Source of the DNA: Thiomicrorhabdus sp.
GTDB lineage: Bacteria > Pseudomonadota > Gammaproteobacteria > Thiomicrospirales > Thiomicrospiraceae
Reading direction: 5' to 3'
Assembly: GCA_015487495.1 (NCBI GenBank)
Contig: WFPP01000074.1
Span: forward strand, 1-61,626
Length of the DNA stretch: 61,626 nt
The notes under the pieces were generated by a model. That model had not been told where the DNA came from. It ran no database searches and saw only the letters and a list, made by a program, of their open reading frames with translations. The first letter of the stretch is position 1. The number at the start of each line of letters is the position of its first letter. This document shows positions 1 to 61,626 of the stretch, piece by piece. Made by a program: the position numbers and the translations under genes.

Positions 1-2
1 GA

Positions 3-749
3 TTGGTTGGTTACGGCATTCAACTCATGCTCTTTAAATTAAGTGACTCTTTTTTCTCCCCCCCCCTCTCTCAAATAATGCTAATCACACTCACCGCCAT
101 ACTAAGTTCAACGCTCATTGCACACAGAATGCTGCATGACAGTGTATTGGCTTTAATTCAAACAAACACACCTCAAAAAGCCTTAAAACATCTCGTAAGC
201 CGTGATACCGAACAGCTAAATCACAGCGATTGCTACAAGGCGGGCATTGAGTCCTATGCCGAAAACCTAAGCGATGGCGTCATTGCCCCACTGTTTTATC
301 TACTGCTATTTGGGCTACCGGGGATACTGCTCTACAAAGCCATTAATACACTGGACTCAATGGTCGGATACCGCACGGAACGCTATGAAAAATTTGGGAA
401 ATGTTCCGCCAAACTGGACGACATCGTAAACTGGATTCCTGCCCGATTCACCGCGATTCTCATTAGAATTGTCTATTTTAACGGGCGTTTTTGGGACTTT
501 CACGCCCAAGGAAAACAACACGACAGCCCCAATTCTGGCCACCCCATTACCGCCATGGCGCTCAATATCAATGTCCAGCTTGGTGGCGACACAAGTTACT
601 TTGGCAAGCTTAAACCCAAACCTAATTTCGGCAGAGTAAGCAGCCCAAAAATCATTAAAAAACAGCATATTAGACAGTGCTTACAACACCGTTTAAAAGT
701 GGATCTTGCCATTTACTGCCTGCTTATTTTCGCTATTTTTCTCTATTGA
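3..749 (+). CDS. cobD: Adenosylcobinamide-phosphate synthase CobD/CbiB, 3' part
   Basis: Integral membrane enzyme that attaches the aminopropanol arm to cobyric acid in cobalamin synthesis. The window enters the gene, so the N-terminus is missing: about 248 residues remain of a family that is usually about 310. Recognisable family segments are ESYAENLSDGVIAPLF, NTLDSMVGYRTERYEKFG, KLDDIVNWIPARFTA and, later, NSGHPITAMALNI with LGGDTSYFG. Hydrophobic stretches near residues 20-40, 90-115 and at the extreme C-terminus fit membrane spans. A run of nine C at 58-66 encodes part of SPPL. The TTG at position 3 is only the first in-frame codon, not the true start. Confidence 0.9.
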   Translation: MVGYGIQLMLFKLSDSFFSPPLSQIMLITLTAILSSTLIAHRMLHDSVLALIQTNTPQKALKHLVSRDTEQLNHSDCYKAGIESYAENLSDGVIAPLFYLLLFGLPGILLYKAINTLDSMVGYRTERYEKFGKCSAKLDDIVNWIPARFTAILIRIVYFNGRFWDFHAQGKQHDSPNSGHPITAMALNINVQLGGDTSYFGKLKPKPNFGRVSSPKIIKKQHIRQCLQHRLKVDLAIYCLLIFAIFLY

Positions 750-829
750 AAATAAATTAAATAATGATATAGTACGTAACTGCTAAGAAAATATTACAAA
801 TTATTCTAATCTTAATTGAGGTATCCTCC

Positions 830-1474
830 ATGAAAAAACTGTTAACGTTCTTCGCCGCTACACTCTTCGCCAGCTCGGCATTCTCGGCCACCAATCTTGC
901 CAATATTACAGGGTATGATTTAACAAACTCTTATCCCGATGGCACTTTTAACCTAAACCATACTTACACTGGTAGCATCACGAATGGTATCCCTGGTATA
1001 TTTCACTACACAGGTGGCACAGGAACATTAGCCGATGGACTCATCCAAAACCCAAATTCTGGCCACTTATTTTTAGGAAATGGTGCATCCATCACCATTT
1101 TTTTAGATGATGACTACTACATTGATGACGTTTCTTTTTTCAGTGCATTAGGCCAAAATAGTTCACTGGAATCCGCAACCATTAATGGCGAAGCCGTTAC
1201 CAGTACGCCCTTTGGCCAAATCGTTTTTAACAACCCTCAAGATGATTTATTTGATCTATCAGGGACAGCACTTGAAAACGTCGCCACCAACCAGATCACG
1301 CTATCCGATTTTGGTTTCGCACCTTTTACACCTAAAACATTTACCTTAAGTGAAATTCAAGTCACAGGCACACTGGTCTCAGCAGTGCCTGAACCTTCAA
1401 CCTATGCGTTAATGTTAGGTGGACTGGGCTTAATTGGCTTTATGGCAGCAAGACGTCGCCGTCACTTGGTTTAA
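830..1474 (+). CDS. PEP-CTERM sorting domain exported protein
   Basis: 214-residue exported protein. It starts with a clear signal peptide (MKKLLTFFAATLFASSAFSA) and ends in a textbook PEP-CTERM sorting signal: VPEPSTYALMLGG, a hydrophobic helix and the basic tail ARRRRHLV. Such signals are processed by exosortase EpsH/XrtA and the proteins are exported, usually in exopolysaccharide-producing bacteria. The middle is polar, rich in Asn, Thr, Gly and Asp, and looks like a beta-rich surface domain; I do not recognise a catalytic motif. The start is set by GAGG eight bases upstream. No exosortase or polysaccharide gene lies in the window, so the partner system must be elsewhere. Confidence 0.88.
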   Translation: MKKLLTFFAATLFASSAFSATNLANITGYDLTNSYPDGTFNLNHTYTGSITNGIPGIFHYTGGTGTLADGLIQNPNSGHLFLGNGASITIFLDDDYYIDDVSFFSALGQNSSLESATINGEAVTSTPFGQIVFNNPQDDLFDLSGTALENVATNQITLSDFGFAPFTPKTFTLSEIQVTGTLVSAVPEPSTYALMLGGLGLIGFMAARRRRHLV

Positions 1475-2034
1475 TCTTTGATTAATTAAGACAAAAGAAT
1501 CCATATTTAAAAGCCTTTACACGGCTCAGCAAATATACCGTTAATACGGCTTAAATAAAGTAGCTGAGTCATGTCAGGCTTCATACAACCTCCCCTTTGA
1601 TCGTAGCCGCCGAATGGCAACAAAAACGCATTATTTTGGACCAGGCCTATTTCAAATGTTGAAAACGGTGATTGTCATCATGGTACGTTTTTACCTGAAA
1701 AACATAACGAACTTAGTTACTCAAGATACTCTGCATCCATACAAAAAAATTCTGATGTAACAGGTGGTGTATTCCAATTGTGTTGCTTTAATTCTAGGCC
1801 ACACACTCTCACTTAGCAAAATAATTGGATACGCTGGAGCGCACAAGCAGTTCTGATAAAAATCTCCTCAGCTCTTCTCTCTCTTTTAAGTGACTTTTTA
1901 TGGCCTCTTTCAGAATCTGATTTTCGTGCATGACACGCTCAAACAACCATTATTTTTTTTGCACAGTTACCAGTACCTAAAAATCCGTGTAGATAGACAC
2001 ATTTAACCAGATACATTCTGTTAGAATCCCATGC
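1475..2034. other. 560-bp gap with decayed sequence
   Basis: No convincing gene. Near 1497 there is a sequence like the left end of repeat family B (AAAGCCTTTACAC). Broken reading frames are visible on the plus strand at about 1590-1660 and 1665-1815. On the minus strand there is a 40-codon, coiled-coil-like frame at 1809-1931 (MHENQILKEAIKSHLKEREE at its N-terminus) without a good ribosome site. The gap looks like the remains of one or two lost genes plus repeat debris. A translated search would be needed to name them. Confidence 0.4.
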
Positions 2035-3795
2035 ATGATAAAAATACCTAGAATAGTACAACGCCCAACAAATTCAGCCGTTTTTCAAGCTGCCAGAGAA
2101 CTGGGATTAACCGAATTACAAGCAACACTGGTCGCCAATCGCCTAGAGAGCATAACCAATTTAGAAAAAATTATTTTTCCTAAGTTAAAGCATATTCAGC
2201 ACCCAAACACATTAAAAAATTCAGAACAGGCAGCGCAGCTTATCGCTCAAGCGATTCAAAGTGAAGGCGTCATTGTATTAGCCACTGATTATGATACAGA
2301 TGGTGTTACCTCTGCTTGGGTTGCAAAAACTGCACTGGTAGACTTTTTTGGCATGCCCAGTGAGCGCGTGATTCATATAATAGGAGAACGCAAATCAGGG
2401 TACGGAATTACAGACGAAGTGGTTGATCGTATTTTGGAATTGCCTAAAACCATCTCGCTGGTCATTTCTGCTGACCAAGGTTCCAGTGATGAAGCCCGCA
2501 TTGCCCGTTTAAAAGGCGCTGGCATTCAAGTTTGTGTAACCGATCATCACCAACTGCCTTTAGAAGGGCCACCGCCTAGCGCAACCTGTACGGTTAACCC
2601 TCAGCAACCGGGGTGTCAGTACGATAAAACCGTTGCAGGCTGTTATGTTATCTTTATTGTTATGACACAAGTTCGCCAAGCTTTAATTAAAATGAAGTAT
2701 CTACCCAACACCACTCCATCCCTTAAAGCTCTGGCAATGAATGTGGCACTGGGAACCATCGCTGACTCCGTCAGCTTAAAAAGCCCCAATAACCGTGCCA
2801 TTGTGTTGGCAGGATTGCAATTTATTAATCAATTTCACAACCCAGCATGGCAAGCAATGCGATTATTAAATGACAATAATGGCCAGCCTTATGACGCTGA
2901 ATTTTTAGGATTTCAAGTCGCCACTCGCATCAATGCCGCCAGTCGTGTCAGTGATGTAACCACTGCATTCAACTTTTTAACCGCTCCAAGCCCTCAACAG
3001 GCACAACAATATTTAGAACAACTGGATGCAGACAATGTAAACCGTCGTGCTCAACAAGAAGCGATGTTGCAGCAAGCCAAAAACATGGCTGAACAAGCCT
3101 ATCATGCTCAAAAATACACCTTAACCGTTCGCATGCAGGGCAATGCAGGCATTCAAGGCATCATCGCTTCTCGCATTGGCGAGCAATACGGTGTGCCTAC
3201 CATTGCCATGACCGATTTAGAAGGTGATTTAATCGCGGGCAGTGGTCGAGCCATTATTCCAAGCCTTGATTTACGAGAAGCATTTCAATGGATGTCCGAT
3301 CAACATGAAGGGTTATTTATCTCAATGGGGGGGCATGCTGGAGCAGCTGGTTGTATGATTCCAAAACACCATTTTGAAATATTTGAATCTTTATTTGAAC
3401 AAGCCATTCAAAATCAATTAGGCGATGAACCCCCCAGCCCCATCATTGAAACCGATGGTTCGTTACAATCTCATCAATTGACACCACAACTCATTGAAGA
3501 GCTAAATTTATTAGAACCTTATGGAAGAGAGTGGCCTAAACCCTTGTTTTCTGGAGATTTTATAATCAGCGATGTGCGAGCAGTAGGCCACTCTAAAACG
3601 CACTTGTCATTTAAACTGATTACCGAAGGTCAACAAACCATTTCAGCCATCTACTTTAATGCCAAAGAGAGCGCTGAAAGCCCAATTCTTTTCAAAATAG
3701 GAGAAAAAATTCAATGCGTTTATCAACCCAGTTTAAACGTCTATTACGGCCGTACCACCTTACAACTTAGATTGGTTTCAGCCCTTCAAATATAG
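2035..3795 (+). CDS. recJ: Single-stranded-DNA exonuclease, RecJ family (DHH)
   Basis: RecJ is a Mn-dependent 5'-3' single-strand DNA exonuclease used in recombination and mismatch repair. The 586 residues carry the DHH phosphoesterase motifs in order: DYDTDGVTS (motif I, about residue 85), SADQGSSDEARI (motif II), VCVTDHHQLP (motif III), then the DHHA1 glycine-rich motif SMGGHAGAAG near residue 430 and a C-terminal OB-like region. The length fits the family. Motif I reads DYDTDG rather than DFDADG and motif II reads ADQG rather than the usual DNG or DCG, so this is a divergent RecJ. The neighbouring rpfE-like gene is also found beside recJ in betaproteobacteria. A seven-G run at 3327-3333 encodes Gly-Gly of GGHAG. 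Confidence 0.88.
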   Translation: MIKIPRIVQRPTNSAVFQAARELGLTELQATLVANRLESITNLEKIIFPKLKHIQHPNTLKNSEQAAQLIAQAIQSEGVIVLATDYDTDGVTSAWVAKTALVDFFGMPSERVIHIIGERKSGYGITDEVVDRILELPKTISLVISADQGSSDEARIARLKGAGIQVCVTDHHQLPLEGPPPSATCTVNPQQPGCQYDKTVAGCYVIFIVMTQVRQALIKMKYLPNTTPSLKALAMNVALGTIADSVSLKSPNNRAIVLAGLQFINQFHNPAWQAMRLLNDNNGQPYDAEFLGFQVATRINAASRVSDVTTAFNFLTAPSPQQAQQYLEQLDADNVNRRAQQEAMLQQAKNMAEQAYHAQKYTLTVRMQGNAGIQGIIASRIGEQYGVPTIAMTDLEGDLIAGSGRAIIPSLDLREAFQWMSDQHEGLFISMGGHAGAAGCMIPKHHFEIFESLFEQAIQNQLGDEPPSPIIETDGSLQSHQLTPQLIEELNLLEPYGREWPKPLFSGDFIISDVRAVGHSKTHLSFKLITEGQQTISAIYFNAKESAESPILFKIGEKIQCVYQPSLNVYYGRTTLQLRLVSALQI

Positions 3796-3884
3796 ACAAG
3801 GGGTTTCCTAAACCTAAACACCTAAAAGGGCCTTTGCAGGAAAGGATGCATAGATAAAAAGAGAAAATAGGCCTCTTTTTCTCT

Positions 3885-3891
3885 CCCCCCC
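3885..3891. repeat. Seven-C run between recJ and thrC
   Basis: Homopolymer run in the convergent gap after recJ, flanked by a T/C-rich stretch. It belongs to the set of G/C runs described in the findings. Just upstream, 3824-3880 resembles the left part of repeat family B (GGGCCTTTGCAGGAAAGGAT, then an ATAAAAAGAGAAAATAGGCC stretch). Confidence 0.6.
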
Positions 3892-3936
3892 TCTCATACA
3901 AAGATTTTCTAAAATGACTTGAGTTCAAAAAAAAGC

Positions 3937-5415
3937 TCAAGTATTTAAAAAATTCAAGATTTCTTTTTCAATGTCCTGTTTATCAATAACGATTTTTTGA
4001 GTGATCTCTTTTGAAAACAGTTCGGATATTTGCTTTGGAATGTGAATATTGGCTTTTTTCGCAATCATTTCCAATGCATCACGATCATGTTCTACCTCTT
4101 CACCTGTGAGTGCTTTAGCAATAACAGGTGAAAATTTTGTCCACTCAGCTGTGGAATATGCAATGGTTTTAATGGACTTGTCTTCTCGGCAAAAATCGTA
4201 GGTTTTAAAACAGGTGGCGGTATGAGGACACATCAAATACCCCACATCAAAAGCTTTTTTAATATACGCTAACCCTTCTTCATCGCTACAAAAATCCGCT
4301 GAAAAAATACTCTGTATTTGAATCAGCTCTTCTTCATTTAAGGAATAAAACTTTTCAGTATCCAATTGCAACATGAGTTCTCTCGTACGCTCAGCGCCAA
4401 ATAAATCGAACAGAATGCGCTCAATATTAGACGACTTTAAAATGTCCATTGCTGGCGAAGTGGTTGGAATGACTGAAATATTACGCAAGTCATAATGCCC
4501 TGTGCTAATAAATTTAGTTAACACATTATTGTTGTTGGAAGCAATATGAATTTGTTTAACAGGCAAGCCCATTTTATAAGCATAATAGCCACCTAAAGCA
4601 TTACCAAAGTTTCCACTTGGTACGTTTAAATAAACTTTTTCACCCATTTGAATAGCGCCAATACGCACCAACTCCAAATAGCTGTAAATATGGTAAATGG
4701 TTTGAAAAATAATACGCCCAAAATTAACCGAGTTGGCCGCAGACAAAGAAATATGATGTGCTTTCAAGGCCTCTTTAAATACGTCAGAAACCAGCAATGA
4801 CTTTAATGCGCTTTGTGCATCATCAAAATCGCCATGAATGCCAATAACCTTCAAGTTTCTGGCATCTTCTGTCACCATTTGTAAGCGCTGAACATCCGAG
4901 GTTCCACCATCAGGATATAAACACACCACTTGAACATTATCACGGTTTTTAAACGTCTCCAAAGCAGCTGGCCCCGTGTCACCACTGGTAGCAGCCAAAA
5001 TAAGGTATTTTTCATTACGTGCTTGCGCCACAGAAGAAAGCACCTTGCCAAAAGGCTGTAATGCCATATCTTTAAAAGCTCGGGTAGGACCATGATAAAG
5101 CTCACTGATGTATAAATCATCGTACACTTTAACCAGTGGAACGGGATTTTTAGGGTCATCAAATGCATCATACAAGCTTAACGCTTCGTCAATCACCGAT
5201 TCATCAATATCCACTTCAAATGCTTTTAATACGTCTTTGGCTAGTGTTTTATATCCTGAATGGGTGTGCGCCTTAAAAAAGGCCTCATCAAATAAAGGTA
5301 AACTCTCTGGCGAGTACACACCCCCAAAAGAGGACATTGGACTTAAAATCGCTTGTGAAAAAGTAATCGAGCTAGGTTTTTGACCGTCATTACCACGTGT
5401 TTCAATAAAATTCAT
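3937..5415 (-). CDS. thrC: Threonine synthase
   Basis: PLP enzyme that converts O-phosphohomoserine to threonine, the last step of threonine synthesis. It has 492 residues, in the range of the long proteobacterial/fungal type. Visible signatures are the N-terminal SITFSQAILSP...GGVYSPESLP segment, YHGPTRAFKDMALQPFG with the PLP lysine in AFKDMA, AATSGDTGPAALE, and LNVPSGNFGNALGGYYAYKMG. It lies downstream of hom on the same strand, separated by the rpfE-like gene, so both branch enzymes of the homoserine pathway are together. The stop codon lies inside a short inverted repeat (ACTTGAG / CTCAAGT, 3918-3941) with a weak terminator look. Confidence 0.96.
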   Translation of the reverse strand: MNFIETRGNDGQKPSSITFSQAILSPMSSFGGVYSPESLPLFDEAFFKAHTHSGYKTLAKDVLKAFEVDIDESVIDEALSLYDAFDDPKNPVPLVKVYDDLYISELYHGPTRAFKDMALQPFGKVLSSVAQARNEKYLILAATSGDTGPAALETFKNRDNVQVVCLYPDGGTSDVQRLQMVTEDARNLKVIGIHGDFDDAQSALKSLLVSDVFKEALKAHHISLSAANSVNFGRIIFQTIYHIYSYLELVRIGAIQMGEKVYLNVPSGNFGNALGGYYAYKMGLPVKQIHIASNNNNVLTKFISTGHYDLRNISVIPTTSPAMDILKSSNIERILFDLFGAERTRELMLQLDTEKFYSLNEEELIQIQSIFSADFCSDEEGLAYIKKAFDVGYLMCPHTATCFKTYDFCREDKSIKTIAYSTAEWTKFSPVIAKALTGEEVEHDRDALEMIAKKANIHIPKQISELFSKEITQKIVIDKQDIEKEILNFLNT

Positions 5416-5555
5416 GCCGTGCCTGTTTTTTTAAGATGAATTGGACTCTAAATTGTATGCAAATTATACAGAAATATTTCGTTATTTTACGTTCAATTAC
5501 TTGAAATCAAGTTTGTATTAACCATACTCACCCTGCTTTTCAAACTGGATTGAAA

Positions 5556-6617
5556 TCATTCACTTTTTAGCGTGGCTAAGGAACGTTTAAGACGCCAAAA
5601 ACGATTTAAACAACGTGGCGTAATATGGTATCTAAACTCTCCTCCCAGCTCCAATAGAAGCGAATCCATTTTTTTGGCTTTTAAGGCTTGCAATAAAGGC
5701 ATAAACCACTGCACTTCAAGTTGCGTTAACGTCTCTAGCCATTCTGGTTGTTGCATCTGCCCCAATGCTTTTACAATAGAGTCTAGTTGAATCAGATGAT
5801 GAGAAATTTTCTCCCCCCTCCTTTCAGAAACAAGAGACTTCAAGCTTGATTGCCACGCTTGATAATGAATGGGAGAAGCCAAACAAGCCGACTGTGTTAA
5901 CTTAGCCAATCCCTGTAAATACAACTCTTCTGACCATACCATTGCCGTTGGGCGTGCAACAATCGCCTCATCCGTTAATTGCCCCTCTCCCCAAATCCAA
6001 ATACTGTTAATTTCAGGGTGCCCCAATGCTCTACGTGCTTCATTTATAGGATGACTGAAAAAGAGCATTTGCGTTTCATTAATCAGTTTACGCCAATAAT
6101 TTGCCGCATTACCCGTTGGATAGCGGTGATCAACCGATTGATAAGCAACAGAATCCAGTGGGTGAGTATGAATATCTACAGGAAATGCTATTCTTAAGTA
6201 CCAATGTTGGGGAGAGGCGTATTCCAGAGTGACCTTATCTTGCTCAAAATGCTGATTAAATGCGGTTAATAATGCTCTGGATTCTTCTTCTGAAATTGCC
6301 AAATCATCACCAGGAATTAACACCAATGAATCACGATCAGCAATCATTTGCACTGGGTCAACCCGCAACCAAAAAACAGACGCATCATAATCTTCAATCT
6401 CCGCGGCAGCCATAATCGCTGCGTAAGCAGACGTTTTAGGCTGATGAAACAAATAGCCAAACTGTTGATAACGATTTTGCTTTTGAACCGCAAACCTGTC
6501 CGATTTTGCCAATAACGTTTGTAAGGCAGGCAACTTTAAAGAAGCAAGTGGTTCATTGGCCTCTTTTATTCTTAAAGGATTTAATAAATCAGGAACAGAC
6601 AGCGTAACCGCAGACAT
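5556..6617 (-). CDS. RpfE-type / COG4255-like protein (putative phosphoglycerate mutase relative)
   Basis: 353-residue cytoplasmic protein of the family annotated as RpfE-type regulatory protein or phosphoglycerate-mutase-like. Signatures are the N-terminal VPDLLNPLRI segment, the motif GHPEINSIWIWGEG near the middle and a C-terminal domain with WFMPLLQALKAK. Biochemical function is not established. In betaproteobacteria this gene adjoins recJ; here it lies between thrC and hom, one gene away from recJ. The start at 6617 is preferred because GGAGAA precedes it by five bases; an in-frame ATG at 6647 lacks such a site and lies inside the hom terminator. Spacing to thrC is about 140 bp. Confidence 0.75.
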   Translation of the reverse strand: MSAVTLSVPDLLNPLRIKEANEPLASLKLPALQTLLAKSDRFAVQKQNRYQQFGYLFHQPKTSAYAAIMAAAEIEDYDASVFWLRVDPVQMIADRDSLVLIPGDDLAISEEESRALLTAFNQHFEQDKVTLEYASPQHWYLRIAFPVDIHTHPLDSVAYQSVDHRYPTGNAANYWRKLINETQMLFFSHPINEARRALGHPEINSIWIWGEGQLTDEAIVARPTAMVWSEELYLQGLAKLTQSACLASPIHYQAWQSSLKSLVSERRGEKISHHLIQLDSIVKALGQMQQPEWLETLTQLEVQWFMPLLQALKAKKMDSLLLELGGEFRYHITPRCLNRFWRLKRSLATLKSE

Positions 6618-6631
6618 GGGAATTTCTCCAG

Positions 6632-6658
6632 AAAAAAAGCCGAGCAAGCTCGACTTTT
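6632..6658 (-). terminator. Rho-independent terminator after hom
   Basis: On the minus strand GTCGAGC, a two-base TT loop, GCTCGGC and then seven T: a 7-bp GC-rich stem with one G-T pair followed by a T-run. It follows hom (stop at 6703) and ends only a few bases before the ribosome site of the rpfE-like gene, so read-through or a very short leader would be needed to express that gene. Confidence 0.8.
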
Positions 6659-6702
6659 AATAAAATGACGTGCCTCAAAGGGCCATCAACAATAACACAA
6701 AA

Positions 6703-8016
6703 TCAGGCACCAAGAGATTCGATTCGAATACGCATGATATCGCCTTCAATATCATCCAATTCTGATAATGTTTCAATGGCTGTATTTAAAAGTGACTCTT
6801 TGACATGATTGGTAATAATAACCAAGGTTGCTGCATTGGCTTCTTGAGAGCAAGGTTCTTGGTGTAGGTGCTCAATACTAATATTAGAGTCAGCCAAAAT
6901 AGCAGTAATTTTTGCTAAAACACCGACATGATCTTTTGCAAAACAACGTAAATAATAACTGGTTTCAATTTCATCAATGGAAACCACTGGAGCAGATTGC
7001 AGTTGATCTAAAGCAAAACCAAGAGCGGGCACTTGAACATCAATCGGCTGCTCTTTCCAGCGAATGACCTCCACAATATCTGCTACAACCGAACTGGCTG
7101 TTGGCCCCGCACCCGCACCCGGGCCATAATACATGGTAGGACCAACATGATTACCAAACGCCATAACCGCATTCATTACACCACTTACATTAGCAATTAA
7201 AACCGACTTTGGCACCATCGTTGGATGAACACGCAATGAAAAACCGTTTTCAAGACGACTGGCGACACCCAAATGTTTAATTTCATAATCAAGCTGTTCT
7301 GCAAACCGAATATCATCTGCGGTAATTTGACTAATGCCTTCGGTATACACTTTATTGAATTGCAATTCAATGCCAAATGCAATGGAGGCCAAAATGGTTA
7401 ATTTATGTGCGGCATCAATGCCTTCCACATCAAAGGTAGGATCGGCTTCAGCATAACCAAGCTCCTGTGCCACTTTTAATACCGCAGCAAAGTCCGCTCC
7501 TGGCTTTTTCATCTCCGTTAAGATGTAGTTGCCCGTGCCATTAATAATTCCAGCAACCCATTCCACTTTATTTGCTGCAAGCCCTTCTCGCATCGCCTTA
7601 ATAACAGGAATGCCTCCTGCAACAGCTGCCTCGTAACTGATAATCACATTGTGTTTTTTGGCTAAAGCAAACAAGGCGTTACCATGTTCAGCGATTAAGG
7701 CCTTATTGGCTGTCACAATATGCTTTCCATTTTGAATGGCCGTCTCCAATAACGATTTTGCAAGCCCTGTTCCGCCCATTAATTCAACAACAATATCCAC
7801 ATCTGGGTGGTTTACCACCTCTGTGGCATTATCAGTTAATGGAATATTTTGTGTGTCCACAGAACGTGTACGTGTTAAATCACGCACAGCAATAATGGCA
7901 ACCTCAATGGATTGACCTAAACGTCGTTCAATTTCTGGCAGGGTATGCTGGATAATATTTAATGCCCCCCCCCCGACTGTTCCTAATCCTAATAAACCAA
8001 TTTTTACCGTCTTCAT
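6703..8016 (-). CDS. hom: Homoserine dehydrogenase
   Basis: NAD(P)H-dependent reduction of aspartate semialdehyde to homoserine, shared by threonine and methionine synthesis. The 437 residues show the nucleotide-binding start IGLLGLGTVGGG, the catalytic core with GGIPVIKAMREGLAAN, IINGTGNYILTEM and LGYAEADPTFDVEG, and a C-terminal ACT domain (DHVGVLAKITAILADSNISI) that usually mediates threonine feedback. It lacks an aspartokinase domain, as in pseudomonads. The Gly-Gly-Gly of the dinucleotide fold is encoded by ten consecutive G (7965-7974 on the plus strand as C), a slippage-prone site within an essential motif. The upstream alaC-hom order is common in gammaproteobacteria. Confidence 0.97.
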   Translation of the reverse strand: MKTVKIGLLGLGTVGGGALNIIQHTLPEIERRLGQSIEVAIIAVRDLTRTRSVDTQNIPLTDNATEVVNHPDVDIVVELMGGTGLAKSLLETAIQNGKHIVTANKALIAEHGNALFALAKKHNVIISYEAAVAGGIPVIKAMREGLAANKVEWVAGIINGTGNYILTEMKKPGADFAAVLKVAQELGYAEADPTFDVEGIDAAHKLTILASIAFGIELQFNKVYTEGISQITADDIRFAEQLDYEIKHLGVASRLENGFSLRVHPTMVPKSVLIANVSGVMNAVMAFGNHVGPTMYYGPGAGAGPTASSVVADIVEVIRWKEQPIDVQVPALGFALDQLQSAPVVSIDEIETSYYLRCFAKDHVGVLAKITAILADSNISIEHLHQEPCSQEANAATLVIITNHVKESLLNTAIETLSELDDIEGDIMRIRIESLGA

Positions 8017-8104
8017 TCAGTTGTTTCCTAACGTTAACCTTCTACTAAAATTGTAAATCCAGATTTCAAATGTAAATACACCTAAATTTCGCATAATTGA
8101 CCTC

Positions 8105-8122
8105 TAGGAGTCTGTCGGACTC
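8105..8122. repeat. Single end of repeat family C
   Basis: Sequence AGGAGTCTGTCGGACTC in the hom-alaC gap, just past the alaC stop. The same end occurs inverted after pyrG (26886-26901). Only one end is seen here. Confidence 0.55.
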
Positions 8123-8126
8123 AAAG

Positions 8127-9332
8127 CTAAACAATCACGTTACGTTTAATCAATCCATCTTTTCTAAACATATCACGAATGCCACGAATGGCCTGACGAG
8201 TCCGGTGTTCGTTCTCAATCAAACCAAAGCGCACATGATCGTCGCCATAATCTCCAAATCCAATACCAGGAGAGACCGCTACTTTTGCATCGGTTAACAA
8301 TTTTTTAGAAAATTCAATCGAACCCATCTCTAAATACTCTTTTGGTATGGGGGCCCAAACAAACATCGTAGCTTTTGGAGGCGTTACTTCCCAACCAATG
8401 GCATTTAACCCATTGCACAAAACATCTCGTCGCATTTTATACATATCACAAATTTCTTGCACACACTCTTGTGGCCCCTCTAAAGCAGCAATGGCCGCAA
8501 CTTGAATGGGAGTAAAAGTGCCGTAATCCAAATAAGATTTCATTCGTTTTAAAGCATTTACCAAAGTTGGATTTCCTACCATAAAGCCCACTCGCCACCC
8601 TGGCATATTGTAACTTTTAGACAAGGTATAAAATTCCACAGCAATATCCTTTGCCCCTTCAACTTCTAAAATGGAAGGCGCACGGTAGCCGTCAAATACA
8701 ATATCGGCATAGGCCAAATCATGAATAACCCAAATATTATGCTCTTTGGCAATGGCAATGACTTTTTCAAAAAAGTTCAAATCAACCGTCTGGGTGGTCG
8801 GATTACCCGGAAAATTGAGTACCAACATTTTAGGCTTGGGCCACGACTCTTTGATTGCCTTTTCAAGCTCTTCAAAAAAATCAACATCAGGGGTCATTTT
8901 TACGTGTCGAATGTCCGCGCCTGCAATCACAAATCCATACGGATGAATGGGGTATGCGGGGTTGGGAACCAAAATCGTATCCCCTTTATCAACGGTTGCC
9001 ATTGCCAAATGCGCCAACCCTTCTTTCGAACCAATGGTCACAACGGCTTCCGTATCAGAATCTAAATTGACATTAAATTTGGTTTGATACCAGTTGCAAA
9101 TTGCCTGACGCAATCTTGGAATGCCTTGTGATACGGAATAACGGTGCGTGCCTTCGCGTTGCACCACTTCAATTAATTTGTCTACGATATGCTTAGGTGT
9201 ATCTTGATCGGGATTTCCCATTCCAAAATCGATAATATCTTCACCTCTACGGCGTGCGTCTGCTTTCAGCTCGCCAACAATATTAAAGACATAAGGAGGA
9301 AGTCTTTTTATTCTTTGAAAATCGTCTGCCAC
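8127..9332 (-). CDS. alaC: Alanine/glutamate aminotransferase, AlaC family
   Basis: PLP-dependent class I/II aminotransferase of 401 residues that makes alanine from pyruvate and glutamate. Family features are the N-terminal [13 protein letters not shown]...DFGMGNPD, the [18 protein letters not shown] segment, NFPGNPTTQ and the PLP-lysine motif [19 protein letters not shown]. AlaC sits directly upstream of hom in many proteobacteria, and here the gap is about 110 bp in the same direction, consistent with a shared transcript. Older annotations call such proteins LL-diaminopimelate or aspartate aminotransferase; substrate preference cannot be read from sequence. Confidence 0.92.
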
Positions 9333-9405
9333 GATGGATTTGCCTTCATTAAAAAAGGGGTTAAAATAGTGTTTATCTACGCTACGTTTATTTTAAGTTT
9401 AAATA

Positions 9406-9659
9406 TTAAAAAACCTTTGCACAAAAGAATACACGAATAAAAAATCTAACATTAGGCCTGATTTTCGTTAAAAAACCCTGTGAATACACCAAAATGCAAT
9501 GCCCTCTCTTGAGCCAGTTCAATTGACCTTGTAACACGCTATTCACAACGTTTTCGCCTCAATCAGTTAAGCCTTATACATCTTTATTTTTCTGTCTCGA
9601 CTTACCCTTCGGACACCAAGTTATTCAGCTCGCATCTCTCTTGTGCAAAGGTCTTTAAC
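9406..9659. repeat. Repeat element family B, about 250 bp
   Basis: Non-coding element with inverted ends: left AAAAACCTTTGCACAAAAG, right CTCTTGTGCAAAGGTCTTT, which are reverse complements apart from a few bases. Directly after the left end runs an A-rich stretch (ACACGAATAAAAAA) that also follows the left ends at 40173, 25642 and 52608. No reading frame of note lies inside. It looks like a MITE, a short deletion derivative of an insertion sequence. Confidence 0.7.
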
Positions 9660-9731
9660 AATCTAAAAAGGAGAGAGAAGATAAACGAATAATGATACAG
9701 CAGTTATTTTTTTCGTCAATTGAAAAAAGAG

Positions 9732-9893
9732 TTCCCGAATCCTTACATAGAAAGGTAAAAACAGTGTAACCATTTGGAAAAACAACTGTTTTTAAATATG
9801 CAACCGTACCGACAGGTTCGGCGAAATATTTTAAAATAATCGTTTTCTCAAAAAATTGCACTAAATCTGTGTTTCAATGCAAGAATCTGGGAG
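9732..9893. repeat. Repeat element family D, about 160 bp
   Basis: Non-coding element with inverted ends: left TTCCCGAATCCTTACATAG and right TTCAATGCAAGAATCTGGGA. The right half (from TAAAATAATCGTTTTCTC on) aligns with 21067-21130 and 31683-31749. It lies about 90 bp upstream of the DUF498 gene. Together with the family B element it fills the 650-bp gap 9333-9982, in which no gene was found. Confidence 0.65.
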
Positions 9894-9982
9894 AGTTTAA
9901 ACTGGCTTTAATACCGCCATCACATGTCACATCTGCAATCATGTTATATTGCATTGTGCCCCTCAAAAAAGGATCACTTTTC

Positions 9983-10366
9983 GTGAAATTTACCGAGCAT
10001 AGAGACTCCAATATTTTTACCGTTAAACATTACGCCCCCCAATGTGTAAAAATAAACAACCTTCAGTTTCATAACAGTTTTTTTATTACCCAATTTAGTA
10101 CTGAAAAAAACTGGCCTTGTAAACATATTCAAGATTTAACATTAGAGCACCTTAACCAGTTACTTGAAAAAAAACCTGAAGTGATTATTTTAGGAACGGG
10201 AAACAAACAAGTCTTTCCGAGCCCCAGGTTTTTTGCTCACTGCGCGATGCAAGGCATCGGTCTTGAAGTGATGGCAAACGATGCGGCCTGCCGAACTTAT
10301 AACGTACTCACAACAGAAGACAGAGAAGTGTTACTTGCTCTCATTTTGGAACCTGAAGATGAATAA
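9983..10366 (+). CDS. Mth938-like / DUF498 domain protein
   Basis: 127-residue cytoplasmic protein of the DUF498/NDUFAF3 family (COG3737 type). Hallmarks are PEVIILGTGNKQVFPSP, the GIGLEVM segment and NDAACRTYNVLTTEDREV. The eukaryotic relative helps assemble respiratory complex I, while the bacterial role is not settled. The GTG start at 9983 is preferred: AAAGGAT precedes it by about seven bases, and family similarity begins only here. The open frame continues upstream to 9869, but that part is family D repeat sequence. The following decayed zinc-ribbon gene overlaps its last codons. Confidence 0.82.
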   Translation: MKFTEHRDSNIFTVKHYAPQCVKINNLQFHNSFFITQFSTEKNWPCKHIQDLTLEHLNQLLEKKPEVIILGTGNKQVFPSPRFFAHCAMQGIGLEVMANDAACRTYNVLTTEDREVLLALILEPEDE

Positions 10367-10511
10367 AGAGATGACCTTGAATTCAATATTACATTGCCCT
10401 GAATGTGAGCATCAAAAAATCGAAAACAGGGCATTTGTTTCGTTTTCAGTTCCTTCGAAAGCACTCCTTGCTCACCAATCCAAAACAATGAATCAAGTAC
10501 TTGCTGATTAA
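10360..10511 (+). pseudogene. Decayed GDCCVxC-type zinc-ribbon protein gene
   Basis: A short frame starting MNKEMTLNSILHCPECEHQK resembles the N-terminus of the small proteins that carry a CPxC pair followed by FYEC and GDCCVFCSYG. After the CPEC pair the frame no longer matches, although pieces such as SFSVPSKALL look like a frame-shifted FFxCPSCKALL, and the GDCC part is absent. I read it as a relic produced by small deletions. Alternatively it is a real 50-residue protein; the loss of the second cysteine cluster argues against that. Confidence 0.4.
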
Positions 10512-10530
10512 GGCATCTCCAGGAGTTTTT

Positions 10531-11100
10531 ATGCCTTCAACACCGCCATCTATTCATACCCCAGATCAGGTTATCTCACTTTTTAATCAGCAGTTTTTAG
10601 CCAGTCATAATACACAACTGGTTTGTTGCGAAAAAGAACCGATTTACCGACCCGCAGATGCCTGCCACCCCCATCACCGTATTATTTTTGCACACGGTTT
10701 TTTTGCCAGCGCATTGCATGAAATTGCTCACTGGTGTGTGGCGGGTAAAGAACGACGTTTACTGGAGGATTTTGGGTATTGGTATCAACCCGATGGCCGA
10801 ACAGCAGAACAGCAGGCGGAGTTTGAAAAAGTAGAAGTTAAGCCACAGGCTTTGGAGTGGATTTTTTCACAATCGGCTCTCTTTCCTTTCCACTTCAGTG
10901 CCGATAATTTAACCAGTGGTCTTGGCGCTTCTCAAGCGTTTCAACAAGCGGTTTTAGCACAAGTTCAAGCTTATTTAACCAATGGCCTGCCCACACGTGC
11001 ACAATGCTGGTCAGACTGTTTGATTAAACACTTTAGGCCAAATAAACCGTTACAAGCAGATGAATTTATATTGGAACAACAGAGCGAAGTCTTTACATAA
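10531..11100 (+). CDS. epmC: Elongation factor P hydroxylase EpmC
   Basis: EpmC (YfcM) hydroxylates the beta-lysylated lysine of EF-P, finishing the modification begun by EpmA and EpmB. The signature stretch RIIFAHGFFASALHEIAHWC, continuing CVAGKERRLLEDFGYWYQPD, is nearly that of characterised EpmC and includes the metal-binding HEIAHW. Length 189 residues fits the family. The ATG at 10531 has AGGAG five bases upstream; an in-frame TTG 30 bases earlier is not needed. epmA and epmB are not in the window, so the pathway is split in this genome or partly elsewhere. Confidence 0.92.
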   Translation: MPSTPPSIHTPDQVISLFNQQFLASHNTQLVCCEKEPIYRPADACHPHHRIIFAHGFFASALHEIAHWCVAGKERRLLEDFGYWYQPDGRTAEQQAEFEKVEVKPQALEWIFSQSALFPFHFSADNLTSGLGASQAFQQAVLAQVQAYLTNGLPTRAQCWSDCLIKHFRPNKPLQADEFILEQQSEVFT

Positions 11101-11165
11101 ATGTTAAATCTAAATGTTACACCCTTCCTTTACATAGCCCCGTCAATACCCTCGTCATAAAAGAA

Positions 11166-11261
11166 TCAAGGGTCTTTTTTCTTAGATTTTTGTGGCTTAA
11201 TCATCCAAACAATCCAGCCGACCAACAATAACAATGCGCCAATTTCAAGCAGTACCCACAT
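11166..11261 (-). CDS. Small single-span membrane protein, 31 residues
   Basis: Short gene between epmC and mpl. It encodes MWVLLEIGALLLLVGWIVWM followed by the basic tail IKPQKSKKKDP: one hydrophobic helix with an N-out/C-in charge pattern. AGGA stands nine bases before the ATG, a good spacing. It starts about 28 bases after the mpl stop on the same strand, so it probably shares the mpl transcript. I do not recognise the family. The convergent epmC has a possible weak terminator overlapping its 3' end. Confidence 0.55.
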   Translation of the reverse strand: MWVLLEIGALLLLVGWIVWMIKPQKSKKKDP

Positions 11262-11289
11262 GACATTTTATCCTTTTTATTGTCCTGCT

Positions 11290-12693
11290 TCATTCCCCAG
11301 AACGAGTACGCAGAGAGTTCAACAATTTTTGATGCAAACCACCAAAACTGCCATTACTCATCATTACAACGGTATCGCCTGCTTTCAAATCGTGCAACAG
11401 TGTTTGTAACAAATGTTCATAACAGGTTGTAATGCACACAGGTTGTGTAAATAGCCTTGTGCTTAAAGACCAGTTCCAAGCTGAATCAATAAAGGCATAA
11501 ACCGCATCGGCTTCTTTAAAAGTCGCGGGCAAGGCGTCTTTATGAATACCCATTCGCATGGTATTAGAGCGAGGTTCAAATACGGCAATCAAACGATTGG
11601 ATTTTAAATTTCCCCCCCCCTGTTGCTTGTGTATCATTAATTGCTGTTTTGCGCCCTGTAATGTGGTTTGAATTGCTGTAGGGTGGTGAGCAAAGTCATC
11701 ATACAGCGTAATACCATTTACTTCTCCAACCAAACTCATGCGTCTGGCCACCCCTTTAAAGTGATTTAAGGCTTCCACTGCACAAGATACCATTACCCCT
11801 GCATTTTGAGCCGCTGCAATAGCACTCAAGGCATTACGTATATTATGTCTGCCCGTCATAGACCAATACACATCTCCAATAAACGTATTTTTATAATACA
11901 CACGAAATGCAGAGCCATCCGACTGAATTCGCTTATACGACCAGTCCGCATGTTGCTCTCCCTGGGTTTCAATCGGTGTCCAGCAGCCTTTTTCAATTAC
12001 TTTATCCACATTGGGTTCGTCATTTGGTGTAATGATTAACCCATTACCAGGAACGGTTCTCACACAATGATGAAATTGTGTTTGAATGGCCGCAAGATTA
12101 TCAAAAATATCAGCATGATCAAACTCTAAATTATTAATCACCAAAGTTCGTGGGTGATAATGCACAAACTTAGAGCGTTTATCAAAAAAAGCGGTGTCGT
12201 ATTCATCGGCCTCTACTACAAAAAAAGGGGCGTTTCCTAAACGCGCCGATACCCCAAAATTACTGGGCACGCCTCCAATTAAAAACCCTGGTTTCAACCC
12301 TGCAAACTCTAAAATCCAGGCCACCATAGAAGCGGTTGTGGTTTTGCCATGCGTACCAGCAACAGCAATCACCCAACGGTCATGTAATATATTTTCTGCT
12401 AACCATTGAGGACCCGATGTGTATTTTTGCAAGGTATTTAATGTGGCTTCAACAGCCACATCACCACGACTTTTGGCATTACCAATCACGACCACATCAG
12501 GTTCTGTCTTTAAAAAAGAAGGATCCGCCTCATTAGAAACCGCAATTCCTGCTTGTTCAAGTTGAGTACTCATGGGGGGGTAAATGGCTTTATCCGATCC
12601 TGTTACCTCGCACCCCATTGCTTTAGCCAGTTGGGCAATGCCTCCCATAAAAGTCCCTGCAATGCCTAAAATATGAATTTTTTTAACTTTCAC
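11290..12693 (-). CDS. mpl: UDP-MurNAc:L-Ala-gamma-D-Glu-meso-DAP ligase Mpl
   Basis: Peptidoglycan recycling ligase that joins the recovered tripeptide to UDP-MurNAc. The 467 residues follow the Mur ligase plan: N-terminal dinucleotide-like fold IHILGIAGTFMGGIAQLAKA, ATP loop VAGTHGKTTTASMVAWIL, central NNLEFDHADIFDN and AFDDFAHHPTAI-type segment (YDDFAHHPTAIQTT), then the C-terminal domain. IAGTFMGG at the start distinguishes Mpl from MurC. It contains a nine-C run (11612-11620, encoding Gly-Gly-Gly in a variable loop) and a seven-G run (12574-12580). Divergent from rnd with a 47-bp promoter gap. Confidence 0.95.
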   Translation of the reverse strand: MKVKKIHILGIAGTFMGGIAQLAKAMGCEVTGSDKAIYPPMSTQLEQAGIAVSNEADPSFLKTEPDVVVIGNAKSRGDVAVEATLNTLQKYTSGPQWLAENILHDRWVIAVAGTHGKTTTASMVAWILEFAGLKPGFLIGGVPSNFGVSARLGNAPFFVVEADEYDTAFFDKRSKFVHYHPRTLVINNLEFDHADIFDNLAAIQTQFHHCVRTVPGNGLIITPNDEPNVDKVIEKGCWTPIETQGEQHADWSYKRIQSDGSAFRVYYKNTFIGDVYWSMTGRHNIRNALSAIAAAQNAGVMVSCAVEALNHFKGVARRMSLVGEVNGITLYDDFAHHPTAIQTTLQGAKQQLMIHKQQGGGNLKSNRLIAVFEPRSNTMRMGIHKDALPATFKEADAVYAFIDSAWNWSLSTRLFTQPVCITTCYEHLLQTLLHDLKAGDTVVMMSNGSFGGLHQKLLNSLRTRSGE

Positions 12694-12740
12694 TTAATTA
12701 TCCTTGCTCTGCTTCCATCACTCTTTTACACTCTCTTGTT

Positions 12741-13973
12741 ATGACTAAACAAGCCTTTTTATCGGTTGAAACCGAATCCCAGCTGCATGACTATTGCCAT
12801 GAGATTATTCATAACCCAGAGATCACATGGGTTGCGATGGATACGGAATTTGTGCGAGAAGACACCTATTTTCCAAAATTGTCGCTGGTGCAAATTCAAA
12901 ATTGTCTCGGTCAGGCTGCCATTATAGACCCTCTTAAAATACAAGAGAGCCATAATAATCAAACAACAAGCAACGCATTCAACCCGTTAATTGAATTACT
13001 TTGTGACCCCCACACATTAAAGGTGTTTCACTGTGCACGTCAAGACATTGAAGTATTGTACCAACTTGCTCACAGGTTGCCGGTCTCAATTTTTGACACT
13101 CAAATTGCGACACTGTTTTTAAAACATGGCGAAATGGCCGGATTTGCACGAGTCGTTAAAGAAGCCTTGGGCATAACCATTGATAAAAGCCAAACCCGCA
13201 CCAATTGGCACACCCGACCATTATCCGAAGAGCAAATTCAATACGCCTTAGACGATGTACGCTACCTTGCCCCTTTGTATAAACATTGCCTTAAAAATCT
13301 CACCAAAGCACAATTAAATGCCGTAACAGAAGATTGCACCACCCTGCTGAATCCAGCCTTGTATACACTTAACCCTAAGGAAGCAGGCAAAAAAATAAAA
13401 GGAATTAAAAATTACAAACCAAAACAGCGAGCGATTGTGTTCGCACTGGCCGAATGGCGAGAACAATTTGCGATGAAGCACAATCAACCTAAAAAGTGGG
13501 TTATGAGTGACGAAGTCATTACCCAAATTGCCAAACGACCACCCAAAACCGTTGAGGCCTTGTACAAAGTTCCGAACATTAAATCTTCATCGGTCATGGC
13601 ATATGGTCAAGAGTGGATTGCACTGATTGATCAAGTCTTTGCTCAGTCTGCTGATCAATGGCCACAACCTCCACCCAAACACCCCACACCAACCGCACAA
13701 GAAGAAGCCATTATTCAGCTCATTATGGCCTACGCCCAACAAATTGCCATTGAGTACCGTTTAAACCTGCACTCCCTGGTTCAACGCAATGATATTATTG
13801 CCATATTACAACACCAACCCCCTGAAAAACCATTATTTTCGGGTTGGCGAAATCAACTGTTTGGGCAACCTGTTCAAGACCTACTGAATGAAAAAAAGGC
13901 ACTCATAATAAGTCAGCAGGCAATTCGTTTACACTGCATTGAAAACACAAAACAAGAAGCTCCAAACGCATAA
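12741..13973 (+). CDS. rnd: Ribonuclease D
   Basis: 3'-5' exoribonuclease that trims tRNA and other stable RNA ends. The 410 residues begin with the DEDD exonuclease domain: MDTEFVREDTYFPKLSLVQI (Exo I Asp and Glu), VFHCARQDIEVLY (Exo II) and YALDDVRYLAPLY (Exo III). It continues with one HRDC domain near residues 215-300 (REQFAMKHNQPKKWVMSDE) and a second, more divergent HRDC-like C-terminal region. Length is close to E. coli RNase D (about 375) with a somewhat longer tail. It is followed by pfp after only 15 bp, so the two are probably co-transcribed. Confidence 0.93.
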   Translation: MTKQAFLSVETESQLHDYCHEIIHNPEITWVAMDTEFVREDTYFPKLSLVQIQNCLGQAAIIDPLKIQESHNNQTTSNAFNPLIELLCDPHTLKVFHCARQDIEVLYQLAHRLPVSIFDTQIATLFLKHGEMAGFARVVKEALGITIDKSQTRTNWHTRPLSEEQIQYALDDVRYLAPLYKHCLKNLTKAQLNAVTEDCTTLLNPALYTLNPKEAGKKIKGIKNYKPKQRAIVFALAEWREQFAMKHNQPKKWVMSDEVITQIAKRPPKTVEALYKVPNIKSSSVMAYGQEWIALIDQVFAQSADQWPQPPPKHPTPTAQEEAIIQLIMAYAQQIAIEYRLNLHSLVQRNDIIAILQHQPPEKPLFSGWRNQLFGQPVQDLLNEKKALIISQQAIRLHCIENTKQEAPNA

Positions 13974-13988
13974 ATAAAGGATACGACT

Positions 13989-15296
13989 TTGAATCACTTA
14001 TCTTCCAGCTCTGTCTCAAGCGCTTCCAGAGTCAATAATGTGCTCTATGCTCAAGCCGGTGGCGTAACAGCGGTTATTAACACCAGTGCCGTCGCTGTCA
14101 TTGAAACCGTGATGGCAAACTCATCACATTTTGGTCAGGTCTTCGCTGCTTTTAATGGTATAAAAGGCATTTTAGAAGAGGAGCTAATAGACCTATCCAA
14201 CCTATCCAGCGACACCCTAGAGGCATTGAAATACCAACCTGGAGCAGCTTTTGGAGCTTGCCGGTTTGACCTGGATCCACTGTCGCATAATCCCGCACAA
14301 TACGACCGAGTACTGGAGGTATTTAAAACCTATCAAATTGGTACTTTTTTTTACAATGGGGGCAATGGCTCAATGATTACTGCACAAAAAGTTGCAGATT
14401 ATTGTTGTCAACACGACCACCCTGTTACCTGTATTGGCGTCGCTAAAACCATTGACAACGATTTGGCTTTATCCCATTGCAGCCCGGGATTTGGCAGTGC
14501 AGCAAAATACCTTGCAAGCAGTTTTTTGGAAGCAACACTCGATACCTTTTCAATGCACGATACCTCAACCAAATTTTTTGCCTTAGAAACCATGGGGCGC
14601 AACACAGGGTGGTTAAGCTTATCGGCAGGACTGATTAAAGATATCATGCCAGACGTTCCACTGATCATTCTGCCCGCCGAACGTCCATTTAATCAAACGG
14701 CTTTTTTAACAAAAGTACAACAACTGATTCAACAAAAAGGCTATTGTGTCTGCGCGGTTTCAGAAGGGTTGCAAGATCAAAAAGGACAATATCTCGCCAT
14801 TGCCAATATTGAACATACCCATGAACGGGACTATACACAACTGGGAGGGGTGGGCTATCACATTGCCCAACTGGTTGCCAAACACTTTTCAATCAAAACA
14901 CACTGTGCCATTCCCGACTATTTACAGCGTTCGGCCAGCCACCTTGTCTCTGAAACCGATTGGAAAATGGCCTATCAAGCAGGAAAATCCGCTGTAGAAG
15001 CTGCAATGCAAGGCAAGCATGGTGTTTTACCCGTGGTCACACTGACAAGTGACACCCCTTTTAAATGGGCGTTTAAAACCGTCCCACTGAATGACGTTGC
15101 AAATTTAGAAAAAACCGTCCCCAACGAATTTCTCTCTGACGATGGCATGGACATTACTCCCAGCGCACTGGCCTATCTTCGTCCCTTAATTCAAGGAGAA
15201 AAAACCCCACCATTTAAAGGAGGTTTGCCTCATATTCCAGTAATTGAATGGACAACCGTTACCAAACAACTGCCCTCTTTTAAAGCCATTAAATAA
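13989..15296 (+). CDS. pfp: Pyrophosphate-dependent phosphofructokinase
   Basis: Phosphorylates fructose 6-phosphate, most likely with PPi as donor and reversibly. The 435 residues show AQAGGVTAVINTSA near the N-terminus, FYNGGNGSMITAQKV, GVAKTIDNDLALSHCSPGFG and ALETMGRNTGWLSLSAG. The GGNGS stretch in place of the ATP enzyme's GGDGS and the following KTIDNDL motif fit the PPi-type group, though the donor should be tested. The start is a TTG with AAAGGA eight bases upstream and no better ATG nearby. A PPi-PFK is common in methylotrophs and sulfur oxidisers without a classical PfkA. Confidence 0.9.
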   Translation: MNHLSSSSVSSASRVNNVLYAQAGGVTAVINTSAVAVIETVMANSSHFGQVFAAFNGIKGILEEELIDLSNLSSDTLEALKYQPGAAFGACRFDLDPLSHNPAQYDRVLEVFKTYQIGTFFYNGGNGSMITAQKVADYCCQHDHPVTCIGVAKTIDNDLALSHCSPGFGSAAKYLASSFLEATLDTFSMHDTSTKFFALETMGRNTGWLSLSAGLIKDIMPDVPLIILPAERPFNQTAFLTKVQQLIQQKGYCVCAVSEGLQDQKGQYLAIANIEHTHERDYTQLGGVGYHIAQLVAKHFSIKTHCAIPDYLQRSASHLVSETDWKMAYQAGKSAVEAAMQGKHGVLPVVTLTSDTPFKWAFKTVPLNDVANLEKTVPNEFLSDDGMDITPSALAYLRPLIQGEKTPPFKGGLPHIPVIEWTTVTKQLPSFKAIK

Positions 15297-15298
15297 AC

Positions 15299-15343
15299 TC
15301 AAATCCTTACATAAAAATGCCCATTCAATATAAGGGTTTGGGA
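15299..15343. repeat. Minimal family D element, possible hairpin after pfp
   Basis: 45 bp made of the two inverted family D ends back to back: TCAAATCCTTACATAAAAATG and CATTCAATATAAGGGTTTGGGA. It could fold as an imperfect hairpin three bases after the pfp stop and may act as a transcript end. A run of seven G (15352-15358) followed by AATTTTTTT comes right after. Confidence 0.55.
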
Positions 15344-15441
15344 TAAACTAAGGGGGGGAATTTTTTTCAAATCAAAAAACACAACCCGTGCTCTCATTGA
15401 GGTACAAATAAAAATCAGATAGGTTTTTAATCTCTCATACT

Positions 15442-16467
15442 TTATTTAGAACAATTACGGAACATACACCATAACCAGGCACATAATGCGCCAAATAACA
15501 GTCCAAAATAATCCACCCAAAGATCGCTTAAGTCCGCACTTCGTCCCTCAACAAAGATTTGTAACGCCTCGATAAACATACCAAGGAACAGCAGATCCAA
15601 TATGACCCATCCTATGGGTTTAACACGCCATTTTATAAACAAAAAAGCCATTGAGAAAAATAATAATAGGTGCGCCATTGACTCAATATTGATACTCAAT
15701 AAAGGCGTAACCGAATACGACAACGCCGGTAAGTGAATTGCAATTTGATCTCGAACCCCTCCTGGCATCATCATGGCAGCAATAAAAAGTCCCATAAATA
15801 CAAACAGAGAACTGGAAACCTTTTTTAAAGCCCTAAAATAAGGCCACATCCATACAATAATCATCCCCAGCCAAAGTACAAACCCAAGTGTGGTTAACCA
15901 CATTGTTTCAGCCTTTAAACGCACGGGCAATAAACTCAACTCGTTTACTTGAACCACACCCGTTGCCTGCAAAATATTAACGCCTACCCGTATTTTATGT
16001 GCATGTTCCGGCACCTCAAAAACCCCTTTGTAAAAATGCCAAGGCGTACTGCCAACTGAAAACGGTTCCGATTGAATGGTTATTTTTTTACCATTTTTAT
16101 CGTAAAAAACCAAAAATAAACGCCCTAATTGCCACTCTTTTTTACCCGGAACCAGATGATGAGTCGCGGCTTGAACAGACAATTGTAAAAAAGGAAGATT
16201 GGGCGGTAAAACAAGCCACTGAAACAACTGCACGTTGCGTTTAGGTTCGATAACCGAAAGTGTGACCACACCTTGCTTATCTTTAGTTACCGTTGAGACT
16301 CCTGTGCGCTTCCATCCTTCAAACTCACGCTCAAAGTGTGCATTTTCAAATAATTCCTCCCCTATTGGTTCATACGCATCATACGCCACAAAATACCAGG
16401 CAGTTACTCCTAATAACATCCAAGCAACAAGCCATTTAAGTAAAAGGAAAAGAGAATTACGCTTCAA
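15442..16467 (-). CDS. VanZ-like membrane protein with an extracytoplasmic domain
   Basis: 341 residues. After an N-terminal membrane helix (LLLKWLVAWMLLGVTAWYFV) comes a soluble beta-rich domain at about residues 40-185 with FEREFEGWKRTGVSTVTKD and TPWHFYKGVFEVPEHAHKIR, resembling carbohydrate-binding-like sandwiches. The C-terminal half has four to five helices. Its end (HLLLFFSMAFLF, EALQIFVEGRSADLSDLWVD, YFGLLFGA) is VanZ-like: the pattern Glu-x-x-Gln...Arg-x-x-Asp-x-x-Asp is typical. Function of most VanZ proteins is unknown. The neighbours do not help; it stands alone between pfp and a repeat element. The fusion of sandwich and VanZ is the notable feature. Confidence 0.75.
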   Translation of the reverse strand: MKRNSLFLLLKWLVAWMLLGVTAWYFVAYDAYEPIGEELFENAHFEREFEGWKRTGVSTVTKDKQGVVTLSVIEPKRNVQLFQWLVLPPNLPFLQLSVQAATHHLVPGKKEWQLGRLFLVFYDKNGKKITIQSEPFSVGSTPWHFYKGVFEVPEHAHKIRVGVNILQATGVVQVNELSLLPVRLKAETMWLTTLGFVLWLGMIIVWMWPYFRALKKVSSSLFVFMGLFIAAMMMPGGVRDQIAIHLPALSYSVTPLLSINIESMAHLLLFFSMAFLFIKWRVKPIGWVILDLLFLGMFIEALQIFVEGRSADLSDLWVDYFGLLFGALCAWLWCMFRNCSK

Positions 16468-16545
16468 TAGACTGCTCTTTTTTTAATTGTACGTATGTGT
16501 TATGTTTTCTAAACACAATGATTACTCCAGACATGGATGGCTTCC

Positions 16546-16814
16546 TTAAGGAATCTCTGAATAAGTCTTTTAATTTCTGGCAACGCCATTTTATTCGCAT
16601 CAAGGAAAATGGCTGAAGCCATGTCTAGACCTTGCAAAGGCATTTAACGCCGAGGCGAATAAAATGGCTAAGCCCCGTAGGGTGAGCCTTCAAGCCTTCC
16701 TCTTCGTTGTTATGCTTCTTGTGAATGGAATAACCATTCCCTGCGAAACAGGCCTAGAATAGGAAGGCTTGAAGACTCACAGAGTTTTAAGGGACTTAAT
16801 CAGAGATTCCTTAA
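16546..16814. repeat. Repeat element family A, copy 1 (269 bp)
   Basis: Inverted ends TTAAGGAATCTCTGAATAAG and its near complement ending at 16814 (CTTAATCAGAGATTCCTTAA). Inside are two further inverted repeats: H2 with arms 16579-16598 and 16655-16674 (ATTTTATTCGC / GCGAATAAAAT core), and H1 with arms 16688-16701 and 16761-16774 (CTTCAAGCCTTCCT / AGGAAGGCTTGAAG, perfect). The strand can therefore fold as an outer stem with two hairpins. The ends resemble the terminal repeats of IS5-type elements as I remember them. No transposase frame is present. The rest of the 604-bp gap 16468-17071 holds only the dksA promoter region. Confidence 0.85.
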
Positions 16815-16944
16815 TGACAAAGGTACTATAACATGATGACTTGGCTTATTTTTTTTCTAAATCAAGTTAAAAGATTTTAAAAAAATTCTCTATTTTATTA
16901 CCCTTAACTCTCAATAAAATAGAGCATTTAGATAAAAAATTGTC

Positions 16945-16973
16945 TTGTTGAACATAATAAAACCTGATATAAA
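16945..16973 (+). promoter_or_regulatory. Candidate sigma-70 promoter of dksA
   Basis: TTGTTG at 16945-16950, 17-base spacer, TATAAA at 16968-16973. It would give a leader of about 90 bases that contains an inverted repeat GTACGA-CTTAGT-TCGTAC (17006-17023), a possible operator or small RNA hairpin. Prediction by eye only. Confidence 0.45.
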
Positions 16974-17071
16974 TCTCTGTTATCTTAAAAACGTTCTCAA
17001 ATTTAGTACGACTTAGTTCGTACCTTGCGTTAAAATATTAAGTTGCCTTTAGAAAAATTCAGGAGAAAACC

Positions 17072-17500
17072 ATGGAATACGACGTCGATTTTATTGAAAA
17101 CTACCCCCCTTACAAGCCTGCTAAAGGTGAAGAATACATGAGTCCAGGTATGCTGGATCACTTTCGACAAAAATTAAACGCATGGAAAATGCAACTCATT
17201 TCCGAAGCCAACAGTACCGTAAATCACCTGCAAAAAGATTCGGAAACGCCAGCAGATCCAAGTGACCGTGCTTCTCAAGAAGAAGAGTTTGCACTTGAGC
17301 TGCGTACTCGAGACCGTGAACGGAAATTGATTGCTAAAATTGATAAATCCCTAAATGCCATCGAAAATGGCGAATATGGTTACTGCAAAATGAGTGGCGA
17401 AGAAATCGGACTGGCACGAATGGAAGCGCGCCCAACGGCTGACTTAACCGTTGAAATGAAGCGGAAACAAGAAATTCGTGAAAAACAAGGGGTTGCATAA
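17072..17500 (+). CDS. dksA: DksA-type RNA polymerase regulator lacking the zinc-finger cysteines
   Basis: DksA binds the RNA polymerase secondary channel and works with ppGpp. The 142 residues align throughout: DPSDRASQEEEFALELRTRD holds the two coiled-coil-tip aspartates, and RERKLIAKIDKSLNAIENGE the second helix. The zinc finger is degenerate. Where the usual protein has C-x2-C-x17-C-x2-C, this one reads Cys, Ser, Thr, Met (GYCKMSGEEIG ... PTADLTVEM) with spacing kept. Only one cysteine remains, as in zinc-independent DksA2 of Pseudomonas, which keeps function when zinc is scarce. AGGAG precedes the ATG. It is the only dksA in the window; another copy may exist elsewhere. Confidence 0.9.
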   Translation: MEYDVDFIENYPPYKPAKGEEYMSPGMLDHFRQKLNAWKMQLISEANSTVNHLQKDSETPADPSDRASQEEEFALELRTRDRERKLIAKIDKSLNAIENGEYGYCKMSGEEIGLARMEARPTADLTVEMKRKQEIREKQGVA

Positions 17501-17514
17501 AGATAAAGAAGTCA

Positions 17515-17634
17515 AACAAGGGGAGCACTTCGTTGTTGGGCTGTTTGGCAATGGCTTGCTATTGTGCCTGCAAAGCAGCCTAGAATCGACTCCCCGTAGA
17601 ACATCAAGCGATTTAATCAGAGCTTCCTTAAAGG
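17515..17634. repeat. Diverged right half of a family A element
   Basis: The order of segments matches copy 1: CTTCGTTGTT, then GCAATGGCTTGCTATT in place of GGAATAACCATTCC, CAGCCTAGAAT, and the end GATTTAATCAGAGCTTCCTTAA. Many substitutions have accumulated. It lies between dksA and the kinase fusion gene. Confidence 0.65.
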
Positions 17635-17658
17635 GTTCAACATTTTTAAAGGATTCGT

Positions 17659-19263
17659 TTGAAAACATCAGAACTCATCAATCTACTGTGTTTGCCTCAC
17701 AGCTATCCTCATTCGGTAGAGGTGATTACCACCATCGAAACACACATTTCAGTCGTGTTTCTAACCGGCCCTTATGCTTACAAACTTAAAAAAAATGTTA
17801 ATTTTGGGTTTTTAGACTTCAGCACCCTCGCACAACGTAAGCAATACTGTACTCTGGAGTTACAACTTAACCAGCGTTATTCCCCCCAGCTTTATTTAGA
17901 TGTCGTGGCGATTTACCTGGATGAACATAACCAAATTACCTGGCAGCCCACTCCCAAACATCCTGATCCCATTGACTACCTCGTTAAAATGAATCAGTTT
18001 GACCCTAATGATGTTTTGGGTAAAAAGTTACAAACGGAAACATTAAGTACGCAGCAAGTTGAGGCCTTAGCCAGTTTAATTGCCGATTTTCATCAACAAG
18101 CCGAAAGCATTACGGAGAGTTCCATTTTATCTCAAACAGCATCAAGTCAGGCACTTGGTAGCCCCAAGGTTATTTTACAGCCCATGCTGGATAATTTTCC
18201 GACACTGTATGCCTATTTTAAAGATAAAGACATGGCTTGCTTAAAAAAGCTTGAAACGTGGACTCATCAGCAATTTAACCAACTCTCTCCAGAGATTCAA
18301 TCTCGTTTAGATAAGGGATATGTTCGAGCTTGTCATGGCGATTTGCATATTGATAACATTACTTTAATTCAACTAAAACCAGTGCTATTTGATGGTATTG
18401 AATTTAACGATGCCTTTCGCTGGATTGATGTCATCAGCGATTTGGCTTTTTTATTAATTGATTTGGATTTTCGAAATAAAACAGAGTTAAGCCGACAAAT
18501 TCTGTCACTCTATTTAAGTCAAACAACCGACTATAATGCCTTGAAATTGCTTCCTTTTTATCAAGTATACCGTAGCTTGGTCAGAGCAAAAATCACCGCA
18601 TTAAGAGCACAGCAACTGCCTGAAAAAAATCTTGAAAAAGCACATTTAATGCACACTTCGTTGCAGTACATGCACCTAGCTCTGAGCTACACCAAACCTA
18701 AAACACAGCCACAGCTTATTTTATTGCAAGGAATATCAGGTTCTGGAAAAAGCCACTTTGCTACCCAATTACTTCAACTAACCGATGCATTAATATTGAG
18801 TTCGGATCGAGTGCGAAAACAGCATTATGGTATTTCACCGTTGCACCGAGTATCCGACTCTGAAAAAAAAGCCCTTTACAGTTCCAAAATGAATCAAACG
18901 GTATACAGCACACTGGTGAAGCAAGCTGAACAAATTTTATCCATTGGCTTAAATGTCATTATTGATGCAACCTGTTTACAGTACCAACATCGAGTTCCCT
19001 TTTATAAAATGTGTCTTCAAAACACGGTGCCTGGCAAGGTAATTTATATTGAAACCTCCAAAGCATTGGCAACCTTGGCAATTCATTCCCGACAACAACA
19101 AAATAACAATCCGTCAGATGCCGACCTCTCTGTGATGCTCAATCAGTCCCGGATACTAGAGCCACCCAAAGAGTCTGAAAATGCCTTAATTTTAAATGCC
19201 CAGCAATTACGTCATTTTTTTCCAACACCATTAATTCAAGAATTTTTAAATCGGCCGATATAG
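17659..19263 (+). CDS. Fusion of aminoglycoside-phosphotransferase-like kinase and P-loop kinase
   Basis: 534 residues in two domains. The first (about 1-330) is a COG2187-type APH-like domain with the catalytic motif CHGDLHIDNI near residues 225-234 and DGIEFNDAFRWIDVISD as metal/phosphate motif. The second (about 350-534) is a COG0645-type P-loop domain with Walker A GISGSGKS at 358-365 and SSDRVRKQHYGI further on. Such bifunctional proteins are widespread but their substrate is not known. The TTG start has AAAGGA five bases upstream, and this ribosome site lies just past the end of the diverged family A element. No partner gene is evident. Confidence 0.83.
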   Translation: MKTSELINLLCLPHSYPHSVEVITTIETHISVVFLTGPYAYKLKKNVNFGFLDFSTLAQRKQYCTLELQLNQRYSPQLYLDVVAIYLDEHNQITWQPTPKHPDPIDYLVKMNQFDPNDVLGKKLQTETLSTQQVEALASLIADFHQQAESITESSILSQTASSQALGSPKVILQPMLDNFPTLYAYFKDKDMACLKKLETWTHQQFNQLSPEIQSRLDKGYVRACHGDLHIDNITLIQLKPVLFDGIEFNDAFRWIDVISDLAFLLIDLDFRNKTELSRQILSLYLSQTTDYNALKLLPFYQVYRSLVRAKITALRAQQLPEKNLEKAHLMHTSLQYMHLALSYTKPKTQPQLILLQGISGSGKSHFATQLLQLTDALILSSDRVRKQHYGISPLHRVSDSEKKALYSSKMNQTVYSTLVKQAEQILSIGLNVIIDATCLQYQHRVPFYKMCLQNTVPGKVIYIETSKALATLAIHSRQQQNNNPSDADLSVMLNQSRILEPPKESENALILNAQQLRHFFPTPLIQEFLNRPI

Positions 19264-19332
19264 AAACCAAGGAAGTGCTCATAAAAAAAGCTGTATCCTT
19301 TTCGCCCCTTATTAGCCTAGCGAGTCATTTAA

Positions 19333-19947
19333 ATGAAACACACTCAATTTATTCGACCCATACAACACACACTCCTGTCTGGCGTATATTTGTTCTGTTT
19401 AACTTTCTCCCCCCTACCTCATGCCGCCGAAAAAAAAACCATTAGTGATGTCAGCGTCTTGGGTATTCATTTAATTGAATCGGATCTCAATAGCGTTCGT
19501 AATCATTTATGGAATATCGGAGGTTATTTACAGGCCAAAACCTCAGTTAAACAACACAATTACGATAAATTTTTTCCGTGGTCCACCATGCGAGACAGCT
19601 ACTATATTTTATTTCGCTATAATCATGCAGGAAAAATCACCTCTGTTAAACGCTTATACCGCCCTTATTCCATAGAAAATAATAACCGGAGAAGTGAACT
19701 GCAAACCCAAGAGGTTGCCCGTCCTTTAATCGAACAACTTGGTCAACCCACTTCCATTCAGACCAAAGGCTGGGGAGGTTCATTAAATTATCGCGCCTAT
19801 ACCTGGAAAGACGATAAAGTTACCATTACCATTGATCGAGAGGGGGGGGAAAAATTAGGCAATATTTTTATAAAATACACCGTCAATATTCACAACCCCT
19901 ATGAAGTGGTTCAAAAAGAGAACAAAACCAACCAACAAGGGACTTAA
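19333..19947 (+). CDS. Secreted protein of unknown function
   Basis: 204 residues with an N-terminal signal sequence (hydrophobic LLSGVYLFCLTFSPLPHAAE, cleavage probably after HAA). The mature part contains IHLIESDLNSVRNHLWNIGG, YYILFRYNHAGKITSVKRLY, and near the end GWGGSLNYRAYTWKDDKVTI. It resembles small beta-rich periplasmic proteins that read out a difference between strings of residues, but I do not recognise the family. An eight-G run (19842-19849) encodes Arg-Gly-Gly-type residues. It lies tail to tail with nlpD; rpoS would often follow nlpD here and is absent. Confidence 0.6.
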   Translation: MKHTQFIRPIQHTLLSGVYLFCLTFSPLPHAAEKKTISDVSVLGIHLIESDLNSVRNHLWNIGGYLQAKTSVKQHNYDKFFPWSTMRDSYYILFRYNHAGKITSVKRLYRPYSIENNNRRSELQTQEVARPLIEQLGQPTSIQTKGWGGSLNYRAYTWKDDKVTITIDREGGEKLGNIFIKYTVNIHNPYEVVQKENKTNQQGT

Positions 19948-20005
19948 ACACAACAAAGCGCCAAAATAGCGATTTTTCATTATCCAAGAAAACAAACCAA
20001 GCTTT

Positions 20006-20914
20006 TTAATCAGGGGCTGACAATACCGTTAAAATATCCACCTTATGCCCCTTAAAACGTGCCTCCAAATACAATTTAGGGCGATCCGCATTGCCTGTTG
20101 CACCTAATGTTGCAATCGGTTGACCTGCCTTAACACGCGAGCCTTCTTGCACTAATAAAGCACTGTTATGTGCATACACCGACATATACTCATCATCATG
20201 TTTGAGCACCACCATCTTGCCAAACTCTAAAATTCCCTCTCCAACATATACCACTTGACCAGGTGCAACGGCATAAACTTCTTGTCCTGCAAGGCCATAA
20301 ATTTCAAGCACAGAGCCCCCTGATGAATCTCGAATAAACCGATAAGGCAAAGCCTTGGGTGCAGGCCACAGCCAATTTTGAACCGAAACAGACGAAGTGG
20401 ATTTCGGTACGATAAGAGACGACTGTTGGGACGGTTTAGCATGGGACGCCACCGTCGTATGCTTCGTCATTCGCACCCCTTCTGGAGAAGAGACAACAGG
20501 TTGAACAGGGGGATGAGGTATTTTCAGTGCTTGGCGCTTGTGGATAACATACGGAGGAGACAAATCATTCAAAGTGGCTAACTCACGCATCGATACATTA
20601 CAGGCATGCGCGATTTCACTCAATGAATCGCCACTTTTAACATAATAAATGTCACCACACAAAGGGTCGGGATCGAGTTCGGATAACGAATGGGAAACGC
20701 TTGATTTTGATATTGAATTGGTCGATAAAGGCACTTGCTGCATCTCTTGAAGGTTAGGATTGGGAGCAAGTTTCCGTTCAGGGTATTTGGTCATCGAGCT
20801 GCAACCACCAAGAAGCAATGTCATCAACCCTATATAAACAGGATAAGTTCCTGTTGTCATTCGTTCTGTTTTTGTAGGGGGGGGAAATTTTTTAGCCTCT
20901 CTTTTTAAACGCAT
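20006..20914 (-). CDS. nlpD: NlpD-like LysM/M23 lipoprotein
   Basis: Outer-membrane lipoprotein that activates an amidase for septal peptidoglycan splitting. 302 residues from the ATG at 20914 (AAGGAG eleven bases upstream; a later ATG at the MTTGTYP segment is possible). A lipobox LLLGGCSS follows a membrane stretch. Then a LysM domain (YYVKSGDSLSEIAHACNVSM) and a C-terminal M23 fold (GKMVVLKHDDEYMSVYAHNS, VKAGQPIATLGATGNADRPKL). As in E. coli NlpD the metal-binding His/Asp set is incomplete, so it should be an activator rather than an enzyme. An eight-G run on the plus strand (20877-20884) encodes Pro-Pro-Pro near the N-terminus. The pcm-surE neighbourhood matches the classical locus. Confidence 0.88.
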   Translation of the reverse strand: MRLKREAKKFPPPTKTERMTTGTYPVYIGLMTLLLGGCSSMTKYPERKLAPNPNLQEMQQVPLSTNSISKSSVSHSLSELDPDPLCGDIYYVKSGDSLSEIAHACNVSMRELATLNDLSPPYVIHKRQALKIPHPPVQPVVSSPEGVRMTKHTTVASHAKPSQQSSLIVPKSTSSVSVQNWLWPAPKALPYRFIRDSSGGSVLEIYGLAGQEVYAVAPGQVVYVGEGILEFGKMVVLKHDDEYMSVYAHNSALLVQEGSRVKAGQPIATLGATGNADRPKLYLEARFKGHKVDILTVLSAPD

Positions 20915-21061
20915 ACTCAATAACACTCCTTATTCAACTCAATAAAAACCCAAAAAAGTCGGCTTAAATCATTTTAAGTCACTTTTTTTAACGATACAAA
21001 CACATCCACAATTTCAACAAACAAGATAAATTGCGCTTGTTCAAGAGAGGGGGTTCTGGAG

Positions 21062-21130
21062 TAATATTTAAAATAATCGATTTTTTAACAAGTTGCACTG
21101 GATTTGTGTTTCTATATAAGGATTTGGAAC
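21062..21130. repeat. Partial family D element
   Basis: The stretch TAAAATAATCGATTTTTTAA through TTTCTATATAAGGATTTGGA aligns with the right halves of the elements ending at 9893 and 31749. A matching left end was not found in 20927-21060, so this looks like a half element. It ends about at the yqaA stop. Confidence 0.55.
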
Positions 21131-21715
21131 TCAAGAGAAATAGACTTTAAACGCAATATATCCTGTAATAAGTGCCACAAATACCCATCCTAACCAGTCC
21201 ACCCACTTACGAATCGTAGCTTCCATTTTTTGCCCCCCCCATTTCATAATGCCCGCAACCAGAAAAAAGCGTGCACCACGCCCAATAAACGAAGCAATAA
21301 TAAACGGCAACAGCGCCATACTGCTTGCGCCTGCTGTAATGGTAAACAATTTGTAGGGAACCGGACTGAATCCTGCCATAAAAATAATCCAAACACCGTA
21401 TTCAGCAAAAAATGCCTCTACCCGTTGCATTTTATCACCATAACCAATCGACTCAATGACTGGCAACAATAAGTCCATTGCCCAATAACCAATAACATAC
21501 CCCAACACCCCTCCCAGTACTGAAAATAATGTTGTCAGCCAAGCAAAATAAAACGCTTTTTGGGGTGTGGCGAGACTCATTGGCATCAACATCACATCAG
21601 GCGGAATGGGGAAAAAAGAAGATTCGGCAAAGCTCATGGCACTTAAATATTTAGGTGCATGAGGGTGTTTTGACCAACGCATGGTTTTTTCATAAAGGGC
21701 ACTAAATAATTTCAA
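21131..21715 (-). CDS. yqaA: YqaA family (SNARE/VTT-domain) membrane protein
   Basis: 194-residue inner-membrane protein of the DedA/VTT superfamily. Typical are SFAESSFFPIPPDVMLMPMS in the first helix pair, a glycine-rich YVIGYWAMD, MAGFSPVPYKLFTITAG and a basic end of the last loop (GRGARFFLVAGIMKWGG). Related proteins take part in lipid-carrier or membrane homeostasis, but the role of YqaA is not defined. The TTG start overlaps the pcm stop in TTGA, which indicates translational coupling. The surE-pcm-yqaA-nlpD order is seen in other proteobacteria. An eight-C run (21233-21240) encodes Trp-Gly-Gly. Confidence 0.85.
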   Translation of the reverse strand: MKLFSALYEKTMRWSKHPHAPKYLSAMSFAESSFFPIPPDVMLMPMSLATPQKAFYFAWLTTLFSVLGGVLGYVIGYWAMDLLLPVIESIGYGDKMQRVEAFFAEYGVWIIFMAGFSPVPYKLFTITAGASSMALLPFIIASFIGRGARFFLVAGIMKWGGQKMEATIRKWVDWLGWVFVALITGYIAFKVYFS

Positions 21716-22386
21716 CGTTCAATTCCTTGTTTCATTGGGACAAACATCACTTCGCCCAAACACGATTCTGTTATACCCGACTCCGTTTTAATAAATCCAT
21801 AAAGGCGCTGTTTTTCGCCTCCCACAGGCATCACCAGTCGTCCCCCTATTTTTAGTTGCTGAAACAACTCTGGGGGAACACTTTCTGGAGAAGCCGCAGA
21901 AATAATAGCATCAAACAAAGGGGGGGCACTCTGCAATAAACGTGAGGAATGCGCCTTATATGGCCACCCCCAATGCCCATCACTGATTTCAAATACCACA
22001 TTATTTAAACACAATTTGCCTACCACCTCTTTAGCACGCTGTGCTAAAGGGGCGATGCGCTCAACCGAAAATACCTCATCTGCCAGTAACGCTAAAATAG
22101 CTGTTTGATAACCAGAACCTGTTCCAATTTCCAATACTTTTTTAATTGGCCTAGACTCCGATTCAGAAAAAAGCCATTGTGTCATTTTGGCCACAACCCA
22201 AGGTTGGGAAATAGTTTGCCCATACCCAATGGGCAAAGCGGTATCTTCATAAGAACGGCTGGACAAGGCTTCATCTAAAAAAAGATGTCTTGGAACAACG
22301 CGCATGACACTTAACACGCGTTCATCCGTAATACCAAGCGCTTGTAAGCGCTCAATTAACCGATTACGAGTACGTTGAGAAGTCAT
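21712..22386 (-). CDS. pcm: Protein-L-isoaspartate O-methyltransferase
   Basis: Uses S-adenosylmethionine to repair isoaspartyl residues in aged proteins. The 224 residues start with MTSQRTRNRLIERLQALGIT and carry VPRHLFLDEAL, the SAM-binding VLEIGTGSGYQTAILALLAD, and GGRLVMPVG. The start at 22386 has AAGGGG five bases upstream; an upstream ATG at 22461, 18 bases after surE, would add 25 residues and cannot be excluded. Coupled to surE upstream and yqaA downstream. A seven-G run (plus strand 21920-21926) encodes Ala-Pro-Pro. Confidence 0.94.
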   Translation of the reverse strand: MTSQRTRNRLIERLQALGITDERVLSVMRVVPRHLFLDEALSSRSYEDTALPIGYGQTISQPWVVAKMTQWLFSESESRPIKKVLEIGTGSGYQTAILALLADEVFSVERIAPLAQRAKEVVGKLCLNNVVFEISDGHWGWPYKAHSSRLLQSAPPLFDAIISAASPESVPPELFQQLKIGGRLVMPVGGEKQRLYGFIKTESGITESCLGEVMFVPMKQGIER

Positions 22387-22479
22387 TCCTACCCCTTGAT
22401 GCCGTTCAAAAGCGGCATTAGGATAAGTGATTTTGCTGGGTATTGTATACTGAATGTTCATAATGATGCTGTCTTTTTA

Positions 22480-23259
22480 TCATAACAAACTGTGATGATT
22501 TGCCCACTGAGTTAATTCGGCCATCATTTCATAGTGTGTTAAATCAATTTTAAGCGGAGTAACGGAGGCATAACCTTGCTCAATAGCATTAAAATCCGTG
22601 CCTTCACCAGCATCAGCGGCACGACCAGCTGGACCAATCCAATAAATAGGCAAGCCCCTTGGATCGGTCTGCTTTACCACCGCTTCAGACATATGACGTC
22701 GCCCTAAACGCGTGATTTTAATGCCTTTTAACAACTTCAAAGGAACATCAGGCACATTAATATTAATAATGGTATCGCTTTGCAATGCCATATTTGGCAA
22801 GTCTTTTAATAGCGTAATCACCACTTGGGCTGCTGTTTCAAAGTGTTGGTCCCCACACAGTGAAATGGCAATAGAAGGCTTGCCTAAAAAACGCCCTTCC
22901 GTTGCGGCTGCCACCGTACCAGAATACAAGACATCGTCCCCCATATTGGCACCTGCATTAATCCCCGATAAAACAAGATCAGGTTGCTCATCCAGTGCAC
23001 CGTTTACCCCCAAATGCACACAATCGGTTGGCGTGCCATTAACACTGTAAACCTCGCATTTGCTGTGTTCGCTAAAATGAGGATGATAATGCAATCTCAA
23101 CGGCTCTAACAGGGTTAATGAATTACTGGCCGCACTGCGATTACGCTCTGGTGCCATAATCACCAGTTTTTGAAATGACATATTGGTTTGAAGCTGGGTA
23201 AACAAGGTTTGAATCCCTGGTGCAAAATAGCCATCGTCATTAGAGAGAAGAATTTTCAT
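22480..23259 (-). CDS. surE: 5'/3'-nucleotidase SurE
   Basis: Metal-dependent survival protein that dephosphorylates nucleoside monophosphates. The 259 residues show ILLSNDDGYFAPGIQTL with the metal-binding Asp-Asp, the NRSAASNSLTL segment, VNGTPTDCVHLG and SGINAGANMGDDVLYSGTVAA. First gene of a leftward surE-pcm-yqaA group with nlpD after it. In the classical gammaproteobacterial locus truD and ispF precede surE; here a divergent smr gene lies upstream instead. Confidence 0.96.
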   Translation of the reverse strand: MKILLSNDDGYFAPGIQTLFTQLQTNMSFQKLVIMAPERNRSAASNSLTLLEPLRLHYHPHFSEHSKCEVYSVNGTPTDCVHLGVNGALDEQPDLVLSGINAGANMGDDVLYSGTVAAATEGRFLGKPSIAISLCGDQHFETAAQVVITLLKDLPNMALQSDTIININVPDVPLKLLKGIKITRLGRRHMSEAVVKQTDPRGLPIYWIGPAGRAADAGEGTDFNAIEQGYASVTPLKIDLTHYEMMAELTQWANHHSLL

Positions 23260-23317
23260 CGTGTTAGAATACCACTGTCGTATTTCAAAAAATTAAAAAA
23301 AGAATTATATCGCTCCC

Positions 23318-23872
23318 ATGATTACAGAAGAAGAAAAATCCCTGTTTCTCTCGCAGGTAAAAGATGCTCAACCTCTTCAACAACCCAATAAAACGGTGCT
23401 CGACCGTCAGAAGCTACAAAAAAAGCAAGCTCAAAAAACCATTCGAGAGGTAAAAAAAAGACAACAGCTTCAAACCAGCCACATAACACTTGAACCCGAT
23501 TCTACAGCATCGGTTTCAGTGGTAACTTCCCATGAAAAAATACACTTTCAACAAAAAGGCATTCCATTACAAACCCTCACCCAACTCAAAAAAGGAACCT
23601 TTATCAATCAGGCACAACTGGACTTACATGGCTATACCAGCGACGAGGCCAAACAAAAACTGATCTCTTTTGTTTCAACCGCGTATCAAAAAAATCAAAG
23701 GTATATCCGAGTCATACATGGAAAAGGTCATCATTCAGAAGCGCATTTTCCCGTGATTAAAAATCTTGTAAACCAAGTTTTAAGAGGCTTGCCCTTCATA
23801 CTGGCCTTTTGCAGTGCTCCTGAACGAGAAGGGGGAGCAGGAGCGGTAAACATTTTATTAAAAAAACAGTAA
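23318..23872 (+). CDS. Smr-domain protein
   Basis: 184 residues. The first ninety are charged and mostly helical (a DUF1869-like linker with KKQAQKTIREVKKRQQLQ). The C-terminal half is a Smr domain: LDLHGYTSDEAKQKLISFV, YIRVIHGKGHH and a C-terminal FCSAPEREGGAGAVNILLK. Smr domains are nicking endonucleases, and stand-alone gammaproteobacterial members (YdaL/SmrA, SmrB) act on DNA or on collided ribosomes. The LDLHGYT and IHGKGHH motifs are intact. Divergent from surE with a 58-bp gap. Confidence 0.85.
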   Translation: MITEEEKSLFLSQVKDAQPLQQPNKTVLDRQKLQKKQAQKTIREVKKRQQLQTSHITLEPDSTASVSVVTSHEKIHFQQKGIPLQTLTQLKKGTFINQAQLDLHGYTSDEAKQKLISFVSTAYQKNQRYIRVIHGKGHHSEAHFPVIKNLVNQVLRGLPFILAFCSAPEREGGAGAVNILLKKQ

Positions 23873-23882
23873 CAAAATCCGA

Positions 23883-23904
23883 TTTAAGGAAGCTCTGATT
23901 AAGT
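23883..23904. repeat. Single end of family A
   Basis: TTTAAGGAAGCTCTGATTAAG right after the smr stop and before the convergent ftsB stop. No partner end close by. Confidence 0.55.
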
Positions 23905-23933
23905 CTCTTCAGGTTTAAGTTTAAAGCCCTGAT

Positions 23934-24263
23934 TTACTCTTCTGGTTGCGCTAAATCGATAGAGATTTGTGGGGTATTTTCATCAACGGCCTGCAATTCA
24001 ATCACTTTAATAAACACCTCATCCTGTTTAACCATTCCCAGAGTTTGCCTGGCAATGGTTTCAATAGAAGCATTATTATTTTGTAAATCTTTCACTTGCT
24101 GCGCCAACTTGGCATTCAGTAAACGCTGCTCTTCTAACGAGCCTTCTAGCTGCCTTAACTGCTCCTGCAACGAAAAAAGCTCGCCCAGCCCCCCATTCGA
24201 GGACAATAAGCGAGCTTGTAAAACCAAAATGAGAACCAACAGTGCCAAATAAATTGTTTTCAC
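23934..24263 (-). CDS. ftsB: Cell division protein FtsB
   Basis: Septum protein that forms a complex with FtsL and FtsQ. The 109 residues comprise one N-terminal membrane helix (YLALLVLILVLQARLLSS), the FGxxG-type GGLGELFSLQ, a leucine-rich coiled coil at about 35-75 and the conserved ARQTLGMVKQDEVFIKV. The start is GTG. It follows eno by about 75 bp, as in most gammaproteobacteria. ispD, which normally follows ftsB, is absent and the convergent smr gene begins instead. Confidence 0.9.
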   Translation of the reverse strand: MKTIYLALLVLILVLQARLLSSNGGLGELFSLQEQLRQLEGSLEEQRLLNAKLAQQVKDLQNNNASIETIARQTLGMVKQDEVFIKVIELQAVDENTPQISIDLAQPEE

Positions 24264-24337
24264 ACAACAGCCCTAATGAGGTTTATTATTTTGGAAGCAA
24301 CAACGCCTCCTCTCTTGTTTAGAAGAAGGTTGAGTTG

Positions 24338-25627
<1,290 letters not shown>

Positions 25628-25641
25628 TTATTTCCTATATG

Positions 25642-25753
25642 TTTAAGACCGTTGCACGAAAAAAGACACAAATAAAAAGACTAAAATACACCTTATTCCT
25701 TTGTGCGTCGAACTCTTCAATTCCTGTCCCTCTTGTTCAGAGGTCTCTATTTT
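25642..25753. repeat. Repeat element family B, about 112 bp
   Basis: Left end TTAAGACCGTTGCACGAAAA followed by the family A-rich stretch (ACACAAATAAAAAG), right end CTCTTGTTCAGAGGTCTC. The two ends are inverted with a few differences. It occupies most of the 249-bp eno-kdsA gap. A family A end lies at 25858-25880 next to the kdsA stop. Confidence 0.6.
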
Positions 25754-25857
25754 TAAATACTTTTTTTTTTAAACTAAGAGTATTCTACTCTTTAATTATG
25801 ACATTTGGATGACAAAATCCACCTCTCAGAACACTTGAAAGCGTACGGTGTGCTCTC

Positions 25858-25880
25858 CTTAAGGAAGCTTTGATTAAATT
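25858..25880. repeat. Single end of family A at the kdsA stop
   Basis: CTTAAGGAAGCTTTGATTAAAT overlaps the last codon and stop of kdsA (25874). On the minus strand the stop TAA is followed at once by TTTAATCAAAGCTTCC. Confidence 0.5.
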
Positions 25881-26710
25881 AAATCACTTTCAATAAAGCC
25901 GTGACTTTTTACCAAATCATCCAGCGCTTTCATTGTTTCCAATAAAGGCTTCAGCTGCCCTAAAGGCCACATATTTGGCCCATCACTGAGCGCCGATTCA
26001 GGTTCGGGATGTGTCTCCATAAAAACACCAGAGACCCCAGCAGCAATCGCCGCACGAGCCAATACGGGAACCATCTCTCGTTGTCCACCCGATGTTGTGC
26101 CCTGGCCTCCTGGTTGTTGCACCGAATGCGTGGCATCAAACACCACAGGACACCCTGTACTTCGCATGGAAGCCAGCCCACGCATATCCGAGACCAGTGT
26201 ATTGTAACCAAATGAGGTGCCACGATCACACACCATAATAGTTTCATTACCGACTTCTCGGGCTTTAGCCACCACTTGTTCCATATCCCAGGGAGCTTGA
26301 AACTGGCCTTTTTTAATATTCACCGGAATACCTTGACGACAAACATTTTGAATAAAATTGGTTTGACGAACTAAGAAAGCTGGCGTTTGCATCACATCAA
26401 CTACCGACGCAACTTCATCCAAAGGGGAATCTTCATGCACATCGGTTAAAACAGAAACGCCTATTTCATCTTTCACTTTTTGTAGAATTCGTAACCCTTC
26501 TTCAACGCCCAACCCTCGGAAGCTGGCCGTTGAAGAACGGTTGGCTTTATCATAAGACGATTTATAAATAAAGGAAATACCCACTTCAGATGTCAACTCT
26601 TTAAGTTTCCCCGCAGTATCCAATGCCATTTGCTCCGACTCAATGACACACGGACCTGCAATCAAAAACAACGGTTGATCAATACCAACCTCAAAACCAC
26701 ATAATTTCAT
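25874..26710 (-). CDS. kdsA: 3-deoxy-D-manno-octulosonate 8-phosphate synthase
   Basis: Condenses PEP with arabinose 5-phosphate to Kdo-8-P, for the lipid A core. The 278 residues show [79 protein letters not shown] and [18 protein letters not shown]. This is the metal-independent or metal-dependent class I cannot decide by eye. Order pyrG-kdsA-eno as in gammaproteobacteria. Confidence 0.97.
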
Positions 26711-26808
26711 GACTGTTTTATTCCTTTATTTTTTATAAGAGCTTTAATACAACAACTGGCGCGAAAAAAACAAACTCACCGTTCGCTTTTTACGGTTTTA
26801 ACCCAAAA

Positions 26809-28516
<1,708 letters not shown>

Positions 28517-28743
28517 TTAGTACACTTTAATAAACGTTTAGAGTTTGAAGGTTTTGAACAATCAGAATGGAAGGGAATTATAGCCGAAAAGCTTTTTTTC
28601 AGCAATGTAATTTATTGGGTTATTCCAATACAAGCCCTTTGCATCAAGAGTCTGCCTGAACATAAAAAACAGACTGCGAAAACACTATTTTAATCATTTT
28701 TTCAGTCCACTTTCTCAGTTTATTTTCATTAATCAGAAACGCC

Positions 28744-30246
28744 TTAACCAGATTCTGAGCACATTAAATCATGTATAACAATTTGAGAGACAAATAACTT
28801 GAAAAAGGTATTTTTCCCCCCCCCCTCTTTTTTATTATCACCGGCTCGCAAGGTTTCAAAACAGGGGGGGAGATTTTTTTGAGCAGGAAAACAAGCAGGA
28901 CACCCCAACACACTCACAATGGTGTTCTGATATTCCAACACTGGCCAAAAAGGCCTTTCCCAGCTAGGAACACCATTTGACTGAAAAAAATGCTTTAGCT
29001 TTTTACGATTTAAATCATCCTCTTCCGATACATTCCTCAACACCATTGCTGGAAGCATATCACGCCATTTTGAATCGATTTCCCATAAATAATACTCCCT
29101 GCTTTCTAAACAGGAAACCGTCTCTAAATAAAGTTTCCCATGCCTCAACTGTAGGATTAAGAACAATTTATTCGCCTTTTCAAGTTCCACAACCTCTTCT
29201 GAAAACAGTGTGGAATGAAAGGAAATGCCCTTATACCTAAACTCAGAAAAACCCGCTGTTTGATAATACAAGCGGTGTTTGTAAAAGCGTAATACACCGG
29301 TTGGTAATTGATAAGAAAACGCACCTTGACGACTTTTTGCCTGTTGACTTAGCACCTGTTTAATCCACTCATAATGCTTGGAAGACAGTGCCGTTTTTCC
29401 TTGTTGAGAAATCCAATAACGCAAACAATTTTTTTTCTCAACCCAATCCAAACCCGCCACTTTTTCAAAATCAAAATACAGCGTATCGCAATTTTCACCA
29501 TGCTTAACGCTCGCTAACTGCGTACGAGCCAAACGATCCAATAACTGCTGAGCCTCCGATAAATGATCTGCTGTACGTGCGAGTGTCTTCTCAATCGCTG
29601 GCCAGCTTGATTGTAATGCAGGCAAAACAGTATGACGCACCCTATTACGACGATAATCAACAGAGGCATTACTTGGGTCTTCGATCCAATCTAAATCAAA
29701 AAACCGAGCATACAAAACAAGAGACGAATAACTCACCCCCAACAAAGGCCGAATGTGTGTCACTTCCCCACTTTCCGTTCTTAACACTTTAGAATAAGGC
29801 ATGGCAGACAAACCCGTAACCCCTGCCCCTCTTGCCAAATTAAGCAACAGTGTTTCGGCCTGGTCACGTTGGTGGTGCCCTGTTACCAATACATCCTGTT
29901 CAAATGTTTTGCCTTTTGTAAGCGCAAGATACCGTTGTTTTCGCGCAACGGATTCCATTCCCGTTCGTTGAGTCGAAGCAATGCAAACTTGAGAAACCTG
30001 AAAAGGAATTGAGAGCCCATCACACACTTCTTGGCAATGTTGCGCCCAGTCTGCTGATGCACTTTGTAAGCCATGATCAACATAATGGGCGTTTAACCGT
30101 CCCTTTAAAGAAGAGCCAGAAAGAAGGTGTAACAATACTGTGGAATCTAACCCGCCACTGAATGCAACGGTAATGTGGGACAAGCCTGAAACATGCGCTT
30201 CAAAATATTCTAAAGCCTGAGACAAACAAGGATTCGGAAATACCAT
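28744..30246 (-). CDS. tilS: tRNA(Ile)-lysidine synthase
   Basis: Converts the wobble cytidine of tRNA-Ile(CAU) to lysidine, an essential modification. N-terminal PP-loop domain: VAFSGGLDSTVLLHLLSG, VTGHHQRDQAETLLLNL with RGAGVTGLSAM. Then the TilS substrate-binding and C-terminal domains, with VPSWERPFWPVLEYQN near residue 430. The protein is 500 residues long, somewhat longer than usual (about 430-450). The extra tail after SVLGCPACF contains two G/C runs (28816-28825, ten; 28864-28870, seven) and no family motif. An indel in either run would change the C-terminus. accA lies upstream as usual. Confidence 0.9.
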   Translation of the reverse strand: MVFPNPCLSQALEYFEAHVSGLSHITVAFSGGLDSTVLLHLLSGSSLKGRLNAHYVDHGLQSASADWAQHCQEVCDGLSIPFQVSQVCIASTQRTGMESVARKQRYLALTKGKTFEQDVLVTGHHQRDQAETLLLNLARGAGVTGLSAMPYSKVLRTESGEVTHIRPLLGVSYSSLVLYARFFDLDWIEDPSNASVDYRRNRVRHTVLPALQSSWPAIEKTLARTADHLSEAQQLLDRLARTQLASVKHGENCDTLYFDFEKVAGLDWVEKKNCLRYWISQQGKTALSSKHYEWIKQVLSQQAKSRQGAFSYQLPTGVLRFYKHRLYYQTAGFSEFRYKGISFHSTLFSEEVVELEKANKLFLILQLRHGKLYLETVSCLESREYYLWEIDSKWRDMLPAMVLRNVSEEDDLNRKKLKHFFQSNGVPSWERPFWPVLEYQNTIVSVLGCPACFPAQKNLPPCFETLRAGDNKKEGGGKNTFFKLFVSQIVIHDLMCSESG

Positions 30247-30382
30247 CAGCCTAAACCATTCAAGCTCATATAAAAAATGCCATTAACTTAGTGAGTGTGG
30301 GCAGCCTTACTAACAAAAATCAGAAAAATATCGGCCATGTTTACTCGTGATTGTATCGTACAAAATTCGTCAATTTGAACAA

Positions 30383-30420
30383 GATTGAAAACGTGTTTGC
30401 ACATCCCCAGTACAAACACG
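30383..30420 (-). terminator. Terminator-like hairpin after accA
   Basis: On the minus strand CGTGTTTG, a 13-base loop, CAAACACG, then TTTTC. Perfect 8-bp stem 25 bases past the accA stop. A family B right-end-like sequence (GTATCGTACAAAATTCG) lies nearby at 30348-30365. Confidence 0.55.
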
Positions 30421-30444
30421 CAAAAGAAACAACTCAAAGAAAGG

Positions 30445-31401
30445 TTATGAAAGGTCAAAATGACCATACGCCATATAACGCTGATAACGAGCATCAAGCA
30501 ACTCATTAACCGGCCGATCTTTCAAAGCCTCTAACTGAGAAATTAAAGCCTCTTTTAGGTTTTGAGCCGCCAATTTATAATCCCTGTGTGCTCCTCCCAA
30601 CGGCTCTGAAATGATTTCATCAATCAAACCTAATGATTTTAAACGGGTGGACGTTATGCCCAATGCTTGAGCGGCATCGGCCGCATTGTCTGCATTTTTC
30701 CATAAAATAGACGCACACCCTTCTGGCGAGATTACGGAATAAGTGGCATATTCCATCATCATCATCACATCTCCCACGCCAATGGCTAGAGCACCACCCG
30801 ACCCGCCTTCACCAATAACAGTACACACAACCGGAACCTTTAGCTCAGCCATTTCAATCAAGTTTCTGGCAATGGCTTCACTTTGACCACGCTCCTCCGC
30901 ATTGATTCCAGGATAAGCACCCGGTGTATCAATCAAAGTAATCACAGGCAAGCCAAAACGTTCAGCCATTTTCATTAAACGTAATGCCTTGCGATAACCT
31001 TCTGGACGAGGCATCCCAAAATTACGACGAATTTTTTCCTTGGTATCTCGTCCTTTTTCTTGTGCAATCACCATCACAGCCTGTCCATCTAAACGGGCAA
31101 GTCCTGCCACAATGGCTTCATCATCTGCAAATGCCCGATCTCCGTGCAACTCTTTAAATTCAGTAAAAATCTCTGAAATATAATCCAGTGCATAAGGACG
31201 CTGAGGATGACGAGACAATTTGGCAATTTGAACATCGGTTAACTTTTTAAACGTCGATTCAGTCAATGTTTTCCGTTTCTCTTCTAATGCGGCAATCTCT
31301 TTTACAAGATTAACATCGCCGCCATCCAAGTAGCGTAACTCTTCAATTTTTGCTTCCAGCTCAGCAATCGGTTGTTCAAAATCTAAAAAATCAAGTTTCA
31401 T
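30445..31401 (-). CDS. accA: Acetyl-CoA carboxylase carboxyltransferase subunit alpha
   Basis: Together with AccD forms the carboxyltransferase that makes malonyl-CoA for fatty acid synthesis. 318 residues with the N-terminal [20 protein letters not shown], the [14 protein letters not shown] segment, [21 protein letters not shown], the oxyanion-hole [15 protein letters not shown] and [14 protein letters not shown]. In E. coli accA follows dnaE and precedes tilS; here the upstream side is a 494-bp gap with a repeat and dnaE is absent. Confidence 0.97.
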
Positions 31402-31585
31402 TCTATTTCCGTCTTATTACGAAAGCCCTAATGGTCTTTAAATACCCCCAAAAACCCCATTGAAGCTCCCTTACCAATTTGATTTATCATGACAAATTTG
31501 CAAGATAGTTTATCAAACTTGTCCGATTCATGCACTGAATGAATCTTTTTTATTCTCTTCCTATATATTCTTGCTTCCCTCTTGC

Positions 31586-31749
31586 TTCCAAATTCTTACA
31601 TAAAAACATGAAAGAAAGTGTCCGTTTGTAGAAAAACCAGAGTTTTAAATAGGCAATCGCACTCAATAAAATTCGGCAAACTATTCTAAAACAGTCGATT
31701 TTCCAAAGGGTTGTGCTGAACTTGTGCTTCTATGTAAAAAGTTGGGGAG
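31586..31749. repeat. Repeat element family D, about 164 bp
   Basis: Inverted ends TTCCAAATTCTTACATAAAA and TTCTATGTAAAAAGTTGGGGA. The right half aligns with the elements ending at 9893 and 21129. It fills the centre of the gap 31402-31895 between accA and the DUF481 gene; the remainder shows an A/T-rich promoter-like stretch before 31896 and no gene. Confidence 0.65.
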
Positions 31750-31895
31750 TTCCTCTTGTTTGTAATTCAGTCAAATTTTAGTAAAATACCTCTCAACTCA
31801 AAAAAGACTAGATAATTTTACTTATCTATCATTTCATGACATATACGACATATACTTTTATATTTTTTTATATTTTCTAAAAATAAGGCGACACA

Positions 31896-32636
31896 ATGAT
31901 GTTTTCAACACGCACTCTTAAAACACTTACCTTAGTAAGCCTTTCTTTTTGTTCACTTTCTGCCTACGCAGAAGAAAAACCCCTTGGTTTTTCTGGAAAC
32001 GGAGAAGCAGGATATAACAGCACCACAGGAAACACCTCTAATACCAGTATGTATGGAGCGATTAAACTAAACTACAATGAAACCACTCACGAATTCAAAT
32101 CGCTTTTTGAAGTCAATTACAAAACCGAAAATGGTGACCAAACGCAAGAACGCTATTTAATGGATTTACAACGAAACCATTTTTATAATGCCGCCCGAGA
32201 CTACTATAGCTTTATCAATGCACAATTTGAAAACAGTCGTTTTGAAAATATCGACTTAGATGCCTCCCTCTCCCTTGGTTTAGGTAAAAAATTGTACCAG
32301 ACAGATCGCACCGTACTAACGGGGGAAGCAGGCATTGGTTATCAATCCACGTCTTACAGTAAAGCAGGCGGAGGAGAAACAGAAGACCAAGCCATTGGAC
32401 GTCTAAAACTGGACTTGGTACACAAGTTAAATGACATGGTCGATTTTTCACAAGACATCATCTACTTGGCAGGCAGTGATCGCACTAAAATTGAAACCAA
32501 TACAGGGCTAAAAGTCAAAGTCGCGGATAATATGAATGTTAAAGCAGGCTATAAATTCCGCCACAACGACAAACCCGCAGCTAATGTTAAAAAAACCGAT
32601 ACTCAAACAACATTAACGCTTATCTACGATTTTTAA
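31896..32636 (+). CDS. DUF481 outer-membrane beta-barrel protein
   Basis: 246 residues with a signal peptide (LTLVSLSFCSLSAYAEE) and a mature part of repeating amphipathic beta strands: GFSGNGEAGYNSTTGNTSNT at the N-terminus, YLMDLQRNHFY, LDASLSLGLGKKLY, VLTGEAGIGYQSTSY and a last strand TTLTLIYDF ending in Phe, the typical outer-membrane barrel signal recognised by BamA. This matches the DUF481 (YdiY-like) family, often described as salt-induced outer-membrane proteins. The true function is unknown. An AAGG site lies about nine bases upstream of the ATG. Convergent with ycaO, sharing a terminator. Confidence 0.85.
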   Translation: MMFSTRTLKTLTLVSLSFCSLSAYAEEKPLGFSGNGEAGYNSTTGNTSNTSMYGAIKLNYNETTHEFKSLFEVNYKTENGDQTQERYLMDLQRNHFYNAARDYYSFINAQFENSRFENIDLDASLSLGLGKKLYQTDRTVLTGEAGIGYQSTSYSKAGGGETEDQAIGRLKLDLVHKLNDMVDFSQDIIYLAGSDRTKIETNTGLKVKVADNMNVKAGYKFRHNDKPAANVKKTDTQTTLTLIYDF

Positions 32637-32660
32637 AACCCGATTCTTTCCTCTTTAAAA

Positions 32661-32690
32661 CTTAAGGAAGCTCTGAACAAATCCCTTAAA
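32661..32690. repeat. Single end of family A
   Basis: CTTAAGGAAGCTCTGAACAA followed by ATCCCTTAA directly before the shared terminator. No partner end was found. Confidence 0.5.
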
Positions 32691-32715
32691 AAGGCGCTGT
32701 AAAAAGTGCCTTTTT
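32688..32715. terminator. Bidirectional terminator between DUF481 gene and ycaO
   Basis: AAAAAGGCGC, an 8-base A-rich loop, GTGCCTTTTT: a 10-bp stem with one wobble pair, A-run before and T-run after, so it can work for both convergent genes. Confidence 0.75.
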
Positions 32716-32751
32716 AAAAACAAAAAACATCAAAAAAAATTCCCCCCCCTC

Positions 32752-34470
32752 TTATTTCATCTTTTGCGATTTTACCGCTTGTGTTTGTTGGTAAATATCG
32801 AGTAATGCTTGATGACGCTGACTGGACTTAAAAATATCCAATCCAAGCGGTTCATCCCACAAAACTTGATCGCCACTGATGTTTAACCAAGCCTGCTTAC
32901 TGATTTCTTGACCAAACAGGCAATCCATCGCATAAGCATTCACCTCTCCATTCAACTGCATTTCAAGACCATACTGTATGGCTCGATAGGCCAATAACCA
33001 CTGATTCGTTGGTGACATAAAATACAAGGCATTTTGCACCATTTCCAATGCATCTTCATAGGATTTTGAAGCCAAATAACACCAAAATTTTAACTCAATA
33101 ACCTTCAACTCTGCCCAAAAACTTTTTGGATCAGGCATGAGTCCAATCAGAGAAGCCACCCCTTGGTGATCACTTAAAGCAAGCCCGTCAATAAGATCCG
33201 TCAAACCTGCAAAATCTCTGGTTTGATCCAATATTAATAAAGCCTCACGTAAAATTCGTCCTGTATTTTGATTGCTCTCTATCAACTCATCCGTTGGGTA
33301 TACCTCGGACATGCCTGGCACCACAATACGACATGCTTCAAAATCATAATGTGTGTAATTTGCAACATACACTGAGCATCCCTGTTCAGTAACCTTGTCA
33401 CATAATTGCACCCACTGTTCTTGTGTTGTGCCAGAGAAATCCCAATGCACAAATTCATAATCATAGTTATCTGATACAAAATGTGCATGAATCAACCCAC
33501 TGGAATCAATAAAGTGGTTTTCCAGATTTTCATCTTCCGCAACCACAAACGCATCAAATACAGGAGTTTGAAAGCCATCTAAATTTCCAAGTTCACGACC
33601 CTGTAAGGATTCGGTCAAGGTACGTTCAAGTGCCACCTCAAACATAGGGTGTGCACCAAATGAAGCAAAACAATGTCCTGTTTTTTGCTCAAATAATGTC
33701 ACATTAATAACAGGAAAATGCCCTCCTAAAGAGGCATCTCGAATAGACAAAGCAATGCCTTCTTTTTTAAGCGCTTCCACTGCTTGAACCACATCGGGGT
33801 AACCTTGAACAACCTCATCAGGTACTTCTGGTAAACAGATATTTTCACGCATAATCTTATTTTTCACCCAACGTTCAAAAACTTCAGACAGTCCTTGAAC
33901 TTGTGCTTCAGCCGCCGTGTTCCCTGCCGACAAACCATTACTTGCATATAAATTACTGAATAAGTTCATTGGAAAGTAAACGGTTTCACCTGTTGCTACG
34001 TTCTTCATTGCAATGGCTCGTACACTTTCCTGAGTATCATTAAAACTTAATAAATCTTCAAATTCGATTTCATTATTTGCATCATAAAACGCCCATAAGT
34101 CACTGTTTAAACACTGTTTAAAGTTTGTTCTGGAAAATGTTTTTTCTGTAGGATAATACAACCAGCCTTCTTTTGCTTCCCCCGGTTTGGACTCTAACCA
34201 ATAATCTGAAAAAAAATAGTTGGTCGAAAGACGCTCTAAATATTCCCCCAATGCACTGGCTAAAGTTGATTTGCGACTGGTCCCTTTTCCATTGGTAAAC
34301 AAACCTGGACAACGCGCATCATAAATATGCAACGAAAACACATTGGTGACGGGATTTAACCAAGATGCCTCCACAATATCAAAACCCGCCTCTTTTAAAA
34401 TCGTTTGCATATTAACAATGGATCGCTCCAAACAATCGTCTTTACCTTTTATATAGGTTAACTCACTCAC
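32752..34470 (-). CDS. ycaO: YcaO-domain protein (RimO-associated type)
   Basis: 572 residues, end-to-end like E. coli YcaO, an ATP-dependent phosphorylating cyclodehydratase relative that supports RimO methylthiolation of ribosomal protein S12. Family features are DIVEASWLNPVTNVFSLHIY, TNGKGTSRKSTLASALGEYLERLST, NGLSAGNTAAEAQVQGLSEV and a C-terminal TPR-like helical part (residues 450-560). YcaO proteins otherwise act in RiPP azoline formation, but the length and C-terminal part here fit the stand-alone type. No precursor peptide lies next to it; the bufferin operon is 24 kb away and uses another chemistry. Divergent from the cytochrome c gene. Confidence 0.9.
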   Translation of the reverse strand: MSELTYIKGKDDCLERSIVNMQTILKEAGFDIVEASWLNPVTNVFSLHIYDARCPGLFTNGKGTSRKSTLASALGEYLERLSTNYFFSDYWLESKPGEAKEGWLYYPTEKTFSRTNFKQCLNSDLWAFYDANNEIEFEDLLSFNDTQESVRAIAMKNVATGETVYFPMNLFSNLYASNGLSAGNTAAEAQVQGLSEVFERWVKNKIMRENICLPEVPDEVVQGYPDVVQAVEALKKEGIALSIRDASLGGHFPVINVTLFEQKTGHCFASFGAHPMFEVALERTLTESLQGRELGNLDGFQTPVFDAFVVAEDENLENHFIDSSGLIHAHFVSDNYDYEFVHWDFSGTTQEQWVQLCDKVTEQGCSVYVANYTHYDFEACRIVVPGMSEVYPTDELIESNQNTGRILREALLILDQTRDFAGLTDLIDGLALSDHQGVASLIGLMPDPKSFWAELKVIELKFWCYLASKSYEDALEMVQNALYFMSPTNQWLLAYRAIQYGLEMQLNGEVNAYAMDCLFGQEISKQAWLNISGDQVLWDEPLGLDIFKSSQRHQALLDIYQQTQAVKSQKMK

Positions 34471-34626
34471 TTTATAACGCTCCTGTTTCTGTTATTTGAC
34501 ATACTTACCCCTCTCTCCAAATCATGTTTAGTCTTTTCTATCGCAGGATTAAGGTTTTTTAATTTAATTTTTTATCAAAAATGCGTAGAATGCATGAAGA
34601 ACTTCTCAAATAAGGTACGGTATGTT

Positions 34627-34920
34627 ATGACAAAAAAACATTTAACCCTAACACTGACTCTCGCAAGCAGTACTCTTTTTATTTCCCCAGTAATGGCAAG
34701 CGAGTCCCATCCAGGACAAGCACTGCATGAAGAACATAATTGCTTAAGATGTCACATTGACAAACCGTACAACCCTGAAAAAACCAGCTCATACCCTAAA
34801 CTGGTTAAGAGCGTGCGTTTTTGCAACGAAAACCTTGGTATTGGATTATTTGATGAGGAAATAGACGAATTAGCCGATTATTTAAACCACACCTATTACC
34901 AACATAAAAAAAATGAATAG
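34627..34920 (+). CDS. Small monoheme c-type cytochrome
   Basis: 97 residues with a signal peptide (LTLTLTLASSTLFISPVMAS) and one heme c site CLRCH at about residue 40. The rest contains YPKLVKSVRFCNENLGIGLF and a C-terminal EEIDELADYLNHTYYQH. A distal Met is not seen, so the sixth ligand is uncertain; His or none. Periplasmic electron carrier by inference. The ATG at 34627 is chosen because the signal peptide starts there and a GGTACGG lies upstream. Confidence 0.8.
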   Translation: MTKKHLTLTLTLASSTLFISPVMASESHPGQALHEEHNCLRCHIDKPYNPEKTSSYPKLVKSVRFCNENLGIGLFDEEIDELADYLNHTYYQHKKNE

Positions 34921-34941
34921 AAACACTCTATTAAAAGAGGC

Positions 34942-35048
34942 TTAAAAAAGCTCTAAATAAGTCCATTTTTTACCAGAAACAAGCATGTAAGTCATTGATT
35001 AATAAAATAACAAAAATGTTGATTGGGACCTAATCAGAGATTTCTTAA
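34942..35048. repeat. Short family A element, 107 bp
   Basis: Only the inverted ends: left CTTAAAAAAGCTCTAAATAAGTCC and right GGGACCTAATCAGAGATTTC followed by TTAA, with about 60 bp of A/T-rich filler and no H1 or H2. It lies between the cytochrome c gene and uspA. Confidence 0.65.
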
Positions 35049-35097
35049 ACAAGCCAATCTCTCTATAGAATTAAAAAAACGTCATAACACAAAACTA

Positions 35098-35544
35098 TTA
35101 AGCTCCCGCTTTAACGGCTAATACATCACAGAGAGCACCATTTATTACAGAATGTGTCGTGGAGCCAATCAATTTTTTAAACCCGGATAAACCGTGAAAT
35201 CCCATAACAATTAAGTCCGCTTTATTTATCTCTGCCAGGGTGATAATTTCATCACCAGGGTAACCTGATACCGTAATCGCATTCTCAATACCATACTGTT
35301 TGGCAAGGTCATTTAATTTTTTTTCAGACGTACTAAAAAGGGTTTTGGCCAACTCTTCATCCCAAAGTGAAGGCATTCCCATCACCGCCACATCTTCTAA
35401 AACAGGGTAGACCGGGACATCCACCACATGCAGTAACTCCAGTTTAGCCTGATTGCTCTGCGCCAAAGCCATTGCTTTTTTCAATGCATTCAAGCTTTGA
35501 TCTGAAAAGTCTGTAGTAACCAAAATGCGTTGATACATTGCCAT
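35098..35544 (-). CDS. Universal stress protein, UspA family
   Basis: 148 residues, ATP-binding UspA fold. QRILVTTDFSDQSLNALKKA at the N-terminus, then LELLHVVDVPVYPV, and the C-terminal nucleotide motif GFHGLSGFKKLIGSTTHSVI (G-x2-G-x9-G-S). Start at 35544 is fixed by AAGGAG seven bases upstream; an upstream frame to 35643 is not needed. The target stress is unknown. Stands alone. Confidence 0.9.
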   Translation of the reverse strand: MAMYQRILVTTDFSDQSLNALKKAMALAQSNQAKLELLHVVDVPVYPVLEDVAVMGMPSLWDEELAKTLFSTSEKKLNDLAKQYGIENAITVSGYPGDEIITLAEINKADLIVMGFHGLSGFKKLIGSTTHSVINGALCDVLAVKAGA

Positions 35545-35765
35545 CCTGCTACTCCTTTTGTTTTTTTTATAATGGGTTTTATGCACAGTTTTTGTGGATA
35601 AAATTGTGCGTAATACTCGATTAAAGCCAAAAAAGGCTATCATTTCTTATGCTTATCCTACTCTGATTATTTTTTAATCACAAATAAAAATCATGCATCC
35701 GTTCAGGTCACAATTCTCTTGATTTTTATCTAACCGTGTAAAAATAAACCTCAGCTCAATTCAAG

Positions 35766-36476
35766 TCATTTTTGCTTTCGCTCTTCAATGGTATCCGCAA
35801 CATGATTTCGTAAATACACAGGCAGGGCAATATCGGTTGATGCCTCAGAAGAACGCTGTGCAATACGAGCCACTGCCAACGCACTGGGTAACACATCACA
35901 CCACTGTTTAAAATGTGCTGTTAATTGAGGATAGACTTGAGCAATGTCACCAAGTCCAATGCACTGTATGGGTAATTTTTTTATCATCTCTTCAGCTTTT
36001 TCCGGTGACACCAAACACACTTTTGAGACTTGCCATTGATGCGTTTCTTTATAAACCGTACCCGATTGAAAATACACCTCTTTCATGCGGGCATCCATTA
36101 AAGCACACCAAACTTGTTCACATTGACCAGAATGTACTAAGGAGAACTCAGGCTCAGACAAGACTCGAACCGCCATCGCCTCTAAAGAGGAGATACCCAT
36201 AACAGGCACCTCCCACCCTAACGCAAGCCCTTGCACAACACCAGCGGTAATACGCACACCTGTAAAGGCACCAGGCCCTTCACCATAAGCAATACACTCA
36301 ATGGCACTTCCATCAATTCCGGCTTCACCCAGCACCTCATCGACCATCTCTAATAAACGATGGGCATGCTTTTGAGGCAATAATTCATATCGCTGATAAA
36401 CCTGTTGTTGATAAAGCAATGCTACTGAACAGGCTGAAGTCGATGTTTCTATGGCTAAAAGAGTGTTAAAACGCAT
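35766..36476 (-). CDS. tsaB: tRNA threonylcarbamoyladenosine biosynthesis protein TsaB
   Basis: Scaffold partner of TsaD in making t6A on tRNA. 236 residues of the ASKHA fold: LLAIETSTSACSVALL, YGEGPGAFTGVRITAGVVQG and the inactive C-terminal part typical of TsaB. GGAAGG precedes the ATG at 36476 by four bases, so the four-codon longer start is rejected. It follows the dinG-type helicase with a 42-bp gap, as is common. Confidence 0.93.
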   Translation of the reverse strand: MRFNTLLAIETSTSACSVALLYQQQVYQRYELLPQKHAHRLLEMVDEVLGEAGIDGSAIECIAYGEGPGAFTGVRITAGVVQGLALGWEVPVMGISSLEAMAVRVLSEPEFSLVHSGQCEQVWCALMDARMKEVYFQSGTVYKETHQWQVSKVCLVSPEKAEEMIKKLPIQCIGLGDIAQVYPQLTAHFKQWCDVLPSALAVARIAQRSSEASTDIALPVYLRNHVADTIEERKQK

Positions 36477-36518
36477 AATACCTTCCAATCAATTCAAATT
36501 TCATCGTACAAAATTCTC

Positions 36519-38492
36519 TTAGGATTTAAGCTTTTCAATAGCCTCTTCCGCCGTGTACACCCAAGGAAACGGAGGCAAACTGTTTCGAATAATCGCACCA
36601 TACCCTTTAGAGGAAAAGCGCGGATCACATAACATTAAAACACCACGGTCTTTAGAATCCCGAATTAAGCGTCCAGCTCCTTGCTTCATTGCTATCACCG
36701 CTTCTGGTAATTGAAAGTGAGCAAACCCATTCAATCCTTTTTCTTTTAAATACGCTTCTCTGGCTTGCACAATAGGATCATCAGGTGGTGCAAATGGAAT
36801 ACGATCAATCACCACCAGTTTAAGCGCCTCTCCTTTTACATCCACGCCTTCCCAAAAACTGCTGGTTCCTAATAAAATGGCTTGAGGAGCCTCTTTAAAA
36901 CGTTGTAACAGTGTTAATTTTGGTCGTTCACCTTGCACCAGTAAAGTACCTTCCCAATGACGTTCTAAAATGGCTTTGGCTTCTTGCATTGCCCGATGAC
37001 TGGTAAATAAAATGAAAGCACGACCATGACTCACTTTAAGCAAAGGCCAAGCGGCTCTTAAACAGACTTTAACATACTGTTCACTGCGAGGCTCTGGTAA
37101 CCCGAGTGGATGATAGATAACTCCTTGCGTTTGATAATCAAACGGACTTGGCCAATGACGTGTTTGTGCCTCTAATAGCCCCAAGCGGTTTGCAAAATAA
37201 TCAAAATCATCGCGCACGCTTAGCGTGGCGGAAGTAAACAACCAGGCCCCCCCTATGGCTTCCCGTTGACGACTAAAAGAGGCTGCCACGCTTAAAGGGG
37301 TTAAGTTCAATTTAAAGCGCGCTTGTGATGATTCAATCCAACGTATCTTATTTTCAGCTGTTTGGCTCATCCACTCCTTAAACTGCCCTTCAAAATCCTT
37401 AGCCCGCTTATACACAGCTGTCATTTGCTTGCCTCTTTCGGCAACCGATTTTAAATATTCAATGACTAAAGACAAACTGTCCATAAAACGTTTTAAAATT
37501 AATTGAAAAGCATTTTCTGTTTCTAGCTGTTGCCAAGTCCAACGCTTCTCCCACTTTCCTAAAGAGTCATTTAATAATTTCACTTGTTCAGCCAAATGGT
37601 TTGCTTGTTCTAACAACTCTTTGGACTCTGGCGATTCCTGTTTTTGTGCTTGTTTAATGTCCCGAATCAATTCATCCAGTTGCCCACGAGTGATCGAAAA
37701 CCCCAAAAACTGAGCGGCAATATCGGGCAACTGATGTGCTTCATCAAAAACATACACATCCATATTTGGCAACAGTTCACCAAACCCCTGTTCTCTTAAC
37801 GCTAAATCAGCACAAAATAAATGATGATTAACCACCAGCACTTGTGCTTCGGCTGCTTTTTGCTTCACTTTCGGATAAAAACAACCACTGTCACCGTGAC
37901 ATTCTGCCGCTTGGCAAAACTCTAAACGTGCGCTGACTTTACGCCAAATCAAGTCATCCTCTGCAACGTCCTCCAGTTCTGACTTATCTCCCGAACGAGT
38001 TTTATTCTCAGCCCAATCTCGAATCAATGCCAATTTTTTCCAATCTGCTCGACTGTGTTGCTCTGCGGTTTCCGTAATCTCAAGACGCTGCATACAGGTG
38101 TAGTTATCACGGCCTTTTAAAATACGAGCCTTACCTTTAATGCCGCATGCTTTAAATAAAATTGGAAGATCTTTTTGAACCAATTGCTCTTGTAATGTTT
38201 TGGTTGCAGTGGACACCATTACTGTTTTACCAGATAACAAGGCGGGTACCAGATAAGCAAAGGTTTTTCCCGTCCCTGTTCCTGCTTCTGCTAATAACGT
38301 CCCTTCCCTTTCAATTAACGCTCCAATTTCTCGTGCCATTTCAATTTGAGAAGCCCTTGGGTGATAATCTTCAATAAGTTGAGACAAAGCGCCTTCCTCT
38401 CCCATAACCTCATCAATGTCAGAAAACGAAGAAGATACTGCTTTAGAAAGCGCTGAAGATAATACTGAGGATGACACTGTGCCTGAAGTCAT
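36519..38492 (-). CDS. yoaA: DinG/YoaA family iron-sulfur DNA helicase
   Basis: 5'-3' superfamily 2 helicase with an Fe-S cluster, 657 residues. Walker A LLAEAGTGTGKTFAYLVP, four cluster cysteines (YTC, EFC, AEC and SGC within residues 150-210), the DEAH box in VYVFDEAHQLPDIA, TSATLSVRDDFDYFA and the C-terminal GTSSFWEGVDVKGEALKLV and GAGRLIRDSKDRG. Neighbour tsaB and the length favour YoaA, which works with the clamp-loader subunit HolC in E. coli. A seven-C run (37247-37253) encodes Gly-Gly-Ala. The first 30 residues are Ser-rich and may not be native; an alternative start is the later Met before GEEGALSQL. Confidence 0.9.
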   Translation of the reverse strand: MTSGTVSSSVLSSALSKAVSSSFSDIDEVMGEEGALSQLIEDYHPRASQIEMAREIGALIEREGTLLAEAGTGTGKTFAYLVPALLSGKTVMVSTATKTLQEQLVQKDLPILFKACGIKGKARILKGRDNYTCMQRLEITETAEQHSRADWKKLALIRDWAENKTRSGDKSELEDVAEDDLIWRKVSARLEFCQAAECHGDSGCFYPKVKQKAAEAQVLVVNHHLFCADLALREQGFGELLPNMDVYVFDEAHQLPDIAAQFLGFSITRGQLDELIRDIKQAQKQESPESKELLEQANHLAEQVKLLNDSLGKWEKRWTWQQLETENAFQLILKRFMDSLSLVIEYLKSVAERGKQMTAVYKRAKDFEGQFKEWMSQTAENKIRWIESSQARFKLNLTPLSVAASFSRQREAIGGAWLFTSATLSVRDDFDYFANRLGLLEAQTRHWPSPFDYQTQGVIYHPLGLPEPRSEQYVKVCLRAAWPLLKVSHGRAFILFTSHRAMQEAKAILERHWEGTLLVQGERPKLTLLQRFKEAPQAILLGTSSFWEGVDVKGEALKLVVIDRIPFAPPDDPIVQAREAYLKEKGLNGFAHFQLPEAVIAMKQGAGRLIRDSKDRGVLMLCDPRFSSKGYGAIIRNSLPPFPWVYTAEEAIEKLKS

Positions 38493-38882
38493 AAATCAAA
38501 AAACACCTTTAAGCCTTCCATTACCTGGGAGGAGGGGGAAAAATAAAAAAACACTCGCATTATACTTTAACCCGTCCCCCCTCTTTCTAAATAAATGCTT
38601 AAACCAATTACTTTGCATAAAACAATCACGCATAAATATGCGTTTACAAGTAAACAAATGCCCCTTTTTTAACGTCCGTTTTAACACCAAATGATTCCTA
38701 GCAAATAATTCCTTTTACGAACGAAACCATTACTAAACCATTGCTTTTAAACTTTTATGCTTTTTTAGCTAATCATATAGACAACTCAAGCCAAAAGCCT
38801 TATAATCCGCGACTTCAAATTTGAACTTAAGCCGAATGAGTTTTTTTAAATATTCGGCCCCCTAAATAAATGGATCTGTCCT
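38493..38882. other. 390-bp gap between the helicase and rpmJ
   Basis: No gene seen. It contains the promoter of rpmJ at the right side and, near 38530-38580, two G/C-rich blocks (GGAGGAGGGGG and GTCCCCCCTC) in an otherwise A/T-rich stretch. No inverted element ends were found. Confidence 0.5.
38778..38806 (+). promoter_or_regulatory. Sigma-70 promoter of rpmJ
   Basis: TAGACA at 38778-38783, 17-base spacer, perfect TATAAT at 38801-38806, followed by a GC-rich start region (CCGCGAC). It gives a leader of about 70 bases to the ATG at 38883. No Zur-like palindrome is visible. Confidence 0.75.
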
Positions 38883-39008
38883 ATGAAAATATTATCTTCT
38901 TTAAAGTCCGCAAAAAGCCGTCACAAAGATTGTCAAATCGTTAAACGCCGTGGCAAAGTTTACGTAATTTGTAAAACAAACCCTAAGTTTAAGGCTCGTC
39001 AGCGTTAA
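38883..39008 (+). CDS. rpmJ: Ribosomal protein L36, zinc-free type B
   Basis: 41 residues too short for usual gene finders: [20 protein letters not shown], then [20 protein letters not shown]. It matches the L36 paralog YkgO. The zinc-binding set of the C+ form (two Cys, one further Cys and a His) is incomplete: the first Cys and the His are missing, so no Zn site. Own promoter and terminator mark it as a single-gene unit outside the ribosomal operons. In many species this form is expressed under zinc starvation through Zur; here the strong promoter suggests constant expression. Confidence 0.95.
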
Positions 39009-39037
39009 TTAAGCCTCTTAACATGTGTTAGGCAAAT

Positions 39038-39069
39038 AAAAAAGGCGCCCTGATCAGGCGCCTTTTTTT
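39038..39069 (+). terminator. Rho-independent terminator of rpmJ
   Basis: AAAAAAGGCGCC, then CTGATCA as loop, and GGCGCCTTTTTTT. A perfect GC-rich stem with A-run and T-run on either side. Confidence 0.92.
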
Positions 39070-39151
39070 GTTTGTTTTTTTCTTTCAAAGCAAGTTCAAG
39101 CCAAACCTGTAACACGTCTGCGAATAGAACGGTTATCCAACTGTCAACTGT

Positions 39152-40144
39152 TTATCCCGTCGCCTCAACAGACGGTTCAATATAACTTCCTTCTACTTTT
39201 TGAATCGTTTCAATAATCAAGTCGGTATCCACTTTTCCTATAAAATAATCTGCCCCCATTGCCAACACTTCTCGACTGTTATTTTCACTGGTCATTGATG
39301 TATGAACAATCACTGGCAAGCCACTGGTACGGGCATTTCCTTTTAAGGTTTTAATCACCGTATGCCCAGAGGCCACGGGCATTTCCAAATCGGTAAAGAC
39401 AATAGAAATATCATCTAGCGACTCCAATGAATCTATATAATCAAGTAACTGTTGACCATCATCAAACCCTTTATATTTCAATCCTAACTGAGTAAAAACC
39501 ATTCCCATGTATTTTTGAATTGATTTACTGTCTTCAGCAAATAAAATGGTTTTACGATACATTTCATCACTAAAATGCACATCCGTGCTTTCAACCGTTT
39601 TGGCGGAAGCAAAAATCTTTTCAGCCACAGTTGGCATGGCTTCAATGAGCAACTTTTCAATATCTAAAATAAAACAGAGTGTTTCACTGCCCTCCAAATA
39701 AGTATGATTTACAATTTGATTGGCGTTTACATCTACATTGTAATTACCTGCTGGGTGAATATCCGACCAGTTTTTTTCTTCAACACCATGAATATGCGAA
39801 ACTCGTAATCCAATAAAATTATGACTAAAGTCCGACACAATAATAATGGATTTTTCACGCTCCTCATCCGACATATCAAAGCCCATCCACTTAGGCAAGT
39901 CAATCACCGGTAAATACACACCGCGTAACTCAATCATGCCTTCAATTAAAGGGTTGGTGTCTGGCATCGGTGAAATTTCATAAGCCCGCCCTTCCAGCAC
40001 CTCACGCACTTTAAAAACATTCATTCCATAATAAGGAGGCTCATAGTCAGGTGTGGGAAACTGAACCTGAAAAATCATCAAGCTCATTTGATTGTTTTTG
40101 CTTAACTGAGCGGTCTTTTCAACCTGTTCTAATGTCGTACTCAT
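39152..40144 (-). CDS. cheV: CheV-type chemotaxis coupling protein
   Basis: 330 residues: an N-terminal CheW domain (FQVQFPTPDYEPPYYGMNVF start, LIEGMIELRGVYLPVIDLPK) and a C-terminal receiver domain (TILFAEDSKSIQKYMGMVFT, the phosphoacceptor Asp in VFTDLEMPVASGHT, and PVIVHTSMTSENNS with GADYFIGKVD). CheV couples receptors to CheA and adapts by phosphorylation. The start at 40144 has AAGGTGG upstream. No other chemotaxis gene is near. Confidence 0.92.
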   Translation of the reverse strand: MSTTLEQVEKTAQLSKNNQMSLMIFQVQFPTPDYEPPYYGMNVFKVREVLEGRAYEISPMPDTNPLIEGMIELRGVYLPVIDLPKWMGFDMSDEEREKSIIIVSDFSHNFIGLRVSHIHGVEEKNWSDIHPAGNYNVDVNANQIVNHTYLEGSETLCFILDIEKLLIEAMPTVAEKIFASAKTVESTDVHFSDEMYRKTILFAEDSKSIQKYMGMVFTQLGLKYKGFDDGQQLLDYIDSLESLDDISIVFTDLEMPVASGHTVIKTLKGNARTSGLPVIVHTSMTSENNSREVLAMGADYFIGKVDTDLIIETIQKVEGSYIEPSVEATG

Positions 40145-40172
40145 ACCAATCCACCTTAATAATAAACAATGA

Positions 40173-40285
40173 GAAGCCTTTACACGAAACAATCATAAAA
40201 TAAAAAATAATTCAAACTGTTTTCCAGCTTACGCCCACGAACATTAAATTTTTCACTTCGTATCTGTATCGTACAAAAGGCTTAT
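40173..40285. repeat. Repeat element family B, about 113 bp
   Basis: Left end GAAGCCTTTACACGAAACAA, right end GTATCGTACAAAAGGCTTAT, inverted with differences. The left end is followed by the typical A/T-rich stretch. It lies between rnhB and cheV, just upstream of the cheV start. Confidence 0.6.
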
Positions 40286-40406
40286 GAAAAAGTTGTACTG
40301 CGCCACAAAAACAACAAATTGCCTGAAGCGTTTCAATTCTAACGTAAAACTCACGGATACAGAACCATTCTTCCATCAAAAGTCATGGAAATTAATTGAA
40401 TGCAAT

Positions 40407-41060
40407 TTATACATCAGAGGAAGGGGAAGAAGATAACGATGAATTTAAAATCGCTTGAACAGGCTTAAAACTTTTTCGGTATCCCTCAATCAAACCAAAC
40501 CGTTGAATGGCTGCCAAGTGTTTAGCGGTTGGGTACCCTTTGTGTTGCTTAAACCCATACTCAGGATACTGTTGATCCAGCTTAATCATTTGCTGGTCAC
40601 GATAGACTTTAGCTAAAATAGAAGCCGCACTAATTTCAGGCACTTTATCATCCCCTTTAATCACAAACTGACAGGGGGGGGAAATTTTAGGACAACGATT
40701 TCCATCAATATACACTTGTGCTATTTTATACGACGCTTTTTCTAACTGCATCACCGCCCGCTGCATTGCAAGCATGGTGGCTTGTAAAATATTCAGCACA
40801 TCAATTTCAGAAGGCGTTGCAACGGCAATGGCATAGCCAACCGCCTGTTCTTTAATATGCATTGCTAACTGCTCACGTTTGAATGCGCTCAGTTTTTTAG
40901 AGTCTTTTAAAGGCAACGAACACCCCTCTGGTAAAATGACCGCCGCCGCAACCACCTCACCAATTAAAGGACCTCGCCCCACTTCATCCACCCCAACAGT
41001 CTCCCCTGTTAACGAGAAAAACTCAGATGGCTGAGGCTCTGAAAACAAATCAGTTTGCAT
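40407..41060 (-). CDS. rnhB: Ribonuclease HII
   Basis: Cuts RNA in RNA-DNA hybrids and at embedded ribonucleotides. 217 residues: VGVDEVGRGPLIGEVVAAAV with the first catalytic Asp-Glu, YIDGNRCPKIS, IKGDDKVPEISAASILAKV and QHKGYPTAKHLAAI. An eight-G run (40674-40681) encodes Ser-Pro-Pro in a variable loop. The gene overlaps the lpxB stop by 11 bases and ends the lpx operon. dnaE, which follows rnhB in E. coli, is absent. Confidence 0.96.
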   Translation of the reverse strand: MQTDLFSEPQPSEFFSLTGETVGVDEVGRGPLIGEVVAAAVILPEGCSLPLKDSKKLSAFKREQLAMHIKEQAVGYAIAVATPSEIDVLNILQATMLAMQRAVMQLEKASYKIAQVYIDGNRCPKISPPCQFVIKGDDKVPEISAASILAKVYRDQQMIKLDQQYPEYGFKQHKGYPTAKHLAAIQRFGLIEGYRKSFKPVQAILNSSLSSSPSSDV

Positions 41061-42234
41061 CGTGCCGTTGCCGACTTAAAGTGGCCCACTCAATCACAGC
41101 GTCCGCCGCCCGTTCTGAGGCATTTTGCTTTAAGGCGGTGTATTGCGCTTCAAATGCTTGTATTTGCTTGGCTCTTAGTTTGGTATCCATGATTAAACGT
41201 CCCATTTGAATGGCTATTTTATGAGGCGTTGCCTCCTCTTGAATCAGCTCAGAAACAAGTGATTCATTAGCCAAAATATTAGGCAAGCCAATCCATCGAG
41301 TCGTAGCCAAACGCTTCATAATCCAATAAGAAACGGGATGCACCTTGATTGCTAAAACCAATGGCTTTTTCATTAAGGCCGATTCTAACGTAGCCGTTCC
41401 AGAAGTCACCAGCGCCTGGTCACAGGCTTCAAGAACTTGTCGAGATTGCCCATCCACTAAACGAACCGTTACACCACGACCAAAGTCCGTGACTGCTTTT
41501 TGAATTCTAGCTCGTGCTTTATCATGCACACACGGAATGACAAACAACATATTTGGATAAATTTCAGACAGTAATTTAGCACTTTGAATATAAATACCAG
41601 CCATACGTTCAATTTCACTCATACGAGAACCCGGAAAAATAGCCGTTACAGGGATTTCAGAAGAAATATTCAAAGCAGCACGAGCACCAAGTGTATCTGG
41701 ATATTCGGGAAATTGAGAGGCTAAAGGGTGCCCCACAAACTTAACTGGGATATGATAACGATGATAAAAAGGAGGCTCAAAAGGAAACAAAACCAGCACA
41801 CCATCAACAGAGTGATGAATTTTTTTTAACCGTTTTTCTCGCCATGCCCAAACAGATGGCCCAACATAATGCACCGTCGTAATATGATGTTTTTTTAATT
41901 CCGACTCAACTTTAAAGTTAAAATCTGGCGCATCGACGCCAATAAAAACATCCGGTTTCAGATCTAAAAACCGAGCAATAACGGACTTACGAATACGAAG
42001 CAGTTCCAACAAGTGCTTAAGCACTTCAAAAAACCCCATAACAGACAGTTTGTCCATCGGAAACCAGCTATCAAATCCTTGAGCACACATTTTAGGGCCA
42101 CCAATGCCCACAAATTGAGCATCAGGGTAACGCGCCTTTAAACTCCCGATTAACTCCGCACCCAACACATCGCCAGAAGCCTCACCTGCAATCATTCCAA
42201 TGATTAATGGACGATTTTTTGGTGCATCCTTCAT
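41050..42234 (-). CDS. lpxB: Lipid-A-disaccharide synthase
   Basis: Joins UDP-diacylglucosamine and lipid X to the lipid A disaccharide. 394 residues with LIIGMIAGEASGDVLGAELI, FVGIGGPKMCAQGFDSW, VGPSVWAWREKRLKKI, ILALFP-type FPGSRMSEIERM and VTSGTATLESALMKKPLVL. The ATG at 42234 is one base after the lpxA stop, indicating coupling; the longer frame upstream would run into lpxA. Confidence 0.96.
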   Translation of the reverse strand: MKDAPKNRPLIIGMIAGEASGDVLGAELIGSLKARYPDAQFVGIGGPKMCAQGFDSWFPMDKLSVMGFFEVLKHLLELLRIRKSVIARFLDLKPDVFIGVDAPDFNFKVESELKKHHITTVHYVGPSVWAWREKRLKKIHHSVDGVLVLFPFEPPFYHRYHIPVKFVGHPLASQFPEYPDTLGARAALNISSEIPVTAIFPGSRMSEIERMAGIYIQSAKLLSEIYPNMLFVIPCVHDKARARIQKAVTDFGRGVTVRLVDGQSRQVLEACDQALVTSGTATLESALMKKPLVLAIKVHPVSYWIMKRLATTRWIGLPNILANESLVSELIQEEATPHKIAIQMGRLIMDTKLRAKQIQAFEAQYTALKQNASERAADAVIEWATLSRQRHDAN

Positions 42235-42235
42235 A

Positions 42236-43006
42236 CTATCGAACAATACCACGTTCAGAGGCACTTAAAAAATGAATCAGAGAACCTAACGTATCTTGAT
42301 CATCATTTAAAAGTGTTAATTCCTGTATGGCTTCTTCAAAACGGTTACCAACACGATACAGTGTTCGATAGGCTTTTTTAACCAGCTTTAACTGCTCGAC
42401 AGAAAAGCCACGGCGTTTCAACCCCTCTAAGTTAATACCCCTCGGCTCAGCCAAATTACCAGATACAATTACAAAATTAGGTACATCTTGATTAATTACG
42501 CTGCCCATTCCACAAAAACTGTGTTCACCAATTTGACAGAACTGATGCACTAAGGTATATCCACCCAATATCGCCCAATCATGAATCGTAACATGCCCTG
42601 CCAATGCAGCTGCATTGGCAAGAATACAGTGGTTTCCAATAACGCAATCATGTGCAATATGCACTCCAGCCATAATCCAGTTATCATTCCCTATTACCGT
42701 TTTACCAATATCCTGAATGGTTCCTCGGTTAAGGGTAACATTTTCACGAAAGGTATTATCATCACCAATCAATAATAACGTAGGCTCGTCACTATATTTT
42801 TTATCCTGAGGTGCCGCACCAATTGACCCAAATGGATAAAAATGATTATTTTTGCCTATTCGGGTCGGCCCTTGAATCACAACATGCGCTTCAAGCTTTG
42901 TGCCAGTATCAATGATAACGTCACCTTCAATTACACAAAAAGCGCCAATACTGACATCTGGTGCAATAGTCGCGTTGGGGTCAATAATTGCCGTTGAATG
43001 AATCAA
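42236..43006 (-). CDS. lpxA: UDP-GlcNAc O-acyltransferase LpxA
   Basis: First enzyme of lipid A synthesis. 256 residues of left-handed beta helix made of hexapeptide repeats (VIDPNATIAPDVSIGAFCVI-like at the start), the catalytic His in LANAAALAGHVTIHDWAIL, GLNLEGLKRRGFS-type GINLEGLKRRGFSVEQLK and the helical C-terminus. Follows fabZ by three bases and is followed by lpxB. Confidence 0.97.
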   Translation of the reverse strand: MIHSTAIIDPNATIAPDVSIGAFCVIEGDVIIDTGTKLEAHVVIQGPTRIGKNNHFYPFGSIGAAPQDKKYSDEPTLLLIGDDNTFRENVTLNRGTIQDIGKTVIGNDNWIMAGVHIAHDCVIGNHCILANAAALAGHVTIHDWAILGGYTLVHQFCQIGEHSFCGMGSVINQDVPNFVIVSGNLAEPRGINLEGLKRRGFSVEQLKLVKKAYRTLYRVGNRFEEAIQELTLLNDDQDTLGSLIHFLSASERGIVR

Positions 43007-43009
43007 AAT

Positions 43010-43447
43010 TTATACCTTTCGTTCTGCACAAAGTAACTCTGCCGATGCAATCATTTTACCATTCACTTTGGTTGTACATTTAAACTTCCAAATACCACGC
43101 TTGTTACCTTGAGTAACCACCTCAAAATCCAGACGATCCCCAGGCACAGCAGGCTGTCTAAAACGGCAATTATCAACTGCGGCCAAATAATACATCGTGC
43201 TTCCATCTGGCTTAACGCCTTGAGAACGAAAAGCCAAAATCCCCGTACATTGGGCCATTCCTTCAATAATCATCACTCCTGGCATAATTGGATGGTTTGG
43301 AAAATGCCCAGTAAATTGCGGCTCATTAAATGTAATATTTTTATAGCCTTTCAACATGACACCCGATTCAAATTCCGTCACTCGATCCACCAACAAAAAA
43401 GGATAGCGGTGTGGTAAATAATCAAAAATTTCTGTGACTTCCATCAT
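43010..43447 (-). CDS. fabZ: 3-hydroxyacyl-ACP dehydratase FabZ
   Basis: Hot-dog enzyme that dehydrates 3-hydroxyacyl-ACP. 145 residues, [16 protein letters not shown] and the catalytic [20 protein letters not shown] with His and Glu. The ATG at 43447 is chosen because GGAC stands before it; the TTG at 43462 is not needed. lpxD, which usually directly precedes fabZ, is split from it by a family A element of 270 bp, so the fabZ transcript may need its own promoter. Confidence 0.96.
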
Positions 43448-43557
43448 GTTATGTTCGTCCAATATAAAAAATGTAATCCATTACAGTACACATACAGGCT
43501 TAACATGCCCCATTGTACATATTTCGTAAAAAAAGCACTAAGAAAACGTTAAGAAGG

Positions 43558-43827
43558 CTTTAGGAACCTCTGAATAAGTCGCTTAAATTCTGTAAGTCTT
43601 CAAGCCTTCCTATTCTAGGCCTGTTTCGCAGGGAATGGTTATTCCATTCACAAGAAGCATAACAACGAAGAGGAAGGCTTGAAGGCTCACCCCACAGGGC
43701 AACGCCATTTTATTCGCCTCAGCGTTAAATGCCTTTGCAAGGTCTAGACATGGCTTCAGTCATTTGCCTTGATGCGAATAAAATGGCGTTGCCAGAAATT
43801 AAGCGACTTATTCAGAGGTTCCTAAAG
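43558..43827. repeat. Repeat element family A, copy 2 (270 bp, near-perfect folding)
   Basis: Opposite orientation to copy 1. The ends are perfect inverted repeats over 29 bases (CTTTAGGAACCTCTGAATAA and onward, ending at 43827). H1 arms 43598-43611 and 43671-43684 are a perfect 14-base pair (CTTCAAGCCTTCCT). H2 arms 43698-43717 and 43774-43793 form a perfect 20-bp pair beginning GGCAACGCCATTTTATTCGC. The right end overlaps the 3' end of lpxD. It fills the lpxD-fabZ gap of about 360 bp. Confidence 0.9.
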
Positions 43828-44845
43828 CATCCAGCTGTTTTTGTAACTGTTTAATTTGTTTCGCCATTTTGTCTAAATTGCGCGCTCGAATACTGTTTTT
43901 TTGCCACTCTGAAACAGGAATGGCTGGAAACCCTGAATAAGTACCTGGTGTCTCAATATTATGTGTCACACCCGATTTGGCTAAAAAATGCACACCATCG
44001 CCAATGGTAATATGCCCTGAGAAACCGACCTGACCTGCCACTGTACAATTTTTACCCAATATTGTACTGCCAGCAAACCCTGTTTGTCCCGCAATAGCAG
44101 AGCCCTGACCAATATGCACATTATGTGCAATGTGCACCATATTATCAATAATACAATTGTCTTCAATAACGGTATCATCAATGGCGCCACGGTCAATGCA
44201 TACATTATTGCCAATTGACACACGACACCCTATCACCACACGACCAATTTGGGGAATTTTAATCCACTCCCCATTATGGTTTGCCCAACCAAAGCCATCA
44301 CCACCAATAACGGAACCTGCTTCAATAATGACCTCATCTCCAATCAGACACCCGTGACGAATGACCACATTTGCACCAATAAGGCAATTTTTTCCAATCG
44401 AAACATTTTCTTCAATAACCGCACCACGACCAATCGAAGTGCCTTCATCAATTGAAGCACCTTCAGCAATAACGGCCTGCGCCATTACCCCCACATTTTG
44501 AGCGATATTGGCAAGCGGATCAATGCTGGAATCGGGATGAACTTGATAAGAGAACTGAACGGGGTTAAGTAATTGAGCAACCAGTGCATAAACATAATAA
44601 GGGTTATCAACTAATAACATCGGTACGGGACATTGCGATTGGTAATCGCGCTTAAGAATAACCGCACCCGCATGTGTTTCTTTTAGATTAGAGAGGTATT
44701 TTTTATCATTTAAAAAAGAGATTTGGGTCGCATTTGCACAATTCAGTGCCGCAACCTGGAGAATATCCACACCCTCTTCAGAACCGATTAACTCAACCTC
44801 AACCCCCTCTTTTTGAAGATAACTCACAATATCACATAACAGCAC
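43808..44845 (-). CDS. lpxD: UDP-3-O-acylglucosamine N-acyltransferase
   Basis: Third acyl step of lipid A synthesis. 345 residues: N-terminal uridine-binding domain, then a beta helix of hexapeptide repeats (VIEENVSIGKNCLIGANVVI), IGGDGFGWANHNGEWIKIPQ, IIDNMVHIAHNVHIGQGSAI with the catalytic His, and QVGFSGHITIGDG. GTG start with AGG nine bases upstream. The last residues, Leu-Gly-Thr-Ser-Glu and the stop, are encoded by the end of the family A element, so the original C-terminus has been changed. Confidence 0.95.
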   Translation of the reverse strand: MLLCDIVSYLQKEGVEVELIGSEEGVDILQVAALNCANATQISFLNDKKYLSNLKETHAGAVILKRDYQSQCPVPMLLVDNPYYVYALVAQLLNPVQFSYQVHPDSSIDPLANIAQNVGVMAQAVIAEGASIDEGTSIGRGAVIEENVSIGKNCLIGANVVIRHGCLIGDEVIIEAGSVIGGDGFGWANHNGEWIKIPQIGRVVIGCRVSIGNNVCIDRGAIDDTVIEDNCIIDNMVHIAHNVHIGQGSAIAGQTGFAGSTILGKNCTVAGQVGFSGHITIGDGVHFLAKSGVTHNIETPGTYSGFPAIPVSEWQKNSIRARNLDKMAKQIKQLQKQLDALGTSE

Positions 44846-44876
44846 AATCAGAACCTAAATACTTTAATTTAAATGG

Positions 44877-45431
44877 TTATTTATTAAATTCAGAACGCTG
44901 CTTTTTACTGACCGAAATTAAATGCGCTAAAACATCATTTGTCACATCAATTCGGTTATTGGTATAAGCAATTCCTTCATACAAAATAAGATCAAACGAC
45001 TGTTGCTCACCAATGGCTTTAATCGCATCATTTACAATATTTTGCAAACTGGCCAATTCTTCATTACGACGTAAATTCAGTAACTCCTGAACATCATTAC
45101 GACGACGTTGAATCTCCCGAGTAAGCATGGTGATCTCACGCTCTTTTGTCACTTTTTGAGAATCACTCATCACCGCTTTGTTTTTTTGATATTGATTCTG
45201 TTTTTGCTCTAATTTATCCGCCAATCCCTTTAATTCAATTTGCTGTGGTTCGAACTCTTTTTTTAACCGGGCATCTGCGGTTTTAGCTTGAGGGGCTTGT
45301 TCTAATAAAAGAGCCACATTAACAACCCCTAACTTAACTGGCACATCAGGTTTTGCAGGTGTCTCGGCCCATGCACTCGTTGCTAAAAAAATAATGGCAA
45401 CTGATAAATAGGTCTTAAGCATTTTTTGCAT
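44877..45431 (-). CDS. skp: Periplasmic chaperone Skp/OmpH
   Basis: Holds unfolded outer-membrane proteins on the way to BamA. 184 residues with a signal peptide (LKTYLSVAIIFLATSAWAET), the LGVVNVALLLEQAPQAKTAD strand and a long charged coiled coil (EPQQIELKGLADKLEQKQNQ and onward), typical of the trimeric jellyfish shape. Located between bamA and lpxD as usual. Confidence 0.93.
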   Translation of the reverse strand: MQKMLKTYLSVAIIFLATSAWAETPAKPDVPVKLGVVNVALLLEQAPQAKTADARLKKEFEPQQIELKGLADKLEQKQNQYQKNKAVMSDSQKVTKEREITMLTREIQRRRNDVQELLNLRRNEELASLQNIVNDAIKAIGEQQSFDLILYEGIAYTNNRIDVTNDVLAHLISVSKKQRSEFNK

Positions 45432-45560
45432 TCACTTTTCCACTTTTATAATCATAATTAAAAAAACTTTTCAGAATTGTACCTTAAAAGTTACCTTCAA
45501 GGATAGAAAGAACGCGATTATTCATTCTTTTGTCACCATTAAATTCTCTTAAAAAAAGCA

Positions 45561-47837
45561 TTAAAACCCTCTTCCCAAGCTAAACTGAAAAGATTGAGTT
45601 TCATCCAGATCATCATAAGAAACAGGTCGAGCCAAACTAAATGCCAAAGGACCAACAGGCGTAATCCATGAAAAGCCCACACCCAAAGCCGATCTAAATT
45701 CACCCAATTCGACTGTATCAATATCTGAAAACACATTTCCTGCATCAAAGAAAAAGCTCATACGAATATTACTGGAATCCTCAATAAAAGGAATGGGTAA
45801 AACCAGCGCCGCCGTTGTTGCAATCTTAACAGCTCCCCCTATTGGACGATCACTGCCATCTATGGCTTTCACATAATTTGCACCTAATGAATTCGGTTCA
45901 AACCCTCTAACCGAACCGATTCCTCCCGCATAAAAATTTTCATAGAAGGGTAAAAAATCCAAATTTCCAAAACCGGCTCCGTAAGACACATTCCCCGTTA
46001 ACTGCAAGGTCAGATTTTCTGAAACAGGCAAAAAGAGACTTTCGCCTAAATACAATTTGTAATAGGATTGTTCAGACGTTCCAGGAATTACCGTCTCTAA
46101 AGAAACTTGCGTTTTATGCCCTTTGGATGGGAAATAAAAAGAGTTGGTTGAGTTATGAGTCCACCCCACTGTTGCAATTGCAGCTGACGAATTTTTACCA
46201 AATGTTGCCACATGTTCATTGCACGCTTTAAACTCACTTGAACACACAAGCTCTTGAGAATCCAGTTTTATACCATACGTTAAACGATCATTCTCGCTTA
46301 ATGGATACCCCAAAGAACTTCTTAGACCAAAATTATTGGTATTAAAATCAGCAACTCGTAACTGCTTTGCATCAATTTCACTTAAATAAAAGCCCGCGCC
46401 CAAACTCACACCATCAGAAGTAAAATAGGGATTGGTTAACCCAATATCCGCTGTTTTCCTAGACGCACTGGTTGAGACATTAAAATCAAGCTTGTTACCA
46501 CTTCCAATAAAGTTACGCTCCGATATGCCAATATTAAAACTGACACCATCCACTTGGGAAATCCCTACACCGGCACTAAAGGAGCCTGTTGATTGTTCGG
46601 TCACTCGGACAATCAAGTCCACCTGATCACGGCTCACCCGCTTGGTTTCAATGTCCGCCATTTTAAAGAATCCCAAACGGGTTAAACGTGATTTTGATTG
46701 ACGAACCAATTTTAAAGAATACGGTGAGCTTTCCAATTGCCGCATCTCTCTTCGGATGACATAATCACGAGTTCGCGTATTTCCTTCAATGACAACACGC
46801 CGAATATAAACTCGGCTTTTAGGCTCAAAATAAAATCGCAATACAATGGTTTTTTTCTCTTCATCCAATTCCGTTGCCGGTTTCAGTTCTGCAAAAGCAT
46901 ACCCTTCTTCACTTAAACGGTCACGTACTGAAGTGACCGCTTCAATAACTTTAGAGCGAGAAAAAACATCACCAATATTAAGTGCCATCAACTTTTTCAG
47001 TTGACTATGATCCAATATCGTTTCACCCACAAACTGAACATCGGAAATAGTATATTGATCGCCCTCTTTAATATTAATAGTGGTAAACACTCGGGTTTTA
47101 TCGGTAGACAAACTCACCTGATGAGATAGCACTTCAAACTTGGCAAACCCCTGATCCATGTAATAAGACTTAAGTGTTTCAATATCTCCTTGAAGCTGCA
47201 TTTTAGAATAATCATCTCCAACAGACATTTGCAATAAAGACTTCAAACGCTGATCTGAATAAACCTGATTCCCCACTAATGTAATACGTCCAATCGTAGC
47301 AGGTTCCCCTTCAATAATTGAGACTTTTAATCCCACACGATTACGTGGCAACGCTTCACTTGAAATCTCAATTTCTGCCGCATAATAGCCTTGATTTTGA
47401 TAACGACGTTTTAAATCAAGTACCACCCGTTCCAGTTCAACTTGATTATAAATTCGGCCTTTTTTAAGTCCCAAAGAGTCCAAGGCATCATTCAGTACCT
47501 CACTGTCAATAAGCTTATTTCCTTCAATCGTCACCTCCGCAATAGAAGGTCGCTCAACCACCTTTACAACCAGGGTATTCGCTCCTCTTTTATAAAGTGC
47601 GACATCCTTAAAAAAACCTGTTTTATATAAACTCTGTATACTTTTTTGTGATAATTCCCGATTTAAATACTCTCCTTTAGCCACCGACAAATAAGTACTG
47701 ATGGTTGAAAAATCAATACGGTTAGCCCCTTCCACTTCAATATTTTTAACCATAAACGCTTGCGCTAAACCTGGAAGCCATAATAAGCCAGCCATTGCAC
47801 ATGAAATTGCTGTTTTTTTAAACTGAATTTGTTTCAT
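45561..47837 (-). CDS. bamA: Outer-membrane protein assembly factor BamA
   Basis: Central channel of the BAM complex. 758 residues: signal peptide (AISCAMAGLLWLPGLAQAF), five POTRA domains (about residues 27-425; for example VKNIEVEGANRIDFSTISTY), then a 16-strand barrel with the conserved loop motif GIGSVRGFEPNSLG and a last strand ending in Phe (QSFQFSLGRGF). The ATG overlaps the rseP stop (TGATATG). Confidence 0.97.
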   Translation of the reverse strand: MKQIQFKKTAISCAMAGLLWLPGLAQAFMVKNIEVEGANRIDFSTISTYLSVAKGEYLNRELSQKSIQSLYKTGFFKDVALYKRGANTLVVKVVERPSIAEVTIEGNKLIDSEVLNDALDSLGLKKGRIYNQVELERVVLDLKRRYQNQGYYAAEIEISSEALPRNRVGLKVSIIEGEPATIGRITLVGNQVYSDQRLKSLLQMSVGDDYSKMQLQGDIETLKSYYMDQGFAKFEVLSHQVSLSTDKTRVFTTINIKEGDQYTISDVQFVGETILDHSQLKKLMALNIGDVFSRSKVIEAVTSVRDRLSEEGYAFAELKPATELDEEKKTIVLRFYFEPKSRVYIRRVVIEGNTRTRDYVIRREMRQLESSPYSLKLVRQSKSRLTRLGFFKMADIETKRVSRDQVDLIVRVTEQSTGSFSAGVGISQVDGVSFNIGISERNFIGSGNKLDFNVSTSASRKTADIGLTNPYFTSDGVSLGAGFYLSEIDAKQLRVADFNTNNFGLRSSLGYPLSENDRLTYGIKLDSQELVCSSEFKACNEHVATFGKNSSAAIATVGWTHNSTNSFYFPSKGHKTQVSLETVIPGTSEQSYYKLYLGESLFLPVSENLTLQLTGNVSYGAGFGNLDFLPFYENFYAGGIGSVRGFEPNSLGANYVKAIDGSDRPIGGAVKIATTAALVLPIPFIEDSSNIRMSFFFDAGNVFSDIDTVELGEFRSALGVGFSWITPVGPLAFSLARPVSYDDLDETQSFQFSLGRGF

Positions 47838-47838
47838 A

Positions 47839-49230
47839 TCAACCATTCGAAATTCTTAACACATCATTAAACAGAGCAACAAGCGTCAACCCTATAATTA
47901 AAACCACACCGATCCGTTGACCGACGTCCATTGCTTGAGGACTAACAGGAGACCCCTTAATTATTTCAATCAAGTAATATACCAAATGCCCGCCATCTAA
48001 TACAGGAATTGGCAATAAGTTTAAAATACCAATACTCAGGCTAATCAAACCTAATAAGCTTAAAAAAGTGATGAAACCTGATTGCATCGCCTGACCAGAA
48101 AACTGGGCAATACTAATTGGGCCTGATAAATGTTGTAAACTTACATCCCCAAAAAACATTCTTTGTATCATAATCAAACTCATTTGCAACAGTTCAATAG
48201 TGTGTATGCCGCCTTTCTCCAAGGCCTCCAAAAGGCCATACCGTGTAACAGAAGAGTAAGAAGAGCGCGTTTCTGGAGTAATAAAAGCCCCTATGCCCAT
48301 TTTTCCAACCACCTCTCCAGAAGGTTTTTTAGACTCCGACAACGACACCATCGTGGTATAACGTGCTCCCTCCCTAACATACACAATTGAAACAAGCTCA
48401 TTAGGCCGAGACTGAATTTCCCGAACCAAATCTTGCCACTGAGCAATGGGGGTATCATCAAAAAAAACAATTTTATCACCCGATAAAAGCCCCGCTTTTT
48501 CTGCCGCACCACCCGGTACAACCGTCCCTAGAATAGAAGGCAACGGCATTTGAAAAGGCTTAAAACCAAGCAACCTTAACCAGTTCTGCTTAGGTTGATT
48601 TAAATCAAGTTCCTCTAAAGCAATTGACCGTAAAGGAATACGCTCTCCAGAATCAAGGTGTTCAATCTCAATATAAAGACTCTCTTCATGATGCACCTTG
48701 GCTTTTAAAATAGCTTGATGCACAGATCGCCAGGTTGATACGGAATCGTCACCCACTTGAACAACAGACCAAACTCCCGAAAGAGACTGAAAAAACCCTT
48801 CTGGCAGAGCTTGTTCAACTGGGCTTCCTTGAGTAACTTCATTAAAAACAGGCTTAAAACCAGACACCCCAATCAGGTACATAACCGAAAATACCAACCA
48901 TGCAAACACCAAGTTAATCAAGGGGCCTGCTGCAACAACAGCAAAACGCTTATAAACACTTTGATGATTAAATGCATAAGGCAACAGCGCTTTAGGAACA
49001 GGGCCTTCAGATTCATCAATAAAACGAACATACCCTCCAAAAGGGATTACACCAATTTTAAAACAAGTCTCTTTTCCCTGTTTTTCATAAAGGCTTTTAC
49101 CAAACCCTATGGAAAAAACGTTTACCCGAATATGAAACCAGCGAGCGACTTGATAGTGTCCCCACTCATGAATGGCAATGACAATCCCCATGACTACAAT
49201 AAAGCCCAAAACAGACCATAAAACAGTCAC
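47839..49230 (-). CDS. rseP: Site-2 zinc metalloprotease RseP
   Basis: Intramembrane protease that cuts the anti-sigma factor RseA and signal-peptide remnants. 463 residues: HEWGH in the first helix (VIAIHEWGHYQVARWF) for zinc, a PDZ region at about 220-300 (LGTVVPGGAAEKAGLLSGDK), and PIPVLDGGHLVYYLIEI as the second zinc motif. GTG start directly after the cdsA stop (TAAGTG). rseA is not in the window. Confidence 0.96.
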   Translation of the reverse strand: MTVLWSVLGFIVVMGIVIAIHEWGHYQVARWFHIRVNVFSIGFGKSLYEKQGKETCFKIGVIPFGGYVRFIDESEGPVPKALLPYAFNHQSVYKRFAVVAAGPLINLVFAWLVFSVMYLIGVSGFKPVFNEVTQGSPVEQALPEGFFQSLSGVWSVVQVGDDSVSTWRSVHQAILKAKVHHEESLYIEIEHLDSGERIPLRSIALEELDLNQPKQNWLRLLGFKPFQMPLPSILGTVVPGGAAEKAGLLSGDKIVFFDDTPIAQWQDLVREIQSRPNELVSIVYVREGARYTTMVSLSESKKPSGEVVGKMGIGAFITPETRSSYSSVTRYGLLEALEKGGIHTIELLQMSLIMIQRMFFGDVSLQHLSGPISIAQFSGQAMQSGFITFLSLLGLISLSIGILNLLPIPVLDGGHLVYYLIEIIKGSPVSPQAMDVGQRIGVVLIIGLTLVALFNDVLRISNG

Positions 49231-50043
49231 TTACAGCATACTCCCAAAATGCCATAAAAGGTACATCATTGGCAGGGCAATCAACAAACTGTCGATACGA
49301 TCCAATACACCACCATGACCAGGTAACAGATGACTACTGTCCTTCACACCTGCTTGACGCTTTAAAACACTTTCAAACAGGTCTCCCAGTACTGAAAAAA
49401 GAGCAATAAAGGCTAAAACCAATGCAAACAGCCAAGCAGAGACACTCAATTCAACCTGTACCCATTGCACACTTAACCATGCCACAATAAAAGCCAAAAG
49501 AACGCCACCCCAAACCCCTTCCCATGTTTTACCTGGACTCACATAGGGAGCCAATTTGGTTTTTCCAAAACGTTTTCCACTGAAATAAGCTCCCGTATCA
49601 ATAGCCCAAATAACCAATAAACTCAATAAGATAACCTGTGGTGAAAACGAACTCCTAAAATGAATCAATGCCACCGTAAACACCACAATCGATAATACAC
49701 CCGACATTAAAATAAACCCAGCAGAACGTGGGCCTTTTAGTGCCTTACTTTGCTGATAACGAAATACCACGCTCATTAATAAAATGCTTTCAATCACCGT
49801 TAAGAAGACAAGCCCCTGAACAGACAACATCAACAGACTTATCCAGCTTAGTAACAATACCAGCAAGGCAAAGGCTATTTTTTGCCATACCTTCGTTAAG
49901 CGTGCCAATCCGGCCCACTCCCAAGCTGCAATAAAGCCAACCAATAATACAATCCACTGCCAAATCAATTCAGTTGACTTAAACAACGCCACGGCTGCCA
50001 AAACAGCCAAAACCACGGCTGTTATTACTCGTTGTTTCAACAT
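49231..50043 (-). CDS. cdsA: Phosphatidate cytidylyltransferase
   Basis: Makes CDP-diacylglycerol for phospholipids. 270 residues with about eight membrane helices, AIDTGAYFSGKRFGKTKLAP, SPGKTWEGVWGG and the C-terminal signature SVLGDLFESVLKRQAGVKDS with LPGHGGVLDRIDSL. Directly coupled to uppS upstream and rseP downstream. Confidence 0.96.
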   Translation of the reverse strand: MLKQRVITAVVLAVLAAVALFKSTELIWQWIVLLVGFIAAWEWAGLARLTKVWQKIAFALLVLLLSWISLLMLSVQGLVFLTVIESILLMSVVFRYQQSKALKGPRSAGFILMSGVLSIVVFTVALIHFRSSFSPQVILLSLLVIWAIDTGAYFSGKRFGKTKLAPYVSPGKTWEGVWGGVLLAFIVAWLSVQWVQVELSVSAWLFALVLAFIALFSVLGDLFESVLKRQAGVKDSSHLLPGHGGVLDRIDSLLIALPMMYLLWHFGSML

Positions 50044-50775
50044 TTACTTAGCAACCTGTTCGCTTGTTTTACCAAAACGACGCTCTCGTTGTGAAAAAGA
50101 GGCAATGGCTTTATCAAGGCTAGCCTCATCAAAATCAGGCCACAAATCTTCTGTAAAATAAAATTCTGCATACGCCATCTGCCAAATTAAAAAATTACTG
50201 ATTCGTTGTTCTCCGCCTGTGCGAATCAGTAAATCCACATCTGGTAATGCATTCAAAGCAATATATTGACTTACATCCTCTTCTGTCATATCTAATACTG
50301 ACTTTTCTGGGTGCACCAACTGCCACTGTTTCACCGCCTCCAAAATATCCCAACGCCCACCATAGTTTGCCGCAATAGATAAAACCAATCCTGTATTATC
50401 ACGTGTCATCGATTCCGCTAAAAGAATATGCTCTTGAATTTCCTTACTAAAAGCAGAACGGTCACCCACAATCAATAACCGGACATTATTTTCATTAAGT
50501 CTGGACACCTCTTTCTGTAACGCTTTTAAAAACAACCCCATTAATTTATTTACTTCATCAGGTGGCCGACGCCAGTTTTCAGTACTAAAAGCAAACAACG
50601 TTAATGCTTTAATACCAAGCATAGAGCAGTGTGCGACTAAACGCTTTACCGACTTAAGCCCTTTCTGGTGACCGGCAAACCGAGGTAAAAACCGTTTTTT
50701 AGCCCAACGGCCATTGCCATCCATAATAATAGCAATGTGTTGTGGTTGAATAATTTGGTGGGATTCTTGAGACAA
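50044..50775 (-). CDS. uppS: Undecaprenyl diphosphate synthase
   Basis: cis-Prenyl transferase that makes the C55 carrier for peptidoglycan. 243 residues: IAIIMDGNGRWAKKRFLPRF, GIKALTLFAFSTENWRRP, and DLLIRTGGEQRISNFLIWQM with YAEFYFTEDLWPDF. First gene of the uppS-cdsA-rseP-bamA-skp-lpxD run. Between it and frr, where dxr lies in many relatives, there is only a family A element. Confidence 0.97.
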   Translation of the reverse strand: MSQESHQIIQPQHIAIIMDGNGRWAKKRFLPRFAGHQKGLKSVKRLVAHCSMLGIKALTLFAFSTENWRRPPDEVNKLMGLFLKALQKEVSRLNENNVRLLIVGDRSAFSKEIQEHILLAESMTRDNTGLVLSIAANYGGRWDILEAVKQWQLVHPEKSVLDMTEEDVSQYIALNALPDVDLLIRTGGEQRISNFLIWQMAYAEFYFTEDLWPDFDEASLDKAIASFSQRERRFGKTSEQVAK

Positions 50776-50985
50776 AACAAACCTCTAATCAAATAAAAAA
50801 ACGAGCACCTGGTGTGTACCACATACCAAGTACTCAAAACAAAAAACGGCTCAAACAAACCTGAAACCCCCTCAGATTAACTTGAACCGTTTTATTTAAA
50901 GCAACAAAAACGAGCATCCAAAATAAAACCCGTTAATTATGCCGTAATTGCGTAAAAATAGCGATGTAATTTAACACCCCAACCC

Positions 50986-51245
50986 TTAAGGAACCTCTGA
51001 ATAAGTCTCTTAAAATTCTGTGAATCTTCAAGCCTTCCTATTCTAGGCCTGTTTCGCAAGGAATGGTTATTCCATTCACAAGAAGCATAACAACGAAGAG
51101 GAAGGCTTGAAGGCACACCCTACGGGGCTTAGCCATTTTATTCGCCTCGGCGTTAAATGCCTTTGCAAGGTCTAGGACATGGCTTCAGTCATTTGCCTTG
51201 ATGCGAATAAAATGGCGTTGCCAGAAATTAAGGAACTTAGTTATT
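50986..51245. repeat. Repeat element family A, copy 3
   Basis: Same orientation as copy 2. Left end TTAAGGAACCTCTGAATAAG, then H1 and H2. The right end is altered (AAATTAAGGAACTTAGTTA instead of the usual AAATTAAGCGACTTATTCAG), so the outer stem is broken. H2 arms pair with three mismatches, as in copy 1. The 518-bp gap 50776-51293 (uppS-frr) otherwise holds nothing I can name. Confidence 0.85.
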
Positions 51246-51293
51246 TTTTACTCGTGATCGTACACTGCAAAGCCCTCAAATCAGGGTAAAATA

Positions 51294-51851
51294 TTAAATA
51301 TCCATCAAACTCGCTTCTTTTTCCGCCAAAGCCGCATCCACTTTTTTAATTGCTTCATCAGTTAATTTCTGAATCTGGTCATCAGACTGATGCGCTTCAT
51401 CCTCAGTAATCTCTTTTTCTTTTAAAAGAGACTTTACTTCTCCATTCGCATCACGCCTAATATTACGAATTGCAACACGGGCTTGTTCTGCCTCCGCCCG
51501 TGCAATCTTAATAAACTCCTTACGGCGCTCTTCTGTTAAAGGTGGCATCGGAATACGCATCAAATTTCCAACCGTCACTGGGTTAATGCCTAAATCGGAA
51601 GTCATAATGGCTTTTTCAATCACCGCCACCATCGGTTGCTCCCAAGGCTGAACCGTTAAGGTACGAGAATCTTCCAAATTAATATTTGCCACCTGACTGA
51701 TTGGCACTGAAGATCCATAATAATCAACTGTAATAGAGTCCAAAATACTTGGATGAGCACGCCCTGTACGAATCTTGGCAAAATTCACTTCCAGGTTTTC
51801 AAACGATTTTTGCATTCTCACTTTTGCATCTTCACGAATTTCATCTAACAT
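51294..51851 (-). CDS. frr: Ribosome recycling factor
   Basis: Splits the post-termination ribosome with EF-G. 185 residues of standard length: [20 protein letters not shown] with the RTGRA loop, [53 protein letters not shown] and [20 protein letters not shown]. Two bases after pyrH. Confidence 0.98.
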
Positions 51852-51853
51852 TC

Positions 51854-52573
51854 TTATTCTCCTAAGCCTACCAAGGTGCCTTCATCATCACCCTTTACAA
51901 TTCTAATAACCGCATTATCTTTAAACATATCAAAAACACGAATGGGCATACCATGATCTCGACATAACACAAATGCTGTCATATCCATAACCTGTAAATT
52001 TTTTTGAATCACTTCATCATAAGACAAAAACGGATAGCGGGTTGCGTTGCTGTCTTTCATCGGGTCGGCAGTATAAATACCATCCACCTTCGTTGCTTTC
52101 AAAACAATTTCGGCACCAATTTCAATGCCTCTCAATGCCGCCGCCGTATCTGTCGTAAAAAAAGGGCTACCTGTCCCCGCAGCAAACACCAATACCTCAC
52201 CACCTGCCAACTGTTTCTTAACATTATTGGCATGAAACCCTGTCGAAACCCCTTCAATCGACATCGCAGATAATACTTGGGACTTCATCCCCATGCTTTC
52301 AATCACATCACGAAGCGCCAGTGCATTAATAACCGTTGCCATCATACCCATATGATCGCCTGTTGTACGCTGAATACCCGAACCTTGAATTTGTGCACCG
52401 CGAAAAATATTCCCCCCCCCAACAACAATGCCAACTTCAACACCTAAATCACGCAATTCTTTTACCTGAGAGACAACCGATTTTAAGGTTTCAGCATCCA
52501 GACCAAACTCTCCTGCCCCCATTAAGGCTTCACCACTAAACTTTAATAAAATGCGTTTATATTTAAGTGCCAT
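51854..52573 (-). CDS. pyrH: UMP kinase
   Basis: Phosphorylates UMP to UDP; hexamer regulated by GTP and UTP. 239 residues: [73 protein letters not shown] and [21 protein letters not shown] nine-C run (52412-52420) encodes the Gly-Gly-Gly of the substrate-binding loop. The gap to tsf (52574-52996) is wider than usual and contains a family B element. Confidence 0.98.
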
Positions 52574-52607
52574 CTCAGCGTACCCTTACGTTATCCAAAC
52601 AACCATA

Positions 52608-52797
52608 AAAAGACTTTTACACAAAACAACATACGAATAAAAAAAGAAAAAACACCTGATTTTTATGTACCTCTAAAAGCACTTTCTATAGCGTAACAAC
52701 TTGAAAATAGCGCGATTCTCTGCATCATCCACCTTAATCAATCAAATCGTTATCTCTTCTTATCTTCACACCCCGTTTTATCGTACAAAAGCCTTAT
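52608..52797. repeat. Repeat element family B, about 190 bp
   Basis: Left end AAAAGACTTTTACACAAAAC and the A-rich stretch that follows; right end TTATCGTACAAAAGCCTTAT, inverted with differences. It separates tsf from pyrH. After it, at 52836-52857, there is a family A-like end (AAGGAAGCGCGGATTAAATC), and a longer imperfect inverted repeat (52801-52815 against 52874-52890, AAAATTTTGCAATTA). Confidence 0.6.
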
Positions 52798-52930
52798 GAA
52801 AAAAATTTTGCAATTAAAAAACATTCTTAAACCCAAGGAAGCGCGGATTAAATCGCTTGGATTCTGGGAATCAAGACACTATTCTAATTGCAAAAAATTT
52901 TCTTATTCAATCTTTTTTAAACATTTACAT

Positions 52931-52984
52931 ACAAAAAAGCCATAGCCTGCTTACTTTAAAAAAAGTAAAGCAACACTATGGCTC
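52931..52984 (-). terminator. Terminator after tsf
   Basis: On the minus strand AGCCATAG, inner GCTTTAC-like stem with an A/T loop, CTATGGCT and then TTTTTTG. Strong hairpin followed by a T-run directly after the tsf stop. Confidence 0.82.
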
Positions 52985-52996
52985 AATAATCAAAAA

Positions 52997-53881
52997 TTAA
53001 CCCGTAACCGCTTTCGCAGCCAAGGCAACTTCTTCCGCAAAATCCGTCTCTTCAACTTCTATTCCTGCACCAACTTCCATGCGAATAAACGCTGTTACCG
53101 TTGCACCATTTTCTTTCAATAGCTTCTCAATAGTAATATCTGGGTTTTTAACAAAAGATTGACCAACCAATGTAATTTCCTGCAAATACTTACGCATACG
53201 ACCATCAATCATTTTTTCAATGATTTCAGCAGGTTTACCACTTTCTTGCGCTTGTTCAATTTGGAACTTACGCTCTTTTTCAAGCATTCCTTGATCCACT
53301 TCTTCAGCAGTAATAGCCGATGGATTAACCGCCGCAATGTGCATGGCAACATCACGAGCCAACGCTTCATCCCCACCTTCCATCGCAACTACAACCCCAA
53401 TTTTTTCACCATGCTGATATTGGCCAATCAAACCTTTCGATTCAATTTTTTGTACAAAACGCAACGCCATGTTCTCACCAATACGCGCTATCATTTCACG
53501 GCGTGTCAAATCCACTGTTTGCCCAGATGCCATCGTTAATCCCATAATGGTATCCACATCCGTGGTATCTGCTGCCAACGCCAATGCCACAATCTCATTT
53601 GCAAACGCTTTAAACTCGTCACCTTTTGCAACAAAATCCGTTTCGCAATTTACTTCTGCAATCATGCCTGACTTTTTATCTTCTGAAACGGCAATGGCAA
53701 CCACGCCTTCTGCTGCAACACGACCGGCTTTTTTATCCGCGCCCGCCATACCTTTTTTACGAAGAAACTCAATCGCCGCATCCATATCACCTCCTGTTTC
53801 AGAAAGTGCTTTTTTACAATCCATCATCCCTGCACCCGTTGCTTGACGCAGTTCTTTCACCATAGAAGCTGTAATAGCCAT
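52997..53881 (-). CDS. tsf: Elongation factor Ts
   Basis: Nucleotide exchange factor of EF-Tu. 294 residues: ITASMVKELRQATGAGMMDC with CKKAL, GDMDAAIEFLRKKG, and NCETDFVAKGDEFKAF. The start at 53881 is the usual MAITASMV; GAGGAA precedes it by six bases. Downstream of rpsB, after an intergenic hairpin. Confidence 0.98.
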   Translation of the reverse strand: MAITASMVKELRQATGAGMMDCKKALSETGGDMDAAIEFLRKKGMAGADKKAGRVAAEGVVAIAVSEDKKSGMIAEVNCETDFVAKGDEFKAFANEIVALALAADTTDVDTIMGLTMASGQTVDLTRREMIARIGENMALRFVQKIESKGLIGQYQHGEKIGVVVAMEGGDEALARDVAMHIAAVNPSAITAEEVDQGMLEKERKFQIEQAQESGKPAEIIEKMIDGRMRKYLQEITLVGQSFVKNPDITIEKLLKENGATVTAFIRMEVGAGIEVEETDFAEEVALAAKAVTG

Positions 53882-53981
53882 ACTTAATTCCTCATTATCC
53901 AAACTTTGTATTTTTTACCCCCCCTCACTATATACATACAACAGCCAAGAGAAGAGGGCTTATAACCCTAATTCTTTCAAC

Positions 53982-54015
53982 AGAAAAGCGGGTTTGGCAA
54001 CAAACCCACTTTTCT
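53982..54015 (-). terminator. Hairpin in the rpsB-tsf gap (attenuator)
   Basis: On the minus strand AGAAAAGTGGGTTTG, loop TTGC, CAAACCCGCTTTTCT: fifteen pairs with one wobble. The T-rich part is inside the stem, so it may reduce rather than stop transcription into tsf. A similar partial terminator lies at this place in E. coli. Confidence 0.6.
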
Positions 54016-54035
54016 ATCCAAGTTAACTTAGGGAA

Positions 54036-54776
54036 TTACTTAGCTGATTTCTCCTCAGCTTCTACAAAATCATCCCCTTCAACACCCGTAGTGATGGTTG
54101 CCTTACCTTCAAGAACCGCATCCGCTGCAGAAGTTAGGTATAACGTAATCGCACGAATGGCATCATCGTTACCAGGAATCACATAATCAATTCCACGCGG
54201 ATCATTATTTGTATCTACCACACCAATAACCGGAATACCCAGATTTTTAGCTTCTTGAATGGCAATTTTTTCATTTCCAGTATCGATAATAAAAATCGCA
54301 TCTGGCATGGCACGCATATCTTTAATTCCACCTAAAGACAGCTCTAGTTTTGTTTTTTCACGAGTACGTGTTAACGCTTCTCTTTTTGTGATTTTTTCAA
54401 ACGTACCATCTTTCTCCATTGCTTCAAGTTCTTTCAAACGCTTAATAGACTGTTTGATTGTCTTGAAGTTTGTCAACATACCACCTAACCAACGGTAGTC
54501 AACATACGGCATACCGCAGCGTTTTGCTTCTTGAGCCACAAGCTCACGCGCTGCTTTTTTTGTTCCAACAAATAATACTTTACCTTTATTTGCGGCTATG
54601 CCACCAATCATGTTCAATGCGTCATTAAACATTGGCAGTGTTTTTTCTAAGTTAATAATATGAATTTTGTTACGCGCACCAAAGATGTACTCAGCCATCT
54701 TGGGGTTCCAATAACGAGTTTGATGTCCGAAATGTACACCCGCTTCTAGCATTTCACGCATGGTCACTTTTGCCAT
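54036..54776 (-). CDS. rpsB: Ribosomal protein S2
   Basis: 246-residue protein of the small subunit: [75 protein letters not shown] and a C-terminal [21 protein letters not shown] at 54776 with GGAGA eight bases upstream; the longer frame belongs to the leader. First gene of rpsB-tsf. Confidence 0.98.
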
Positions 54777-54930
54777 GATATTCTCCATTTTTTTTGGGTT
54801 AAGCCTCCGTCTACCCCATAAGACGAACCAAAAAAAGCCATTTTTTCTCGCTTTATTCAGCACCCCGTTTTATGTGTCGGTAAACGTGTGGATTTTTTGT
54901 TAGAATTCCTCTCAACAGAAAGGCGCGGCA
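54777..54930 (-). promoter_or_regulatory. rpsB leader, possible S2 autoregulatory site
   Basis: Untranslated leader with two GC-richer blocks in an A/T-rich surrounding: CGGGGTGCTGAATAAAGCGA (54847-54867 region) and GGTAGACGGAGGCTTAACCC (54796-54815). Blocks like these are conserved in gammaproteobacterial rpsB leaders, where S2 represses its own operon. I judged the similarity from memory, so this is tentative. Confidence 0.4.
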
Positions 54931-54959
54931 TTTATACCATAACCAAGCCAAATCCACAA
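54931..54959 (-). promoter_or_regulatory. Promoter of rpsB-tsf
   Basis: On the minus strand TTGTGG (54954-54959), 17-base spacer, TATAAA (54931-54936), then the GC-rich block TGCCGCGCC, a discriminator typical of genes under stringent (ppGpp/DksA) control. Confidence 0.7.
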
Positions 54960-55006
54960 TTCCAATTAAGAAAATAAGCTTAATTATTTACCAAAAGAAC
55001 CCAAAT

Positions 55007-55789
55007 ATGTCGATAAAAATAAAAACCGCAGAAGAAATTCAAAAAATGCGAGTAGCTGGTCAACTTGCCGCCAATGTACTCGAGATGATCGCTCCCTACG
55101 TTAAAGCTGGCGTTACAACAGGATACCTAAACCAGCTTATGCATGACTATATGATTAACGAACAAAACACCATTCCTGCCACCCTTAATTATCATGGATT
55201 TCCAGCATCAAGCTGCATCTCAATTAACCAAGTCGTTTGTCACGGAATACCAGGCGACAAAAAAAAACTAAAAAATGGTGACATCGTTAATATTGATGTC
55301 ACCGTCATTAAAGATGGCTATCATGGCGACACCAGCCGCATGTTTGAAATTGGTTCAGTTAAACCCTTTGCCCACCGTCTAACCAGGGTAGCCCATGAAT
55401 GCCTGTGGCTTGGTATACAGCAAGTCAAACCAGAAGCCACCCTTTACCAAGTTGCACTCGCCATTCAAACCCATGCCGAAAACAATCATTTTTCAGTTGT
55501 TAAAGAATATTGTGGGCATGGCATTGGTGCCGACTTTCATGAAGCACCACAAGTACTACACTACGCCGCCCCCGAACTAAAAGACATTATTTTAAAACCC
55601 GGCATGGTCTTTACTATTGAACCCATGATTAACCTTGGAAAGGCCGATGTAAAACTACTGGCTGATAACTGGACGGTCGTTACAAAAGATCGTAAACTTT
55701 CTGCCCAGTGGGAACACACCCTCGCCGTAACCGAAACAGGCTATGAAATTTTTACCCTAAGAGCGGGCGAACAACCCGTTTTGCCTTAA
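55007..55789 (+). CDS. map: Methionine aminopeptidase, type I
   Basis: Removes the starting Met from new proteins. 260 residues: IQKMRVAGQLAANVLEMIAP, HGFPASSCISINQVVCHGIP, the metal ligands in VNIDVTVIKDGYHGDTSRMF, GHGIGADFHEAPQVLHY and FTIEPMINLG. Divergent from rpsB, as in E. coli, and followed by glnD after 27 bp. Confidence 0.97.
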   Translation: MSIKIKTAEEIQKMRVAGQLAANVLEMIAPYVKAGVTTGYLNQLMHDYMINEQNTIPATLNYHGFPASSCISINQVVCHGIPGDKKKLKNGDIVNIDVTVIKDGYHGDTSRMFEIGSVKPFAHRLTRVAHECLWLGIQQVKPEATLYQVALAIQTHAENNHFSVVKEYCGHGIGADFHEAPQVLHYAAPELKDIILKPGMVFTIEPMINLGKADVKLLADNWTVVTKDRKLSAQWEHTLAVTETGYEIFTLRAGEQPVLP

Positions 55790-55816
55790 TTTGCCTTAAA
55801 AAGGAAAACCCGCCCT

Positions 55817-58444
55817 ATGGAATCCTTAGCCCCACATACCACCTTGTTTATTCAAGCATTAAACAATCAAAACCAGCCAGAAATCATCAAATCAGGGCGA
55901 CACGTACTCACCGAGTTTCTAAACCATCAGTTTACACTCTATGAAAATGGCATCGCCGTTTCCGAATTAATCAAAGAACGCTCCAACTTTATTGACCAAC
56001 TACTCAAGAGCATTTGGTCACACTATATGAGTTCAAAAACCGCCACACTGATTGCCGTAGGAGGGTATGGACGAGAAGAACTTCACCCCTATTCCGATAT
56101 TGACCTTCTCATCTTGAGTGAAAACATTCAAGAACATCAAGAACCACTCTCCAACTTTATTACCTTATTATGGGATCTAGGCTTTGATGTCGGCTCAGCC
56201 ATTCGAACAGTAGAAGATTGTTTTGATGCCGGACTTGAAGACGTAACCACCGCCACCAATATACTGGAATCCCGCTGGATTACGGGACACTACCAGCACT
56301 TTGAACGCCTTCAAAGCATTTGGAACCATCCCAAGTTCTGGCCAAGTAAAGCGTTTTTTCAGGCCAAATACACCGAACAGGAAAACCGCCATAAACGCTT
56401 TAATGAAACCGTTTACCAACTCGAACCCAATATTAAAGAAAGTCCAGGCGGGCTACGCGATATTCAAACCATTTACTGGGTTGCCAAAAGACATTTTAAC
56501 GCCACCTCTATTAACGAACTGGTTCAAAGAAATTTTTTAAGTACAGAAGAATTTATTGAAATTGAAACAGCCTACAAGCAACTTAATCGCATTCGGTTTG
56601 CACTACAGCACCTCAAAAAACGCCGAGAAGACCGCTTGCAATTTGATCTTCAACAATCCATTGCCGAGTCCTTTGGCTACACCGATACTTCAGAAAAAAT
56701 GGCCGTTGAACAATTTATGAGCCACTACTACCGCAATGTACACAGCATCGTAAAACTCAATGAAATTTTACTTCAGCATTTTAGAGAAATCTTATTTGAT
56801 GACCAAAAGGTGACCGAAAACATCAATCGCCACTTCAATATTGTAAACCAACAAATTGAAATCAAAGACCCCAACCTATTCACACACAACCCCACCTCTT
56901 TACTCGAAGTATTTATTATTTTAGAAACCCTGCCTAATGTAACGGGCTTGCGCTCCAAAACCATTCGAGCAATTCGGGATCACCTCCACCTTATTGACGA
57001 TGACTTTCGAAAAGACCCCATCAACAAAGCCCTGTTTATTGAAATTTTTCGCCAACCTAAAGGAGTCAATGCCGCCGTAAAACGAATGCACAGTTATGGC
57101 ATATTAAGTGCCTACCTTCCCGCCTTTCAAAGCATTACAGGGTTAATGCAGTTTAATATCTTTCATGCCTATACCGTTGATGCACATACCGTTTTAGTCA
57201 TTCGAAACCTGCGACGATTTTTCATAGAAGAATTTACCTACGAATTTCCAACCGCACATCAAATTGCCAAACACCTGTGCAAACCCGAAATTCTTTTTTT
57301 GGCAGGCCTGTTCCATGACATCGCAAAAGGACGCGGAGGACACCACGAACAACTAGGAGCAAAAGACGCCATTCAATTTTCCATCACACACCATCTCCCC
57401 AAAAAAGATGGACAAATGATCTACTGGTTAGTCCTCAATCATCTTGAATTTTCAGGCACGGCACAACGCAAAGACTTAAGCAACCCCGAAGTCATTCACC
57501 AATTTGCACAACTCGTTAAAGACCAAGAGCATCTGGACTACCTCTACCTACTCACCGTCGCCGACGTTTGTTCAACCTCCGACTCCGTTTGGAATGACTG
57601 GAAAAATGCCCTATTTCTTACTCTCTACAACGAAACCTCAAAAGCCCTCTCACTCAGTAAAAAACAACCTGCTGATCGCACCAAAAAAGCCCTAAATACA
57701 CAAGAAAAAGCACGAGAGCTACTGGCTAAAAAAAGCATTCGTCCAGCACAATATAAACCCTTTTGGAGTAGCATGGCACAAAGTGAATTTTTTAGTCGGC
57801 AAAATGCCCCAGATGTCGCCCGTATTACCCAACAACTTTACAATGCCGATCACAACAAAACCCATCTCTTTATTCAAACTCAAAAACACCTCGGCGCGAC
57901 CGAACTCATGATTTACATGAAAGACAGAGACTTCTTGTTTGCACACATTACACACGCCTTGGATCTTCTTGGTCTCACTGTAGTTGAAGCACGAATTTTT
58001 AGCTCAACCGACCAAATGACAATGCTCATCATGTACTTCTTAGACCGAGAAAACATGTCCTTTATCGACCCAGAACGCCATCAGGAAGTGACCGAAAAAA
58101 TTCAACAACAACTCATAAAACCCGACATCGAAAATCACTTTCTTGCCAATACCACGCAAGCTCGACGAATTCGGTGCTTTGAAACCCCAACCGAATTCAT
58201 TTTTAACACCCTAAACAAACAGCGAACAGAGCTACACATCACTACCAAAGACATCCCTGGCCTGCTATCCAAAATAGGCCAAGCACTCAAACTTTGCAAT
58301 ATTCGTCTACACGATGCCAAAATTCATACCGTTGGTGAAAAAGCAGAAGACGTATTTATCATCAGTGACACCCATAACAGAGCCATTACAGACCCTCACT
58401 TAAAAGAACGGTTTTCAGCTGAATTAATTGATTTAATTGAATAA
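55817..58444 (+). CDS. glnD: Bifunctional PII uridylyltransferase/uridylyl-removing enzyme
   Basis: Nitrogen sensor that modifies PII protein according to glutamine. 875 residues: nucleotidyltransferase domain (AVGGYGREELHPYSDIDLLI), the PII-UT helical linker with ESPGGLRDIQTIYW, an HD domain (LFLAGLFHDIAKGRGGHHEQ) and two C-terminal ACT domains (from about 695 and 800). All catalytic motifs seem intact. map-glnD is the classical order. Confidence 0.97.
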   Translation: MESLAPHTTLFIQALNNQNQPEIIKSGRHVLTEFLNHQFTLYENGIAVSELIKERSNFIDQLLKSIWSHYMSSKTATLIAVGGYGREELHPYSDIDLLILSENIQEHQEPLSNFITLLWDLGFDVGSAIRTVEDCFDAGLEDVTTATNILESRWITGHYQHFERLQSIWNHPKFWPSKAFFQAKYTEQENRHKRFNETVYQLEPNIKESPGGLRDIQTIYWVAKRHFNATSINELVQRNFLSTEEFIEIETAYKQLNRIRFALQHLKKRREDRLQFDLQQSIAESFGYTDTSEKMAVEQFMSHYYRNVHSIVKLNEILLQHFREILFDDQKVTENINRHFNIVNQQIEIKDPNLFTHNPTSLLEVFIILETLPNVTGLRSKTIRAIRDHLHLIDDDFRKDPINKALFIEIFRQPKGVNAAVKRMHSYGILSAYLPAFQSITGLMQFNIFHAYTVDAHTVLVIRNLRRFFIEEFTYEFPTAHQIAKHLCKPEILFLAGLFHDIAKGRGGHHEQLGAKDAIQFSITHHLPKKDGQMIYWLVLNHLEFSGTAQRKDLSNPEVIHQFAQLVKDQEHLDYLYLLTVADVCSTSDSVWNDWKNALFLTLYNETSKALSLSKKQPADRTKKALNTQEKARELLAKKSIRPAQYKPFWSSMAQSEFFSRQNAPDVARITQQLYNADHNKTHLFIQTQKHLGATELMIYMKDRDFLFAHITHALDLLGLTVVEARIFSSTDQMTMLIMYFLDRENMSFIDPERHQEVTEKIQQQLIKPDIENHFLANTTQARRIRCFETPTEFIFNTLNKQRTELHITTKDIPGLLSKIGQALKLCNIRLHDAKIHTVGEKAEDVFIISDTHNRAITDPHLKERFSAELIDLIE

Positions 58445-58801
58445 AATTGTCAGGTTTTCAATTTAAAACACTCCGTATCTCCTCAAGGAACCTCTAATTA
58501 ACAACTCAGCAAATTTTGTAAATACATCATTTGTTTTTACTGAGAACCAACAATTAAAATACTTTTTTATAATCCAGCATTATCAACCAATCAACGGCTT
58601 CACTGTTTCACTACCAACCCCCGCATTCACCCTGATTGTAATGACAAAGCTTTCTCCCAGAAAGAATAATTGAATAAAAAAATAAGAAAAATTTTGTACT
58701 TTTTTGTAATAAAAACTTATTAACCCCTGTCTCTTTTGCAGAATATAAGCAATAATGCTTTATGATTCTTTATCAAAATAGCCAATCTATAAGAGGGTTT
58801 T
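58445..58801. other. 357-bp gap before the bufferin operon
   Basis: Near 58485 lies a family A-like end (AAGGAACCTCTAATTAAC). The rest is A/T-rich. It must carry the bufA promoter; no clear -35/-10 pair could be chosen, and no known copper operator was recognised. No gene was seen. Confidence 0.45.
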
Positions 58802-59098
58802 ATGCAAAACAGTAACAATAAAAGAATTCAAGCAACCGTTGCCAGTATTTTGGCGCTAGGTGTCTCCATGACAGCCACATCTGTAATGGCTGTACCAGAC
58901 CAGCCTAAAAATTGGGAAAAGTGTGCAGGCATCGTCAAAGCAGGCATGAATGATTGTGGTTCTTTAGATGGAAAACACGCATGTGCAGGACAAGCAAAAG
59001 TGGATAATGATCCACAAGAATGGGTGTATGTACCAGAGGGAACGTGCACTAAAATTACGGGTGGTACGGTTGCCATGATAAAGCCTGCCAAAAAATAA
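58802..59098 (+). CDS. bufA: Bufferin precursor BufA (DUF2282)
   Basis: 98 residues. N-terminal signal sequence ([20 protein letters not shown]), then a small mature part with four cysteines at residues 41, 52, 61 and 82 (EKCAGIV, NDCGSL, HACAGQ, GTCTKI). This is the DUF2282 pattern of bufferins: exported RiPP precursors whose core cysteines are turned by the MNIO enzyme into thiooxazole-type groups and which bind copper in the periplasm. GAGGG precedes the ATG by four bases. bufB follows after 10 bp. Confidence 0.92.
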
Positions 59099-59108
59099 CA
59101 TTAAAATA

Positions 59109-59963
59109 ATGTCAAGTTTATCTCAAATAAAAAGGCCAATATCGGGTGTTGGTATTGGCCTTCGTTCTCAGCATATTCAAGAAATTTTAACCGCTTTACC
59201 AAATACTTTGCCTAATATTGGCTGGCTAGAATTATTGGCTGACAATCATCTTTCAGAAGGAGGCTTAGATGTCACCCAGCTAGATGCCATTGCAGAATAT
59301 TATCCTTTAACCTTACACTGTGTAGGCATGTCTTTAGCTTCGGTTGAACCGCTGGATCAGGACTACTGTCGGCGCATTAAACAACTTGCAAAACGGGTGA
59401 ATGCCGCCTGGATTTCTGAACATCTGTGCTTTAGTGCCGCACTGGGTCTGTATAGCCATGACCTCCTGCCCATTCCTTATAACCAGCACACGTTAGCACA
59501 TTGTGTGCAACGGATATTACACATTCAAGACCTATTAGGTGAGCGCTTATTGGTTGAAAATGTATCCAGTTATATGACGTTTGAAAACAGTGAAATGAGT
59601 GAAATTGAATTTATTAATGCTTTAGCAGAGCAGGCCGACTGTGATTTATTGGTTGATGTAAACAATATTTATGTGAATCAGCTTAACCATGGATTGGACG
59701 GAAAAGCGTATATTGACCAGTTACCTCTAGCACGGATTAAGGAGATTCATTTAGCAGGTTATCAGCAACAGGATAATTTTGTTTTGGATGCCCATAATAA
59801 CCCTGTTTCAAAACCGGTTTGGCAACTCTATCAACGCTTGATTGAAAAACGCTTGGCCATTCCAACGCTCATTGAATGGGATAATGATATTCCGCCATTA
59901 CAGGTTTTATTGGGAGAAGCAGAAAAAGCGCACCAAATCATGAAAAATGGTGTTGTGCAATGA
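59109..59963 (+). CDS. bufB: MNIO-family RiPP maturase BufB (DUF692)
   Basis: 284 residues, TIM-barrel multinuclear iron oxidase. Family motifs are GVGIGLRSQHIQEIL, WLELLADNHLSEGG, HCVGMSLASVEPLD, WISEHLCFS, the ligand motif LLVDVNNIYVNQLNHG, EIHLAGYQQQ and PTLIEWDNDIPPL. Such enzymes oxidise cysteines of the partner peptide, here most likely BufA. The substrate is inferred from position. The stop overlaps the bufC start in ATGA. Confidence 0.93.
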   Translation: MSSLSQIKRPISGVGIGLRSQHIQEILTALPNTLPNIGWLELLADNHLSEGGLDVTQLDAIAEYYPLTLHCVGMSLASVEPLDQDYCRRIKQLAKRVNAAWISEHLCFSAALGLYSHDLLPIPYNQHTLAHCVQRILHIQDLLGERLLVENVSSYMTFENSEMSEIEFINALAEQADCDLLVDVNNIYVNQLNHGLDGKAYIDQLPLARIKEIHLAGYQQQDNFVLDAHNNPVSKPVWQLYQRLIEKRLAIPTLIEWDNDIPPLQVLLGEAEKAHQIMKNGVVQ

Positions 59964-60718
59964 ATTTACAAGTTTTGCAAGAAATTTTTATTAAACAAAT
60001 CACTCAATTTGAGATTGATGATGATTTTTTAAAACAACTTACTCCTAGTTTAAGCTTATCACCAGAGCAACAAGTGGCGGTCTACCAAAACAACGTACGT
60101 GGCGCATTGCAAAGTTGTTTGGCGCAAATATACCCTGTGTGTTGCACTATTTTGGGGGAGGGGTATTTTAAACAGTTGGCCAAAGGGTATATTCAACACC
60201 ATCCTTCACGCCACTCTAATTTAAATGACTACGGTAAAGCATTTGCTGAATTTGTATTGCAACAATGTCAAAAAAGACCAGAATTGGCTGAATTTGGTTA
60301 TTTAAGCGATTTAGTTAAGTTGGAATGGCGGTATCATCAGGTGTATTATGCCAAATCGTCCCCTCCATTTGATTTTGAAGAATTTACCCATTTAACGGAG
60401 CGGCAACAAGCGCACAGTACATTTCAGTTAGCGCCCTGTTTTCAGTTCATGGCATCTGATTACCCAATTTTGTCTATTTTTCAAATGAATCAAGTTTCGA
60501 CAACGAAAAAGCATGAGGCTGTATTACTTAAGGCTGAAAATGTTGGCGTGTTTAGAAAGCAGAACCGTATTGAAGTGTTTGAGCTGGAGCCATCTGCTTT
60601 AAATGCGCTTAATTTGATTCAAGCTGGGAGCACTCTACAAGCGATTGTTCAAGCAAAGCTAGATGATTATTTACCTCAATTCATTCAGCAAGGCTGGATT
60701 GTGGGTACAGAAAAATGA
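59960..60718 (+). CDS. bufC: Bufferin partner protein BufC (DUF2063)
   Basis: 252 residues. The N-terminal DUF2063 part has EQQVAVYQNNVRGALQSCLA, QIYPVCCTILGEGYF and HHPSRHSNLNDYGKAFAEFV; a C-terminal domain with LEWRYHQVYY follows. DUF2063 proteins bring the precursor to the MNIO enzyme. ATGA overlap with bufB shows coupling. Downstream a seven-C run (60742-60748) and mobile-element remnants follow. Confidence 0.9.
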   Translation: MNLQVLQEIFIKQITQFEIDDDFLKQLTPSLSLSPEQQVAVYQNNVRGALQSCLAQIYPVCCTILGEGYFKQLAKGYIQHHPSRHSNLNDYGKAFAEFVLQQCQKRPELAEFGYLSDLVKLEWRYHQVYYAKSSPPFDFEEFTHLTERQQAHSTFQLAPCFQFMASDYPILSIFQMNQVSTTKKHEAVLLKAENVGVFRKQNRIEVFELEPSALNALNLIQAGSTLQAIVQAKLDDYLPQFIQQGWIVGTEK

Positions 60719-60853
60719 ACGCCCTCTGAGATTGAAATTCTCCCCCCCTACCCAACAAACCACGATCATGTAAGTTGATACAAACCCTCTTATCTAAGTT
60801 ATCAACAAAAAAGGGCTTTGGCCCACTGGTGTCCCACTTAGCAGAAACAAAAA

Positions 60854-60923
60854 AGCCTGAATCAAACCAAGTTGTTACAATGTAAGTACGATCAAACATA
60901 TGTAATAACAGGGGATTCAGGCT
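60854..60923 (+). promoter_or_regulatory. Inverted repeat hiding the transposase ribosome site
   Basis: AGCCTGAATC at 60854-60863 pairs with GATTCAGGCT at 60914-60923, right before the ATG at 60924. The second arm starts at the last G of AGGGG, so a transcript coming from bufABC would fold over the ribosome site. This is a known way for insertion sequences to prevent transposase expression from outside promoters. Confidence 0.6.
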
Positions 60924-61205
60924 ATGAGCTTTCATAATACCGTATTATCACAAATACTAAAAATGTTTCCGAGACTTGAATTTGAAAAACTCACTAATAC
61001 TCACGATGGTAAGCGGCGAAGCGATGCTTTTAGTCGTTGGTCTCAATTTACAGCCTTGGCTGTTGGTCAAATTGGAGGGCGACATAGTCTTCGAGATATT
61101 GAAGCAACACTCGCATCCCAACCAAAACAGCAATACCATTTAGGCAGTCAAACAATCAAGCGAACAACATTCAGTAGGTCGAATGAAAAACTGGATTATC
61201 TGTAG
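60924..61205 (+). pseudogene. Truncated IS4-type transposase (DUF4372 N-terminus)
   Basis: 93 residues that match the N-terminal DUF4372 domain of IS4-family transposases: MSFHNTVLSQILKMFPRLEF, SRWSQFTALAVGQIGGRHSL and RDIEATLASQ. It stops after SRSNEKLDYL, where the full protein would continue for some 250 residues with the DDE domain. The remainder has been deleted. Non-functional remnant. Confidence 0.88.
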
Positions 61206-61233
61206 AAGTTCAGACTTAATCTGACAGCAGTTC

Positions 61234-61626
61234 GGGAGTGTTCAAAAATCTGTGTCATTTCATTAAAATGAATGCATTAGCATTAAGGAGTGAATATGAC
61301 ACCATCATTTAATTTTGAACAAGCCCTGGAGGACCTAAAATCAGGTAAAGACCTAAACGGCAAAGACGGCATCTTAACACCGTTAACAAAACAACTAACA
61401 GAAGCCGCATTAAAAGCAGAGCTAAAACATCATCTTGAACAAGAAGATGAACCAAACAGGCGCAATGGAGTATCTAAAAAGACCATTAAAACAGACGACA
61501 GTCGTTTTGAACTGGAAACCCCAAGAGATCGTGCAGGCACATTTGAGCCACAATTAATCAAAAAAAATCAAACGCAGCTAACCCCTGAACTGGATCGCAA
61601 GATTCTTTCCCTTTATAGTCATGGCA
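61234..61626 (+). mobile_element. Left end of an IS256-family insertion sequence
   Basis: Begins near 61234 with GGGAGTGTTCAAAAATCTGT, similar to IS256-family terminal repeats, followed by the transposase gene. The element runs past the window end. It lies about 30 bp after the truncated IS4-type gene, so it may have caused or followed that deletion. Confidence 0.75.
61296..61626 (+). CDS. IS256-family (mutator type) transposase, 5' part
   Basis: The frame is open from the ATG at 61296 to the window edge (110 residues). FNFEQALEDLKSGKDLNGKD, the LTPLTKQLTEAALKAELKHH segment, and the motif EPNRRNGVSKKTIKT, RDRAGTFEPQLIKKNQTQL are typical for the N-terminal part of IS256-type transposases. AAGGAG precedes the ATG by five bases. 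The DDE residues would lie outside. Confidence 0.92.
   Translation, partial: MTPSFNFEQALEDLKSGKDLNGKDGILTPLTKQLTEAALKAELKHHLEQEDEPNRRNGVSKKTIKTDDSRFELETPRDRAGTFEPQLIKKNQTQLTPELDRKILSLYSHG

Follow-up and report, generated by a model that had tools for sequence, protein, structure and literature searches.

The window, i.e., the whole stretch of 61,626 nucleotides analyzed here, is contig C74 of a 2.04 Mb Thiomicrorhabdus sp. draft genome and holds three full copies of a repeated element of 260-270 bp with terminal inverted repeats. All three are intergenic, and two of them (copies 2 and 3) lie within an apparent essential operon. The surrounding minus-strand gene run (43010-54863) encodes, based on Pfam, ribosome recycling factor, undecaprenyl diphosphate synthase, LpxD and FabA/FabZ-like proteins, and presumably also includes pyrH, tsf and rpsB, which were assigned from gene order. 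The run looks like a conserved, essential one. An Rfam search of the window places a t44 leader at 54798-54908. In an E. coli record, an ERIC copy (L391) is located just after rpsB, and two of the window copies sit in the same gene neighbourhood.

Copies and fold of the element

Three covariance models were used: R1 describes the whole element and was built from alignment A3, R2 describes the hairpin unit and R3 describes ERIC. The limits of the three window copies are those defined by the model, and the E-values of R1 and R2 are rough and stem from a shortened calibration. The features are the following:

43563..43822 (+): full element, copy 2; R1 265.1 bits, E 7.5e-62
43558..43586 (+): left arm of the 29-bp outer stem of copy 2, holding the left terminal inverted repeat; from the folds
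43599..43683 (+): hairpin unit H1 of copy 2, functional polarity on +; R2 79.0 bits on +, 17.7 on -
43684..43703 (no strand): centre of copy 2, a CCC-NNN-GGG mini hairpin separating H1 from H2; from the sequence
43704..43787 (-): hairpin unit H2 of copy 2, inverted relative of H1, functional polarity on -; R2 65.6 bits
43799..43827 (+): right arm of the 29-bp outer stem of copy 2, holding the right terminal inverted repeat; from the folds
16550..16810 (-): full element, copy 1; R1 275.7 bits, E 2.3e-64; flanks TTAA / TTAA
16689..16773 (-): H1 of copy 1; R2 79.0 bits
16585..16668 (+): H2 of copy 1; R2 58.5 bits
50990..51251 (+): element copy 3, right end diverged; R1 250.2 bits, E 2.6e-58
51027..51111 (+): H1 of copy 3; R2 78.6 bits
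51132..51216 (-): H2 of copy 3; R2 68.2 bits
17471..17627 (-): partial copy with one hairpin (17516-17599) and one end; R1 E 2.5e-7, R2 E 0.025
34946..35044 (no strand): possible degenerate short copy, ends only; two facing ends with 4/18 mismatches each
23888..23905 (+): lone end, 2/18 mismatches
32666..32683 (+): lone end, 3/18 mismatches

The ends of copy 2 read GGAACCTCTGAATAAGTC and are flanked by TTTA / TAAA. Refolding and recounting confirmed the three-way junction that a sequence-only reading had drawn for this copy, with a 29-bp outer stem and two long internal hairpins. The predicted fold has a free energy of -85.2 kcal/mol as DNA (z -15.3) and of -141.5 kcal/mol as RNA (z -15.4), and in either case none of 200 shuffles is as stable. 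The same reading had listed three long copies in given orientations with an ends-H1-H2-ends layout, all of which the R1 and R2 matches bear out. The three-way junction is the fold of all three full copies. Its diverged half copy is real as well (17471-17627): the stem sequences differ while the loop is similar. For the short copy near 34942, the facing ends are present, but each carries 4/18 mismatches and the stretch has no match to R1 (E<=0.01) or R2 (E<=0.1), leaving a weak possibility. Two of the four proposed single ends stand (23888 and 32666), whereas those at 25863 and 58487 have five mismatches to the 18-nt end, a level at which shuffled windows give about four matches each. A search of the whole window with R1 and R2 returned the known copies only.

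The absence of a coding frame also holds, as copy 2 is touched only by two short ORFs (32 and 41 aa) and by the 3' end of the adjacent ORF. The latter is an lpxD-like ORF (43808-44845, -) that overlaps the right arm of copy 2. Its last codons and stop lie within the right end of the copy (43808-43827), so that its C-terminus seems to derive from the insertion. A genome-wide blastn search with copy 2, which the sequence-only reading had proposed, found 40 separate places in the own draft genome after merging of overlapping matches, 13 of which span at least 248 of the 270 query bases. The description of H2 had to be reversed. It had been held that copy 2 is matched in H2 while copies 1 and 3 deviate, yet TTA stands opposite GTT at the base of H2 in 13 of 14 aligned copies (12 of 13 from the own genome and one from a congener). 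Copy 2 alone carries CAACGCC there, which pairs perfectly. Since copy 2 is the odd one out, the suggested arm-to-arm conversion in copies 1 and 3 is unsupported.

Ends, target-site duplications and mobilizers

The flanks were compared for 72 distinct copies with GG..CC-type (IS5-type) ends from many genomes. The flanking 4-mers are identical in 25 of these copies, against 5.9 expected when the right flanks are dealt randomly, while the next four bases are identical in none (0/72); they are therefore target-site duplications. The most common 4-mers are CTAA, TTAG, CTAG and TTAA. Other end classes show other duplication lengths. Copies ending in GTCGACTC have 6-bp TANNTA duplications, which are exact in 7/9 cases (1.7 after shuffling). 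Monomers, i.e., elements with one hairpin, with GAGACCTTTGCACGAG ends have 5-bp duplications that are exact in 17/27 cases (0.9 after shuffling), the test comprising those 27 of 33 monomer loci with both ends recognized; where this is the case, monomers measure 159-179 bp. By eye, the core-bearing ends TAGTACAGCAACCA, TAGTGTAGTGCGTCACTC and TATACCCAAGCCACCTCAAG are flanked by TA, and further end types around the core are GGGTCTGTTGACGTTT, GCAGGCTGTTGTAAAAC and TATACCAAGTCTCG. The core thus occurs as a dimer or a monomer, behind GGAACC-type and several other end types. The element is a non-autonomous, MITE-like transposable element.

The target-site duplications support the earlier proposal of a mobile element that lacks a gene of its own and is served by a transposase acting from elsewhere. 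So do IS5-type insertion sequences (IS) of an element-bearing Neptuniibacter MAG (L063, 1158 bp; L068, 1165 bp), which have matching ends and an open PF01609 transposase frame. An IS5-type IS of Motiliproteus (L065, 930 bp) has a looser end match. Because its ends are of the same kind as those of PF01609 IS, the window element is regarded as non-autonomous with IS5-like ends. The proposed search for an IS with the same ends gave similar ends in the Neptuniibacter MAG and no PF01609 in the own genome. Among the eight genomes searched, it was not found in four (the own draft genome, the one-contig congener G024, G019 and G042), and the own genome and G024 are rich in the element. A cognate IS5-type IS is present in G041 and, in looser form, in G040, while the examined PF01609 loci of G016 have other ends. 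L064 and further G016 loci are a 1320-bp PF01609 IS with ends ACCAGGCCTGGCACTAGTG, unrelated to the element, and eight G016 matches score alike.

A second transposase type occurs in the own genome, where locus L221 (C21:979-1416) marks a 1187-bp IS630-type element with ends CTAGTGTAGTGTAACGA, of end type TAGTGTAGTG. The DDE_3 (IS630) domain was found in the own genome only, with none in the nine others of the ten searched. In the 99%-complete genome G118, 16 end pairs lie 269-272 bp apart, eight are shorter and two are spaced by 2.6 and 2.9 kb; no pair 0.6-2.5 kb apart and no DDE_3 domain was found there. Mobilizers are often missing or unrecognized. In a model search (default filters) of 13 transposase loci, the only match is a neighbouring monomer outside the IS (L084). 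As these loci hold no core inside the IS, a plain deletion derivative, which the sequence-only reading had considered, is unlikely, yet no IS with exactly the ends of the window copies was found.

The hairpin core

The core consists of two inverted copies of one hairpin unit of about 85 nt. The profile of the element matches both strands, often over the full length, because its left half recurs in related, inverted form as the right half. Alignment A3 contains 27 full copies from 11 genomes of the genus (the own genome included), Hydrogenovibrio, Motiliproteus and Neptuniibacter, and compensatory changes occur at 55 of the 67 predicted pairs. Alignment A7 contains 60 units, namely H1 and, after reverse complementation, H2, plus two single-hairpin units; A3, A7 and A8 are MAFFT alignments, while A4-A6 were fitted to R1. 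The 60 units share one design, in which a 12-pair stem is followed by loop A, an inner helix, then another loop and an apical helix. In A7, 27 of 28 pairs change on both sides, and 95.6% of the cells are paired, compared to 37.6-42.0% when the pairing is slid by 1-3 columns. Covariation correspondingly amounts to 0.958 versus 0.096-0.165. The conserved fold proposed from the sequence, for which a covariance model had been suggested, is thus backed by strong covariation.

Across the 60 units, the stems differ almost everywhere and loop A is fixed. This asymmetric internal loop is nearly invariant and reads CNAGGC opposite AACRNNG. Its 5' side is C (60/60), N, A (59), G (59), G (59) and C (60), and its 3' side A (60/60), A (60), C (59), R, two variable positions and G (60/60), so that five loop positions are fixed in all units.

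The fold also carries information on the strand. Non-Watson-Crick pairs were counted on the + strand in alignments A4-A6, in which 136 best-strand rows were reduced to 132 distinct ones and then to 51 representatives with <75% identity over paired positions, rows with >20 gapped pairs being excluded. One position per hairpin, at which the commonest state is non-standard (for H2, T·G in 46/51), was left out. H1 has 126 G·T and 9 A·C pairs, whereas H2 has 10 G·T and 56 A·C pairs. These opposite signs are not expected from the score-chosen orientation, because that should favour G·T in both hairpins. H1 therefore seems to be selected as the + strand and H2 as the - strand, each hairpin being kept as a single folded strand that runs inward from its own end, with the same polarity in both. 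Together, the compensatory changes and the opposite G·T/A·C asymmetry indicate that the folded core is under strand-specific selection. The mini hairpins of the centre have a TNC loop (C(UNCG)G in RNA) in 64 of 117 elements and its complement GNA in 31, the elements not being thinned for relatedness. This preference favours structure, without favouring RNA over DNA.

The core is widespread. Within the genus, R1 has matches in 28 of 32 genomes at E<=1e-3 and in 20 of 32 at E<=1e-10 (own included); in the remaining eight of the 28, the best E-value is only 4e-8 to 6e-7. At E<=1e-8, and with five candidates scored per genome, R1 matches 92 of 369 sampled genomes of the class (74 of 271 genera) and 71 of 398 sampled genomes of the phylum, the own genome included in both. 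Of the phylum matches, 33 are outside the class, 31 of them in one family. A survey of the Motiliproteus family, with 20 candidates per genome, gave matches in 37 of 99 genomes. A pattern scan of named genomes yielded Motiliproteus coralliicola, a Neptuniibacter MAG, Thiomicrorhabdus cannonii, Hydrogenovibrio sp. JE_KL2 and a Thiotrichales MAG. Named records with the core further include replicons of Azotobacter chroococcum, Pseudomonas aeruginosa, Halomonas, Pseudoalteromonas and Photobacterium, with no feature listed beneath the matches in a gene table that is incomplete. In dozens of loci, inspection by eye showed full-length matches carrying the same loop. The same core is thus present across the class and, beyond it, in other genomes of the phylum, while ends and duplication lengths differ by lineage. 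Two core copies of G321 (L174 and L175) have flanks that, by eye, are common in inverted orientation, as if they lay within a larger repeat. None of the 4227 Rfam models, at gathering or lax thresholds, falls on the element in the window or in 20 further loci. Blastn with a window copy gave no match in plasmids and phages, and one exact pattern gave none in viral contigs.

In monomers, the hairpin lies on one strand only, which allows a comparison with chromosomal orientation. In the congener G016, there are 90 R2 matches, none of which has another within 250 bp and one of which is within a full element. With crude ORF calls, the hairpin strand agrees with that of tandem genes ten times and opposes it nine times (29 loci). 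A set of 28 loci with a single R2 match from several genomes, six of them shared with the G016 set and some being dimers whose second hairpin is below the threshold, gave 8 versus 7, likewise with crude ORF calls. Relative to fork direction, 40-42 versus 48-50 of the 90 G016 matches were counted, with the dnaA-bearing contig C2 taken as chromosomal. As there is no strand bias relative to genes or replication, the function seems to be independent of chromosomal orientation. The absent bias speaks against a one-orientation effect on neighbouring mRNAs.

Interpretation and comparison with known systems

We consider it probable that the element is a non-coding transposon with a conserved folded hairpin core behind exchangeable ends, the core being a portable ligand. 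The ends would be used in trans by DDE transposases, IS5-like ones for the window copies and IS630-like and other ones elsewhere. The hairpin may serve as a putative ligand of some factor that these bacteria have in common. It would act as RNA rather than as single-stranded DNA, so that an RNA-level host ligand is favoured. Such a cargo could help the element to spread or persist, and the core would survive changes of transposase because carrying it has this benefit. In the dimer, whichever side a polymerase comes from, the first hairpin that it meets would have the right polarity. The foremost candidate partner is RNase III or some other protein of RNA processing, with recognition of single-stranded DNA as the main rival. 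Correia repeats and, less surely, ERIC repeats may be members. The most far-reaching version, in which the CNAGGC/AACRNNG hairpin is a transferable transposon cargo across Pseudomonadota, recognized as folded RNA or single-stranded DNA by one conserved host factor and forming the heart of both ERIC and Correia, is put forward tentatively, as a bold proposal that may well not hold.

A role of the hairpins as single-stranded DNA, whether at forks, during transformation or in a transposition intermediate, e.g., as a primosome or single-strand-specific enzyme site, is the less likely reading, although it retains some weight. DNA hairpins also accommodate G·T pairs, the symmetric placement fits a fork arriving from either side, and the CGNAG loop, which is stable in DNA, is the complement of the common TNC loop of the centre (31 and 64 of 117). 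Nonetheless, the 90 G016 matches show no replication strand bias, and the duplications of 4, 5 and 6 bp, like the TA flanks seen by eye, point to double-strand DDE transposition. Regulation of neighbouring genes in cis has been proposed for both Correia and ERIC, and the element could likewise be a transcription or mRNA-decay signal kept for host regulation. The intergenic position of the three window copies, two of them in an apparent essential operon, would agree with this, as would the binding of Correia elements in mRNA by RNase III described in PMC2649163. Yet the lack of hairpin-strand bias relative to tandem genes and the many copies with exact target duplications, as in young insertions, make such a role improbable.

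Ordinary MITEs, i.e., lineage-specific IS deletion derivatives whose arms are copied or converted together and whose likeness between lineages reflects horizontal transfer, would account for the terminal repeats, the target-site duplications and the matching IS in some genomes. Copy 2 illustrates that an arm may become matched to its counterpart, and the parental IS is missing from most examined genomes, which makes their interiors uncomparable. This origin is nevertheless distinctly improbable: the 13 transposase loci have no core inside the IS, the core is kept between elements with unrelated ends, and the stems vary nearly everywhere around a fixed loop. Arm conversion predicts perfect palindromes rather than fixed mismatched loops or an opposite G·T/A·C bias. 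Finally, we give hardly any credence to an artefact in which the covariance model gathers any long palindrome. The shortened calibration behind the E-values and the eight weakly matched genus genomes (best E 4e-8 to 6e-7) would suit it, but R1 and R2 find only known copies in the window, the dozens of loci read by eye are full-length with the same loop, and a hairpin on the wrong strand scores 17.7 instead of 79 bits.

MITEs are classified by their ends and are usually regarded as decayed IS whose interiors mean nothing. In the present element, it is the interior that is conserved, whereas the ends can be exchanged. If the most far-reaching version above is true, the hairpin would raise the success of whatever transposase ends flank the core, and classical 'species-specific' MITEs would form one superfamily defined by core rather than ends. 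ERIC has been used for decades for fingerprints and Correia repeats have been studied as regulators, both without a known purpose; a shared core would offer a common explanation. The putative 85-nt ligand with its invariant loop could also be bait for finding its partner. No description of a core common to MITEs with different ends was found in searches of open-access literature. Passages of PMC10969869, PMC4853749, PMC2267715 (a survey of stem-loop families in 40 genomes), PMC2229807 and PMC2649163 mention no such shared core, and six sequence strings gave no match in papers.

Among the known systems, IS5-group IS and MITEs resemble the element in their GGAACCTGCGAAYAAGTYC-kind ends and 4-bp YTAR-like duplications. 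Unlike these IS, the element has no transposase and no shared interior was seen; moreover, the same core also occurs behind other ends. IS630 (Tc1/mariner-like) elements compare through the TA-flanked TAGTGTAGTG-kind ends of some core lineages, an end type that the own genome's IS630 has too, whereas the window copies have IS5-like ends instead. REPIN/BIME elements, with tagged REPs of 20-40 nt and a RAYT transposase, are inverted pairs of imperfect hairpins, intergenic and present in many copies. The inverted hairpin pair and the many copies are alike, but here the hairpins are longer, the loop is another one, and terminal inverted repeats with target duplications are present. Integron attC sites have conserved R boxes in their outer stem. 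An attC site was ruled out, as the outer stem of the unit is not conserved: each of its 12 pairs varies in both partners. CIR repeats of Caulobacter are, according to PMC2229807, small intergenic repeats as well, with two arms kept between species, yet they measure about 110 bp and have a GANTC motif in the loop.

Correia repeats (CREE, NEMIS) of Neisseria are similarly small and non-coding with inverted ends, which begin with TATAG, and seem to share the loop register of the core. One gonococcal copy scores 14.9 bits with R2 (E 0.017-0.019) in the same register (CAAGGCG ... CAACGC), although it fails a simple test for the loop plus closing pairs. A Cupriavidus metallidurans element provides a link, being 85% identical to the Correia core and apex over 53 bases (E 3e-6) and scoring 36 bits with R2 (E 4e-8). 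In contrast to the window element, Correia is a monomer with another apex and a marginal R2 score when taken alone, and its inverted repeat (TATAGTGGATTAA) is absent from the window copies, which end in GGAACCTCTGAATAAGTC. Membership of Correia among the core-bearing elements is likely. According to PMC2649163, longer Correia forms carry an IHF site and may bind IHF, the stem-loops in mRNA bind RNase III and the mobilizing mechanism is described as undetermined. The gonococcal and E. coli records NZ_CP119140.1 (2.17 Mb) and NZ_OL790696.1 (4.80 Mb) are filed as plasmids, while their size suggests chromosomes.

ERIC (IRU, RU-1) of enterobacteria is a 127-bp monomer that, unlike the core unit, has a short stem 2 and a long apical arm. 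R2 with default filters matched none of 14 ERIC loci, and R3, run on 44 loci that bear the core or a related repeat, found nothing at E<=1, which makes the link a weak one. With filters off, six of the eight ERIC loci given (out of the 14) match R2 in one register. Their scores fall from 15.7 to 7.1 bits and their E-values rise from 0.01 to 2.1, while chance matches of that search reach up to 12.3 bits. The AAGGC/AACGC loop with closing pairs is present in 8 of 14 ERIC loci versus 2-7% of their shuffles, and AAGGCG is invariant in 13/13 aligned ERICs. The ERIC end (TATACCC...CTTCAAG.TGC) also resembles the TATACCC ends of three core-bearing families, with 0-1 of 2000 shuffles being as similar. 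On balance, we lean slightly towards including ERIC among the core-bearing elements.
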